Below, piece after piece: positions 1 to 47,330 of a DNA stretch of 47,330 nt. Made by a program: the position numbers and the translations under genes. The notes under the pieces are model-generated. The model was not told where the DNA came from. It saw nothing but the letters and a program-made list of their open reading frames with translations, and did no database searches. Origin of the DNA: Cytophagaceae bacterium. GTDB lineage: Bacteria > Bacteroidota > Bacteroidia > Flavobacteriales > Flavobacteriaceae. How positions within the stretch are numbered: the stretch's first letter is position 1; the number at the start of each line of letters is the position of its first letter. Where the stretch lies: contig PAUP01000089.1 in assembly GCA_002712765.1 (NCBI GenBank), positions 1 to 47,330 on the forward strand, in the 5' to 3' direction.

Positions 1-40
1 CTACCAAGTCAAAACGCCCTCCAATATACCTAAGATTTTT

Positions 41-1276
41 CTAACCTTTAACATCTAAGGCATCCCTTAGTGCGTTACCCATTAACATAAAGGCCATCAC
101 TAATGTCATAATGGCCAAACCAGGAATCAAAGCCAAAAAAGGCTTGCCTAAAATGATATAACTATAATGATCTTTTATCATGGCACCCCAACTGGGCATG
201 GGAGGCTGTGCTCCAATCCCTAAAAAGCTCAATCCACTTTCTATAAGTATAGCTCCAGCAAAATTTGCTGCCGAGATCACGATAAGTGGCGCGACAATAT
301 TGGGAAGTATGTGTCTAAAAATGATACGGCTGTTTGTATAACCTAGCGCCCGAGCCGCAGTGACATATTGCATTTGTTTTACTCCCATAACCTGACCACG
401 CACCACCCGGGCTACTTCAACCCACATCGTTAGTCCTACAGCAATAAAAACCTGCCAAAATCCTTTTCCCAAGGCCAAAGTAATAGCTATGACCAATAAT
501 AGTGTGGGTATGGACCAGGTCACATTGATGATCCACATAATACTGCGATCAATCCACCCCCCAAAATAGCCAGCCATTGCTCCCATAAAAATCCCTATCA
601 ATAAGGAGATTAACACAGCGACAAACCCTATAGAGAATGAGATGCGCGCTCCAACGAGCATTCGGCTTAAAAGGTCACGTCCATAGCGATCTGTCCCTAG
701 GTAAAAGGTACGCCTATCAATGTCTACCATGGCGCTTTGCTCTCCCGTTGGTCGTGAATCTCGCGGGCTCGATGTATCGCTTTGCTCTCCCGCTGGTCGT
801 GAATCTCGCGGGCTCGATTTATCGCTTTGCTCTCCCGATGGTCGTGAATCTCGCGGGCTCGATTTCGCGAAAGCGGAATTCTCTGCGTCTGCTCCCACCT
901 TGAGCTGTTTTGAAATACCTTCAACATCTTCACCAGTGTAGGGCGTGTAGGTCAACACCCCATTGTCAAAAGAATACTTGGCGATAGGAATCTCTGTATC
1001 CGAATTTTTTTTGCCAAAAAAGAAAGTTTCAAAAAAGGATTGATCATACTCCAAGTCTGAAGGTATTGTAAGCATATCAACACTAAAACCCGGTGGTTTA
1101 GAATGTATAGAAATATGCATTTGATTGGCATTCTGGCTATTGTCTGGTGCGATTGCGTAGGCAAAAAGTGCCAATAGCCCGACGAGAGAAATCACCCCCA
1201 AACTCAAAACGCCCCAAAAATTCTTTTTGAACTTTTGGAGCGCTAATTGAGATAATGACTTAGGCGATTGCGCCAT
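41..1276 (-). CDS. ABC transporter permease, DppC/OppC type, with repeat insert
   Basis: Inner-membrane permease of a peptide/nickel-type ABC importer, 411 residues against about 300 usual for the family. One N-terminal membrane helix (about residues 23-43) is followed by a periplasmic stretch of some 140 residues, then the family motif LGTDRYGRDLLSRML and five more helices. The EAA loop that contacts the ATPase is visible as AARALGYTNSRIIFRHILPN. A long loop at this place is usual in Bacteroidota homologues as I remember them, but residues about 137-181 are three 15-residue repeats (SSPRDSRPxGEQSxx) encoded by the 45-bp DNA repeat described separately. It starts 3 bp after the prc stop on the same strand, so the two are probably co-transcribed. 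No ATPase or binding protein is in the window. The family call is firm; the substrate is unknown. Confidence 0.9.
   Translation of the reverse strand: MAQSPKSLSQLALQKFKKNFWGVLSLGVISLVGLLALFAYAIAPDNSQNANQMHISIHSKPPGFSVDMLTIPSDLEYDQSFFETFFFGKKNSDTEIPIAKYSFDNGVLTYTPYTGEDVEGISKQLKVGADAENSAFAKSSPRDSRPSGEQSDKSSPRDSRPAGEQSDTSSPRDSRPTGEQSAMVDIDRRTFYLGTDRYGRDLLSRMLVGARISFSIGFVAVLISLLIGIFMGAMAGYFGGWIDRSIMWIINVTWSIPTLLLVIAITLALGKGFWQVFIAVGLTMWVEVARVVRGQVMGVKQMQYVTAARALGYTNSRIIFRHILPNIVAPLIVISAANFAGAILIESGLSFLGIGAQPPMPSWGAMIKDHYSYIILGKPFLALIPGLAIMTLVMAFMLMGNALRDALDVKG
733..875 (-). repeat. 45-bp tandem repeat array (3 units) plus palindrome, inside a CDS
   Basis: Three units of exactly 45 bp (733-777, 778-822, 823-867) differ at only a few positions. 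The array ends in the palindrome half TTTCGCGAAAGCG (863-875). Read on the minus strand it is GCTTTCGCGAAA running directly into TCGAGCCCGCGAGATTCACG, the same junction as at 43274-43420. Since 45 is divisible by 3, the array stays in frame within the permease gene. Confidence 0.95.
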
Positions 1277-1279
1277 AAA

Positions 1280-3481
1280 TTAGTCTTTTATTGCAGCAAT
1301 ATTTGACTGTCTAATATTGTTAATTTTTAGATCTCTTAGCACATTAATCGCCTCCTCAACATATACATCTTTGGCTAGGCTTTTATGCCAACGTTCTCTT
1401 TTTTCTTGCAAAACGGTATCTTGTTCAAAGAGTGCCTCTTCATAAGGAAGTGACTTATAACTCAAGCCCGTATTAAAATCGTTGATCGCATCAAATCGCT
1501 TGGCAAATTCTTCGCTCTTAGTTACCCTGTCTTTATATCCTTGATAACTCAAAGGCCAAGTATTGTCGTCGCGTCGCTCTTTAAGCCATTTGGCATACTG
1601 ATCGATAAGTTGTAATTGCTCGCTTTTACTCATGCGCTCTTTACTGCTTTGAATGGTTTTGTCAAAATCGATATAGCCATCCCAAATTTCATAATCGGCG
1701 GGTCTGATTTTATCCCAAGGCAGAGGGTTTTCTTGATCCTTTTCTCCTACATCAATATAACTATAACGATCTGGTACCACCACATCACTTTTGACTCCTT
1801 CTAGCTGGGTAGACCCTCCGTTCACTCGATAGAATTTCTGAGTGGTTACTTTTAAAGCGCCCATATCACCATAGTCATTTTTGCGCAACCAGCGGTTGAG
1901 ATCGACTACATTTTGTACAGTTCCTTTCCCATAAGTTTGCTTGCTCCCAATGATTATAGCGCGTTTGTAATCTTGCATGGCAGCGGCTAGAATCTCACTT
2001 GCCGAAGCCGATATCTCATTTACCAAAATCACCAAAGGTCCATCCCACAATATCGATTTGTCTTCGTCAACGAGAATTTCTGGGGTATCTCCATTGGAGG
2101 CTACTTGTACAACAGGCCCTTCTTTGATAAAAAGTCCAGCAATATCAACTACTGTCTTTAAGGACCCACCGCCATTATTTCTCAAATCGATAACCAGTCC
2201 TTCTACATCCTGTTTTTTAAGTCGCTCTATTTCCTTTTTTAAATCTGAGGCCGCATTGCGCTCTTTGTAATTGCGCATATCAAAATAAAATTTAGGGAGA
2301 TTAATCACCCCAAATTTTTTGTCGTCTTTTTCGACAAAGGCAGACTTGGCATACACCTCCTCCAGCTCTACAATGTCACGTGTAATGGTAATATCCTGAG
2401 TACTGCCATCGAGTTTTCTTCTTACGGTTAAGGTAACTTCGGTTCCCTTGGGGCCTTTAATCAGTTTTATGGCATCGTTAAGGCGCATTCCTACAATGCT
2501 CGTAGGCTCTACATCATCTTCCTGAGCTACTTTCATAATAATGTCGCCTTCTTGAAGCTCTTCTTGTCTCCAGGCCGGACCACCAGAAATGATCTCGGTA
2601 ACTAACACTTCGCTATTCTTTTTCTGCAATCGCGCGCCAATTCCTTGAAATTGCCCACTCATTTGCTGGTCAAAACGATCCTTGGCCACTGGTGGAAAAT
2701 ACAAGGTGTGGGGATCAAACTCTTCGACAACAGCGTTGAGAAATTGAGCAAAGTAATCCTTGCGTTCTAATTCATAAGTGAATTCAAAAAACTCACTCAT
2801 ATTTTCGGCTACTTGATTGCGAGCTTTTTCTTCCAATTCCTGATCGGTCATATTGGCCACTTCCTCGGTCAACTCGTCTACGGGTTCTTCTTCACCCTCT
2901 TCTAGCTCACTATCGGCTTCTGACTGTCGCTCTTGCGCTTCTTTGTAATCGTAGAAATTTCCGATGGCACTCAACTTGAGTTGTTGTCTCCATCGATCTT
3001 TTAATTCGCGTTTGTTCTTGGCAAATGACAATTTCTCGTAATCGGTGTTAATGACCTCATCTTCTGTAAAATCAAAAGGTTTTTTAAGCACGTCTTTCTG
3101 AATTTCAACTGCCTCATCTAAGCGTTGTTGATAACGGTCATATGTCAAATTAAAGAAAGTAAGATCTTTCGCCTTAATCATATCGTCTAGCTCTGTGCGA
3201 TATTTCGCAAACTCGTCTACATCTTTTTGTAGCAATACCCTTCTAAAAGGATCAAGTGCATCGAGATAGTCATCAAAGACAGCCTCAGAAAACGCATCAT
3301 CCATATCGCGCGCATCATAATGCCCGCGTTCTAATACATAGGTAATAAGATCTAGTAATAATTTATCCTTGTCAGGATCGTCAAAATTTTTGGTCGTAAA
3401 ACTGCAACTAGCTACCGAGAATAGTAGCGCTAACGCAATTAATTTTAAGTTCCTCTTCATAAAAGCAAGTTTTATCTTCAT
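1280..3481 (-). CDS. prc: Carboxy-terminal processing (tail-specific) protease, S41 family lipoprotein
   Basis: Periplasmic protease that degrades or trims proteins from the C-terminus; 733 residues, a full-length Prc/Tsp-type enzyme. The N-terminus is a lipoprotein signal with lipobox VASC. A helical N-terminal domain with an acidic stretch (about residues 185-205) comes before a PDZ domain (about 280-375, with GIGARLQKKNSEVLVTEI). The S41 catalytic core shows EISASASE (serine near residue 490) and QTYGKGTVQ (catalytic lysine about 25 residues later). A C-terminal Tsp-type domain follows. A second Met at residue 8 is an alternative start that also leaves a good signal peptide. The gene is divergent from surE and leads into the ABC permease. 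Confidence 0.95.
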   Translation of the reverse strand: MKIKLAFMKRNLKLIALALLFSVASCSFTTKNFDDPDKDKLLLDLITYVLERGHYDARDMDDAFSEAVFDDYLDALDPFRRVLLQKDVDEFAKYRTELDDMIKAKDLTFFNLTYDRYQQRLDEAVEIQKDVLKKPFDFTEDEVINTDYEKLSFAKNKRELKDRWRQQLKLSAIGNFYDYKEAQERQSEADSELEEGEEEPVDELTEEVANMTDQELEEKARNQVAENMSEFFEFTYELERKDYFAQFLNAVVEEFDPHTLYFPPVAKDRFDQQMSGQFQGIGARLQKKNSEVLVTEIISGGPAWRQEELQEGDIIMKVAQEDDVEPTSIVGMRLNDAIKLIKGPKGTEVTLTVRRKLDGSTQDITITRDIVELEEVYAKSAFVEKDDKKFGVINLPKFYFDMRNYKERNAASDLKKEIERLKKQDVEGLVIDLRNNGGGSLKTVVDIAGLFIKEGPVVQVASNGDTPEILVDEDKSILWDGPLVILVNEISASASEILAAAMQDYKRAIIIGSKQTYGKGTVQNVVDLNRWLRKNDYGDMGALKVTTQKFYRVNGGSTQLEGVKSDVVVPDRYSYIDVGEKDQENPLPWDKIRPADYEIWDGYIDFDKTIQSSKERMSKSEQLQLIDQYAKWLKERRDDNTWPLSYQGYKDRVTKSEEFAKRFDAINDFNTGLSYKSLPYEEALFEQDTVLQEKRERWHKSLAKDVYVEEAINVLRDLKINNIRQSNIAAIKD

Positions 3482-3498
3482 GTAAATAGCAATTTACA
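3481..3498. promoter_or_regulatory. Inverted repeat at the prc start
   Basis: TGTAAAT and ATTTACA form a perfect 7-bp inverted repeat with a 4-base spacer, abutting the first base of the prc start codon in the divergent prc/surE interval. It could be an operator or a short 5' hairpin in the prc mRNA. No regulator is identified. Confidence 0.35.
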
Positions 3499-3599
3499 TT
3501 AAAAATTGTGCCATAAAATACTCTGGGCTGGTAATATTTTGTTAAACATGGACACCTTTTAATGCCGTACAATTTACGTATTTTCGTGGAGAGAAACCA

Positions 3600-4385
3600 A
3601 TGAAGCTTATGGCTAAAAAACCACTTATACTCATTACAAATGATGATGGTATTACCGCCCCTGGCATACGCACCTTGATCGAGGTTATGTTAGAATTAGG
3701 AGACGTTGTGGTGGTCGCCCCAGACAGCCCTCAAAGCGCTATGGGACATGCTATCACGATTAATAGTACGCTTTTTTGCGATACTGTTGTTATCGATCCC
3801 GACGCGACACACAAAGAATACAGTTGTTCGGGCACTCCTGTAGACTGTGTAAAATTGGCCAATAGAGAGATTCTCAATCGCAAACCAGATATATGTGTGA
3901 GCGGGATTAATCACGGGAGCAACTCTTCGATTAATGTCATCTATAGTGGGACGATGAGTGCCGCTGTAGAAGCTGGGGTTGAAGGAATTCCTGCCATCGG
4001 TTTTTCGCTTTTAGACTATAGCCTAAACGCAGATTTTGAAGCCTGTAAAACCTTTGTACGATCTATAACAAAACAAGTGTTAGAAAATGGCCTGCCCAAA
4101 GGCATAGTCCTCAATGTCAATATTCCTAAACTAAAGAAGGATGCTATCAAAGGCGTTAAAGTGTGCCGACAAGCCAAGGCCATGTGGGTCGAAAACTTTG
4201 ACAAACGCACCAATCCTATGGGGAGAGAATATTACTGGCTCTCTGGCGAATTTGTCAATCACGACAAAGGCGAAGACACCGATGAGTGGGCCCTGAAAAA
4301 TGGATATGTCACTGTAGTACCTGTTCAATTTGACCTTACCGCCCATCATTTTATACAAGAATTAAATAGCTGGGATTTTAAATAG
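3600..4385 (+). CDS. surE: 5'/3'-nucleotidase SurE
   Basis: Metal-dependent phosphatase acting on nucleoside monophosphates and possibly polyphosphate, linked to stationary-phase survival in other bacteria. The start holds the signature LILITNDDGITAPGI, whose paired aspartates bind the metal. SGINHGSNSSINVIYSGTMS further on supplies another conserved metal/phosphate-binding segment. At 261 residues the length is normal. A Met at residue 4 (3609) fits the usual short N-terminus and leaves more room for a leader, so it may be the real start. A near-consensus -7 element (TATTTTCG, 3579-3586) lies just upstream. It heads a plus-strand group with lpxB, as in other flavobacteria. Confidence 0.96.
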   Translation: MKLMAKKPLILITNDDGITAPGIRTLIEVMLELGDVVVVAPDSPQSAMGHAITINSTLFCDTVVIDPDATHKEYSCSGTPVDCVKLANREILNRKPDICVSGINHGSNSSINVIYSGTMSAAVEAGVEGIPAIGFSLLDYSLNADFEACKTFVRSITKQVLENGLPKGIVLNVNIPKLKKDAIKGVKVCRQAKAMWVENFDKRTNPMGREYYWLSGEFVNHDKGEDTDEWALKNGYVTVVPVQFDLTAHHFIQELNSWDFK

Positions 4386-4405
4386 GCATTGGATTTTTCT
4401 TGCTA

Positions 4406-4421
4406 CGCTTTCGCGAAAGCG
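4406..4421. repeat. Solo palindrome GCTTTCGCGAAAGC (intergenic)
   Basis: The sequence here is the fully symmetric 16-mer CGCTTTCGCGAAAGCG, between surE and the next gene. No T-run follows, so it does not look like an intrinsic terminator. It belongs to the family with intact copies at 7116, 14322, 23728, 24466 and 33849. Confidence 0.9.
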
Positions 4422-4462
4422 CATACAGACTTAATTACCTTTACCACTACTAAGCAATCAAA

Positions 4463-4741
4463 ATGAAAAGAGAACTTATAATAGGATTTATTACAGGAGT
4501 CATGGCAAATATGCTAGGTGTCTATCTCTACATACTTGCCTTCTCTGACGAGGGAATTGAGGCCACCCTAGAACAATCGATGACCGAAGGATATTTTGGA
4601 AAAATTGTAACCTTGGGTGCAGTACTTAATCTGGCTGCATTTTTTATATACATTCGTAAAAAGCAGGATTATAGAGCGCGAGGTGTACTTTTGGCAACAG
4701 TAGTTATTGGAATTGCAGTAATGATCAGAAAATTTTTTTAA
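4463..4741 (+). CDS. Small conserved membrane protein
   Basis: A 92-residue protein with three predicted membrane helices (about residues 5-27, 47-63 and 73-88) and a short acidic loop between the first two (SDEGIEATLEQSMTEGYFGK). It lies between surE and lpxB, and lpxB begins 1 bp after its stop, so the two are translationally coupled. I recognise no domain. The position beside lpxB suggests an envelope role, but that is inference only. Start ATG at 4463; the palindrome at 4406-4421 lies upstream. Confidence 0.8.
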   Translation: MKRELIIGFITGVMANMLGVYLYILAFSDEGIEATLEQSMTEGYFGKIVTLGAVLNLAAFFIYIRKKQDYRARGVLLATVVIGIAVMIRKFF

Positions 4742-4742
4742 G

Positions 4743-5867
4743 GTGAAATATTACATACTTGCAGGAGAAGCCAGCGGTGATCTTCATGGATCGCATCTTA
4801 TGAAGGCGCTTTACATGGAAGATCCCAATGCCGACATTCGGTTTTGGGGTGGTGATCTTATGCAAGCAGTTGGAGGTACTTTAGTGTCTCATTATCGTGA
4901 GCGCGCCTTTATGGGCTTTTTTGAGGTAATTCAAAACTTGCGAACGATATTTGGATTTATCAAAGCTTGTAAAAAAGACATTACAGCATTTGCGCCAGAT
5001 GCGCTTATTTTTATAGACAATTCGGGCTTCAATTTACGTATTGCCAAATGGGCCAAACCCAAAGGGTATTTAACACATTACTACATAAGCCCACAGGTTT
5101 GGGCATCTAGGGCTAAACGAGTACATACGATTAAGGCGACGATAGATCATATGTATGTGATTCTCCCATTCGTAGCTGATTTTTATGATAAATACGACTA
5201 TCCTGTCGATTTTGTAGGCCACCCGCTTCTAGATGCCATCGCTCAAAGAGAACAAGCCGACCCTGCGGCTTTTGCAAAGCAACATGCCCTTGACGATAGA
5301 CCCTTAATTGCCTTGCTCCCTGGAAGCCGAAAACAAGAAATTAAAGCCATGCTAAGTGTGATGCTTTCGGTTATTGAAGACTACCCCCATTATCAATTTG
5401 TGATTGCGGGAGCCCCTAGTCAAGATGCCGAGTTTTACGCTCCATTTTTGAAAGAATACCCCGTAAAATTGATTATGAATCGCACCTATGATGTATTGAG
5501 TTTTGCCAATGCCGCCTTGGTCACATCGGGCACAGCCACCCTAGAAACAGCATTATTTAAGGTACCTCAAGTGGTGTGTTACAAGGGCAATGCCATCTCT
5601 TATGCCATTGCCAAACGCATCATAAAGCTCAAGTATATTTCTTTGGTAAACCTCATTATGGACAGAGAGGTCGTCACCGAGTTGATTCAGCACGAATTTA
5701 ACACAAAAACGCTCAAGGCAGGACTCAATCAGATTTTGGATCAATATCATAGAGCTACCCTCTTTTTGGATTATTATGATCTAGAAAAAACCTTAGGAGG
5801 AAAAGGAGCCAGTAAAAAGACAGCACAATTGATTGTTGATAGAACTAGAAGCAATAAGAAAGGATAA
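4743..5867 (+). CDS. lpxB: Lipid-A-disaccharide synthase
   Basis: GT19 glycosyltransferase that joins UDP-2,3-diacylglucosamine and lipid X to form the lipid A disaccharide at the inner membrane. Residues 1-20 hold YYILAGEASGDLHGSHLM; YYISPQVWASRAKRV, VDFVGHPLLDAI and LLPGSRKQEIKAML follow in the family order. The length (374 residues) is normal. Translation starts at GTG 4743, 1 bp after the preceding stop, which implies coupling. Its presence shows a lipid A-bearing outer membrane, in keeping with lptC elsewhere in the window. Confidence 0.97.
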   Translation: MKYYILAGEASGDLHGSHLMKALYMEDPNADIRFWGGDLMQAVGGTLVSHYRERAFMGFFEVIQNLRTIFGFIKACKKDITAFAPDALIFIDNSGFNLRIAKWAKPKGYLTHYYISPQVWASRAKRVHTIKATIDHMYVILPFVADFYDKYDYPVDFVGHPLLDAIAQREQADPAAFAKQHALDDRPLIALLPGSRKQEIKAMLSVMLSVIEDYPHYQFVIAGAPSQDAEFYAPFLKEYPVKLIMNRTYDVLSFANAALVTSGTATLETALFKVPQVVCYKGNAISYAIAKRIIKLKYISLVNLIMDREVVTELIQHEFNTKTLKAGLNQILDQYHRATLFLDYYDLEKTLGGKGASKKTAQLIVDRTRSNKKG

Positions 5868-5882
5868 TTCATAAATATACCA

Positions 5883-5933
5883 ATGCGCTTTTACAAATCT
5901 TCGCTGCTTTTAGATTAAGACAGAAAAGCGCAT
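5883..5933. promoter_or_regulatory. Two-tier inverted repeat before the NlpC/P60 gene
   Basis: ATGCGCTTTT (5883-5892) and AAAAGCGCAT (5924-5933) are perfect 10-base arms. Nested inside are AATCT (5896-5900) and AGATT (5912-5916). No T-run follows, so it is not a classical terminator. It lies between lpxB and the lipoprotein gene, just ahead of a -7-like CATATTTG, so it could be a leader structure or operator. Function unknown. Confidence 0.45.
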
Positions 5934-5958
5934 ATTTGTAACGCTTTATGCTCCATTT

Positions 5959-6429
5959 ATGAAACAGTATCTATCGTTTTTTGTCGTTTTATTGCTGCTC
6001 ACATCTTGTGGAAGCACTAAGTCTACGTACAAAAAACCAGCAGCAAACAAAACAGATCGCATTGTACTACAAGCCCAATCATTTGCTGGCACCCCTTACA
6101 AATTTGGAGGCATCACTCGCAAAGGCATGGATTGCTCAGGGCTTGTGTACATTGCCTTTCAGCGAGAACAGATTGTTTTACCTCGTGTCTCAAGAGAGAT
6201 GGCCACAAAAGGCAAACCCCTCAAAAGAAGGGAAGTTAAAAAAGGGGATCTCGTCTTTTTTAGAACCAATAAGAACAGTAGACGCATCAATCATGTAGGC
6301 TTGGTCACCAAGGTCAAAGCCAATGAAATATTCTTTATTCATGCCTCAACTTCAAAAGGAGTCATCACCTCGTCTTTGACCGAAAAATATTGGAAAGATG
6401 CCTTTGTACAAGCAAGAAGGATGATCTAA
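5959..6429 (+). CDS. NlpC/P60 (C40) family peptidoglycan endopeptidase, lipoprotein
   Basis: Predicted cell-wall hydrolase cutting peptide stems of peptidoglycan. The 156-residue protein begins with a lipoprotein signal (LTSC, lipidated Cys about residue 17). The C40 triad is visible: Cys59 in GMDCSG, His112 in NHVGLV and a third polar residue at His128 in IHAS. The domain fills the rest of the chain, so there is no separate cell-wall binding domain, as in Spr/NlpC lipoproteins. It sits between lpxB and comEC on the same strand. Confidence 0.93.
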   Translation: MKQYLSFFVVLLLLTSCGSTKSTYKKPAANKTDRIVLQAQSFAGTPYKFGGITRKGMDCSGLVYIAFQREQIVLPRVSREMATKGKPLKRREVKKGDLVFFRTNKNSRRINHVGLVTKVKANEIFFIHASTSKGVITSSLTEKYWKDAFVQARRMI

Positions 6430-6496
6430 ACGTTTGTATTTTTTTTACCTTTAAACTACCGACACCCTGCCCAATGCCTTAGCCTATAAGTTGCTA

Positions 6497-8521
6497 ATGC
6501 TGCGTTTAAATCTAGTTATTGTCAAAATTTTTCTTGGTCTAATTTTAGGCTTTTTTGTACACACTTTTTATCCAGCAAGCTTTAATACTAGTCTACGCAT
6601 CACTACTATAGCCTTTTTATCGCTGGTCTTGCTACATCTGCTTGCCATGCGTTACAAATGGCTACCTACTAGTTTTGGTGTCCTTTTATTTATTCAAGGT
6701 GTGGCTTTAGGCATGCTGTTATCGTCATTTCATTCGCCAAAAGCAAAACCCTATCATTATTCTTTAGAGCTTCCCATAGGCAAACAGCTTTATATTGTAA
6801 TGATTAGAGAGGTACTCAAACCTAACAGTTGGAGTACGAGATACATTGCCGATCTCGCTGCGATCAATAAGCAACGCATAGAGGGTGGCGTACTCTTGAC
6901 GATCTCTAGAAAAAATGGCACCACCAAGTTTCATGCTGGCGATTTTGCAGCCATTCACAGCGATCTAAAGGCTTTGCCTAAAACGCGACAGCCCTATCAA
7001 TTTGACTATGCGGCCTATCTAAAAACAAAACATGTTTATGCACAGTTTACTGTAGATTGTGAAGAAGTGCGTGGTTTAACTAAGGAATCTTCACATATAT
7101 TTTACACCCTTTCACGCTTTCGCGAAAGCTTAAAAAGACAACTTCAAACCTACTCCTTTTCTGCACAACAACGCCAAACTCTAGAAGCGCTCATACTTGG
7201 AGATCGTACTGGAATATCTGATGATATGCGCAAGGCCTATGTCGAGGCTGGAATGATTCATATTTTGGCAGTTTCAGGATTGCACGTAGGCATTGTGTTG
7301 TGGTTATTGCGCAGGCTCACAAGCTTTATACATGCGTATCGGTGGCGTTACTGGCGCTCTGGTATCATTATCGCCTGCATTTGGGCCTTTGCTCTTTTTA
7401 CTGGTGGCTCTGCTTCTGTATTGCGGGCAGCAACCATGTTTAGCTTTTTAGAGATTGGTCGTAATGTGGGCGGTCAAAATCAAACGGCCAATGCGCTTTT
7501 GTACTCGGCATTTTTACTAGTACTGATCGACCCGTTATTGCTACATCAAGTGGGGTTTCAATTGAGTTATCTGGCCGTCACTGGCATTTTATGGATACAA
7601 CCTTGGCTCTCTGCCCTATTTCGGTCTCGATATCGCGTGTTGCGCTTTATATGGAACACCCTATCGGTAACGCTTGCGGCACAAATTGCAGTCTTACCAT
7701 TGAGCTTGTACTATTTTCATCAGTTTCCTGGGCTATTTCTACTGTCTAATCTCGTTGTTTTACCTTGTCTAAGTATTGTATTGGTACTTGGAATCCTTGT
7801 AGTTTTTTTAGGAGCTGTCGATATGCTACCCTCTGTTGTAGTCAAAATCATTGGAAGTATCATAGAGGCGATGAATCAATTTATTGCTTGGGTGGCGCGC
7901 CAGGATGACTTTGTTTGGCGTAATATACGTCTCTCAATATGGGTGATGCTTGCCAGTTATCTAAGCATTTATGCACTTATTTTGTGCTTCAAAAAGTATA
8001 GTTACCAAAGACTTCTACTGTGTTTGTTGGTCAGTCTATTGCTATGCAGTCTTCTTTTTTTAGAACACATCCATATTCCTAGATCCCATCTGGCCATTGT
8101 AAACAAGGCGAGAAGCACACGATTGATAGCATATAGCCATAAGACCTTGCAGCTATATCACAACCACTGGGTTGACACTCTCAAGACAGAAACTGTAGTA
8201 TCCAACTACCTATCGGCGGTACCCATAGAGCGATTAGATCAAGATAGCTTGCAAGCGGTGTACAGCATCAATAACAAAAAATTGCTAATTGTAGATAGCC
8301 TAGCTGTTTATGACATAGAAGGCCTTGTTCCTGATGTCATTTTGCTCACTCAATCGCCCAAACTAAACCTCGAACGCTTACTAACAAAATACCCAAAGGT
8401 GACCATAGTAGCCGATGGCAGCAATTATAAATCATATGTAGCACGATGGAAAAAAACCTGTATAAGTCGTGAGATCAACTTTCATAGTACCTATGAACAA
8501 GGGGCCTACATTATGAAATAA
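6497..8521 (+). CDS. comEC: ComEC/Rec2-type DNA uptake channel protein
   Basis: Polytopic inner-membrane protein of the ComEC/Rec2 family, the channel that carries single-stranded DNA inward during transformation. The competence domain is clear: LILGDRTGISDDMRKAYVEA followed by MIHILAVSGLHVGIV (about residues 230-270), then a run of membrane helices to about 525. I chose ATG 6497; the frame also opens at TTG 6491. The C-terminal part (about residues 530-674) is where many homologues carry a metallo-beta-lactamase-type nuclease domain. Here I see no HxHxDH zinc motif, so the domain is inactive or very diverged, as seems common in Bacteroidota. The 14-bp palindrome (7116-7129) is translated within the gene as FRES. 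Confidence 0.93.
   Translation: MLRLNLVIVKIFLGLILGFFVHTFYPASFNTSLRITTIAFLSLVLLHLLAMRYKWLPTSFGVLLFIQGVALGMLLSSFHSPKAKPYHYSLELPIGKQLYIVMIREVLKPNSWSTRYIADLAAINKQRIEGGVLLTISRKNGTTKFHAGDFAAIHSDLKALPKTRQPYQFDYAAYLKTKHVYAQFTVDCEEVRGLTKESSHIFYTLSRFRESLKRQLQTYSFSAQQRQTLEALILGDRTGISDDMRKAYVEAGMIHILAVSGLHVGIVLWLLRRLTSFIHAYRWRYWRSGIIIACIWAFALFTGGSASVLRAATMFSFLEIGRNVGGQNQTANALLYSAFLLVLIDPLLLHQVGFQLSYLAVTGILWIQPWLSALFRSRYRVLRFIWNTLSVTLAAQIAVLPLSLYYFHQFPGLFLLSNLVVLPCLSIVLVLGILVVFLGAVDMLPSVVVKIIGSIIEAMNQFIAWVARQDDFVWRNIRLSIWVMLASYLSIYALILCFKKYSYQRLLLCLLVSLLLCSLLFLEHIHIPRSHLAIVNKARSTRLIAYSHKTLQLYHNHWVDTLKTETVVSNYLSAVPIERLDQDSLQAVYSINNKKLLIVDSLAVYDIEGLVPDVILLTQSPKLNLERLLTKYPKVTIVADGSNYKSYVARWKKTCISREINFHSTYEQGAYIMK
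7116..7129. repeat. Solo palindrome GCTTTCGCGAAAGC inside comEC
   Basis: A perfect 14-bp palindrome read in the phase TTT CGC GAA AGC (FRES), around residue 208 of ComEC, in the soluble stretch before the competence domain. Confidence 0.9.
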
Positions 8522-8533
8522 TCTTCGTTTCTA

Positions 8534-9076
8534 TTAAAAACTATATTCAAAATTTTCTTGATACTCTTGCCATTTTTCTGCGGTGGTCAGTTCTTTATAA
8601 TCATCATTAGAAATCATTTTCAAATAAATCTCTAACTGACGTGGAGTTTTATACCCTACAACCGGCTGAATGAAATTGGTGTCTTCATCAAAAAAGACAA
8701 TACTCGGATAACCCCTAATGTTCATTGCGGCGGCAAATTCGTGCTGGCTATTGCGACCTTTTCTATTGGGATCAAAATTAGGATTAGTAAAGGCCTGCCC
8801 TCTGTAGTTGATTTCTTTGGAACCTTCGGCGTTAAACTTTACGGCGTAGTAGTTTTCATTTATAAAAGCAGCCACCTGCTCGTTTTGAAAGGTATTTCTA
8901 TCTAGCAATTTACAAGGGCCACACCAATTGGTGTAAACGTCTACAATAATCTTTTTTGGATTTTCTGACTGGGCAGCAAGCGCATCTTCAAAACTCATCC
9001 AGTTTATTTGTGCATAACCTTGAGTGATCACACTCAACATTAGTAGCAATAGAAGTTTTTTCATAGGGTTCATCAT
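8534..9076 (-). CDS. Exported thioredoxin-fold protein
   Basis: Predicted periplasmic thiol-disulfide protein of 180 residues. A hydrophobic signal peptide (MKKLLLLLMLSVITQGYAQ) begins at Met5; counting from there (9064) gives the more natural start. The thioredoxin fold carries the active site NWCGPCK (Cys52 and Cys55 by the long numbering) and a cis-proline region RGYPSIVFF, with about 40 extra residues between the two, as in DUF255/thioredoxin_7-like proteins. The substrate is unknown. It is convergent with comEC and separated from the upstream transporter gene by a strong hairpin. Confidence 0.9.
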   Translation of the reverse strand: MMNPMKKLLLLLMLSVITQGYAQINWMSFEDALAAQSENPKKIIVDVYTNWCGPCKLLDRNTFQNEQVAAFINENYYAVKFNAEGSKEINYRGQAFTNPNFDPNRKGRNSQHEFAAAMNIRGYPSIVFFDEDTNFIQPVVGYKTPRQLEIYLKMISNDDYKELTTAEKWQEYQENFEYSF

Positions 9077-9113
9077 CTAAATGTCGAAATATTTTATGGT
9101 GTCTTACAAACAA

Positions 9114-9140
9114 AAAACGTTCCAAAGGTAGGAACGTTTT
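9114..9140 (-). terminator. Intrinsic terminator after the second POT transporter
   Basis: AAAACGTTCC (9114-9123) and GGAACGTTTT (9131-9140) form a perfect 10-bp stem with a 7-base loop. On the minus strand the stem ends in a U-rich run, so it would end the peptide-use operon before the thioredoxin-like gene. Confidence 0.85.
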
Positions 9141-9160
9141 TTTTATAGCCATCGTATATG

Positions 9161-10912
9161 TTATCGCACGCCGTGCATGAGCTTTTTGATAGCAGGATAT
9201 AAAGCCGCCGAGAGCACACCCAATCCTACTGCAATAGCCGTGAGCAACCAGAAAAAATAACTCAAACCTTCTGTTTGGGCTAAGCTTTCTGAATATTCAC
9301 CAAAGACACCTGCCAATTTCATACCTATAGCTACGGCCAAATACCAAATTCCAAACATCATCGCGATCATTCTTCCCGGCACCAATTTGCTCACATAAGA
9401 CAAAGCAACAGGCGAGATACACAATTCGCCCATGGTGTGAAAAAAGTAAACCAATACCAACCAAATCATGCTAACAGAAGCTGTCTTGGCTCCTACGGGT
9501 ATGTCTGAAGAGCCAATAGCCACACAGGCCATCCCTATACCCAGTAATATCATACCAATGGCGTATTTCATATTGGCGTTAGGATTGTACTTACTCTCCC
9601 ACCATTTTGAAAACAACGGGGCAAGGGTAATAATAAATAGTGAGTTTAAAACTCCAAACCAAGAAGCATCAATTTCGGCAATATCTTGATTAAACTTATC
9701 CCACAGACGGTATAAGGCGATATACCAAATAATAACAAAACTCAAGGCCAAAATTACATTGGCCAAACTATAACGCTTAAAGGTATTTTTAAATAATTTG
9801 ATCAACACCCATGTGATTACCACAAGTGGAACGATAGTCATTAATGCGTCAACTACTTTGAAAATCATGGCCGAGTTGCCTTCCAAAATACGATCGGTAT
9901 AATCTCTCGCAAAGATGGTTAATGAGCTTGGTGCTTGCTCGAAAATGGCCCAAAAGAAGATAGTGACAAAGGCAAAAAACACCACCGCCAGCATACGGTC
10001 TCTGGTAATTTTCGCGTAACGCGGAATGCGTAACACCAATAAAAGCACAAAGAGGATCAGTGCTGTTAATATGACCACATTAGGACCGCTTAGCCCAAAC
10101 AAACTAAAGTCAAATAAATTATACGCCCCTTCAGAAATTTTACTCACTGGATCATTTAAAATCCAAGATAGACCAAGTACTGAGGCTATAACGATAAGCG
10201 CCAACTCAAACTTGGTAAAAGGATTGAGCTTGTTGTCTTCGTCGTTCTGGTCGATGACTATATCTATGTTCTTTTGTGGCTTTAAACCAATAGTTCCAAA
10301 AATATCCTGCGCAAACCAAAATTGTAGCAACCCAAATAACATAAAGATTCCAGCTACTCCAAATCCCCAACTCCAGCCTATTTGTTCACCTAAGTAACCA
10401 CAGAGCAAAATCCCTAAAAAGGCCCCCGCATTTACACCCATGTAAAAGATGGTGTAAGCACCGTCTTTTTTACCAGGGCGGTCTTTGTACATCTCAGAGA
10501 TAATCGAAGTCATATTAGGTTTAAAAAAACCGCTTCCAAAGACCAGCAAGGTTAATCCCAAGTAAATAAAAAACTGAGTTTCTAGCGCCATAGCTGCATG
10601 CCCTAGGGTCATTAGTAGTGCGCCTACAACCACAGCCCATCGATATCCGATCTTTTTATCGGCAAAATACCCTCCTAGAAGCGTTGACAAATAAACCAGT
10701 GAGGTATAGGTGCCAAAAATAGCAAAAGCGTGTTCTCTAGGCCATCCCCAACCTCCATCCATGATCGAGGCGGTAAAGAACATAACGAGCAAAGCCCGCA
10801 TGCCATAGTAGGAAAAACGCTCCCACATTTCGGTAAAAAAGAGTACAAATAATCCTGCGGGATGTCCAATAACAGGATTTTCAAAAAACTGATCGGTTGA
10901 ATTTTGTGCCAT
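9161..10912 (-). CDS. POT-family proton-dependent oligopeptide transporter
   Basis: Inner-membrane di-/tripeptide:proton symporter (PTR2/POT family, major facilitator fold) of 583 residues with about 12-14 helices. The proton-coupling motif is EMWERFSYYGMRALL near residues 28-42; GSGFFKPNMTSIISEMY and FYMGVNAGAFLG are further POT signatures. It starts 14 bp after the stop of the first POT gene and is the last gene of the operon headed by the DPP IV gene. It has a longer middle linker (about residues 210-235) than its partner. The family is certain; substrate preference cannot be read. Confidence 0.95.
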   Translation of the reverse strand: MAQNSTDQFFENPVIGHPAGLFVLFFTEMWERFSYYGMRALLVMFFTASIMDGGWGWPREHAFAIFGTYTSLVYLSTLLGGYFADKKIGYRWAVVVGALLMTLGHAAMALETQFFIYLGLTLLVFGSGFFKPNMTSIISEMYKDRPGKKDGAYTIFYMGVNAGAFLGILLCGYLGEQIGWSWGFGVAGIFMLFGLLQFWFAQDIFGTIGLKPQKNIDIVIDQNDEDNKLNPFTKFELALIVIASVLGLSWILNDPVSKISEGAYNLFDFSLFGLSGPNVVILTALILFVLLLVLRIPRYAKITRDRMLAVVFFAFVTIFFWAIFEQAPSSLTIFARDYTDRILEGNSAMIFKVVDALMTIVPLVVITWVLIKLFKNTFKRYSLANVILALSFVIIWYIALYRLWDKFNQDIAEIDASWFGVLNSLFIITLAPLFSKWWESKYNPNANMKYAIGMILLGIGMACVAIGSSDIPVGAKTASVSMIWLVLVYFFHTMGELCISPVALSYVSKLVPGRMIAMMFGIWYLAVAIGMKLAGVFGEYSESLAQTEGLSYFFWLLTAIAVGLGVLSAALYPAIKKLMHGVR

Positions 10913-10926
10913 AATAGTAAGCTAGT

Positions 10927-12495
10927 CTAGTTGATATCTGGATCTGCAGCTTCAAATCCTTCCTGCTCTAATCCTTCTGCCGTTCTTAATTCTTCGGCGC
11001 CATGGGTAAGACGTTTAAGCGGCTTCAACAAGGCGATAACTAGGAGTCCAAAGATCACACAGAAAATGGTTATTCCTGAAAAGATGGTCAACTCACCTGC
11101 CGAAGATGCCGATTCACCTATTAAACCAGCAACCTTATTTCCTAAACCTGTTGCGGCAAAATACACCCCCATCATTAACGCTCCATACCTAACTGGTGCC
11201 AGTTTGGTAATAAAGGATAAAGCTACAGGAGAAGCACTCAATTCTCCAATGGTGTGAAACAAATAGGCTAAGGCCAACCAATACATGGCAGATTTGCCTA
11301 AACTCTCATACTCCATAGAAGCAAAGACCATAAATACAAAGCCGAGACCCATAATGATTACACCTATCGCCATCTTAAATAATGACGATGCCTCTCTCCC
11401 TCGGTTTTTCCACCACGCCCAGAAATTGGCCACGAGTAAGGCAAAAACGATGATGTAAAAGGGATTAAAAAATTGAAAGGCTGCTGCGGGTATTTCGTAC
11501 CCAAACAAAAAGCGATCTGTTCTGTTTTCGGCATAGAGATTCATCAACCCGCCTGCCTGTTCGAAGGCCCCCCAAAATACGATTACAATGATAAATGACA
11601 GTAACAATACGAGATAGCGATCCTTTTCTACTTTAGATCTCAAATCGCCATAAATTGTGCTCATCATCCCTACAACAACCGCTAGAAAAACAAAAAAGAT
11701 CATATAGGCCAATTGTTGTTTTTCGATAAAAAAGTATGCCGAAACCAAACCAAAAATGGCTAAAGCCAAAGTTAAGGTCAAAGGTTTTGTCTTTGAAAAC
11801 TGAGTTTTAAAAATTTGTCCAATAGATACATCGTCGCTGTCCATACTAACACGTACTGGTTTGTTACCTACGTGTTTGATAAAACGTTGCCCAAACATAT
11901 AAACGGCTTGTCCTAGCACCATCCCTATGGCAGCAAGGCCAAAGCCAGCGTGCCAGCCATATCTTTGCGCTACCCAAGCCACAGTCAAACTCGCCAGAGC
12001 GGCACCTACATTAATACCGATATAGAAAATAGAAAAACCCTTGTCGCGTCTTTCGTCACCTTGTCTATACAAACCTCCTACCAAGGTAGAAATGTTCGGT
12101 TTTAATAGCCCCACACCAGAAATAATTAAGCCTAGACCTGTATAAAATGCCCACATTTCTTCTATGGACAAAATTCCGTGACCAGCTACAAGTAATATAC
12201 CCCCAATCATAACGGCTCGCTTTTGACCAATAATCTTGTCGGCAATAATACCTCCCGGAATAGAAGCAACATAGACTAACATCGTATACCATCCATACAA
12301 AGACAAAGCCTCAACGTCTAGCCAACCCAAACCTGGGTTATCCCCAACTGTTTGTGCTGTTAGATACAGAACGAGTATTCCTCTCATCCCATAATAGGAA
12401 AAACGCTCCCACATTTCGGTAAAAAACAGGATATACAAGCCTACTGGATGTCCAAAAAGCTCTTTTTCATGTGCTTGTTTTGTAAGTGATGACAT
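10927..12495 (-). CDS. POT-family proton-dependent oligopeptide transporter (tandem paralogue)
   Basis: Second POT symporter, 522 residues, with the coupling motif EMWERFSYYGMRGIL near residues 27-41, GVGLLKPNISTLVGGLY, and FYIGINVGAALASL. It clearly resembles the gene downstream but is diverged enough to be an old duplication, perhaps with a different peptide range. The C-terminus has an acidic cytosolic tail (EELRTAEGLEQEGFEAADPD). It lies 33 bp downstream of the DPP IV gene, so dipeptides released in the periplasm could be taken up directly by the two transporters. Confidence 0.95.
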   Translation of the reverse strand: MSSLTKQAHEKELFGHPVGLYILFFTEMWERFSYYGMRGILVLYLTAQTVGDNPGLGWLDVEALSLYGWYTMLVYVASIPGGIIADKIIGQKRAVMIGGILLVAGHGILSIEEMWAFYTGLGLIISGVGLLKPNISTLVGGLYRQGDERRDKGFSIFYIGINVGAALASLTVAWVAQRYGWHAGFGLAAIGMVLGQAVYMFGQRFIKHVGNKPVRVSMDSDDVSIGQIFKTQFSKTKPLTLTLALAIFGLVSAYFFIEKQQLAYMIFFVFLAVVVGMMSTIYGDLRSKVEKDRYLVLLLSFIIVIVFWGAFEQAGGLMNLYAENRTDRFLFGYEIPAAAFQFFNPFYIIVFALLVANFWAWWKNRGREASSLFKMAIGVIIMGLGFVFMVFASMEYESLGKSAMYWLALAYLFHTIGELSASPVALSFITKLAPVRYGALMMGVYFAATGLGNKVAGLIGESASSAGELTIFSGITIFCVIFGLLVIALLKPLKRLTHGAEELRTAEGLEQEGFEAADPDIN

Positions 12496-12528
12496 AATTG
12501 TTGTTTAGGTTATTGTTAGGTTGTTTTA

Positions 12529-14718
12529 TTAAAGGTTCTCCTTTATAAAATTGGTCATTTTGGTAAATAAATGCAATCGCGTATTGCCTCCATAAATACC
12601 GTGGTTTTTATCGGGATAGATCGCCCAGTCAAATTGTTTGTTGGCCTGCACTAGAGCTTCTACCAAAGCCATAGTGTTGTGAAGGTGTACATTGTCATCG
12701 GCGCTACCGTGTACCAATAAAAAGTCACCCTTTAGTTTGTCTACATGAGACACTGGCGAGTTGTCGTCATATCCACTGGGATTTTCCTGTGGTGTTTGCA
12801 TATAGCGCTCTGTATAAATAGTGTCGTAGTATCTCCAGCTGGTTACAGGAGCTACTGCAATAGCCATAGAAAAAGTATCGGCGCCTTGGAACAAACAATT
12901 GGCAGACATAAAGCCACCATAACTCCATCCCCAAATTCCTATACGACTTTGATCTACATAGGCTCTTTCACCAAGTTTTTGTGCCGCAGCGATTTGATCC
13001 TGCACCTCGTAGCGACCTAACTCTTTTTGAGTCATCTTTTTAAAATCTCTTCCTTTTAGACCCGTTCCGCGAGGATCAACACAAACAATGATATAGCCTT
13101 CTTGAGCGAGCATCTGAAACCAATAATCATTAGCACCACCCCAAGAATTTTTGACACTCTGAGAACCTGGCCCTGAATATTGCGTCATAAAAACGGGATA
13201 CTTTTTTGAAGGGTCAAAATTGGCTGGTTTAATCATATAAGCATTCAGACTCGCATTATTCACCTCTATGGTGAAAAACTCTTTAGGAGAAGTCAAATAG
13301 GAATTATACTGTTCCTTTAAGGCCTGGTTGTCTTTGATTACTTTGATTACTTTTCCGTCTTTGGCACTATTTAAAGTAAAACGCCATGGGGTATCTGCAC
13401 TGCTGTACGAATTGATAAAATAAGTAAAGTCTGCACTAAAATCGGCACTGTTGGTTCCTTCTTCTACTGCGAGTTGTTGTTTTTTCTTACCGTTAAGCTG
13501 TATGGCGTACACCCCTCTATTGATCGAACCATTTTCGACACTCTGATAGAATACGCGTTTTGATTTGGGATCAAAACCGTAATAGCTAGTTACCTCCCAT
13601 TTGCCTTGGGTTACCTGCTTTTTTAAACTTCCATCGGCATTGTGATGGTAAATATGGTTAAAGCCATCTTTCTCACTGGTCCAAATAAAGCTGTTATCTT
13701 CAAGAAACGTAAGGTTATCTGTCACATCTACATAGGCTGCATCCCTGTCTACCAAAACCACCTTAGCCAGATTGGTTCTAGTATCATAAAATGACAATTG
13801 TAAGTTATTTTGATGTCTATTAAGCGTTTGTACAGAAAGTATATTGGGGTCTTTAGTCCATTTGATCCGAGGGATATAATATCCCGCACCTGTTCCTAGG
13901 TCTACCTCAATAGCCTGAGCCTGCCGCATACCTTGTTGTCCTACCTTGTAAACGTGTAAGCTCACTGCTGCGTTTTTCTCGCCCGCTTTGGGATATTTAA
14001 AAACTTGTTGTTGCTGGTATAACTCTTTGCCAAAAATATCCATTGAAAACTCTGGCACTTCACGCTCATCAAAACGTATATACGCCAAATGCTTACTATC
14101 GGCACTCCAATCAAATGCTCTTACAAAAGCAAATTCTTCTTCATATACCCAGTCTGTGATGCCATTGATAATTTGGTTCAACAAACCGTCATAGGTCACT
14201 TGTTCTACATCACCAGTAGCGATGTCAAAAATAAAGATGTTGTTGTCTTTTCCATAAGCTACTTTGGTGCCGTCTGGTGAAAAGGTGGGTTCTTGTACCA
14301 AATCGTCAGACAACTTTGTGAGCTTTCGCGAAAGCGTATTATAAATATAAAACTCCCCTAAAGTCGATCTTCTGTAAATAGACTGTAATTTTGTTGAGAG
14401 TAAAACCTGCTCTTCTTTGGGCCCAAATTCATAACTGATAAAGTAATCTAGCCCTTCAATATCCTTAGTACTTACCGCAGTTCTCACCTTTTCTCCAGAA
14501 GTGTAATCATAGATATCGACACTGCCTATTCTCGCAGCTCTATCGTAATTCTGGACGGCATATTGGGTTCCGTTGGCCATAGAGTGCAAACGATCCAAAC
14601 GTTGCATTCTAAAAGTACCATCTTTCCAAATATCTTCTAGTGTTATTGATTTTTTTTGCGCAGTAATTGCCGTAGATGCCAGTAAGAATATGGCAACAAA
14701 AAAGGAAGGAAATCTCAT
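12529..14718 (-). CDS. Dipeptidyl peptidase IV (S9 family)
   Basis: Exported serine peptidase that removes X-Pro or X-Ala dipeptides from the N-termini of peptides; 729 residues with a signal peptide (about 1-20). The beta-propeller includes DWVYEEEFA, holding the double glutamate that binds the substrate amino group. The alpha/beta-hydrolase domain has GWSYGGFMSA (nucleophile near residue 598), HGSADDNVH (aspartate near 672) and DKNHGIYGG (histidine near 705). It is the first gene of a three-gene operon with two POT transporters. A solo palindrome at 14322-14335 is translated as LSRK near residue 130. Confidence 0.96.
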   Translation of the reverse strand: MRFPSFFVAIFLLASTAITAQKKSITLEDIWKDGTFRMQRLDRLHSMANGTQYAVQNYDRAARIGSVDIYDYTSGEKVRTAVSTKDIEGLDYFISYEFGPKEEQVLLSTKLQSIYRRSTLGEFYIYNTLSRKLTKLSDDLVQEPTFSPDGTKVAYGKDNNIFIFDIATGDVEQVTYDGLLNQIINGITDWVYEEEFAFVRAFDWSADSKHLAYIRFDEREVPEFSMDIFGKELYQQQQVFKYPKAGEKNAAVSLHVYKVGQQGMRQAQAIEVDLGTGAGYYIPRIKWTKDPNILSVQTLNRHQNNLQLSFYDTRTNLAKVVLVDRDAAYVDVTDNLTFLEDNSFIWTSEKDGFNHIYHHNADGSLKKQVTQGKWEVTSYYGFDPKSKRVFYQSVENGSINRGVYAIQLNGKKKQQLAVEEGTNSADFSADFTYFINSYSSADTPWRFTLNSAKDGKVIKVIKDNQALKEQYNSYLTSPKEFFTIEVNNASLNAYMIKPANFDPSKKYPVFMTQYSGPGSQSVKNSWGGANDYWFQMLAQEGYIIVCVDPRGTGLKGRDFKKMTQKELGRYEVQDQIAAAQKLGERAYVDQSRIGIWGWSYGGFMSANCLFQGADTFSMAIAVAPVTSWRYYDTIYTERYMQTPQENPSGYDDNSPVSHVDKLKGDFLLVHGSADDNVHLHNTMALVEALVQANKQFDWAIYPDKNHGIYGGNTRLHLFTKMTNFIKENL
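14322..14335. repeat. Solo palindrome GCTTTCGCGAAAGC inside the DPP IV gene
   Basis: A perfect copy read on the minus strand as CTT TCG CGA AAG (LSRK), in the propeller domain. The surrounding 16 bases at 14321-14336 are AGCTTTCGCGAAAGCG. Confidence 0.9.
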
Positions 14719-14871
14719 ATGTATCTAATGAACTTTTTAAAGTGTCCCAATTTTACTAAAAATAATGCAGAAAACCACCGTTTTGTTGTTAATACTCCAT
14801 CTGTATATGAGTGCAAGCAATGTCTTTTATAGACTTAGGTGTAGCACTCTTATAAATATTTTGGTTCTCCC

Positions 14872-14879
14872 TATCTTTG
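14872..14879 (+). promoter_or_regulatory. -7 element of the HMG-CoA reductase promoter
   Basis: TATCTTTG matches the Bacteroidota -7 consensus TAnnTTTG exactly and lies 21 bp ahead of the ATG at 14901. No clear TTG sits at the expected -33 distance. Confidence 0.55.
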
Positions 14880-14900
14880 TAAAACTTCAATACATATGGA

Positions 14901-16211
14901 ATGACCCAAAAGATCACCGGTTTTTCAAAACTGACAAAGGCAGCAAAAATAGATTGGCTTGCCCAAACCTACTTTCAAGATCAACAACAAGCTGTCGCCT
15001 TACTTAAAAGGTATTGGAATGCAGATTCGAAATTACAGCAATTACACGATGAGTTTATTGAAAATACCATTAGTAATTTTTACTTGCCTTTAGGGGTGGC
15101 TCCTAATTTTGATATCAATGGCAAAACCTACTCCATCCCTATGGCTATTGAAGAAAGTTCGGTAGTGGCAGCTGCGAGCAAAGCAGCCAAATTTTGGGGA
15201 GAACGCGGAGGATTTAAAGCTACTGTATTGGGAACCACAAAGGTAGGGCAAGTCCATTTTACCTACACAGGAACATATGAACGCTTACAAGAATTCTTTA
15301 AAGACACCCTTTTTAGATTCCATAAAGAAGCTGCTCCACTTACCCGCAATATGGAAAAAAGAGGCGGAGGCATCAAAGCGATATCACTGGTAAATAAAAG
15401 CGATCAATTACCCCACTACTATCAATTGCATTGTGAGTTTGATACACAGGATGCTATGGGTGCCAATTTTATAAATAGCTGTCTCGAACAATTTGCCAAA
15501 ACCTTAAAGAATGCCTTTGAAGCCGATCGGCGTTTTAAAGACGCTGAGTCGCTAGAGATTATCATGAGCATACTTTCCAATTATGTACCTAATTGTCTCG
15601 TACGAGCCGAAGTGAATTGTCCCGTTGACGCCTTGACCGAAAAAGGAATAGAAGGTCAGGAATTTGCAGAGAAATTTGTGCAGGCTATTGCCATTGCCAC
15701 TGTCGAACCATACCGAGCCGTGACACACAACAAGGGCATTATGAACGGAATTGATGCCGTGATCTTGGCTACGGGCAATGACTTTAGGGCTGTAGAAGCA
15801 GGGGTACATGCCTATGCAGCAAGAGATGGTCAGTATCGCAGCCTTACGACTGCCGAGATCAAGGAGGGTGAGTTTAACTTTGCCATAGAAATTCCTTTAG
15901 CTCTGGGTACTGTGGGTGGCTTGACAAAACTTCATCCATTGGTCAAATGGTCTATGGAATTATTGGGCAATCCGTCGGCGCAGGAGTTAATGCAACTAGT
16001 TGCTGTTGCAGGTCTGGCTCAAAACTTTGCAGCAGTCAAATCATTAACAACTACCGGTATTCAACAAGGCCATATGAAAATGCACTTGATGAACATCCTT
16101 AATCAAATGGATGCCTCAGCCTCAGAAAAACAAAAAACAGTACATCATTTTAAGACAGCCACTGTGACACATGCCGCTGTTGTTGATTTTATAACAACTC
16201 TAAGACACTAA
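14901..16211 (+). CDS. mvaA: Hydroxymethylglutaryl-CoA reductase (class II)
   Basis: Reduces HMG-CoA to mevalonate in the cytosol (or the reverse), feeding isoprenoid synthesis; 436 residues. The substrate-binding segment is IPMAIEESSVVAAASKAA (Glu near 84-85; class II enzymes usually read AIEEPSVVAA). The catalytic lysine is in THNKGIMNGIDAV, the aspartate in ATGNDFRAVEAG and the histidine in GIQQGHMKMHLMNIL. All four catalytic residues are present. ATG 14901 is preceded by a good -7 element. The following kinase gene starts 1 bp after this stop, so the pair is coupled. Confidence 0.95.
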   Translation: MTQKITGFSKLTKAAKIDWLAQTYFQDQQQAVALLKRYWNADSKLQQLHDEFIENTISNFYLPLGVAPNFDINGKTYSIPMAIEESSVVAAASKAAKFWGERGGFKATVLGTTKVGQVHFTYTGTYERLQEFFKDTLFRFHKEAAPLTRNMEKRGGGIKAISLVNKSDQLPHYYQLHCEFDTQDAMGANFINSCLEQFAKTLKNAFEADRRFKDAESLEIIMSILSNYVPNCLVRAEVNCPVDALTEKGIEGQEFAEKFVQAIAIATVEPYRAVTHNKGIMNGIDAVILATGNDFRAVEAGVHAYAARDGQYRSLTTAEIKEGEFNFAIEIPLALGTVGGLTKLHPLVKWSMELLGNPSAQELMQLVAVAGLAQNFAAVKSLTTTGIQQGHMKMHLMNILNQMDASASEKQKTVHHFKTATVTHAAVVDFITTLRH

Positions 16212-16212
16212 T

Positions 16213-17127
16213 TTGAAGCATTTTTACAGTCACGGGAAACTGCTACTCACAGGCGAATATGTGGTACTTGACGGAGCCAAGGCGCTAGCCCTTCCTACCC
16301 AAAAAGGGCAACATATGCAGGTGGTATCCTCAGAGCGTTCTGGCATTAACTGGACGAGTAAGCTGCACGATGGTAGCACTTGGTTTAGCCATCATTTTGA
16401 ACTCGACCAATTGCGCACAAAAAATTGGCGTAGTGATCAAAAGGTCGTTGAGACGCTACAGCACATTTTAGAGACCGCTTTGTCGATAAGCAACATATCT
16501 TTGACCGAGAATCACGGCTTTGAAATCACATCAATATTAGAGTTTCCTCGTAATTGGGGGCTTGGCTCTTCTTCTACGCTTTTAAACAATATCGCACAGT
16601 GGTTGGATATCAACCCCTACACCTTACTTTCTCAGACTTTTGGAGGGAGTGGTTATGATATTGCTTGTGCTACAGCAAAAGGGCCTATATGCTATCAACG
16701 AAGCCTAGAGAATGTTAGGGTTGACCCAGTTGCGTTTGACCCCCCTTTCAAGGAGACCCTATTTTTTGTGCATCTAAATACCAAACAAAATAGTCGCGAG
16801 AGTATACGACATTACCGAGGCTTACAGCCCGAGAAGAGCAGCGCCCTTATCGAAAGTATTACAGCGCTTACAAACAAACTACTCCTAGTCGAAACCCTAA
16901 ACAATTTTGAGCATTTGTTATTTCAACACGAAACACAGCTCGCCAAAGTCCTAAAACTTAGCAGTGTAAAAGAACGCCTGTTTCCCGATTATCCCGGCGC
17001 TATTAAAAGTCTTGGAGGCTGGGGAGGTGACTTTATCCTAGCTACAGGAGACACCTCTAGACACGACTATTTCAAACAAAAAGGTTTTTCTACGATTATC
17101 CCTTATTCTGAAATGATATTGCACTAA
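16213..17127 (+). CDS. GHMP kinase, GYDIA family (mevalonate-pathway type)
   Basis: Small-molecule kinase of the galactokinase/homoserine/mevalonate/phosphomevalonate superfamily, 304 residues. It has SHGKLLLTGEYVVLDGA at the N-terminus, the phosphate-binding loop NWGLGSSSTLLNN, and GGSGYDIACA, the motif that names the flavobacterial GYDIA family. A C-terminal GHMP domain ends with GGWGGDFILATG. Adjacency to HMG-CoA reductase points to a step in mevalonate phosphorylation, but the exact substrate is not shown. Translation begins at a TTG 1 bp after the mvaA stop; the N-terminus aligns with the family from there. Confidence 0.9.
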   Translation: MKHFYSHGKLLLTGEYVVLDGAKALALPTQKGQHMQVVSSERSGINWTSKLHDGSTWFSHHFELDQLRTKNWRSDQKVVETLQHILETALSISNISLTENHGFEITSILEFPRNWGLGSSSTLLNNIAQWLDINPYTLLSQTFGGSGYDIACATAKGPICYQRSLENVRVDPVAFDPPFKETLFFVHLNTKQNSRESIRHYRGLQPEKSSALIESITALTNKLLLVETLNNFEHLLFQHETQLAKVLKLSSVKERLFPDYPGAIKSLGGWGGDFILATGDTSRHDYFKQKGFSTIIPYSEMILH

Positions 17128-17140
17128 AAACTGCGTATAA

Positions 17141-17168
17141 AAAAAGGCTCACAATTGCGAGCCTTTTT
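17141..17168. terminator. Bidirectional terminator between convergent operons
   Basis: AAAAAGGCTC (17141-17150) and GAGCCTTTTT (17159-17168) form a 10-bp stem with an 8-base loop. T-runs on both strands let it serve the kinase gene and the convergent foldase gene. Confidence 0.88.
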
Positions 17169-17187
17169 CTTATGCTATAAACACCTC

Positions 17188-19272
17188 TTAATAGAAAGTA
17201 GCTCTGTTATCTTCTATATCGGCTGCTTTCTTTAATGCGCTAATCACTTTTGGACCTACACCATTACGTGCAGCTTGTGTTCTTTGTTGTGTAAATACCG
17301 CATAATTATCTAATGAAGGGGCTTCGGTAACCTTGGTTACTTTCACGCGATAGATACCGCGATCTCCTTCGATTAAGTCTGAGGTTTGTCCTTCGCTTAA
17401 AGCGAAAGCAGCCCCAACCACTTTAGGCTCTCTTCCAGCTCCAGCTATGGTAGGATTTGACATATTTAAAGCTCCAGCAGTTTTTACACTCTGTCCTTGA
17501 TTATTTGCCATTTCTTGTAACTCTGTAGCAGTGATATTGGCTTTGATCATTTCTGCCTTTTTCTGCTTGCGTACTTTTGGAGTAATTAGCGTGGCGGCAT
17601 CTTCTGCAGAGGTTAATCCCTCTTTGGTTTTCTTGGTTAATTCAACCACCAAGTAGCCATCATTTACTTGAAAACGCTTCACATCTCCTACCTCAGACTC
17701 TTCATCAAAAGCCCAAGTCACAATGCTACGCTGAGCACCCTCACCTGGCAAGGTTTCGTCAAGCGGTTTGATCGAGTTAACCGGCTTCACGGTATAGCCT
17801 TTTTCTGTGGCTATTGACTCAAAGTCTCCACTACGTGCAGCAATTTCAAAATCTTGAGTGACACTATACACCTGAGAGATGGTTTTTTCTGAAGGAAGAA
17901 TTTCTTTGGCAATAGTGGCCACCTTAAGCACTTTTTGAGTGTTTTTTTGGTCGAGTACTTCAATAACGTGAAATCCGTAATTGGTCTCGACAGTTCCAAT
18001 ACTTCCCTCTGCTTGTTCAAAAGAGAAATCATTAAATGCTGGCACCATTTGACCATAAGGGAAATCTTCATAGACTCCGCCTTTATCTTTACTTCCTGGA
18101 TCTGTTGAAAATTGCGCTGCTAGTGCTTCAAATTTACTAGGACTCCTTCTTACTACTTTTTCAAGACTATCAGCCAAGGCTTTTGCTTTCTCTTGCTCCA
18201 TAGCTTCAGGACCCTGTGTCGAGATCAATATATGTCTTACTGTTGCCGTATCAGGCAATTGCTTTACAGCAACTACACGATCAATCTTCATATAATTACC
18301 GTCTTTATAAGGCCCGTATACCGCCCCAGCACCCATAGCGTACAAGGTATCTCTACTGGCAGCATTTAATTGATTTTTAAATACAAAACGATCGTTGTAT
18401 GGCAAATCTGAATATTCACTTATCAATTCGGCAATGTTTTCTTCGGCTACATTTTCTAAACCTGGCTCAGTAACACCGTTATACGTGGTTTGCTTAATGA
18501 GCGTAGCGAGTTCTGCCTTTAAGGCGTTCTCATCTTCTAAAGTAGGCTTCTCTTCAAACTTAACAAATCGAATATTTCGTGTTGCGTCAGATTCGAATTC
18601 TTCCTTGTGCGCATTAATGTAAGCAGCTATATCACCTTTGGTTACCTCTACATCTGCATCAGCAATAGTAGCGTAAGGCACCTGGACATACTGAATATCG
18701 ATAGTGTTTCCATCTAGCTTATAGGCTACCTCACCGTCTTTAAGCGTAGCGCCTACACCAGCCTTTACTAGATTATCATAAATAGCACGCTTTTCTGTAT
18801 TGATTAAGTTTTGTTCAAAATTTAACCAGGCATTAAAAGCTTCTGTATTTTTTACAGAATTGATATAATCTTGAAGTTTGGCCTCGCTAAAAAACCCATC
18901 GGCATCTTGAAATGTTGGGTTGCTTTCTAAGGCACCTTTTAACAACTCTTGAAGACGCTCTTTGGTGACTCTAATGCCTAGTTCTTCGTATTGTTCTTCA
19001 AGTACCGCATTTTCAACCTCTCTTTCAAAAACCGAATTTACAGCTCTCATGGTAGAACCGCCTTGTCCGAGATTACGAGATTGTAATTCTACTTTACGTG
19101 CAAAGTCTTCTCTTGAGATATCCACTCCATTTACCGTTGCAATCGTATTTTGTTTTGAATCAAAAGCACCACCCTGGGTGATGATACTTGAAAAGATAAA
19201 CGCAAAAAGGGCTAATGCGATTATAATTACCAAATAGATCCCTCTGCTACGTATTTTATTTAAAATTGCCAT
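17188..19272 (-). CDS. PpiD/SurA-like membrane-anchored peptidyl-prolyl isomerase
   Basis: Periplasmic folding factor anchored by one N-terminal helix (about residues 12-32), 694 residues, close to PpiD in length and layout. A SurA-type N-terminal chaperone region (IATVNGVDISREDFARKVEL) comes first. A parvulin domain at about 346-440 starts TATVRHILIS and ends NYGFHVIEVLDQ. A second, weaker PPIase-like or chaperone region fills the C-terminal third. It is the last gene of a probable envelope operon starting at coaX, though an interval of about 90 bp separates it from the CBS-domain gene. Confidence 0.92.
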   Translation of the reverse strand: MAILNKIRSRGIYLVIIIALALFAFIFSSIITQGGAFDSKQNTIATVNGVDISREDFARKVELQSRNLGQGGSTMRAVNSVFEREVENAVLEEQYEELGIRVTKERLQELLKGALESNPTFQDADGFFSEAKLQDYINSVKNTEAFNAWLNFEQNLINTEKRAIYDNLVKAGVGATLKDGEVAYKLDGNTIDIQYVQVPYATIADADVEVTKGDIAAYINAHKEEFESDATRNIRFVKFEEKPTLEDENALKAELATLIKQTTYNGVTEPGLENVAEENIAELISEYSDLPYNDRFVFKNQLNAASRDTLYAMGAGAVYGPYKDGNYMKIDRVVAVKQLPDTATVRHILISTQGPEAMEQEKAKALADSLEKVVRRSPSKFEALAAQFSTDPGSKDKGGVYEDFPYGQMVPAFNDFSFEQAEGSIGTVETNYGFHVIEVLDQKNTQKVLKVATIAKEILPSEKTISQVYSVTQDFEIAARSGDFESIATEKGYTVKPVNSIKPLDETLPGEGAQRSIVTWAFDEESEVGDVKRFQVNDGYLVVELTKKTKEGLTSAEDAATLITPKVRKQKKAEMIKANITATELQEMANNQGQSVKTAGALNMSNPTIAGAGREPKVVGAAFALSEGQTSDLIEGDRGIYRVKVTKVTEAPSLDNYAVFTQQRTQAARNGVGPKVISALKKAADIEDNRATFY

Positions 19273-19360
19273 CTGTCATTAATTTGTTCAAGAATAGTGG
19301 GCGAAAATACCATTTTCTATCAAAATAAAAAATAGAAAAATGCAAAAAGAAAATAGCTAT

Positions 19361-20659
19361 TTAATCCTGGTGTAATCGCACTTCGACAAGTTCAATTTTT
19401 GTGCTGGAAGTCTCTTTAATCAAGAACTCCCAATCGCCTATAGTAATCAAATCACCTTCTTCAGGAATGAGTTGGGCTTGGTCTACAATAAGCCCTCCTA
19501 AGGTTTCATAATTTTCGCTCTCGGCGAAATCTAATTTATAAGCTTCATTGAGGTAATCGACCTCGTGACGCGCCGAAAATAAAAAGTGATTCTCGCCCAA
19601 TTGCTGCTCTTCTAAGGCCACCTGATCGTGTTCGTCTTCGATCTCTCCAAAGAGCTCTTCAACGATGTCTTCTACAGTCATCATACCACTGGTACCTCCA
19701 TACTCATCGATCACCACAGCAATACTTTTGCGTTTTTTAGTCAACACATTTAATACGTCCTTAACCAACATGGTTTCTGGCACATAGACTAACGGAATCA
19801 AGACACTACTAATCGTTTTGGGTCGTTTAAACAAAGCAAACGAATGTACATACCCAATGATGTCGTCTATGGTATCTTTATAGACAAGTATTTTCGAAAG
19901 ACCAGTCTCGCTAAATTTTTTACTAAGCGCAGCTGGAGTTGTACGCTCATCTACCGCCACAATTTCTGTACGTGGTATCATGACCTCCCGAGATTTGACC
20001 TCAGAAAACTCAAGCGCATTCTGAAAAATTTGAATCTCAGTATCTACCTCATCATTGTCTGAAACCGATTCCATTTGTTCCGAAATATAATTGCCCAATT
20101 CTACTTTGGTGAATACTAATTGCACCTCATCTCCATCGGTTTTAAAGATGTGTTTTAGAATAAAATCGGAGATCCAAATCACAAATCGGCTGATAAAGCT
20201 AAAAATGATATAGAAAAAATAGGCCGGAATGGCTAGAACCCGCAGCAAGCGGTTGGCATAGATTTGAAAAAATACTTTGGGCAGAAACTCGGCGGTCAGT
20301 AAAATAATGATCGTCGAGATGATTGTTTGAGACAACAGGCCAAAATCTGTGACGAACCGATTCAACCATTGAAAACTTTCGCCGAAAGGCTGCATCTCGA
20401 GCCAATGCTGCAAGAGATCTCCCATAAAATAGCCGTAAACCACTAGTGCAATATTATTGCCCAGCAACATAGTCGCGATAAACTGAGAAGGTTTGGCGGT
20501 AAGTAAGCCTAGAATCTTGGCGAGAAAGGTATTTTGTTTTTTCTCTAATTCTATATGTATTTTATTGGATGAAATGTAAGCGATTTCCATCCCCGAAAAA
20601 AAGGCAGAGAGCAATAAACAAATACAAATCACTAGGATTTGAAGCTGTAAGCTAGCCAT
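19361..20659 (-). CDS. CNNM/CorC-type membrane protein (hemolysin family; DUF21, CBS, CorC_HlyC)
   Basis: 432 residues. An N-terminal DUF21 membrane domain (about residues 5-180, with FFSGMEIAYISSNKIHIE) is followed by a pair of CBS modules (about 200-325, with VIDEYGGTSGMMTVEDIVEE). A C-terminal CorC_HlyC transporter-associated domain ends in GDWEFLIKE. Family members are linked to divalent cation (magnesium/cobalt) transport. The gliding protein GldE is a relative, but its usual partner gldD is not beside this gene, so I do not use that name. The 62-residue gene ends 2 bp upstream, indicating one transcript. Confidence 0.9.
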   Translation of the reverse strand: MASLQLQILVICICLLLSAFFSGMEIAYISSNKIHIELEKKQNTFLAKILGLLTAKPSQFIATMLLGNNIALVVYGYFMGDLLQHWLEMQPFGESFQWLNRFVTDFGLLSQTIISTIIILLTAEFLPKVFFQIYANRLLRVLAIPAYFFYIIFSFISRFVIWISDFILKHIFKTDGDEVQLVFTKVELGNYISEQMESVSDNDEVDTEIQIFQNALEFSEVKSREVMIPRTEIVAVDERTTPAALSKKFSETGLSKILVYKDTIDDIIGYVHSFALFKRPKTISSVLIPLVYVPETMLVKDVLNVLTKKRKSIAVVIDEYGGTSGMMTVEDIVEELFGEIEDEHDQVALEEQQLGENHFLFSARHEVDYLNEAYKLDFAESENYETLGGLIVDQAQLIPEEGDLITIGDWEFLIKETSSTKIELVEVRLHQD

Positions 20660-20661
20660 AT

Positions 20662-20850
20662 TTATTTGCGTTGTTCAAATTTCTTTCTGTAATGTCGACG
20701 AAAGAAAAACATCCCTACGGCTACCACAAAAAAGAAGACAAAGAGATAAGCGCGATTGCGATCGGTATTCCAAACGCTGTAAGCTTCTACGGCAGCAAGT
20801 ATTGCCACAATGGGGTATAAAAATTCAAAAATCTTACTGTAACGTGTCAT
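20662..20850 (-). CDS. Small membrane protein between lptC and the CBS-domain gene
   Basis: A 62-residue protein with two hydrophobic helices (about 9-26 and 34-50) and a strongly basic tail (FRRHYRKKFEQRK). It overlaps the 3' end of lptC by 17 bp and ends 2 bp before the next gene; such packing supports real translation. No known domain. It may be an accessory part of the envelope operon; function unknown. Confidence 0.75.
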   Translation of the reverse strand: MTRYSKIFEFLYPIVAILAAVEAYSVWNTDRNRAYLFVFFFVVAVGMFFFRRHYRKKFEQRK

Positions 20851-21418
20851 TGGTGCTTTCTTCTTTAAGGTATTGTTTTCCTATGTTATTTAAAGATACA
20901 AAATTCGTGAAATCTTCATTCGAATCGAAAAGATCTCCTGAGTTTCTAGATCCATCTTTGGAGATCAGCGTATAGGGCTGATCTGTAAAGATCCAATTGT
21001 GATCCTGATCCCAATACAATTGTTGAGCCTGCAATGTTACCGAATCACTAGTAACCAAGACGACATCTCCCTGCAAATCGACTAGACCAGTTTGGGTATA
21101 CCGCATGGCATAAGATGAAACCACCCTACTTTTTCCACCCTCTTCGTCATAAAAGACCAAATCGATACCTTCTGGATATTCTTCAAAGGGAAAGCTTTCA
21201 TTTGAAAAGTCTTTGCGCAAAGGCGTTTTAAAACGAACTGTTACCTTGCCCGAATCTGTATACTTGCCATTAATACCCGTGCCTACAGAGGCGGGACCTT
21301 CTGGTTTGCGCTTCATGCGCTGCACAGCTTCTCCCTTTCCGGTACAGCCAATAAAGAACATAGTCACAACAAGGGTTGTGACTATGTTTTTAAAACTATA
21401 TGTTATACTGCCTGGCAT
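20834..21418 (-). CDS. lptC: LPS export ABC transporter periplasmic protein LptC
   Basis: Carries lipopolysaccharide from the LptBFG complex to LptA across the periplasm. 194 residues with a lipoprotein-like signal (TMFFIGC). The Bacteroidota LptC/OstA-like fold is seen in VDLVFYDEEGGKSRVVSSYA, YTQTGLVDLQGDVVLVTSDS, LYWDQDHNWIFTDQPYTLIS and GDLFDSNEDFTNF, a repeating beta-jellyroll pattern. Its ATG overlaps the TPR gene stop by 1 base (TAATG on the minus strand), a sign of translational coupling. With lpxB it shows that this organism makes and exports LPS or LOS. Confidence 0.85.
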   Translation of the reverse strand: MPGSITYSFKNIVTTLVVTMFFIGCTGKGEAVQRMKRKPEGPASVGTGINGKYTDSGKVTVRFKTPLRKDFSNESFPFEEYPEGIDLVFYDEEGGKSRVVSSYAMRYTQTGLVDLQGDVVLVTSDSVTLQAQQLYWDQDHNWIFTDQPYTLISKDGSRNSGDLFDSNEDFTNFVSLNNIGKQYLKEESTNDTLQ

Positions 21419-22800
21419 TAGATTTTTGGAACTTTAACTGTCATTCCAATCCAACAGTTCAGCTTTACAGACTTTCCAGCCATATCGGCATTAAAAATAT
21501 CTGTCTTTGTTGGTGCTTTACCTCTATAATTGGCGGCAAGTCCATTAGCAGTGCGTGCTAATCTCGGATCGACACGTCCAGCTCTAGCTACAACATCTGC
21601 AGCGAGCCAGTAAGTCGCTCTTTTTTCAAAGGTAGTACTACCACAATTGTTAGCACTTGAAGCATACATCTGTCCTAATTTTAAATAAGCTCTACCAAAT
21701 GATGGATTGTCTTTTAAGGCTTTGTTATAGTAAGATCTGGCCTGACCGTAGCTACCCGATTTTCTATATCCTTCGGCTTTTTGATAATTAAGCGCCGCAC
21801 GCTTTGTAGGATCTTGTTCTAAGGCAAGTGCTTGCTCAAAGTATTCTTTCTCACAGGCATAATCTCCAGCCTCTCTACATAAGATCATCAAATACTTGGC
21901 AGAATCTGCAGATGGCTTTAAAGTGTGTAACTGCTCTACCAACTGCTTAAACATTGGATCTGTAGTACACTCCTTGCTCAACATACGGCTAGCCGCTTTG
22001 TTGATCCAGTCGATATCATTTTTATTTTCCTCAAATTGTTTTTGGTATAAAGGCACCAAATTCTCACAATCTGCTAAGGTTCCCAAAGTACCGTCTACAG
22101 AACCAGCAAAGATTCCGAAAGCTTTAAGATTGGTCTCATAGGCTTTTTTGCGTCTTCCTTCTTTTCCAGTCAATTGCTGTCCGGCTTCTTCCTTTTCGAC
22201 TAGCTTTTGCAGTTTACCATCTAAAACAGTACCCTCTTTACTCAGCTTCTCTTGCACCTCATCATAAAGGTCAAAGATTTCATCCAAAGGTTTTACGCCT
22301 TGCTCAAATAAATTTACCGCTAATTTGAAGTAAGTATAAATACTTTTAGAACTCTTGATCGAAGCTCTATCTGTAGTCCATGCTTCATTAAAAATGTCAT
22401 ATTGACTCTGAGTCGTTCCTAATTTATAATCGTACATATATTGACCGATGTCTGCGGCGTTTTCACCCTTTGGTGTTTTGGCAGGGAAAAACTTTTCTCT
22501 CATTTTTAAAAGATCAATGATCTCTTGAGCTTTAGCTTTTTGAGCATCACCAGATGCTTTTTTCAAGTCTGCCTTTAACATTTTTTCACCGTATTGGTAG
22601 ATAGCTAAAGACGCGCTTGGACAGTCTTTTTTAAGGGTTTCAAAATACGGTCTAGCGACATCGTAGTTCTTTACTTTGGCTGCCTCCACAAAAAGAGATA
22701 GCGTCGTTCTACATTCTTCACTTACTTGTGCTTCAGTAGTATTAAAGAATACCCCAGCAAGCAACATGAACAATAATGCGGTCAATTTAGTTTTCATCAT
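21418..22800 (-). CDS. Exported tetratricopeptide-repeat protein
   Basis: 460 residues with a signal peptide ending near TTEAQ (residues 20-25). Helical TPR-like repeats run through most of the chain, with the clearest unit near residues 340-390 (NYQKAEGYRKSGSYGQARSY, then NPSFGRAYLKLGQMY). TPRs form protein-binding scaffolds. Its place between an outer-membrane barrel and lptC suggests a periplasmic scaffold for envelope assembly, which is inference. The C-terminus has two cysteines (SANNCGSTTF and KLNCWIGM). A second Met directly follows the first, so the start could be 3 bp later. Confidence 0.85.
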   Translation of the reverse strand: MMKTKLTALLFMLLAGVFFNTTEAQVSEECRTTLSLFVEAAKVKNYDVARPYFETLKKDCPSASLAIYQYGEKMLKADLKKASGDAQKAKAQEIIDLLKMREKFFPAKTPKGENAADIGQYMYDYKLGTTQSQYDIFNEAWTTDRASIKSSKSIYTYFKLAVNLFEQGVKPLDEIFDLYDEVQEKLSKEGTVLDGKLQKLVEKEEAGQQLTGKEGRRKKAYETNLKAFGIFAGSVDGTLGTLADCENLVPLYQKQFEENKNDIDWINKAASRMLSKECTTDPMFKQLVEQLHTLKPSADSAKYLMILCREAGDYACEKEYFEQALALEQDPTKRAALNYQKAEGYRKSGSYGQARSYYNKALKDNPSFGRAYLKLGQMYASSANNCGSTTFEKRATYWLAADVVARAGRVDPRLARTANGLAANYRGKAPTKTDIFNADMAGKSVKLNCWIGMTVKVPKI

Positions 22801-22816
22801 TCTAGGTTTTATGCTA

Positions 22817-24064
22817 TTAATTAAATTTTGTCTTCTGAAACCAAATGTCGTTGAGAGAAAAACTCACATACACATTAAAAAAAGTTTCTTCGACTAGGTT
22901 GGCGTTTGTAGTGCCACGCTGTCCAAATTCAAATCCAAGGTTTGCATTACTTAGATAACGTCCAGCGGGTAGTCCTAATCCAAAAGATATGCCAAACTCG
23001 TTTATCGCCTCGTCTTCAATTACAATCCCACTCTCTTCATACCTAAATCCAGCCCTGTAATTTACTCGCTGCCAGTAACTTGTTACCGAATTGTATTTTG
23101 GCACATAAAATCCTCCTACACGTATCTGCGTAGCGTCTTCAAACACTACATTATCTAAAGTAAAGGTGCGATTGGTAAAGTTACTAGATTTTTGTTGGGT
23201 AACCTCACCTCCTACAAACCATTTATTACGCGCTCCTACCCCTAAGCCCAAAGTCAAAGAAGAAGGATACTCAAAATCGGTATCTGGCACATTGATATCT
23301 CTGGTATCTAAGGGTTGTATCAACCCGAGATTATTAAAGAGTACCGATGACACACTTCTGGTATTGTCAGAAGATATATCGCTTGCCGGCACATAAACTA
23401 CAGAAGAGTATAAAGTCATCTGTTCATTGAGTTTTGCCTGATATTGTGCCGCAATGTCAAAAGTCAACCCACTCAGGTCAGAACGATTTCTTTCTTGAGT
23501 TCCCAACTCGACGTTTTCTTGCGTTCTCAATGACTCGTTTTGAATATTACCAAAATTGTAATTGACGTTTACCCCAATATTTAATCCTTTAAAAACATTG
23601 TATCCTGCACCTAAAAAAACGCGATTGATCCCACCTCGTCCCGAAAAGCGATTAAAAGAAAAATCAGTGCCATTGTCAATTCTATACCCTACCGAAGTAT
23701 ATGGCATAAGACCAAAACTCACCCCGAGCTTTCGCGAAAGCGGAAACCCTAATGCCAAATAATCAAAAGTAGTCACCGAAGTTTCATTTTGAGTATTGCT
23801 GTCTTCTATGGTACGTTCTGAGTGACTTCCCCCAACTGTGAAAGTGACAAAACGCAAATTTCCTAAAGCAGCAGGATTGGTAATATTAAGATGCAAACTA
23901 TCTCCATAAGTACTCAATCCGGCCATAGATCGGTTTTCTACAGTGCCCTTAAATTGCTGTGTACCTATTCCGTAAAATGAATAAGGAGAAGCAGTTGCTC
24001 CCTCTTGACCATAACTCACTAAGGTCACCAACACTAGCACTGCTAAACATAAATTTTTAATCAT
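22817..24064 (-). CDS. Outer-membrane beta-barrel protein
   Basis: 415 residues with a signal peptide (cleavage near SYGQ). Alternating hydrophobic and polar strands resemble OmpP1/FadL/TodX-type channels, for example RVFLGAGYNVFKGLNIGVNV and NRSMAGLSTYGDSLHLNITN, where an N-terminal NPA segment (NPAALG) is typical. The substrate is unknown; the family often carries hydrophobic compounds. The start overlaps the 3' end of coaX by 8 bp. The palindrome at 23728-23741 is translated as LSRK near residue 110 in a barrel strand or turn. Confidence 0.82.
   Translation of the reverse strand: MIKNLCLAVLVLVTLVSYGQEGATASPYSFYGIGTQQFKGTVENRSMAGLSTYGDSLHLNITNPAALGNLRFVTFTVGGSHSERTIEDSNTQNETSVTTFDYLALGFPLSRKLGVSFGLMPYTSVGYRIDNGTDFSFNRFSGRGGINRVFLGAGYNVFKGLNIGVNVNYNFGNIQNESLRTQENVELGTQERNRSDLSGLTFDIAAQYQAKLNEQMTLYSSVVYVPASDISSDNTRSVSSVLFNNLGLIQPLDTRDINVPDTDFEYPSSLTLGLGVGARNKWFVGGEVTQQKSSNFTNRTFTLDNVVFEDATQIRVGGFYVPKYNSVTSYWQRVNYRAGFRYEESGIVIEDEAINEFGISFGLGLPAGRYLSNANLGFEFGQRGTTNANLVEETFFNVYVSFSLNDIWFQKTKFN
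23728..23741. repeat. Solo palindrome GCTTTCGCGAAAGC inside the barrel-protein gene
   Basis: A perfect copy read on the minus strand as CTT TCG CGA AAG (LSRK), the same phase as in the DPP IV gene. Confidence 0.9.
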
Positions 24065-24782
24065 TCGTCAATTTTAAAATGTAATTAAGTCCCTCCAGCA
24101 AAAAATTTGAGTGCGCAAAGATGCTATTTTTTAATCGTTTTGACAACACCTTAGCGTCTCCACCTGTTAAAACGACAATAAGGGGATCATATTTTTCTTT
24201 GTATTGCAAAATTATACCATCTATCTCTTGCACAAGCCCGCCAATCACTCCAGAGTGAATCGAGCTACTTGTCGTATCGCCTATTAATTGAAAATCTTCG
24301 GTTACCGATAGTAAAGGCAACTTTGCGGTATGCTTATGTAAAGCGGCATATCGCAAACCCAACCCAGGAGATATGGCGCCGCCGTGATAGTTGTTTTTGG
24401 CATCGATAAAATCATAGGTTACACAGGTGCCTGCATCGATTATCAAACCGTTTTTTTCTGGATACGCTTTCGCGAAAGCGGCCACAAGCCCAAGACGATC
24501 TACCCCTAAAGTATGCGGGGTTTGATACCTATTATGAAAAGGCATGGGTGTACGATGATCTAATACGACGGTAGGAAAACGATTTTGAATAGCGCGCATT
24601 TGCACCTCAGAAAGATTGCCTACACTTGCAATAATAGCCTTTGTAATGGCAAACTTACTAATGAGTATTGGCAAAGCGGCTGTAATATGATCTAAGACCA
24701 CTTCCTGTCTTTCGAGAAGTTTGTCTTCTTTAAAAACAGCAAGTTTTATCTTTGTATTTCCTGCGTCAACTACAAGTTGCAT
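24057..24782 (-). CDS. coaX: Type III pantothenate kinase
   Basis: Phosphorylates pantothenate, the first step of CoA synthesis, in the cytosol. I start it at Met 24782, giving 241 residues that begin MQLVVDAGNTKIKLAVF, the phosphate-binding loop expected at the very N-terminus. The frame is open 27 codons further upstream, but that part has no family likeness. Other motifs: HTLGVDRLGLVAA, LIIDAGTCVTYDFI (catalytic aspartate) and GGAISPGLGLRYAAL. Length normal. It is probably the first gene of the envelope operon downstream. The palindrome at 24466-24479 is translated as AFAKA near residue 103 without making the protein longer than expected. Confidence 0.95.
   Translation of the reverse strand: MQLVVDAGNTKIKLAVFKEDKLLERQEVVLDHITAALPILISKFAITKAIIASVGNLSEVQMRAIQNRFPTVVLDHRTPMPFHNRYQTPHTLGVDRLGLVAAFAKAYPEKNGLIIDAGTCVTYDFIDAKNNYHGGAISPGLGLRYAALHKHTAKLPLLSVTEDFQLIGDTTSSSIHSGVIGGLVQEIDGIILQYKEKYDPLIVVLTGGDAKVLSKRLKNSIFAHSNFLLEGLNYILKLTND
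24466..24479. repeat. Solo palindrome GCTTTCGCGAAAGC inside coaX
   Basis: A perfect copy within the symmetric 16-mer CGCTTTCGCGAAAGCG (24465-24480), read on the minus strand as GCT TTC GCG AAA GCG (AFAKA). Confidence 0.9.
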
Positions 24783-24801
24783 GTGGTCATAAATAAGGCT
24801 C

Positions 24802-24809
24802 CAAAAATA
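24802..24809 (-). promoter_or_regulatory. Possible -7 element of the coaX operon
   Basis: On the minus strand this is TATTTTTG, matching TAnnTTTG, 19 bp before the chosen coaX ATG. No clear -33 TTG is present. It would exclude the longer upstream start. Confidence 0.4.
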
Positions 24810-24919
24810 CAAATTGCGAGATAGGCCGCTGTTAATGGAATGGTAAAAGAGTGAATTGTGCAAAATTTATTGCAGTTTCAACAATATTCAGTGCTTATTA
24901 ACAAGGAATGAGGTGTAGA

Positions 24920-24950
24920 TTGAACGGTGTTTCATTTTTCACTAAGTTTG
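24920..24950 (+). promoter_or_regulatory. Bacteroidota-type promoter for the 41-residue peptide gene
   Basis: TTG (24920-24922), a 20-bp spacer and TAAGTTTG (24943-24950) make a full match to the primary sigma factor consensus. Transcription would start near 24957, giving a leader of about 96 bases that holds a weak CGCT/AGCG hairpin. Confidence 0.65.
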
Positions 24951-25052
24951 TTAACACAGGTTAAAAACTAGCTGGTAACTACTGTGCTGATTGCTACGCT
25001 ATTGAGCGTTTTTGATAGACATTTGAGTCTGTAACCCTAAAAACCCTCAATT

Positions 25053-25178
25053 ATGAAAAAAGCAATTTTTGCGGTAGCTATGGCGTTTGCCATTTTTGCA
25101 GTTAGTGCAGCCACCAACAATGCCCCAAATGAAAGCTACATCGACAAGAACAAAGTTGAAGTCCCGCCAAACGGATAG
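25053..25178 (+). CDS. Small secreted peptide (41 residues)
   Basis: ATG 25053 opens a 41-codon frame ending at TAG 25176-25178. The product begins MKKAIFAVAMAFAIFAVSAA, a textbook signal peptide, leaving a mature part of about 20 residues (TNNAPNESYIDKNKVEVPPN plus a final G). A full promoter lies upstream. The membrane protein gene overlaps its 3' end in another frame. No domain or homologue recognised. The signal peptide and promoter make real translation likely. Confidence 0.7.
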   Translation: MKKAIFAVAMAFAIFAVSAATNNAPNESYIDKNKVEVPPNG

Positions 25179-25638
25179 AAAATCCCGTTTTATTTTTGGA
25201 GGTGTGATTGCTATTATCTTAGTCATCACACCTTTTTTATTTTATCTCTACAAATATGCCCCCGCCGATTCTAATGTATGGGAAACCTCGTTAATCACTA
25301 TAAGAAGTGGTGGGTTTACCACGGTCCAAGGCTTTATGCATCAGTTGATTTCTAAGGCAACCTTTGTTCTAATTACCACCCTCTGGTTTATTACCTCTCG
25401 AGATTGGTGGAAATGGGCGATCCTAGTTCCACTTATCATGTTTTTGTTTCAACTATCTGGAGTAGTAAACTATCAAATTGACTATATCGACAAATTTGAT
25501 TTCTGGTATGCGCTCCCAGTGATCACTCCTGTGATAATCATTTTGATATGGATAAGCCATGAACTGAATAAAGTGGTGGGTGATCTCGATCTAAAGGATG
25601 AAATCGAAGACGAACTAGAACGCTATAATCAACAGTAG
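25129..25638 (+). CDS. Membrane protein overlapping the small peptide gene
   Basis: 169 residues from ATG 25129. A basic N-terminal segment (TRTKLKSRQTDRKSR) precedes helices at about 23-41, 75-90 and 99-115 and one near 128-145, then an acidic helical tail (LDLKDEIEDELERYNQQ). The sequence ITIRSGGFTTVQGFMHQLIS in the first loop is striking, but I do not recognise a family. The start overlaps the 41-residue peptide gene by 50 bp in a different frame; a TTG at 25156 would cut the overlap to 23 bp. The arrangement suggests translational coupling. Confidence 0.75.
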   Translation: MKATSTRTKLKSRQTDRKSRFIFGGVIAIILVITPFLFYLYKYAPADSNVWETSLITIRSGGFTTVQGFMHQLISKATFVLITTLWFITSRDWWKWAILVPLIMFLFQLSGVVNYQIDYIDKFDFWYALPVITPVIIILIWISHELNKVVGDLDLKDEIEDELERYNQQ

Positions 25639-25847
25639 TATCTGAGCGATGGATGATTCCCGCTTAAGCTCCCTGCTGATAAGCCTTTCAAAAGAAATGT
25701 TAAAGTTTTTGATAGTTTATACTACTTTTCGATTTTCGTTGTTATTATCGCTACAAATTGGTTAAATGAGGTCGGGAGTTACCAATATTTTGCTTCTCCT
25801 TAGTACTTTTATCACTTATTCAAAAATCCTACAAATACTTACATTTT

Positions 25848-26543
25848 ATGAAAAACATTTTTCTATGTGCCCTTCTACTTGGAGCATCAACTATTTTTGC
25901 ACAAGGCCCAAGTGTTGACGGTGCACGCGCCGCCAATTTTTTAAACACTATAGATAATCAAGGAGCGGCATTTGGATCTTCTTCCCTTATTCGCAACCCG
26001 AGCAATAGCATTACAGGATCGGTACATCTCTTTGATGATTGGTCAAACAAGGGTGTTGCAGTCATTTCTAATGACCAAAAAGTAGCGGTTAATAAACTAA
26101 ATATCAATGTGCAACGCAATACGGTAGAAGCCAGAATAAACACAGACTCTATTTTTACATTCAATCTTGGAAAGATCGATAGGGTGATTATCCAAAACAG
26201 AACGTTTAAACAGGTATATTTTCCAATTAAAGAAAGTAATCGTTTACTAGAGATCATTGGTAGCTCTGATGATTTTGTTATTTACAAAGATTACGAGATT
26301 GACATTAAAGAAGGAAACCCAAATCCTATGCGCGGGGCACAAAAAGACCGATTTATTATCAGAGATCAGTACTATGCCCAAATTGGAGACACCTTTAAAA
26401 AGTTTAAACTCAAAAAGAAAACAATACTTAAAGCCGTAGGTGCAAAAGCTGACGAAGTAGAAGAATTTGCAAAAAAGAACAAATTTAGTTTTAGAAAAGA
26501 CGAAGATGTTGCTAGAATCCTACAACATTACAACGCGCTTTAA
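25848..26543 (+). CDS. Exported protein of unknown function
   Basis: 231 residues with a clear signal peptide (cleavage near TIFAQG). The middle is beta-rich (KVAVNKLNINVQRNTVEARI, RVIIQNRTFKQVYFPI), and the C-terminus is lysine-rich (FKKFKLKKKTILKAVGAKAD). I know no domain for it; proteins of this type are common in flavobacteria as lone exported proteins. The 209 bp upstream hold only near-matches to the promoter consensus (such as TACTTTTC). A strong terminator follows, so it is a one-gene unit. Confidence 0.8.
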   Translation: MKNIFLCALLLGASTIFAQGPSVDGARAANFLNTIDNQGAAFGSSSLIRNPSNSITGSVHLFDDWSNKGVAVISNDQKVAVNKLNINVQRNTVEARINTDSIFTFNLGKIDRVIIQNRTFKQVYFPIKESNRLLEIIGSSDDFVIYKDYEIDIKEGNPNPMRGAQKDRFIIRDQYYAQIGDTFKKFKLKKKTILKAVGAKADEVEEFAKKNKFSFRKDEDVARILQHYNAL

Positions 26544-26567
26544 GTCTAAACAAACAACAATGTAACG

Positions 26568-26597
26568 ATGGCTCTCTGTACGGAGAGCCATTTTTTG
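26568..26597 (+). terminator. Intrinsic terminator
   Basis: ATGGCTCTC (26568-26576) and GAGAGCCAT (26583-26591) pair as a 9-bp stem with a 6-base loop, followed by a T-run. It ends the exported-protein gene. Confidence 0.9.
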
Positions 26598-26692
26598 TGC
26601 CCCAAAATAAAAGTAAGACCGCCCTTGTTTACATAAAGGAATGACGTTTTGGATAGTTATCAACAGCCTTCACTTAAGTCATAGCAACTTCT

Positions 26693-26700
26693 TACATTTG
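26693..26700 (+). promoter_or_regulatory. Possible -7 element for polA
   Basis: TACATTTG matches TAnnTTTG exactly, 93 bp before the polA start; no clear TTG at -33. It is the best candidate in the interval after the terminator. Confidence 0.45.
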
Positions 26701-26792
26701 AATACTAGACAAAGGCAAGTCCAATCTCTCCCAAAACTGAGGTTATTTTCGGGCTCAATATCCTGAAAAGACCTGCCTCCAAGATCAATCTC

Positions 26793-29633
26793 GTGACCAA
26801 TACTGAAGAAAACACTCAAAAAAGGCTCTTTTTACTGGACGCCTATGCGCTAATTTTTAGAGGCTATTACGCCCTGATAAAAAACCCTAGAATCACCAGC
26901 TCGGGTATGGATGTGAGTGCCATTATGGGATTTACCAATAGCTTATTTGATGTAATTAGAAGAGAGCGCCCCGATCACTTAGCCGTAGCTTTTGACAAAG
27001 GCGGGAGTAGTGCACGCACCGAAGCTTTTCCGGATTACAAAGCCAATAGAGATGAAACCCCTGAAGCCATTCGCATCGCGGTACCTCATATTAAAGAAAT
27101 CCTGAGTGCCATGCACATTCCCTGTATCGAAGAAGAAGGTGTAGAGGCAGATGATCTTATTGGTACTTTGGCCAAACAAGCCGAAAAGGAAGATTTTAAA
27201 GTATTTATGGTCACCCCCGATAAAGACTATGCCCAACTGGTTTCTGAAAATATTTTTATGTACAAACCTGCCCGAATGGGTAATGGTATTGAAATATGGG
27301 GCATACCGGAAGTTCAAAAACGCTTTGAAGTAGAACGCCCAGAACAAGTGATTGACTATTTAGGGATGATGGGAGATGCTTCTGATAATATCCCTGGATT
27401 GCCTGGCGTAGGTGATAAAACCGCCAAAAAGTTTATCGCGCAGTTTGGATCTATGGAAGGGCTTCTCGATAATATCGATCAACTCAAGGGCAAAATGAAA
27501 GAAAAAGTAGCCGCCAATGCCGAATTAGGGCTGCTCTCTAAACAATTAGCTACCATTATGCTTGATTGTGATGTTAGCTTTGATGCCAAAGATTATGAAC
27601 TATCAGAGCCAGATATTGCGGCGGTAGGTAAAAAATTTGACGAGTTGGAGTTTCGGCGTATGAAAGATCAGTTTGCCAAGATCTTTTCAAAAGAAGCCAT
27701 AGAAAATACAACGACACCTGTGGCTCAGAAAAAGACATCGGCTCCAGCAGGGGCTGGTCAATTTTCGCTCTTTGGTGGAGATGGAGCTACGACTTCCGAT
27801 ATTATGGAGGCTGCCTCTTCACGTAAGACAATTAATGACACCGCGCATTTTTATCAGACGGTAGCACCTGGCATGGGTACCAAATTATTCATAACAAATC
27901 TACTGCAACAGACTTCGGTTTGTTTTGATACAGAAACAACTGGGTTGGACCCTTTAGAGGCCCAACTCGTAGGCATCGCCTTTTCTTGGGAAGCAGGTAA
28001 AGGTTTTTATATGCCTTTCCCAGAAGACCAAAAAGAAGCCCAAGAACTCATCGAAGTGGTTCGCCCCTTTTTTGAAGCCGACCATATCGAAAAGATTGGT
28101 CAAAATTTAAAATACGATATCAAAGTACTCGCCAAATACAATATTGAAGTAAAGGGAAAATTGTTTGATACCATGCTGGCCCACTATCTGATCAATCCAG
28201 ATATGCGTCACAATATGGACGTACTGGCAGAGACCTATCTCAATTACACCCCTATTTCTATCACAGAACTTATCGGTAAAAAAGGAAAGAACCAACGCTC
28301 TATGCGAGAGGTCGCCTTAGACAAACAAACCGAATATGCTGTAGAAGATGCCGATATAACCCTGCAGCTAAAAAATCATTTTGAAAAAGAACTAGAGCAA
28401 GCCGGAACACGCAAACTTTTTGAAGAGATAGAAATTCCTCTAGTGAGAGTACTCGCTGCCATGGAACTAGAAGGCATCAACCTCAATGTCGATTTTCTCC
28501 AGCGTCTTTCTGACGATTTGGATCGGGATATTCAAAAATTATCTGAAGCCATTTTCGCGGAAGCGGGAGAAGAATTTAATATTGGCTCCCCTAAACAATT
28601 AGGGATCATATTATTTGAAAAGTTAAAACTGGTAGACAAACCTAAAAAAACCAAAACAGGACAATACTCGACCGCAGAAGATGTCTTGTCTTATCTGGCC
28701 AAAGACCATGCGATTATTAGAAACATTCTCGAGTATCGCGGCCTAACCAAATTAAAATCGACCTATGTTGATGCTTTACCTACTCAGGTAGCTAAAGATC
28801 AAAGAGTACATACCGATTATATGCAAACGGTAGCGGCAACGGGAAGACTAAGCTCGAATAATCCTAATTTACAGAATATCCCTATTAGAACCGAACGCGG
28901 TAGAGAAGTGCGAAAAGCCTTTGTGCCTCGTGATGATAATCACAGCTTGCTCGCAGCCGATTATTCTCAAATTGAATTGCGTATTATCGCAGCCTTAAGC
29001 CAAGAAGAAAATATGATCGAAGCCTTTAAAAACGGCGAAGACATTCACGCTTCTACTGCGGCCCGCGTCTTTAATGTTAGTTTAGATGAGGTAACGCGAG
29101 AACAGCGCAGCAATGCCAAGACAGTCAACTTTGGTATTATTTATGGCGTTTCTGCCTTTGGATTGAGCAATCAGACCGATCTTAGTCGCTCTGAGGCCAA
29201 AGAATTGATAGACACCTACTACAAGACCTACCCCAAACTTAGAAACTATATGAGTGATCAGGTAGACTTTGCCAGAGAACACGGGTATGTCAAGACGGTG
29301 CTGGATCGCAGGCGCTATTTAAAGGACATCAATTCTGGTAATGCGGTGGTGAGAGGTGCTGCCGAACGCAATGCCGTAAATGCCCCTATTCAAGGTAGTG
29401 CTGCCGATATTATCAAAATTGCGATGATCAATATTTACAACAAACTTCAAGAAGGCAATTACAAGACCAAAATGTTATTACAGGTTCATGATGAACTCGT
29501 TTTTGATGTCCCTAACCAAGAGTTGGATACGATGAAAACGCTTATAAAATCAGAAATGGAACAGGCTTTTAGTCTTAGTGTACCACTTGATGTAGAAGTG
29601 GGTCAAGGTCAAAATTGGCTCGAGGCGCACTAA
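26793..29633 (+). CDS. polA: DNA polymerase I
   Basis: Replication and repair polymerase that removes RNA primers and fills gaps; 946 residues with all three domains. The 5' nuclease domain (about 10-300) has GVEADDLIGTLA and DASDNIPGLPGVGDKTA. The proofreading exonuclease (about 345-545) keeps its acidic residues in CFDTETTGLDP, GQNLKYDIKVL and YAVEDADITL, so it should be active. The polymerase has motif A LLAADYSQIELRI (near 720), motif B RSNAKTVNFGIIYGVSAFG and motif C LQVHDELVFDV (near 897). Translation starts at GTG 26793, placing RLFLLDAYALIFRGYYALI close to the N-terminus as in the family. Confidence 0.97.
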   Translation: MTNTEENTQKRLFLLDAYALIFRGYYALIKNPRITSSGMDVSAIMGFTNSLFDVIRRERPDHLAVAFDKGGSSARTEAFPDYKANRDETPEAIRIAVPHIKEILSAMHIPCIEEEGVEADDLIGTLAKQAEKEDFKVFMVTPDKDYAQLVSENIFMYKPARMGNGIEIWGIPEVQKRFEVERPEQVIDYLGMMGDASDNIPGLPGVGDKTAKKFIAQFGSMEGLLDNIDQLKGKMKEKVAANAELGLLSKQLATIMLDCDVSFDAKDYELSEPDIAAVGKKFDELEFRRMKDQFAKIFSKEAIENTTTPVAQKKTSAPAGAGQFSLFGGDGATTSDIMEAASSRKTINDTAHFYQTVAPGMGTKLFITNLLQQTSVCFDTETTGLDPLEAQLVGIAFSWEAGKGFYMPFPEDQKEAQELIEVVRPFFEADHIEKIGQNLKYDIKVLAKYNIEVKGKLFDTMLAHYLINPDMRHNMDVLAETYLNYTPISITELIGKKGKNQRSMREVALDKQTEYAVEDADITLQLKNHFEKELEQAGTRKLFEEIEIPLVRVLAAMELEGINLNVDFLQRLSDDLDRDIQKLSEAIFAEAGEEFNIGSPKQLGIILFEKLKLVDKPKKTKTGQYSTAEDVLSYLAKDHAIIRNILEYRGLTKLKSTYVDALPTQVAKDQRVHTDYMQTVAATGRLSSNNPNLQNIPIRTERGREVRKAFVPRDDNHSLLAADYSQIELRIIAALSQEENMIEAFKNGEDIHASTAARVFNVSLDEVTREQRSNAKTVNFGIIYGVSAFGLSNQTDLSRSEAKELIDTYYKTYPKLRNYMSDQVDFAREHGYVKTVLDRRRYLKDINSGNAVVRGAAERNAVNAPIQGSAADIIKIAMINIYNKLQEGNYKTKMLLQVHDELVFDVPNQELDTMKTLIKSEMEQAFSLSVPLDVEVGQGQNWLEAH

Positions 29634-29746
29634 TTCTATGGGCGGTCATAAGGCCAATCATCACTCAAAATTGCTCAATTGATTTGATTTGTTGAGCTCC
29701 TTATTTAGGGTATCTCACTCCATTAGATCAGGTTGACTATCGACAA

Positions 29747-29895
29747 TTTCGCTTTTGCGAAACCGAGCTTGCGAGGTTCACGACCGCAGGGAGAGCAACG
29801 CGATAAACCGAGCTAGCGAGGTTCACGACCGCAGGGAGAGCAACGCGATAAACCGAGCTAGCGAGGTTGACAACCTAGGGAAGAAAATGCTAAAG
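29747..29895 (+). repeat. 45-bp tandem repeat array (3 units) with degenerate palindrome
   Basis: A decayed palindrome, TTTCGCTTTTGCGAAA (29747-29762), runs into units at 29761-29805, 29806-29850 and 29851-29895. The first two are nearly identical; the third has diverged. The unit begins AACCGAGCTAGCGAGGTTCA, a variant of the units at 43286. It fills most of the gap between convergent polA and the DUF5916 gene; the rest of the gap (29634-29746) holds nothing I can name. Confidence 0.93.
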
Positions 29896-29902
29896 CAGAT
29901 AC

Positions 29903-32602
29903 TTACAGCACAAATCTGTAGGTCCACTTGACTAAAAAGGTATTTCTAATCTGACGATCTAAGACCACACTCTCGGCAGCGTCAAAGAGACCATTGTCAA
30001 TATCGCTGATCCCTTCGATCCCTTGTGACCAGACCAAAAAGAGCTCTGAACCAGGAATGTATTCCCAACGCAAAACCAGATTGGATCGGAATTGCACAAA
30101 GTTAAAGTCGGGATCACCAAAACTGTAGTCGGTAGTACCATCGGTATCTTCATCGACCGCATATACCCCCTCGTTAAAAGAGATTTGATTGTCGTTATAT
30201 CGAGTGATTCGCTGATTTAAATCTTCGTTAGCGGCATTGTTTACATAGTTGAACTTATTAAACTTGGCCTTAAATATAAAAGGCTGCCCATAATATTGAA
30301 TGGTGAGATTGGGATTGATACTGTAATTGACCCGTAAGGTCATACTTAAATTTTCGTTATCGATATTCCCTAAAATATAACGCGGGCTACCGTCAAAATC
30401 GGCCTGAGTAACATATTGCGTTTGATTTGGATTTTGCTCGTATTCGTTAATTAAAGAAAGACTCAAGTTATCCAAGGGTTGGTAGAAAAACCGAAGCACA
30501 AATCGCTGAAATGAAAAGTTGTCTTGCTGAGCCTGCGAATAAACATAGCCAGCATGCATGGAGAATTTCTTTCGCGAGTCTGTACCTGAAAATAAAAAAA
30601 CAAAGTTTTCATCAGAAAATCGCCATCTTGGCCCACCTCTTAAAAACGTATTGGTAAAAATTCTCGGTTTATGACCTATTCCCGACTCTGACCACCAATT
30701 GTTTTTCCAATTGACGTAGCCTTGTACTTCGTACTGTATCCGGTTGTAGTTGCCCTCAAAATCATATTCGGTAAATTGACTAACCCCAAGGTTGGCCTGA
30801 CGAAACCATGAAGATGGTTTGTTCCAAAAACGTCTCACATTGGCAAACTGTCTAATTTGATCGGCCTGACGCAAAAATCCGATATCGTTGAGTTCTAATT
30901 CTGGTGAGCGCCAGTTGCCACCCACATTGTAACGCCACTCACCACGACCACGACCTATTTCAAAATTACCCCCACTCCCTGTCAAACTGGTCTTTGTAGG
31001 ATCTACTTGTACATGTGAGGCATCTACCCTTTGAAAGAGATGCGTCAAGGAGGTTTGGGTACGGCTAATCGCCTCTGGGCTGCCGTTTACCCTACTTACG
31101 ATACCGCGTCCGGATAGATAGTACTTACGGTCATTCCAATTGTGATTAAAATCGATGCCTCCAGTATACGCCTGTTTGTGCAGAAAAGATACCTCGGGTT
31201 GCATATCGCGATGCGTCGCCGTAAAAATACCCCCAATAAAGGAGTTTCTATCATTGAAATCTTTTTGAACGCGACCTACAAAATAATTGGTCAAAGGCTC
31301 TACAAGATCTTTACGAGGCGTCCCCAAAGTACCCTCCATTTCGAGAGGATCGGTTATTTCGTCTCTGTCGTCTAATGCTATCTCGGCAAACTCTTTGGCG
31401 GTAACACTCTCTAACACGCCAATAGTCCAACCGTCTTTGGTCTTACCGCTAAACTTTGCAGCTCCCAGAATTGTACTATTATTGGGAAAATCGACAAACT
31501 CCCCCTTAGATCGATCTCCAGTGGCATTACCTTGTGGCGTGCGTCCAATACGTCTTGAAAAAAAGACATTATCGGCATTTCCGCCTACGCGAAAATCAAA
31601 CACGCTTTTGTTTTCTACAAAAAATGGACGTCGCTCTTGAAAGAATATTTCAAAACCATCAAGGGCTATAGCGCCAGGATCGGCATCTACTTGTCCAAAA
31701 TCTGGATTGATAGTAAGGTCAAGGGTAAGGTCATTGGTCACTCCAATTTTGGCGTCAAGACCTCCAGTAAGACGCGTATTGCGGCCATCTCTAAATGGAT
31801 TACCTGCCTCAGCCTCAAAGGTATCCAACTGACCTACGATATAGGGTTGAATTTCTAATTGCTTTTGAGGTTTTAGCCCTTTAAGACCTCTTAATATGCC
31901 AAACTCGCTTACCCAGCCAGGAGGATTGGCAGGTACAGGCTGCCATAAAGAACGTTCTTCATTGGCAAAATAGCGTCTGGTAGATTGAATACCCCAGACC
32001 TGTTCCTGTTCATTCCCAAAACGCAATTGACTGAGAGGAATACGCATCTCGGCGGTCCAGCCTTCTTCGTCCTGAGCGGTGGCCAAATACCAGATCGGGT
32101 TCCAACTGTCGTCAAAATTTCCGTTGTTTGAGACAAATTCGTCTCCTTTTACTCCAGATACTGAAGCGGTAAACGAAAAGGCGGTACGATCATCGTTATA
32201 ACTATCTATATTGAGTTCTACCCAATCTCCTGGAAAATCGTCGCGTCGTCCTAGGCGTTTTTCAATTTTAGACAAGTCAGATTCGTAACAGCGAAAGGCG
32301 ACATAAAGATTTTTGTCATCATAGGTGATTTTCATTTTTGTTTGCTGGGTGGGGTCGGTACCTACATCAGGTTCGAACTCTACATAGTCGGAGGTCCACA
32401 CTACGCTGTCCCAAGCGGGGTCTGTCAAATTACCATCGATTGTAGGTGGAGAAGTCTGAATTTTTTGAGTGGTGTAAACGCGTCGCTCATACATACTTGT
32501 AGTATCGACAACTTGTGATTGTTGTGCCAGCAAAGCAGAAGAGTATATACCAAAAAAGAAAAAGAGCGCGATGACTGCTCGCCATTGATTGATTGAAAAC
32601 AT
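29903..32602 (-). CDS. DUF5916 protein with CBM9-like N-terminal domain
   Basis: Large exported protein of 899 residues. After the signal peptide (cleavage near SSALLAQQ) comes a CBM9-like beta-sandwich (about 40-230, with PPTIDGNLTDPAWDSV and YDDKNLYVAFRCYESD). The rest is a DUF5916 region with an outer-membrane barrel pattern (for example RRPFFVENKSVFDFRVGG and FSRRIGRTPQG). The family is frequent in Bacteroidota; its function is not established, though the CBM9-like part suggests binding of carbohydrate or other surface ligands. It stands alone on the minus strand. Confidence 0.88.
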   Translation of the reverse strand: MFSINQWRAVIALFFFFGIYSSALLAQQSQVVDTTSMYERRVYTTQKIQTSPPTIDGNLTDPAWDSVVWTSDYVEFEPDVGTDPTQQTKMKITYDDKNLYVAFRCYESDLSKIEKRLGRRDDFPGDWVELNIDSYNDDRTAFSFTASVSGVKGDEFVSNNGNFDDSWNPIWYLATAQDEEGWTAEMRIPLSQLRFGNEQEQVWGIQSTRRYFANEERSLWQPVPANPPGWVSEFGILRGLKGLKPQKQLEIQPYIVGQLDTFEAEAGNPFRDGRNTRLTGGLDAKIGVTNDLTLDLTINPDFGQVDADPGAIALDGFEIFFQERRPFFVENKSVFDFRVGGNADNVFFSRRIGRTPQGNATGDRSKGEFVDFPNNSTILGAAKFSGKTKDGWTIGVLESVTAKEFAEIALDDRDEITDPLEMEGTLGTPRKDLVEPLTNYFVGRVQKDFNDRNSFIGGIFTATHRDMQPEVSFLHKQAYTGGIDFNHNWNDRKYYLSGRGIVSRVNGSPEAISRTQTSLTHLFQRVDASHVQVDPTKTSLTGSGGNFEIGRGRGEWRYNVGGNWRSPELELNDIGFLRQADQIRQFANVRRFWNKPSSWFRQANLGVSQFTEYDFEGNYNRIQYEVQGYVNWKNNWWSESGIGHKPRIFTNTFLRGGPRWRFSDENFVFLFSGTDSRKKFSMHAGYVYSQAQQDNFSFQRFVLRFFYQPLDNLSLSLINEYEQNPNQTQYVTQADFDGSPRYILGNIDNENLSMTLRVNYSINPNLTIQYYGQPFIFKAKFNKFNYVNNAANEDLNQRITRYNDNQISFNEGVYAVDEDTDGTTDYSFGDPDFNFVQFRSNLVLRWEYIPGSELFLVWSQGIEGISDIDNGLFDAAESVVLDRQIRNTFLVKWTYRFVL

Positions 32603-32970
32603 GATGGGTAAGTGTTTGCCTGTAATGACTTGTAATTTCTATTGCTGTGACAGAATAGCAGGGCTTTTAAGTTTTTCTTAACACTTTTAACATATAAACA
32701 CCTTAAAAAAAGAAGGCTGTCGCCCAACGCTCGGCATGGACTTTTCAAGACAAAAAAGCAGCTTTTGGCAAAAGCTAGCTAACGGCACTTAGGCCTTGAA
32801 ACTGAAAGTCAAAAAAGCAAATGATAACACCTTAATATACGCCCAGTTAACCCAAGTCCAAACAGGCCTTAAAATATTATGCAACTGCTATTTGCGGTAT
32901 TAATAATATGTTGTACTTTTGCACTCCTGTTTTTACAGGAAAATGGAATGTTTAATTAAAATTATTTAGT
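32603..32970. other. Intergenic interval between DUF5916 gene and rplM
   Basis: 368 bp without a gene, between divergent genes. It holds the rplM promoter (32892-32921), a CCTGT/ACAGG hairpin in the rplM leader (32926-32939) and an interrupted palindrome AGCTTTTG-G-CAAAAGCT (32760-32776). The promoter of the DUF5916 gene must also lie here, but no good minus-strand TAnnTTTG was seen. Confidence 0.6.
32892..32921 (+). promoter_or_regulatory. rplM ribosomal-protein promoter
   Basis: TTG (32892-32894), a 19-bp spacer and TACTTTTG (32914-32921) match the Bacteroidota primary sigma factor consensus in sequence and spacing. Transcription would begin near 32928 and include the short hairpin leader before the GTG start at 32971. 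Confidence 0.8.
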
Positions 32971-33426
32971 GTGAACACATTAAGTTACAAAACAGTATCA
33001 GCAAATAGCGCTACCGTAAACAAGGAGTGGGTATTGGTTGACGCTGACGGACAAACGCTAGGTCGTATGTCTTCTATCGTAGCTAAATTGTTGCGCGGTA
33101 AGTACAAAACAAACTTCACCCCTCACGTTGATTGTGGTGATAACGTAATTGTTATCAATGCAGACAAAATCAACTTGACAGGTAAAAAGTGGACTGATAA
33201 ATCATATATCCGTCACACAGGTTACCCAGGTGGACAACGTAGTCTTACAGCAACAGAGCTTTTCGATAAAGACCCTGCGCGCCTTGTAGAAAATGCAGTA
33301 AAAGGAATGCTTCCTAAAAACAAATTAGGATCGGCCTTATTCCGCAATTTAAAAGTGTATTCGGGAACAGAGCACGATCAAGAAGCTCAAAAACCGAAAG
33401 TAATTAACCTTAACGAGATCAAATAA
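32971..33426 (+). CDS. rplM: 50S ribosomal protein L13
   Basis: Large-subunit protein that binds 23S rRNA early in assembly; 151 residues. Conserved parts are KEWVLVDADGQTLGRMSSIV, HVDCGDNVIVINADKI and RHTGYPGGQRSLTA, with the C-terminal LKVYSGTEHDQEAQKP. Translation starts at GTG 32971, giving MNTLSYKTVSAN, the usual flavobacterial N-terminus. Its stop overlaps the rpsI start by one base (TAATG), so L13 and S9 are translated in step, as is almost universal. Confidence 0.97.
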   Translation: MNTLSYKTVSANSATVNKEWVLVDADGQTLGRMSSIVAKLLRGKYKTNFTPHVDCGDNVIVINADKINLTGKKWTDKSYIRHTGYPGGQRSLTATELFDKDPARLVENAVKGMLPKNKLGSALFRNLKVYSGTEHDQEAQKPKVINLNEIK

Positions 33427-33812
33427 TGGAGAGAATTCACAAAATCGGTCGTCGTAAGACAGCAGTAGCTCGTGTTTATCTTTCTGAAGGTAAAGGTAAC
33501 ATTACTGTAAACAAAAAAGATCTTGCCAACTATTTCCCAACGGCTACCCTACAGTACAAGGTAAACCAGCCACTTGTCTTGACAGACAATGACGGTAACT
33601 TTGACGTAAGTGTAAACGTATACGGTGGAGGTATCACTGGCCAAGCAGAAGCGATTCGCCTAGCACTTTCTAGAGCTATGTGTGAATTGGATGCTGAGAA
33701 CCGTCAAATTTTAAAGCCAGAAGGCTTATTGACAAGAGACCCAAGAATGGTTGAGCGTAAGAAATTCGGACAGAAGAAAGCGCGTAAGAAATTCCAGTTC
33801 TCTAAACGTTAA
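33426..33812 (+). CDS. rpsI: 30S ribosomal protein S9
   Basis: Small-subunit protein of 128 residues whose C-terminal basic tail (KKARKKFQFSKR) reaches the tRNA sites of the ribosome. IHKIGRRKTAVARVYLSEGK at the N-terminus and the GGGITGQAEAIRLALSRA segment are the standard family features. Its ATG overlaps the rplM stop. The rpsB gene follows after 160 bp. Confidence 0.97.
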   Translation: MERIHKIGRRKTAVARVYLSEGKGNITVNKKDLANYFPTATLQYKVNQPLVLTDNDGNFDVSVNVYGGGITGQAEAIRLALSRAMCELDAENRQILKPEGLLTRDPRMVERKKFGQKKARKKFQFSKR

Positions 33813-33847
33813 TCAATTAATAACAAACATGTTGTCGTTGCTTGTTT

Positions 33848-33863
33848 CGCTTTCGCGAAAGCT
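33848..33863. repeat. Solo palindrome GCTTTCGCGAAAGC between rpsI and rpsB
   Basis: The perfect 14-mer is at 33849-33862, flanked by C and T. No T-run follows, so it is not a standard terminator. It lies upstream of the rpsB leader hairpin. Confidence 0.9.
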
Positions 33864-33896
33864 GTATCAAAAACAGCAAAGCGTCTATCGAAGCAA

Positions 33897-33923
33897 GGTT
33901 AGTTTAGCATCTAAACCCTGACC
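33897..33923 (+). promoter_or_regulatory. Candidate structured leader of rpsB
   Basis: GGTTA (33897-33901) pairs with TGACC (33919-33923, one G-U), and GTTTAG (33902-33907) pairs with CTAAAC (33911-33916) around a CAT loop, leaving a two-base CC bulge. This 11-bp bulged helix lies 50 bases before the rpsB ATG and could be an S2-responsive leader; that is inference from position and shape. Confidence 0.35.
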
Positions 33924-33972
33924 AGTTCAAGGTTGCTAATTTAAGTCCAACGGAACGTAAACTATTACAAAA

Positions 33973-34803
33973 ATGGCAAACAACATAGAAGTTAAAGATT
34001 TACTAGACGCAGGCGTTCACTTTGGACACCTCACTAGAAGATGGGATCCTAATATGGCACCATACATTTATATGGAGCGTAATGGTATTCACATTATCAA
34101 TCTTTACAAAACAGCTGCAAAAATTGAAGAGTCTTCTGAGGCTTTGAAAAAAATCGCAGCATCAGGTAGAAAAATACTTTTTGTAGCTACCAAAAAACAA
34201 GCAAAAGAAATCGTAGCTGATAAAGCGACAAAAGCTAGCATGCCTTACATCACAGAAAGATGGCCAGGAGGAATGCTAACAAACTTTGTAACGATTAGAA
34301 AAGCTATCAAGAAAATGCAAACCATCGATCGCATGAAGCAAGATGGTCGTTTTGATACGCTTTCTAAGAAAGAAAAGTTACAAATGGATCGTTTACGTGC
34401 AAAACTCGATAAAAACTTAGGATCAATTGCAGATATGACTCGTCTTCCAGGCGCCTTGTTTGTAGTAGATATTAAAAGAGAGCACATCGCAATCAAAGAA
34501 GCTCAAAAATTAAACATTCCAATCTTTGCGATGGTTGATACCAACTCTGACCCACGTCAAGTTGATTATTTGATACCATCAAATGATGATGCTTCAAAAT
34601 CGATTGAGAAAATCGTAGGATACGTTTCTGACGCAATTATAGAAGGTCTTTCTGAGCGTAAAGCTGGTAAAGAAGCCGACGAGTCTGCAAAAGCTGCTGC
34701 TAAAGCACCGGCCAAAGCGGCTCCAAAAGCTCCAAAGGCTGAAAAAGCTCCAAAAGCAGAGCCTGCAAAGACGAAAGTTGCTGCAAGCGAAGAAGAAGAG
34801 TAA
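33973..34803 (+). CDS. rpsB: 30S ribosomal protein S2
   Basis: Small-subunit protein needed for S1 binding and initiation. The S2 core fills residues 1-230, with [39 protein letters not shown] and [20 protein letters not shown]. The 276-residue protein has a low-complexity C-terminal tail (about 231-276) rich in Ala, Lys, Pro and Glu ([20 protein letters not shown]), as in other flavobacterial S2 proteins. The tsf gene follows after a terminator-like hairpin. Confidence 0.97.
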
Positions 34804-34822
34804 ACAACAATTTTTAGTATAC

Positions 34823-34876
34823 AAAAAGTCGTTTAGTTACTTTCTTAACCGAAAAAAATTAAGCGACTTTTTTTAA
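34823..34876 (+). terminator. Hairpin with T-run between rpsB and tsf
   Basis: AAAAAGTCGTTTA (34823-34835) pairs with TAAGCGACTTTTT (34860-34872, one G-U), enclosing a smaller GTTA/TAAC stem; a T-run follows. It could partly end transcription and lower tsf output relative to rpsB. Confidence 0.7.
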
Positions 34877-34896
34877 TTAATCAAATACATACTACA

Positions 34897-35862
34897 ATGG
34901 CAAAAATCACAGCCGCAGAAGTAAATAAATTGAGAAAGTCTACCGGAGCCGGTATGATGGATTGTAAAAAAGCCTTAGTTGAAGCTGAGGGCGATTTTGA
35001 CAAAGCAGTGGCAATCCTTCGCAAGAAAGGACAAAAAATTGCAGAAAAAAGAGCCGATAGAGATTCTAGTGAAGGTGCAGTAGTTGCAAAAATTAATGAC
35101 GACAACACCAAAGGTGTGGTAGTATCATTAAATTGTGAAACTGATTTTGTTGCTAAGAATGATTCTTATGTAGCCATGGCCAACAAGATGGGTGACATCG
35201 CTTTAGGCACATCGACACTTGAAGAATTTTTGGCCGCCGATTACGACGGGATGACTGTGTCTGAGAAATTGATCGAGCAAACTGGTGTAATTGGAGAGAA
35301 AATAGAAATAGGTGGTTTTAAAACTTTAGAAGCACCATTTGTAGGCTCTTATGTACACGGTAACAAAATTGGTGCCCTAGTAGGTCTTTCTAAAGCTATT
35401 GATGGCGCTGCCGAATTGGCCAAGAGCATTTCTATGCAAGTAGCCTCAATGGGAGCCACTACGCTTTCTTATAAAGATTTTGATCCAGCTTATGTAGCTT
35501 CAGAGACTGAAGCGCGTATTGCCGTGATCGAGAAAGACAATATCGAACTTGGTCGTTTAGGTAAGACATTAAAGAATGTACCACAGTACATTTCAATGTC
35601 TCAACTTACAGACGAAGTACTTGCCAAGGCAGAAGCTGATATTAAAGAACAACTAAAGGCCGAAGGTAAGCCTGAGCAAATCTGGGACAAAATCGTTCCT
35701 GGAAAGCTAGAGCGTTTTATCTCAGACAATACGACCTTAGATCACGAACAGTGTTTACTAGACCAACGATTCATCATGGACGACAGCATGACTGTTGCAG
35801 AATTTGTTGCTAGCAAAGGTGATGTCGAAGTAGTTGGGTTTGAGCGCGTTTCTCTAGCCTAA
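34897..35862 (+). CDS. tsf: Elongation factor Ts
   Basis: Nucleotide exchange factor that recycles EF-Tu from GDP to GTP. The N-terminal domain holds VNKLRKSTGAGMMDCKKALV, and the exchange core has VVVSLNCETDFVAKNDSYVA with the TDFV element. The 321 residues are longer than the roughly 280 of E. coli, as is usual for flavobacterial EF-Ts. It follows rpsB, the common bacterial order, and is closed by a strong bidirectional terminator. Confidence 0.97.
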   Translation: MAKITAAEVNKLRKSTGAGMMDCKKALVEAEGDFDKAVAILRKKGQKIAEKRADRDSSEGAVVAKINDDNTKGVVVSLNCETDFVAKNDSYVAMANKMGDIALGTSTLEEFLAADYDGMTVSEKLIEQTGVIGEKIEIGGFKTLEAPFVGSYVHGNKIGALVGLSKAIDGAAELAKSISMQVASMGATTLSYKDFDPAYVASETEARIAVIEKDNIELGRLGKTLKNVPQYISMSQLTDEVLAKAEADIKEQLKAEGKPEQIWDKIVPGKLERFISDNTTLDHEQCLLDQRFIMDDSMTVAEFVASKGDVEVVGFERVSLA

Positions 35863-35881
35863 TTTGCTCCATATACTTTAT

Positions 35882-35916
35882 AAAAAAATCCCGATGTTGC
35901 ACATCGGGATTTTTTT
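35882..35916. terminator. Strong bidirectional terminator
   Basis: Arms 35882-35897 and 35901-35916 (core ATCCCGATGT / ACATCGGGAT) form a 16-bp perfect stem with a 3-base loop, with A/T runs on both sides. It serves tsf and the convergent spondin-domain gene. Confidence 0.92.
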
Positions 35917-35939
35917 TATTTGTAAACGAAGTAACTGTC

Positions 35940-36644
35940 TTAATTGGTTCTTCTAAGTGCTAAAACTCCCAAGGCTGGTGTCAATCCTCCAGTTCCAAAT
36001 GGAGCCTCATTAATAACACGTATCGTTTGTCCATTTGATGGTTCATTGTCTGAGGTATACGTTGTACCGGCATCGGTGCCGGCATCAAGTGGGGCAAGTG
36101 ATATCTCGTCACTTTCTATAAGGCTTATACCATCTGAGGCAATCACGTTAAAGGCATCTACACCTACAAACCAATCTGGGCTTGGATTGAGTTTGGCTAA
36201 AAACGTTATACGTGTATTTGAAGGAGAGACATTGATTGAAGTAACATCTGTCGTAGTTGGTCCAGTACTACCACCCGTTACAATCATTGTAGTCACTTCC
36301 ATTCCTTCTACACCTTGGGTTAAAGCCGAGGCCAAGGTATCTGCATCTCCATCTTCGGCATAGGCTTTAAAAGCTTCTGTGGCCACCTGTCCAATTCTAA
36401 ATACTGAAACATCAGCAGGATGTGCTATAGCCAATATAGGGCCAAAGGTTGCATTGCTTGGATAGTCTGTTGGAAAGCTCTCTTCTGTAAAACTAGGTGT
36501 AAATGTCAATTCATAGGTGGCCGTTGGTGTTACACCTCCATCGTCATCTCCACCCCCACCTGTAGGTGTACCATCATCATCACTTGAACAGCCCACAAAT
36601 AGAATCAGGGCAAATGCTATAAAAAATCTTGAAATCAATGTCAT
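35940..36644 (-). CDS. Spondin-domain lipoprotein
   Basis: 234 residues from Met 36644; the frame is open 27 codons further, but only the shorter start gives a lipoprotein signal (FALILFVGCSSDDDG). A Gly/Asp linker (GGGGDDDGG) precedes a spondin N-terminal domain covering the rest: YELTFTPSFTEESFP, FGPILAIAHPADVSVFRIG, ITFLAKLNPSPDWFVGVDAF and the final GGLTPALGVLALRR match the family pattern. In animals this domain binds matrix; in bacteria it is found on exported proteins of unknown role, so surface or adhesive binding is only a guess. It stands alone, with its own promoter and a shared terminator. Confidence 0.85.
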   Translation of the reverse strand: MTLISRFFIAFALILFVGCSSDDDGTPTGGGGDDDGGVTPTATYELTFTPSFTEESFPTDYPSNATFGPILAIAHPADVSVFRIGQVATEAFKAYAEDGDADTLASALTQGVEGMEVTTMIVTGGSTGPTTTDVTSINVSPSNTRITFLAKLNPSPDWFVGVDAFNVIASDGISLIESDEISLAPLDAGTDAGTTYTSDNEPSNGQTIRVINEAPFGTGGLTPALGVLALRRTN

Positions 36645-36705
36645 CTTCTGTTGTTTTTTGTTTGTAATAGAACACACATTAGCTGTGCTTTCGTATGAAT
36701 CTTCA

Positions 36706-36713
36706 CAAATATA
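36706..36713 (-). promoter_or_regulatory. Possible -7 element of the spondin-domain gene
   Basis: On the minus strand this reads TATATTTG, an exact TAnnTTTG match, 62 bp before Met 36644. It overlaps codons of the longer possible ORF and so supports the shorter start. No clear -33 TTG. Confidence 0.45.
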
Positions 36714-37074
36714 ACAGTAATACAACGAAATTCACAGCCTTCAACAAGGGTCTAACCGTCTTAATGTGTTAATCTTTATCGGGATTTGCCTCATCCCTAC
36801 AAACTATTACACCTATCACCTATGATTCATAGAAACATACCCGATAGATGACCATGGGCTACTTTGTTGCTGTGCTCACTAATTGATTGTGATGCTCTTG
36901 AGTTTTTGGTGTATTGCGCTACTCTCTCGTTTGCCCAGAATCTCACATGCTCGATTTATCGCATTGCGCTCCCTAGGATTGTGAATCTTTCAAGCTCGAT
37001 TTGGCGAAAGCCTAATACCTTAATCACAATTGAGAATCTTGATCTTTATCATCGGTTAGAATCACGTTATAATG
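36714..37074. other. Intergenic interval upstream of pyrH
   Basis: A gap between divergent genes that holds only the decayed repeat array at 36917-37012. The open frame running into pyrH from 36864 crosses the array and has no family likeness, so I do not treat it as coding. Confidence 0.7.
36917..37012 (-). repeat. Decayed 45-bp repeat array (2 units) with half palindrome
   Basis: Two degenerate units (about 36917-36959 and 36960-37000) keep landmarks such as TGCTCGATTTATCGC and AAGCTCGATTTGGCGAAAGCC. The palindrome end (37001-37012) is GGCGAAAGCC-like rather than CGCGAAAGCG. Orientation matches the array in the permease gene. Many substitutions and one short unit suggest an old, inactive copy. 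Confidence 0.8.
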
Positions 37075-37082
37075 TATATTTG
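37075..37082 (+). promoter_or_regulatory. -7 element of pyrH
   Basis: TATATTTG matches TAnnTTTG exactly, 19 bp before the pyrH ATG at 37101. No TTG at the expected -33 position, so the promoter is uncertain. Confidence 0.5.
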
Positions 37083-37100
37083 TGCAATCCTTTTAGACTT

Positions 37101-37808
37101 ATGCAATACAAAAGAATTCTATTAAAACTTTCTGGCGAAGCGCTCATGGGCGATCGCCAATACGGAATTGACCCCAAACGCTTGGCAGAATATGCCGAAG
37201 ACATTAAAACAGTAACCTCAAAAGGCATCGAGGTTGCCATTGTCATAGGCGGTGGCAATATCTTTCGCGGTGTTGCTGGAGCAAGTGTAGGCATGGATCG
37301 TGTACAAAGTGACCACATGGGCATGCTCGCAACGGTAATCAATGGCCTGGCCCTTCAAAACGCCTTAGAAGACGCCGACATACCCACAAGATTACAAACG
37401 GCTATTAAGATTAATGAAGTGGCAGAGCCCTTTATACGAAGAAAGGCCATGCGCCATCTAGAAAAAGGAAGAGTTGTCATTTTTGGAGGAGGCACAGGCA
37501 ATCCCTATTTCACGACAGATTCGGCAGCGGTATTACGCGCCATAGAAATTGAAGCTGATGTGATTTTGAAAGGAACCAGAGTAGACGGGATCTATACCTC
37601 TGATCCTGAAAAAGATAGCCACGCCACCAAATACGATCACATCACCTTTGATGACGTGTTGCGCAAAGGATTAAAAGTGATGGATACTACTGCTTTTACC
37701 TTAAGTCAAGAAAACAAACTTCCTATTATTGTTTTTGATATGAATAAACGAGGTAATCTTTTAAAAGTAGTTTCTGGAGAGAATATAGGTACCACAGTAC
37801 AATTATAA
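37101..37808 (+). CDS. pyrH: Uridylate kinase
   Basis: Hexameric bacterial UMP kinase (amino-acid kinase fold) making UDP for nucleotide and cell-wall precursor synthesis. Starting at ATG 37101 gives 235 residues, the family length, opening with [17 protein letters not shown]. Other motifs: [38 protein letters not shown] and [12 protein letters not shown]. The frame is open upstream to 36864, but that part is repeat-derived and is excluded. It leads into frr, the usual order. Confidence 0.96.
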
Positions 37809-37861
37809 TTGGTTAGAATGGCGCAGTTTTTGTAAACTTGTGTCACAAAAAGGAATTTTTT

Positions 37862-38419
37862 ATGAATGAGGATATAAAGTTTATTCTTGATACAACAAAA
37901 GAAGACATGGGTCAAGCCATTGTTCATCTTGCCAAACGACTTTTAACCATACGCGCCGGAAAGGCGAGTCCTGCTATGTTGCAAGGTGTTATGGTTGATT
38001 ACTACGGCACACCAACGCCACTTTCACAAGTTGCGAATGTCTTAACTCCTGACGGGAGAACGATTTCTATACAACCTTGGGAAAAATCTTTAATAGGAGA
38101 AATAGAGCGTGCCATAATAAATTCTAATCTTGGTTTTAACCCCATGAATAATGGCGAGAGTGTTATCATCAATGTGCCACCGCTTACCGCAGAACGAAGA
38201 CGCGATCTAGTAAAGCAAGCAAAGGCAGAAGCAGAAGAAGCTAAAGTGGGCGTGCGCAATGATCGAAAAAACGCCAACAACGAAATAAAAAAATTGGACG
38301 ACGCCTCTGAAGATGAAAAGAAAAATGCTGAGATGGATGTTCAGAAATTAACAGACACTCATATTGACGAAATTGACAGTATACTAGAGGTCAAAGAAAA
38401 AGAGATTATGACGGTTTAA
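37862..38419 (+). CDS. frr: Ribosome recycling factor
   Basis: Splits post-termination ribosomes together with EF-G. ATG 37862 gives 185 residues, the same as the E. coli protein; a TTG at 37838 in frame is not needed. Family segments include RAGKASPAMLQGVMVDYYGT, TISIQPWEKSLIGEIERAI and PPLTAERRRDLVKQAKAEAE. It is 53 bp downstream of pyrH and closed by a strong terminator. Confidence 0.97.
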   Translation: MNEDIKFILDTTKEDMGQAIVHLAKRLLTIRAGKASPAMLQGVMVDYYGTPTPLSQVANVLTPDGRTISIQPWEKSLIGEIERAIINSNLGFNPMNNGESVIINVPPLTAERRRDLVKQAKAEAEEAKVGVRNDRKNANNEIKKLDDASEDEKKNAEMDVQKLTDTHIDEIDSILEVKEKEIMTV

Positions 38420-38438
38420 TCCTACGTTAAACTAATTT

Positions 38439-38467
38439 AAAAAAGCGACCCAAGAGGTCGCTTTTTT
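38439..38467 (+). terminator. Intrinsic terminator after frr
   Basis: AAAAAAGCGACC (38439-38450) and GGTCGCTTTTTT (38456-38467) make a perfect 12-bp stem with a 5-base loop and a T-run. The next gene begins 27 bp later. Confidence 0.92.
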
Positions 38468-38493
38468 GATACCTTTATATTCTACAGTCACCT

Positions 38494-40608
38494 ATGCGCA
38501 CCTTTTGGTTCTTATTTCTTTTTACCACGCTCGGACTTTACGCTCAAAATGACGATAAAGCCACAGACCTCATTGATAAAGCCATAGCCAATAAAGCCAA
38601 AAATGATCCCAGAGAGGCATTGAGTGCGTATCAATTTGACACCTATGAAAAAACGGTGATAACAGACAGCTTAGGATCGAGTACACATAATTTCTTTTCT
38701 GAAAAAGTGAGTACGCATACCTACACTCAAAAAAATGCGTCTTCTGAAGAAATAATTGGCTATCAACTCGCAGGCTTCCAACGCCCGCGATACGAGGTTT
38801 TTGCCGTAAATGTACAATCGCGATCCTTTTATGATAACGACTTTGTTATTTTTAATACCCGCTATGCTGGCATACTCTCCAACAGAGGTCTAAAACACTA
38901 CTATTATACCCTAAATGAAGTAAATCCAGAGGGTGACTATGTCATTTCATTTTCTCCCAAAAAGCCAAAGACAATTCCTGGTCTTACAGGTACGATGACC
39001 CTAGACAAATCAAGCCTCGCGCTAAAGAGCGTCAACATTTCTATAGACGATGCTCTTAATATCTTGTTGTACCAGGAATATTCTTATTTAAAAGATTTGG
39101 GATTATACATTCCTTCTAATCGCGATCTGTTTATCGATAAGGGAGATAGTGATCGTCAATTGTCTTTTTTTAGAGGGAAGATTTCGGTAGGAGTCCTACA
39201 AAATGAAATCATGGAGAGCATGGTTTCTAAGAAATATTTGGTCGCTACCACGCGTATTAGCAATTTTAAAAAAGTGGCGCCATCTCAGATACACCCCTCC
39301 CCGTATAGCATTGTTTTTGGGCCAAATGCACAAAACCAACCACCCTCTTTCTGGAAAGCCTATCGGGCAGAAAATCTAACCACTAAAGACAAAAGAAGCT
39401 TCTCGGCACTTGAAAAGATTGTCAACGCAGAAAATATTGAAAGACGCCTAGGTAATATCAACAATTTTAGTGTAGGCTACTTTAGCGTCAATGCTTTTGA
39501 CTTTGATCTTACCTATCCCGTGAAGTTTAATAATTATGAGGGATTGCGTCTAGGAATGGGCGGCGTGACTAATGCTGGATTTTCAGAGCGGTTTAGACTA
39601 GAAGGTTATGCCGCTTATGGATTTAAAGACAAGGAATTAAAATACGGTATTGGCGGTGGGTATCTTCTCTTGCCAGATAAAGATGCATGGTTAAGTCTTA
39701 CATACAATGATGATCTCGAAGAGGTAGGGAACTACGCCTATCTCACAGACCGCAGAGTGTACTCTCTTTTTGAACCCAGATTGGTCAATATTAATTTGTT
39801 TTATGCGCATCGCACGGCAAGGGCTAATTTTGAATATCGGCTTTCGCCAAAAATCTTAACAGAGCTTCAATTTGCGCATCGAAATATTTACCAAACTACA
39901 GAATACCGCTATCTACAAAACGGAATGACTTTTAGCAATTACGACATCACCGAGGCTACTTTTGGTTTGCGTTGGAGCGCGAGTAGTAAATTCATGAAAT
40001 CTTCCGATGGTATTAAGGAAATCTATGATGGTTACCCAAAAATTACAGCCCAAATTTCGCAGGGTTTTGACGGGCTTGAGGGTGATTTTAATTTTACCAA
40101 AATAGGTGCTAAGGCCTACTACAGAGTAGATCGTTTAAATAAAAGCGCCACCGAAATACTTGTTGAGGGCAATGTTGGTTTTGGAGATTTACCTATTACA
40201 CACCTCTTTCATGCTTTCCCAAATGCTCCAACCAAGGAGACCATTTTACAGCGATTTTCGGTTGCGGGGGTCAATAGCTTTGAGACTATGTTTTTTGGCG
40301 AATTTTTTTCTGATCGACTGTTTACCGCCCAGTTAAAACATCGGTTGAGGCCTTTTAACCTGGGTAGGAGATTTAAACCCGAAATGGTACTAATCTCGCG
40401 TTTTGCTATTGGCGACATTCAAAATCCTGAAGATCATCTCGATATCTCCTTTGGATCGCTTAGAAAAGGATTTACCGAATCAGGCTTTGAACTCAACAAA
40501 CTGCTCTTTGGTTTTGGAACGAGTTTGACGTACAGATACGGTGGCTATCACCTCCCCAACTGGGAGGATAATATTGCCTTTAAATTTACCTTCAATCTTC
40601 AATTATAG
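38494..40608 (+). CDS. DUF5686-family outer-membrane protein
   Basis: 704 residues with a signal peptide (cleavage near LGLYAQ). The first third holds DKAIANKAKNDPREALSAYQ and YEVFAVNVQSRSFYDNDFV with a mixed fold. The last 350 residues show the alternating strands of a surface-antigen-like outer-membrane barrel (LRLGMGGVTNAGFSERFRLE, FNFTKIGAKAYYRVDRL). DUF5686 proteins often begin with a carboxypeptidase-regulatory-like beta domain; here it is absent. Function is unknown. The place between frr and an MMPL transporter recurs in flavobacteria, which suggests a link with the transporter. Confidence 0.82.
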   Translation: MRTFWFLFLFTTLGLYAQNDDKATDLIDKAIANKAKNDPREALSAYQFDTYEKTVITDSLGSSTHNFFSEKVSTHTYTQKNASSEEIIGYQLAGFQRPRYEVFAVNVQSRSFYDNDFVIFNTRYAGILSNRGLKHYYYTLNEVNPEGDYVISFSPKKPKTIPGLTGTMTLDKSSLALKSVNISIDDALNILLYQEYSYLKDLGLYIPSNRDLFIDKGDSDRQLSFFRGKISVGVLQNEIMESMVSKKYLVATTRISNFKKVAPSQIHPSPYSIVFGPNAQNQPPSFWKAYRAENLTTKDKRSFSALEKIVNAENIERRLGNINNFSVGYFSVNAFDFDLTYPVKFNNYEGLRLGMGGVTNAGFSERFRLEGYAAYGFKDKELKYGIGGGYLLLPDKDAWLSLTYNDDLEEVGNYAYLTDRRVYSLFEPRLVNINLFYAHRTARANFEYRLSPKILTELQFAHRNIYQTTEYRYLQNGMTFSNYDITEATFGLRWSASSKFMKSSDGIKEIYDGYPKITAQISQGFDGLEGDFNFTKIGAKAYYRVDRLNKSATEILVEGNVGFGDLPITHLFHAFPNAPTKETILQRFSVAGVNSFETMFFGEFFSDRLFTAQLKHRLRPFNLGRRFKPEMVLISRFAIGDIQNPEDHLDISFGSLRKGFTESGFELNKLLFGFGTSLTYRYGGYHLPNWEDNIAFKFTFNLQL

Positions 40609-40674
40609 ATTATGAGGCCGCAGTAGTGATTGGCCTTGAAAACTCTTACCTTTGTCCACTACCAAGTAAGGCGT

Positions 40675-43077
40675 ATGGCAAAATTATTAACGACTGGTTT
40701 TTGGGGGGGAGTTGCAAGACTTATTTTACGCAATAGACCCCTTATCATGCTATTGGTAATAGGAATTACTGTTTTTCTTGCCATGCAGTGGAAACACATG
40801 CGTTTCACCTATACAGAGGCCAATCTACTTCCCGATGATCACGAGGTAAACCTAGAGTACAACCGCTTTTTAGAGACCTTTGGTGAAGAAGGCAATTTAA
40901 TTGTTTTAGGTATAAAAAATGACAGCCTTTTTACTCCTAAAGTGCTCAATGCGTGGAATAGTCTTGCGACCAAAATTGATTCATTTCAAGAAGTTACTTT
41001 TTCGGTGAGCCTGCAAGATATGAAGCTCCTCGACAAGCAAGAAAACCCACAACGATTTGATCTAAAGTCATTTATTCCAGAAACGGTAACCACCAAAATA
41101 CAAGCTGAGAATTATAAAAAACAGCTTTTTAACGACTTGCCGTTTTACGAAAACTTAATCTACAATAAAGAGACAGGCACCATTAGGTCTGCCATTTATC
41201 TCGACAAAGCAATTGTCAATACGGCCGTACGAAGGGATTTTGTTATCAATGATCTTATTCCTTTGTTAAAGCAATTTGAAACCGAGCATCATTTAGAAGT
41301 ACGTGCAAGCGGAATGCCCTATATACGCACCTTAAACGCCCAAAACATTGTTGATGAAATAGGTTGGTTTGTAGGTGGAGCGCTACTGGTAACTTCGTTG
41401 ATCTTCTTTTTCTTCTTTAGATCGTACCGGGCAACTTTTATCTCTATGCTCACCGTTATTATTGGTGTGATGTGGGCCTTTGGCTTTCTAGGGCTCTTGA
41501 GATACGAAATTACGGTACTTACAGCGCTGATTCCTCCTTTAATTATTGTCATCGGTATTCCCAATTGTATTTTCCTTATCAACAAATACCAACAGGAATA
41601 CAAAAAACACGGAAATCAGATTAAAGCCTTGCAACGTGTAATCACCAAAGTAGGTAATGCCACCTTGATGACCAATGTCACCACAGCTTCTGGTTTTGCC
41701 ACTTTTATTTTAACAGAAAGCTCGCTTCTTAAAGAATTTGGTATCGTAGCTAGTATCAACATAATTGGCATATTTCTACTTTCACTTCTTATTATTCCGA
41801 TCATTTACAGTTATATGAAGCCGCCCAAAGAGAGGCATTTGAAGCATCTAGGCAAAGGCTGGATAGAAGGTTTTGTAGACTGGATGGAAAAAATGGTGCG
41901 TCATCACAGGATCGCTATATATATGGCCAGTATTGTATTATTGGTTTTGAGTATTATTGGTATTTATCAAATTCGGGTGTCTGGAAGTCTAATCGAGGAC
42001 ATGCCTAAGAAAACCGATTTCTTTAGCGATATTCGATTTTTTGAGCAAGAATTTGATGGCATTATGCCTTTAGAAATCTTGATTGATACCAAACGTAAAA
42101 AAGGGGTAATGAAGCTGGCCACCCTAAAACGCATGGACGCGCTAAGCACGGTAATCGAAGAACAACCCGAACTCTCGAAACCAATCTCTGTTGTCAACTT
42201 GGTAAAATATGCCAAACAAGCTTATTACAACGGATCCCCCAAATACTATCAGTTGCCTACCAGTAACGAACGCGCCTTTATCCTGCCTTATGCTAGCAGT
42301 TTTTCTGAAGACACCAACCTTATGGGCTCCTATGTTGATAGCACTGGCCAATACGCGCGTATTACGACCTTTATGAAAGATATTGGCACCGACAAGATGG
42401 AACGTGCCGAAGAGAATCTAAAAACAAAAATTGCTTCCTTGTTTCCAGAAGATCGCTATACCGTTACTATGACCGGTAAAGCTTTGGTTTTTCAAAAAGG
42501 CACTAACTATCTGGTGATGAATTTGATCATTAGCTTATCCTTGGCCGTATTGCTCATTGCATTATTTATGGCTTGGATGTTTAGATCGATGCGAATGATT
42601 TTGGTCTCACTCATACCTAATCTCTTACCGTTGCTGATCACCGCAGGAATGATGGGGTTTTTGGGCGTTCCAATAAAACCTTCTACTATATTGGTTTTTA
42701 GTATTGCCTTTGGTATCTCGGTAGACGATACAATACATTTTCTTGCCAAGTATAGACAAGAGCTTCGCGCCAATAAATGGAAAATCAAAAAATCGGTATA
42801 TGCCTCTTTGCGCGAAACCGGCGTAAGTATGTTTTATACGTCTATCGTTTTGTTTTTTGGCTTTTCTGTATTTATGATTAGTAGTTTTGGAGGCACGGTT
42901 GCTCTGGGAGGTCTTGTAAGTGCGACTTTATTGTTTGCGATGCTAGCTAATCTACTATTACTACCTGCACTATTGTTATCACTCGAGCGAAATATAGCGG
43001 ACAGAACGATCTTCAAGGAACCTGCATTAAAGATTTTGGAGGCCGAAGACGAGGAAATCCCAGAAGATTTGGAATAA
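40675..43077 (+). CDS. MMPL/RND-superfamily transporter
   Basis: Inner-membrane exporter-type protein of about 800 residues with 12 predicted helices in two sets of six, each preceded by a large periplasmic loop. Signs of the family: VIGIPNCIFLINKYQQEYKK in the first half and FGISVDDTIHFLAKYRQELR in the second, the latter with the paired acidic residues typical of proton-driven RND proteins. I start it at ATG 40675; a TTG at 40630 gives 15 more residues with no clear gain. The cargo is unknown; relatives move lipids or hopanoids. The C-terminus is acidic (LEAEDEEIPEDLE). Confidence 0.9.
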   Translation: MAKLLTTGFWGGVARLILRNRPLIMLLVIGITVFLAMQWKHMRFTYTEANLLPDDHEVNLEYNRFLETFGEEGNLIVLGIKNDSLFTPKVLNAWNSLATKIDSFQEVTFSVSLQDMKLLDKQENPQRFDLKSFIPETVTTKIQAENYKKQLFNDLPFYENLIYNKETGTIRSAIYLDKAIVNTAVRRDFVINDLIPLLKQFETEHHLEVRASGMPYIRTLNAQNIVDEIGWFVGGALLVTSLIFFFFFRSYRATFISMLTVIIGVMWAFGFLGLLRYEITVLTALIPPLIIVIGIPNCIFLINKYQQEYKKHGNQIKALQRVITKVGNATLMTNVTTASGFATFILTESSLLKEFGIVASINIIGIFLLSLLIIPIIYSYMKPPKERHLKHLGKGWIEGFVDWMEKMVRHHRIAIYMASIVLLVLSIIGIYQIRVSGSLIEDMPKKTDFFSDIRFFEQEFDGIMPLEILIDTKRKKGVMKLATLKRMDALSTVIEEQPELSKPISVVNLVKYAKQAYYNGSPKYYQLPTSNERAFILPYASSFSEDTNLMGSYVDSTGQYARITTFMKDIGTDKMERAEENLKTKIASLFPEDRYTVTMTGKALVFQKGTNYLVMNLIISLSLAVLLIALFMAWMFRSMRMILVSLIPNLLPLLITAGMMGFLGVPIKPSTILVFSIAFGISVDDTIHFLAKYRQELRANKWKIKKSVYASLRETGVSMFYTSIVLFFGFSVFMISSFGGTVALGGLVSATLLFAMLANLLLLPALLLSLERNIADRTIFKEPALKILEAEDEEIPEDLE

Positions 43078-43079
43078 AA

Positions 43080-43101
43080 ATTCCCGTCCTAAGACGGGAA
43101 T
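43080..43101. terminator. Hairpin after the MMPL gene
   Basis: ATTCCCGTC (43080-43088) and GACGGGAAT (43093-43101) form a 9-bp stem with a 4-base loop directly after the stop. The downstream side lacks a T-run, so termination on the plus strand may be weak. Confidence 0.5.
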
Positions 43102-43273
43102 CTCATCAAAAGAAAGTCCCCCTAACTACTTTCTTTAGGCTTGCAAACAAGGTACTCGTATTTTATTGAAGTAAATATAAACCTCTTCAACTTGTCATAA
43201 AATACCCACTACATGGTATCCTTCCCTATTGCTGCTTGACACGGTATTATGTGGTTATAGTTGTAGCCTACTT

Positions 43274-43420
43274 GCGCTTCCGCGAAATCGAGCCTGCGAG
43301 ATTCACGACCGTAGGGAGAGCAAAGCGTTAAATCGAGCCTGCGAGATTCACGACCGTAGGGAGAGCAAAGCGAGAAATCGAGCCTGTGAGATTCACAACC
43401 GTAAGGAGAGCAAAGCGATA
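43274..43420 (+). repeat. 45-bp tandem repeat array (3 units) with variant palindrome
   Basis: GCGCTTCCGCGAAA (43274-43287, one change from the palindrome) runs into units 43286-43330, 43331-43375 and 43376-43420. The first two are almost identical; the third has several changes. The unit starts AATCGAGCCTGCGAGATTCA and ends in an A/G-rich AGAGCAAAGCG part. It ends 31 bp before the asnS -7 element. Confidence 0.95.
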
Positions 43421-43451
43421 CATTTGTTGCTGTAATTTCAAAACAAAATAT

Positions 43452-43459
43452 ATCTTTGC
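43452..43459 (+). promoter_or_regulatory. -7 element of asnS
   Basis: TATCTTTG matches TAnnTTTG exactly. A TTG at 43427-43429 lies 22 bp upstream, slightly long but usable. The start codon follows at 43486. Confidence 0.6.
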
Positions 43460-43485
43460 GCTCAGAGGGATTTTAAACAGATACT

Positions 43486-44928
43486 ATGAAACACAGTTAT
43501 GTGGCAGAGGTACTTGCCAGTCAAGACATACATCAAGAGTTTACCGTTAAAGGTTGGGTACGTTCTTTTAGAGCCAATCAATTTATTGCTCTCAACGACG
43601 GCTCTACGATCAATAATTTACAGTGTGTTGTTGATTATGAAAATACAGATCCCGAACTACTCAAAAGAATTACCGTAGGAGCTGCTATTGCTGTTACCGG
43701 AATTCTGGAAGAAAGTCAAGGTAAGGGACAGCGTGTAGAGATCAAGGCACAAACAATAGTTATTGAAGGAGATGCCCACCCCGAAGAAGTAAAACTAACC
43801 ATACTCTCTCCAAAAAGACATAGCTTAGAGAAATTGAGAGAGCAGTCTCATTTGCGTGTGCGCACCAATACCTTTGGAGCGGTTATGCGCTTGCGTTCTA
43901 AACTGTCTTTTGCGATTCATCAATACTTTAATGAGCGTGGTTTCTATCAGGCACATACTCCAATTATTACAGGTAGTGATGCCGAAGGAGCTGGCGAAAT
44001 GTTTAAAATTACCGCCTTAGATCTTGAAAACCCTCCAAAGAATGAAGATGGCAGTATCAACTACAAAGAAGACTTTTTTGGCAAAGAAACCAACCTAACG
44101 GTGTCGGGGCAACTAGAAGCCGAAACCTATGCACTTGGCCTAGGAAAGGTCTATACCTTTGGCCCAACTTTCAGGGCCGAAAACAGTAATACATCGCGTC
44201 ACCTTGCCGAATTTTGGATGATAGAGCCAGAAGTGGCTTTTTGTGATCTCGATGGCAATATGGATCTAGCCGAAGACTTTATAAAGTATGTAGTTAACTA
44301 CGTCCTTACCCATTGCCAAGATGATCTTGCTTTTTTAGAAAACAGATTGGTACAAGAAGACAAAAGCAAACCTCAAGCCGAAAGGGCCAGTATGTTATTG
44401 CGCGAAAAATTGCAATTTGTCGTAGACAATAACTTCAAACGCGTAAGCTATACAGAAGCCATAGACATCCTGAGGAACAGCAAACCCAACAAGAAGAAAA
44501 AATTTAAATTTCCTATCAATGCCTGGGGTGCCGATTTACAGAGTGAACACGAACGCTTTCTGGTTGAGAAACACTTTGAGTGCCCGGTCATTCTTTTTGA
44601 TTATCCTGCAAATATAAAAGCGTTTTATATGCGCCTAAATGAAGATGGAAAAACCGTGCGTGCTATGGATATTCTATTTCCAGGCATTGGTGAGATCGTA
44701 GGAGGCTCTCAACGGGAGGAACGTCTTGATGTCTTAAAGGAGAAGATGGCCGCACTAGACATTCCAGAAGAAGAACTACACTGGTATCTAGACACTCGCC
44801 GTTTTGGCACTTGTACCCATAGTGGTTTTGGCCTTGGCTTTGAGCGCCTAGTATTATTTGTGACAGGAATGACCAATATAAGAGATGTCATTCCATACCC
44901 AAGGACTCCAGGTAACGCCGACATATAA
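43486..44928 (+). CDS. asnS: Asparaginyl-tRNA synthetase
   Basis: Class II aminoacyl-tRNA synthetase charging tRNA-Asn; 480 residues. The N-terminal OB-fold (about 15-110) has [20 protein letters not shown]. The catalytic core has motif 2 [20 protein letters not shown] and motif 3 [16 protein letters not shown], with a C-terminal [10 protein letters not shown]. Its presence means tRNA-Asn is charged directly. In many flavobacteria rpoN follows asnS, but here an unrecognised lipoprotein gene comes next. Confidence 0.97.
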
Positions 44929-44931
44929 ATG

Positions 44932-44958
44932 AAAGCCTGCCCCCTTGGCAGGCTTTTT
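44932..44958 (+). terminator. Intrinsic terminator after asnS
   Basis: AAAGCCTGCC (44932-44941) and GGCAGGCTTT (44947-44956) pair as a 10-bp stem with a 5-base loop, continuing into a T-run. Confidence 0.93.
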
Positions 44959-44980
44959 ACTTTATTTTTGAATTTTCATT

Positions 44981-44996
44981 AGGGGTAAATGCCCCT
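44981..44996. promoter_or_regulatory. Palindromic element upstream of the lipoprotein gene
   Basis: AGGGG-TAAATG-CCCCT. The same element in inverted orientation (AGGGCATTTGCCCCCT) lies at 46421-46436 ahead of the second unit of this cluster. The likeness extends into the flanks (TTA on one side, TTT on the other). It is a candidate binding site for a shared regulator. Confidence 0.5.
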
Positions 44997-45068
44997 TTCA
45001 AAGTAAGTTAGATTATACTAATCTTGTAATCCACTATCTTTATAAGGATAAACCAACACTTTACGCAA

Positions 45069-45725
45069 ATGAAAAATTTAAAAATCACCTCAATTCTTTT
45101 GACTGCTTTGCTATGTATTACAGCCTGCGCAGAAAAGCCAACTGGAGAAACTCCTGGACATGACGAACCTGTTATGGACACCGTACCAGAACCCGATATT
45201 ATTATTTCGGTACTCGCTGCCGATAGTTTGTACAGAAACTATGGAAGCGATCGTGCCAGTTTTCTTGAAGAAGCTATCAATGAGCAAAATCCAGATGTCG
45301 AAGACGGCTATAATCCTACTCGATTTGTAACCGTCGAATTTGACGTACTTTCTGACTATTTGAAGTTTGTATCTCAACAATCTGCTAAGGCAGGGATCAA
45401 ACCTAAAGGAATTCGTTTTTATCTAGGTCAGATTGGAAGTGAATCTGAGACAGAGGGAATAGATCCGGGTCCTGAAACTATCTTTTTTAATCCAACAGCA
45501 GCCTTTCCTGGAATTACAGGAGATATCTCATATGCCCTTCAAATTGATCCAGCGGGAAACTATCGCGCTGTAACTGTGGGTAGTATTATTGACGCTGCAA
45601 GCAAAACACAGCAATCCCAAAAAGGTGCTAACTTACTCTTACAAGGTGGCATTCAAAGTCTTGCTGGTGATCGAGTAGGATTCCCACCACCACCGCACCC
45701 TGGAGATGAAAATGATTATCACTAA
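45069..45725 (+). CDS. Lipoprotein of unknown function
   Basis: 218 residues with a lipoprotein signal (LLCITAC, Cys about residue 20). A Pro/Glu/Asp-rich linker follows (TGETPGHDEPVMDTVPEPD), then a compact domain with RFVTVEFDVLSDYLKFVSQQ, IKPKGIRFYLGQIGSESE and a C-terminal FPPPPHPGDENDYH. I know no domain for it. A near-match -7 element (TATCTTTA, 45035-45042) and the palindrome at 44981 lie upstream. The first seven-helix gene begins 22 bp after its stop, so the two are probably one transcript and may act together in the envelope. Confidence 0.75.
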   Translation: MKNLKITSILLTALLCITACAEKPTGETPGHDEPVMDTVPEPDIIISVLAADSLYRNYGSDRASFLEEAINEQNPDVEDGYNPTRFVTVEFDVLSDYLKFVSQQSAKAGIKPKGIRFYLGQIGSESETEGIDPGPETIFFNPTAAFPGITGDISYALQIDPAGNYRAVTVGSIIDAASKTQQSQKGANLLLQGGIQSLAGDRVGFPPPPHPGDENDYH

Positions 45726-45747
45726 TCGACATTAGTACCACTACGAG

Positions 45748-46386
45748 ATGTTAAATGCAATGACCATCGCCGCTTACGGCGCAGAGCTATTAGCGGCGAT
45801 TCTTGCAACCGTGTATTTCTATAAATATCGAAGCACCTCTTACTGGCTTTTTATGCCTTACTTATGGTATGTAATTCTCAACGAAATTGCGGCCTTTTTT
45901 TTACTTAATGCAGGCTGGGTGAAGTACGAATTATCAAATATTTTTGTAACGATAACCGTACCGATGTTTAGTTATTTTATCATTTCAAAAGTTGATGGTA
46001 AAAATCTCAAAGCGATGATGGGCTTTGCGACCATTAGCTTTTTAATACTTAGCCTAATTGAGGGTATAAGTAAAGGAGTTTCTGAGGCATGGAACATACA
46101 AGAAATTGCGACTTCTTTTATAGGTATTCTCGGGTTTAGCGTCTATGTAATCCATCTTTTTAGATCGTCTCAAACCTCAAACCCTTTCACTTCCTTGTTT
46201 ACCTATATATTGCTAGGTTTTGTTCTGTCTTTTGTTAGTGCCCCTGTGATCAATACTGCAAGAGTACTTTATTTGGACAATCCCGAATTGTCAGAACAAC
46301 TCACCTTTTTGATGGCAGCTATTGTCGTTCTGATGTATTGTATTTTTTCCTTCGGTCTGATTCGTTCAAAAAGCCAAAGTGCTTAA
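45748..46386 (+). CDS. Seven-helix membrane protein (paralogue 1)
   Basis: 212 residues, almost all in seven predicted membrane helices. It opens with AAYGAELLAAILATVYFYKY and ends FSFGLIRSKSQSA. The protein at 46619-47278 has the same layout and similar ends (LGLEILAAILGTYFFYKYRD and FIFGLFWSK), so the two are paralogues. No known catalytic motif; a sensor or channel part is possible but unproven. It follows the lipoprotein gene closely. Confidence 0.78.
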   Translation: MLNAMTIAAYGAELLAAILATVYFYKYRSTSYWLFMPYLWYVILNEIAAFFLLNAGWVKYELSNIFVTITVPMFSYFIISKVDGKNLKAMMGFATISFLILSLIEGISKGVSEAWNIQEIATSFIGILGFSVYVIHLFRSSQTSNPFTSLFTYILLGFVLSFVSAPVINTARVLYLDNPELSEQLTFLMAAIVVLMYCIFSFGLIRSKSQSA

Positions 46387-46420
46387 CGAGCTACTTCTGA
46401 GGTGATAACACACTTAAAAA

Positions 46421-46436
46421 AGGGCATTTGCCCCCT
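46421..46436. promoter_or_regulatory. Palindromic element upstream of the 45-residue gene
   Basis: AGGGCATTTGCCCCCT, with GGGCA/TGCCC arms. It is the inverted counterpart of the site at 44981-44996 and lies 46 bp before the ATG at 46482. A weak -7-like TATCTCTT (46464-46471) with TTG at 46441-46443 follows. Confidence 0.5.
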
Positions 46437-46481
46437 AATTTTGAGCATTAACATATGTAAATTTATCTCTTAGTATTTTTC

Positions 46482-46619
46482 ATGATAAAAGAAGAACTCT
46501 TAGTGGTGTATTTGGTATGCGCGGTGATATTGTTGTTATTATTTTTGGTAACAACTCTATTTTGCAGTATTGCCCTATATTATCGTTTTGATAACAAACC
46601 TAAGACGAATAGATCCTAA
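46482..46619 (+). CDS. 45-residue single-helix membrane protein
   Basis: ATG 46482 opens a 45-codon frame ending in TAA 46617-46619. The product has one long hydrophobic helix (about residues 6-34, including VVYLVCAVILLLLFLVTTLF) and a short basic tail (YYRFDNKPKTNRS). Its stop overlaps the next start by one base (TAATG), the coupling also seen at rplM/rpsI. No family recognised; it could be a small subunit of the following membrane protein. Confidence 0.72.
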   Translation: MIKEELLVVYLVCAVILLLLFLVTTLFCSIALYYRFDNKPKTNRS

Positions 46620-47278
46620 TGCTCACCGTACTTGCCCTAGGTTTAGAAATTCTTGCAGCAATACTGGGAACTTACTTTTTTTACAAATATCGAGATAGCG
46701 GTTTAAGGTTCTGGATAATCCTCTTATATCTAGCACCTGCGGTCGAATTTATCGGAACTTGGTACAGCAATACGGTAACTTATAACAATCATATCATATT
46801 TAATATTTACGATATACTCTCTACAGTGATCATTTTTAAATTGCTATATCATCTAACACAAGATGCCAATAGAAAACGTTGGACTCTCATTCTTGGATGC
46901 AGTACAGTATTGCTCTTCCTCATCAATGGGACGTATGCCAGTATAGTAACCGATTTTTTATTACTGTACAAAGCTTTAGGAACAGCTATACTTATCATTG
47001 CTATTGCCATTTATCTCATTGATATGCTAAAGCGAAATACAGTAGTGGTGTTTCAACGCAATCTTGGTTTTATTGTTTTTACGGGTTATATGATTTTTAA
47101 TATTGCCTATCTACCTATTTATTTCACCTATCAATATATTATGAGCCTCGATAGCGGAGGTGGACTTATTTTCTCTACATTACATAACGTTCAATTGAGC
47201 GTAGTCGTTCTGATAAATCTGTTGTTTATTTTTGGACTTTTCTGGTCCAAGGTACCAGCAAAAACAATAGGGAGATGA
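46619..47278 (+). CDS. Seven-helix membrane protein (paralogue 2)
   Basis: 219 residues with seven predicted helices, starting with ALGLEILAAILGTYFFYKYR and ending LLFIFGLFWSKVPAKTIGR. It matches the protein at 45748-46386 in length, helix spacing and both ends. Its ATG overlaps the stop of the 45-residue gene, and its TGA overlaps the ATG of the next frame (ATGA at 47275-47278), so three frames are translated in series. No known domain. Confidence 0.8.
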   Translation: MLTVLALGLEILAAILGTYFFYKYRDSGLRFWIILLYLAPAVEFIGTWYSNTVTYNNHIIFNIYDILSTVIIFKLLYHLTQDANRKRWTLILGCSTVLLFLINGTYASIVTDFLLLYKALGTAILIIAIAIYLIDMLKRNTVVVFQRNLGFIVFTGYMIFNIAYLPIYFTYQYIMSLDSGGGLIFSTLHNVQLSVVVLINLLFIFGLFWSKVPAKTIGR

Positions 47279-47330
47279 ATTGGATTGAGTTTACATTCGA
47301 ATGTTTGGCGATGGTTACTGGGCTTGCAAC
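47275..47330 (+). CDS. Start of a further membrane-protein gene (cut by the window end)
   Basis: ATG 47275, overlapping the preceding stop as ATGA, opens a frame running off the edge. The 18 visible residues, MNWIEFTFECLAMVTGLA, resemble the beginning of both seven-helix proteins (ExLAxxxG spacing), so it is probably a third paralogue or a protein that contains the same membrane module. Too short for more. Confidence 0.5.
   Translation, partial: MNWIEFTFECLAMVTGLA

Follow-up and report, generated by a model that had tools for sequence, protein, structure and literature searches.

Pneumococcal BOX elements are modular repeats with two ends and, between these, 45-bp modules repeated in tandem to a varying extent. 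As far as the available parts of the two sources go, the RPEs are short palindromic repeat DNA found in frame within protein-coding genes (PMC10969869, PMC3733652). In the accessible portion of the second paper, the GTAG-23 REP of T. roseum is inserted within a small palindrome that has hundreds of genome copies, and REP clusters encode stretches of 43 to 82 residues within Thauera and R. conorii ORFs (PMC3733652). PARCEL, according to the available text, is tandem palindromic DNA that encodes peptide repeats in varying number and is believed to be mobile within genomes (PMC2996958). The cyanobacterial HIP1 (GCGATCGC) is a highly iterated palindrome of high genomic frequency, and the available text of the HIP1 paper makes no mention of Bacteroid-, Flavobacter-, Dokdonia or transpos- terms (PMC4390886). 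We consider it probable that the array of 45-nt units analysed here, which lies within a permease gene, is a non-autonomous structured repeat that was inserted into a pre-existing, highly iterated palindrome and then expanded in tandem.

The window, the whole stretch of 47,330 nucleotides that was analysed, is contig C89 of a 2.77-Mb genome (G000) in 107 contigs and 78% complete. From sequence, the genus of G000 and of 17 further genomes, here called congeners (among them G001, 85% complete), is taken as Dokdonia, so that the genus set comprises 18 genomes. The original prediction had placed three 45-bp units in frame within a DppC-type permease, and this was borne out both by one uninterrupted minus-strand ORF and by TRF, which returned a 45-bp unit with 3.0 copies at 733-865 and 96% matches. 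Pfam recognised BPD_transp_1 (E 1.6e-25) and OppC_N (E 2.5e-6) in the protein, and solved OppC/DppC chains resemble it from residue 185 or 191 onward. The units encode residues 139-183 (SSPRDSRPSGEQSDK / SSPRDSRPAGEQSDT / SSPRDSRPTGEQSAM); the predicted 45 added residues are therefore present, at a position two residues after the predicted 137-181. A repeat had likewise been expected at 733-875; its units occupy 731-865, and 866-874 belongs to the left part of a palindrome and not to the repeat. The insert follows the first membrane segment and precedes the conserved GTD..GRD region. This position, between OppC_N (residues 7-61) and the segment from 185 that aligns with the OppC structure, fits the predicted placement in a periplasmic loop, given the topology of the family. 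The features of the window are collected in Table 1.

Table 1. Repeat units, palindromes and the permease gene in the window.
Feature	Position	Strand	Evidence
DppC/OppC-type ABC permease gene with insert, 411 aa	41..1276	-	ORF; Pfam PF00528, PF12911; PDB DppC/OppC chains
Place of palindrome right part, decayed: ATGGTA here, AAAGC plus one base in congeners	725..730	-	
45-bp unit 3, with GCGCC at its end in place of GCGAT	731..775	-	TRF and sequence reading
45-bp unit 2	776..820	-	TRF and sequence reading
45-bp unit 1, first in gene direction, codes (K)SSPRDSRPSGEQSD	821..865	-	TRF and sequence reading
Left part GCTTTCGCG of target palindrome GCTTTCGCGAAAGC	866..874	-	Palindrome intact here in 16/16 congeners
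Empty palindrome GCTTTCGCGAAAGC	4407..4420	.	Sequence match
Empty palindrome	7116..7129	.	Sequence match
Empty palindrome	14322..14335	.	Sequence match
Empty palindrome	23728..23741	.	Sequence match
Empty palindrome	24466..24479	.	Sequence match
Intergenic array, two full units and a decayed third, between GCTTTTGCG and AAAGC; end approximate	29760..29890	+	TRF 29760-29875
Empty palindrome	33849..33862	.	Sequence match
Degenerate two-unit copy after GCTTTCGCC	36913..37002	-	Sequence reading
Intergenic three-unit array after GCTTCCGCG	43285..43419	+	TRF

Alignment of orthologous permeases, the check that had been proposed, found the 45 residues missing from every one of the 16 congeners whose orthologue is comparable (361-366 aa vs 411) and from 12 other permeases of the family or order, 28 of 28 in total; the permease of the remaining congener, G006, is only a 59-residue fragment at a contig end and stands outside the 16 compared. 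An ancestral permease domain lost elsewhere was ruled out by this distribution. At the site itself the 16 congeners carry the exact palindrome GCTTTCGCGAAAGC, read as AFAKA between varying flanking codons. G000 has GCTTTCGCG there, followed by the three 45-nt units and the decayed right part. An insertion site that was already a highly iterated palindrome would explain the landing place of the element. With three further copies in the window and the 45-nt family at more than 20 places in G000, the array in the permease is not a product of chance.

An artefact of assembly or binning is hardly credible as the source of the array. G000 is an incomplete metagenome-assembled genome, several of its arrays lie at contig ends, and less than 1 kb separates the permease array from the edge of its 47-kb contig; against this, the array is in frame inside a gene, and the same elements and junctions recur elsewhere, including in the one-contig genome G004 and in Dokdonia pacifica DSM 25597. 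The G000 arrays that stop at contig ends are on C6, C20, C40, C71, C73, C79 and C90, and longer arrays therefore probably broke the assembly, so that the true unit numbers are underestimated. Within the window, blastn matches (stretches from seven congeners) end between 16.2 and 25.6 kb, short of the arrays at 29760, 36913 and 43285. The window also holds a 104-nt direct repeat of 78% identity (10780-10883 and 12366-12469), which joins two adjacent minus-strand ORFs, perhaps paralogous genes.

The array splits the palindrome as GCTTTCGCG, then n units of 45 nt, then AAAGC, and most other copies examined are placed in the same way. Since AAA stands at both edges, one unit can be read as a core of 42 nt and a duplicated AAA of 3 nt. 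Junctions were counted for elements from chosen loci, with contig-edge copies left out and with tandem and decayed copies common in G000. With up to one mismatch allowed, the left part precedes 17 of 23 G000 elements and 41 of 50 congener elements examined, against a background of 36 of 47308 window positions (0.08%). AAAGC follows exactly in 5 of 23 and 41 of 50, and with at most one mismatch in 16 of 23 and 49 of 50. Six G000 copies and nine congener copies are without the left part at this tolerance. Two of the six (L039, L053) are register effects, as their 46-nt units do start after GCTTTCGCG, and in six of the nine the sequence just before the element is GAAGTRCR, with which another module ends; that module itself sits between the palindrome parts at L242 and L104. 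In the 46-nt units of the L039 and L053 arrays the first loop is longer (GAGCATAGCGAG), and inside a gene a unit of this length would disrupt the reading frame. In many copies inspected, the element ends form an 8-bp stem, TACGCTTT/AAAGCGTA (compare the terminal inverted repeats of MITEs, 15-30 bp). Among 12 G000 arrays, units differ at a mean of 5.3 positions within an array and 9.6 between arrays, and change within arrays is not concentrated in the variable triloop, which holds 41 of the 197 differences.

Further inserts occur at or in these elements. A second module, about AAAGCGAAGTTTATACTGAGCTTGTCGAAGTGCG, was found between the parts of GCTTTCGCGAAAGC at L104, L110, L146, L153 and L242, either alone (L242) or beside the 45-nt unit. 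A nested and roughly palindromic insert like CCTGCCTGCCGGCAGGCAGG lies between GAGA (or GAGAC) and TTCACGACC in 45-nt units at L095, L146, L173 and L372. The strict unit pattern matches 9 of the 18 genus genomes, and its element counts are lower bounds, as a diverged unit in G013 escapes it. G000, G010 and G014 are rich in the element, and G003, G005, G007, G008 and G016 are poor in it. Outside the genus, single-unit elements with palindromic ends are present, among the matches listed, in two Winogradskyella genomes and one Algibacter genome. Named-genome matches outside Flavobacteriaceae, again among those listed, were taken as chance, since they are mostly in GC-rich or unrelated groups; L115 is the one inspected in detail.

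The palindrome itself is far more abundant than the element. It occurs in 369-905 copies per genome in all 18 genus genomes, with 369 in the incomplete G000, 385-905 in the 17 congeners and 903 both in G010 and in Dokdonia pacifica DSM 25597; the reversed-sequence control gave 0. No copies were found in 21 genomes of other genera counted alongside the genus. In a wider family sample, 80 of 397 genomes, two of them in the Dokdonia genus, have at least one palindrome, and high counts (408-664) outside the genus are confined to four genomes, three from genus g26 and one from g206; the rest have 1-19. Like a highly iterated palindrome, the motif thus has hundreds of copies, far above chance, in genic and intergenic DNA. 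Over 408 kb drawn from the window plus seven congeners, ORFs of at least 100 aa contain 63 of the 95 palindromes, below the expectation from the coding fraction of 0.898, and these occur in all three frames (26, 18 and 19). In the low-count genomes of other genera G138, G124, G115 and G251, the palindromes are clustered with a recurrent 933-bp spacing, which suggests a common transferred island. The literal palindrome was not found in the open literature searched, outside which most subscription journals lie.

This abundance bears on the order of events. If the filled form were ancestral, the 14-bp palindrome would be the scar of a precise loss of units between the two AAA edges. A deletion between the AAA repeats restores the palindrome exactly, and the element-bearing Winogradskyella and Algibacter genomes have only 6, 17 and 0 palindromes. 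In the permease tree G000 lies near the base with G011 in an unresolved branching, so that the permease site alone gives no polarity; the same tree joins G001 and G017 as sisters (100/99) and G013 with G010, G014 and G015 (92/94). We nevertheless regard ancestral filling as improbable. The palindrome count of the genus is many-fold above the strict-pattern unit count, itself a lower bound, and a second gene bears on the polarity. In a GT9 glycosyltransferase, one unit is present in G001 and in its sister G017. Among 15 other orthologues (G006 gave none), 13 carry the exact empty palindrome, those of the basal G000 and 12 others, one carries it with one mismatch and one is without it. Loss would have to be precise and repeated to produce this pattern.

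In-frame gain of units relative to orthologues was found in three more genes besides the permease and GT9. In 3-hydroxyacyl-CoA dehydrogenase, G017 has one unit and G013 a diverged one, and in eight others the palindrome is exact and empty; unit and palindrome are both absent from G000, and the remaining seven genomes gave only lower-scoring, probably paralogous matches. Because the permease tree does not make G017 and G013 sisters, two separate fillings of the dehydrogenase site are probable. ThiE has one unit in G001; among 14 others, two have the exact palindrome, two are one base off, two are two bases off and eight are without it. CysQ has three units in G000, and the 15 others comprise three with the exact palindrome (G005, G008, G012), one with one mismatch and 11 without. 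These exact CysQ palindromes precede the G000 units by about 14 alignment residues and stand in a different frame; the two appear to share a loop and not clearly a site.

By ORF and domain evidence, further units lie in a family 2 glycosyltransferase near its start (L044), in a glycosyltransferase group 1 protein (L046), in a GNAT acetyltransferase, where two units run in reverse orientation (L050), and in an APH-M23-aminotransferase protein with one unit between domains, in another frame (L082). L137, from a Winogradskyella MAG, and L373, from a g26 genome, have in common a 2.4-kb stretch of 89% DNA identity that includes a gene tail with the 45-nt unit, and this stretch was probably transferred. 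Most of the counted gene insertions read AFAK-SSxRDSRPxGExSxK or close to it. Nine of 11 in-gene cases, picked by eye, are in forward frame 0 (binomial p 1.3e-4 vs 1/4), and seven of nine when L044 and L046 are omitted (p 1.3e-3). The 11 are the permease, CysQ, the dehydrogenase twice, GT9, ThiE, L044, L046, L137/L373, L082 and L050; other spanning ORFs (e.g. L087, L281, L278, L285 and L260) were excluded, being probably spurious or located upstream. The frame bias is only suggestive of selection on the reading frame of in-gene units.

The original prediction also held that the unit has open frames in several phases on both strands and that the element can act as a source of new low-complexity protein sequence. 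The first statement agrees with the 98 units, in which two forward frames are open in 95 and 49 and two reverse frames in 90 and 69; the other two of the six frames are open in just 5 and 1. By our estimate, four of six frames open over 15 codons is not in itself unusual. As to the second, the in-frame gains in the permease and the four other genes support the view of the element as a recurrent source of mostly hydrophilic, low-complexity encoded peptide.

Evidence for structure in the unit came from covariation, measured by corrected mutual information with 5000 shuffles in 89 of the 98 units (nine were dropped for register), the relatedness of units being ignored. The top five pairs, all Watson-Crick and matched by 0 of 5000 shuffles, are 37-41 (C-G 63, T-A 23), 4-17 (T-A 72, C-G 11), 8-13 (G-C 74, A-T 10), 36-42 (G-C 76, A-T 10) and 9-12 (C-G 74, T-A 6). 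They form the first and the last hairpin of the unit. A middle hairpin would have the same layout, and its pairs 25-31 and 26-30 are nearly invariant and do not covary significantly (p 0.12 and 0.15). Tandem G.A/A.G oppositions are conserved in the first two helices, and the last has one conserved A.G at 35-43 (84 of 89), with 34-44 variable. Nearest-neighbour folding did not prefer this layout in a single-unit element (z -0.20 as DNA, -0.92 as RNA) or in a two-unit element as DNA (z +0.37). Folding energies being unremarkable, the case for hairpins is the covariation itself, and two short hairpins per unit, as DNA or RNA, are likely rather than proved. The single-strand structure of the unit seems to be under selection. 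The window and three loci gave no Rfam match at the gathering threshold.

Hairpin structure recalls REPs, which a host Y1 tyrosine transposase (RAYT) would move, and REPs can, in the available text, lie inside small palindromes of hundreds of copies (PMC3733652). We nonetheless think it quite improbable that such a system moves the unit. There is no constant GTAG or CGTC tag over 98 units, GTAG arising only via the variable bases 27-29. The Y1 transposase family PF01797 is present in four of 18 genus genomes (G006, G009, G011 and G015), that is, in three of nine pattern-positive vs one of nine pattern-negative genomes, with no clear fit to element load. It was not found in the element-bearing genomes G000, G001, G004, G010, G014 and G017, several of them near-complete. 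RAYT as a sufficient explanation was ruled out by this absence. Present-day dependence on a Y1 transposase is unlikely, and a RAYT that was lost or plasmid-borne may have acted.

The main rival to insertion as we propose it dispenses with a dedicated enzyme. Template switching at the palindrome hairpin in replication would move the unit via microhomology, and the element edges share 12 nt and 5 nt of identity with every palindrome. The lack of a detected Y1 transposase in several element-bearing genomes agrees with it, as do the nested and alternative modules at one site. Template switching would, however, need contact between unlinked loci, and the conserved hairpins suggest recognition of the unit itself. 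We judge it unlikely, with some weight in its favour.

Insertion of a structured repeat into the iterated palindrome, which we prefer, would proceed as follows. One unit would be placed in trans into a palindrome through the short identity GCTTTCGCGAAA / AAAGC, either enzymatically or through a copying event at a hairpin or cruciform. The unit could then multiply in tandem by slippage or unequal recombination, and its length keeps the frame (45 = 3 x 15). Within genes, only open copies giving a tolerable hydrophilic peptide would survive, which would explain the common reading of the gene insertions. Points against this reading are the Y1 distribution, the folding energies, the invariant middle hairpin, the CysQ sites, the copies that lack a left part and the shortage of palindromes in ORFs. 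A wider view, which we put forward tentatively and hold to be possible rather than probable, is that in Dokdonia and no fewer than two other Flavobacteriaceae genera the palindrome serves as a docking site across the genome, where an undescribed enzyme inserts several modules at one position and the 45-nt unit, being frame-neutral, steadily writes new hydrophilic segments into conserved proteins. The candidate modules are the 45-nt multi-hairpin unit, the second module of about 34 nt and the nested palindromes of about 20 nt.

One site exists in close genomes in hundreds of empty copies and tens of filled ones, which makes the order of events, the point of insertion and the filter of protein function directly measurable, and the permease, the glycosyltransferase, the dehydrogenase and ThiE are named cases for the effect of an in-frame gain on a protein. 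No description of the 45-nt element was found in titles and abstract openings of the open Dokdonia and repeat literature, and it may be published elsewhere.

Among known systems, the Dokdonia unit resembles the Rickettsia RPE in its in-frame insertion relative to orthologues, here in the permease, GT9, dehydrogenase, ThiE and CysQ. By description it is set apart from RPE, about 150 bp as first reported, by its 45-nt length and frequent tandem arrangement in G000, and also by landing in one palindrome that has hundreds of empty copies. Like the REP of T. roseum, as the available text presents it, the Dokdonia repeat sits inside a small palindrome with hundreds of copies. Unlike REPs, it lacks a constant GTAG/CGTC tag and has a different hairpin layout with G.A mismatches, several element-bearing genomes are without a detected Y1 transposase, and orthologous empty and filled sites are documented for it. 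The palindrome differs from HIP1 in its 14-bp core GCTTTCGCGAAAGC, in its occurrence in Flavobacteriaceae and in serving as a module insertion site, a property that, to our knowledge, HIP1 does not have. Likened to BOX by description, the element differs in that its ends form one palindrome existing alone in hundreds of copies. PARCEL, as far as its available text goes, is a 25-residue amphipathic motif in ORFs without assigned functions, whereas the Dokdonia unit is a hydrophilic 15-residue one in conserved genes. The available parts of two papers already describe REPs in small many-copy palindromes (T. roseum) as well as the insertion of REPs or RPEs into ORFs (PMC3733652, PMC10969869). What seems new is the combination of an iterated palindrome of Flavobacteriaceae, a frame-neutral multi-hairpin module of 45 nt, and orthologous empty and filled pairs in conserved genes, which joins three topics usually kept separate: the iterated palindrome, the apparently mobile structured repeat and new protein segments.
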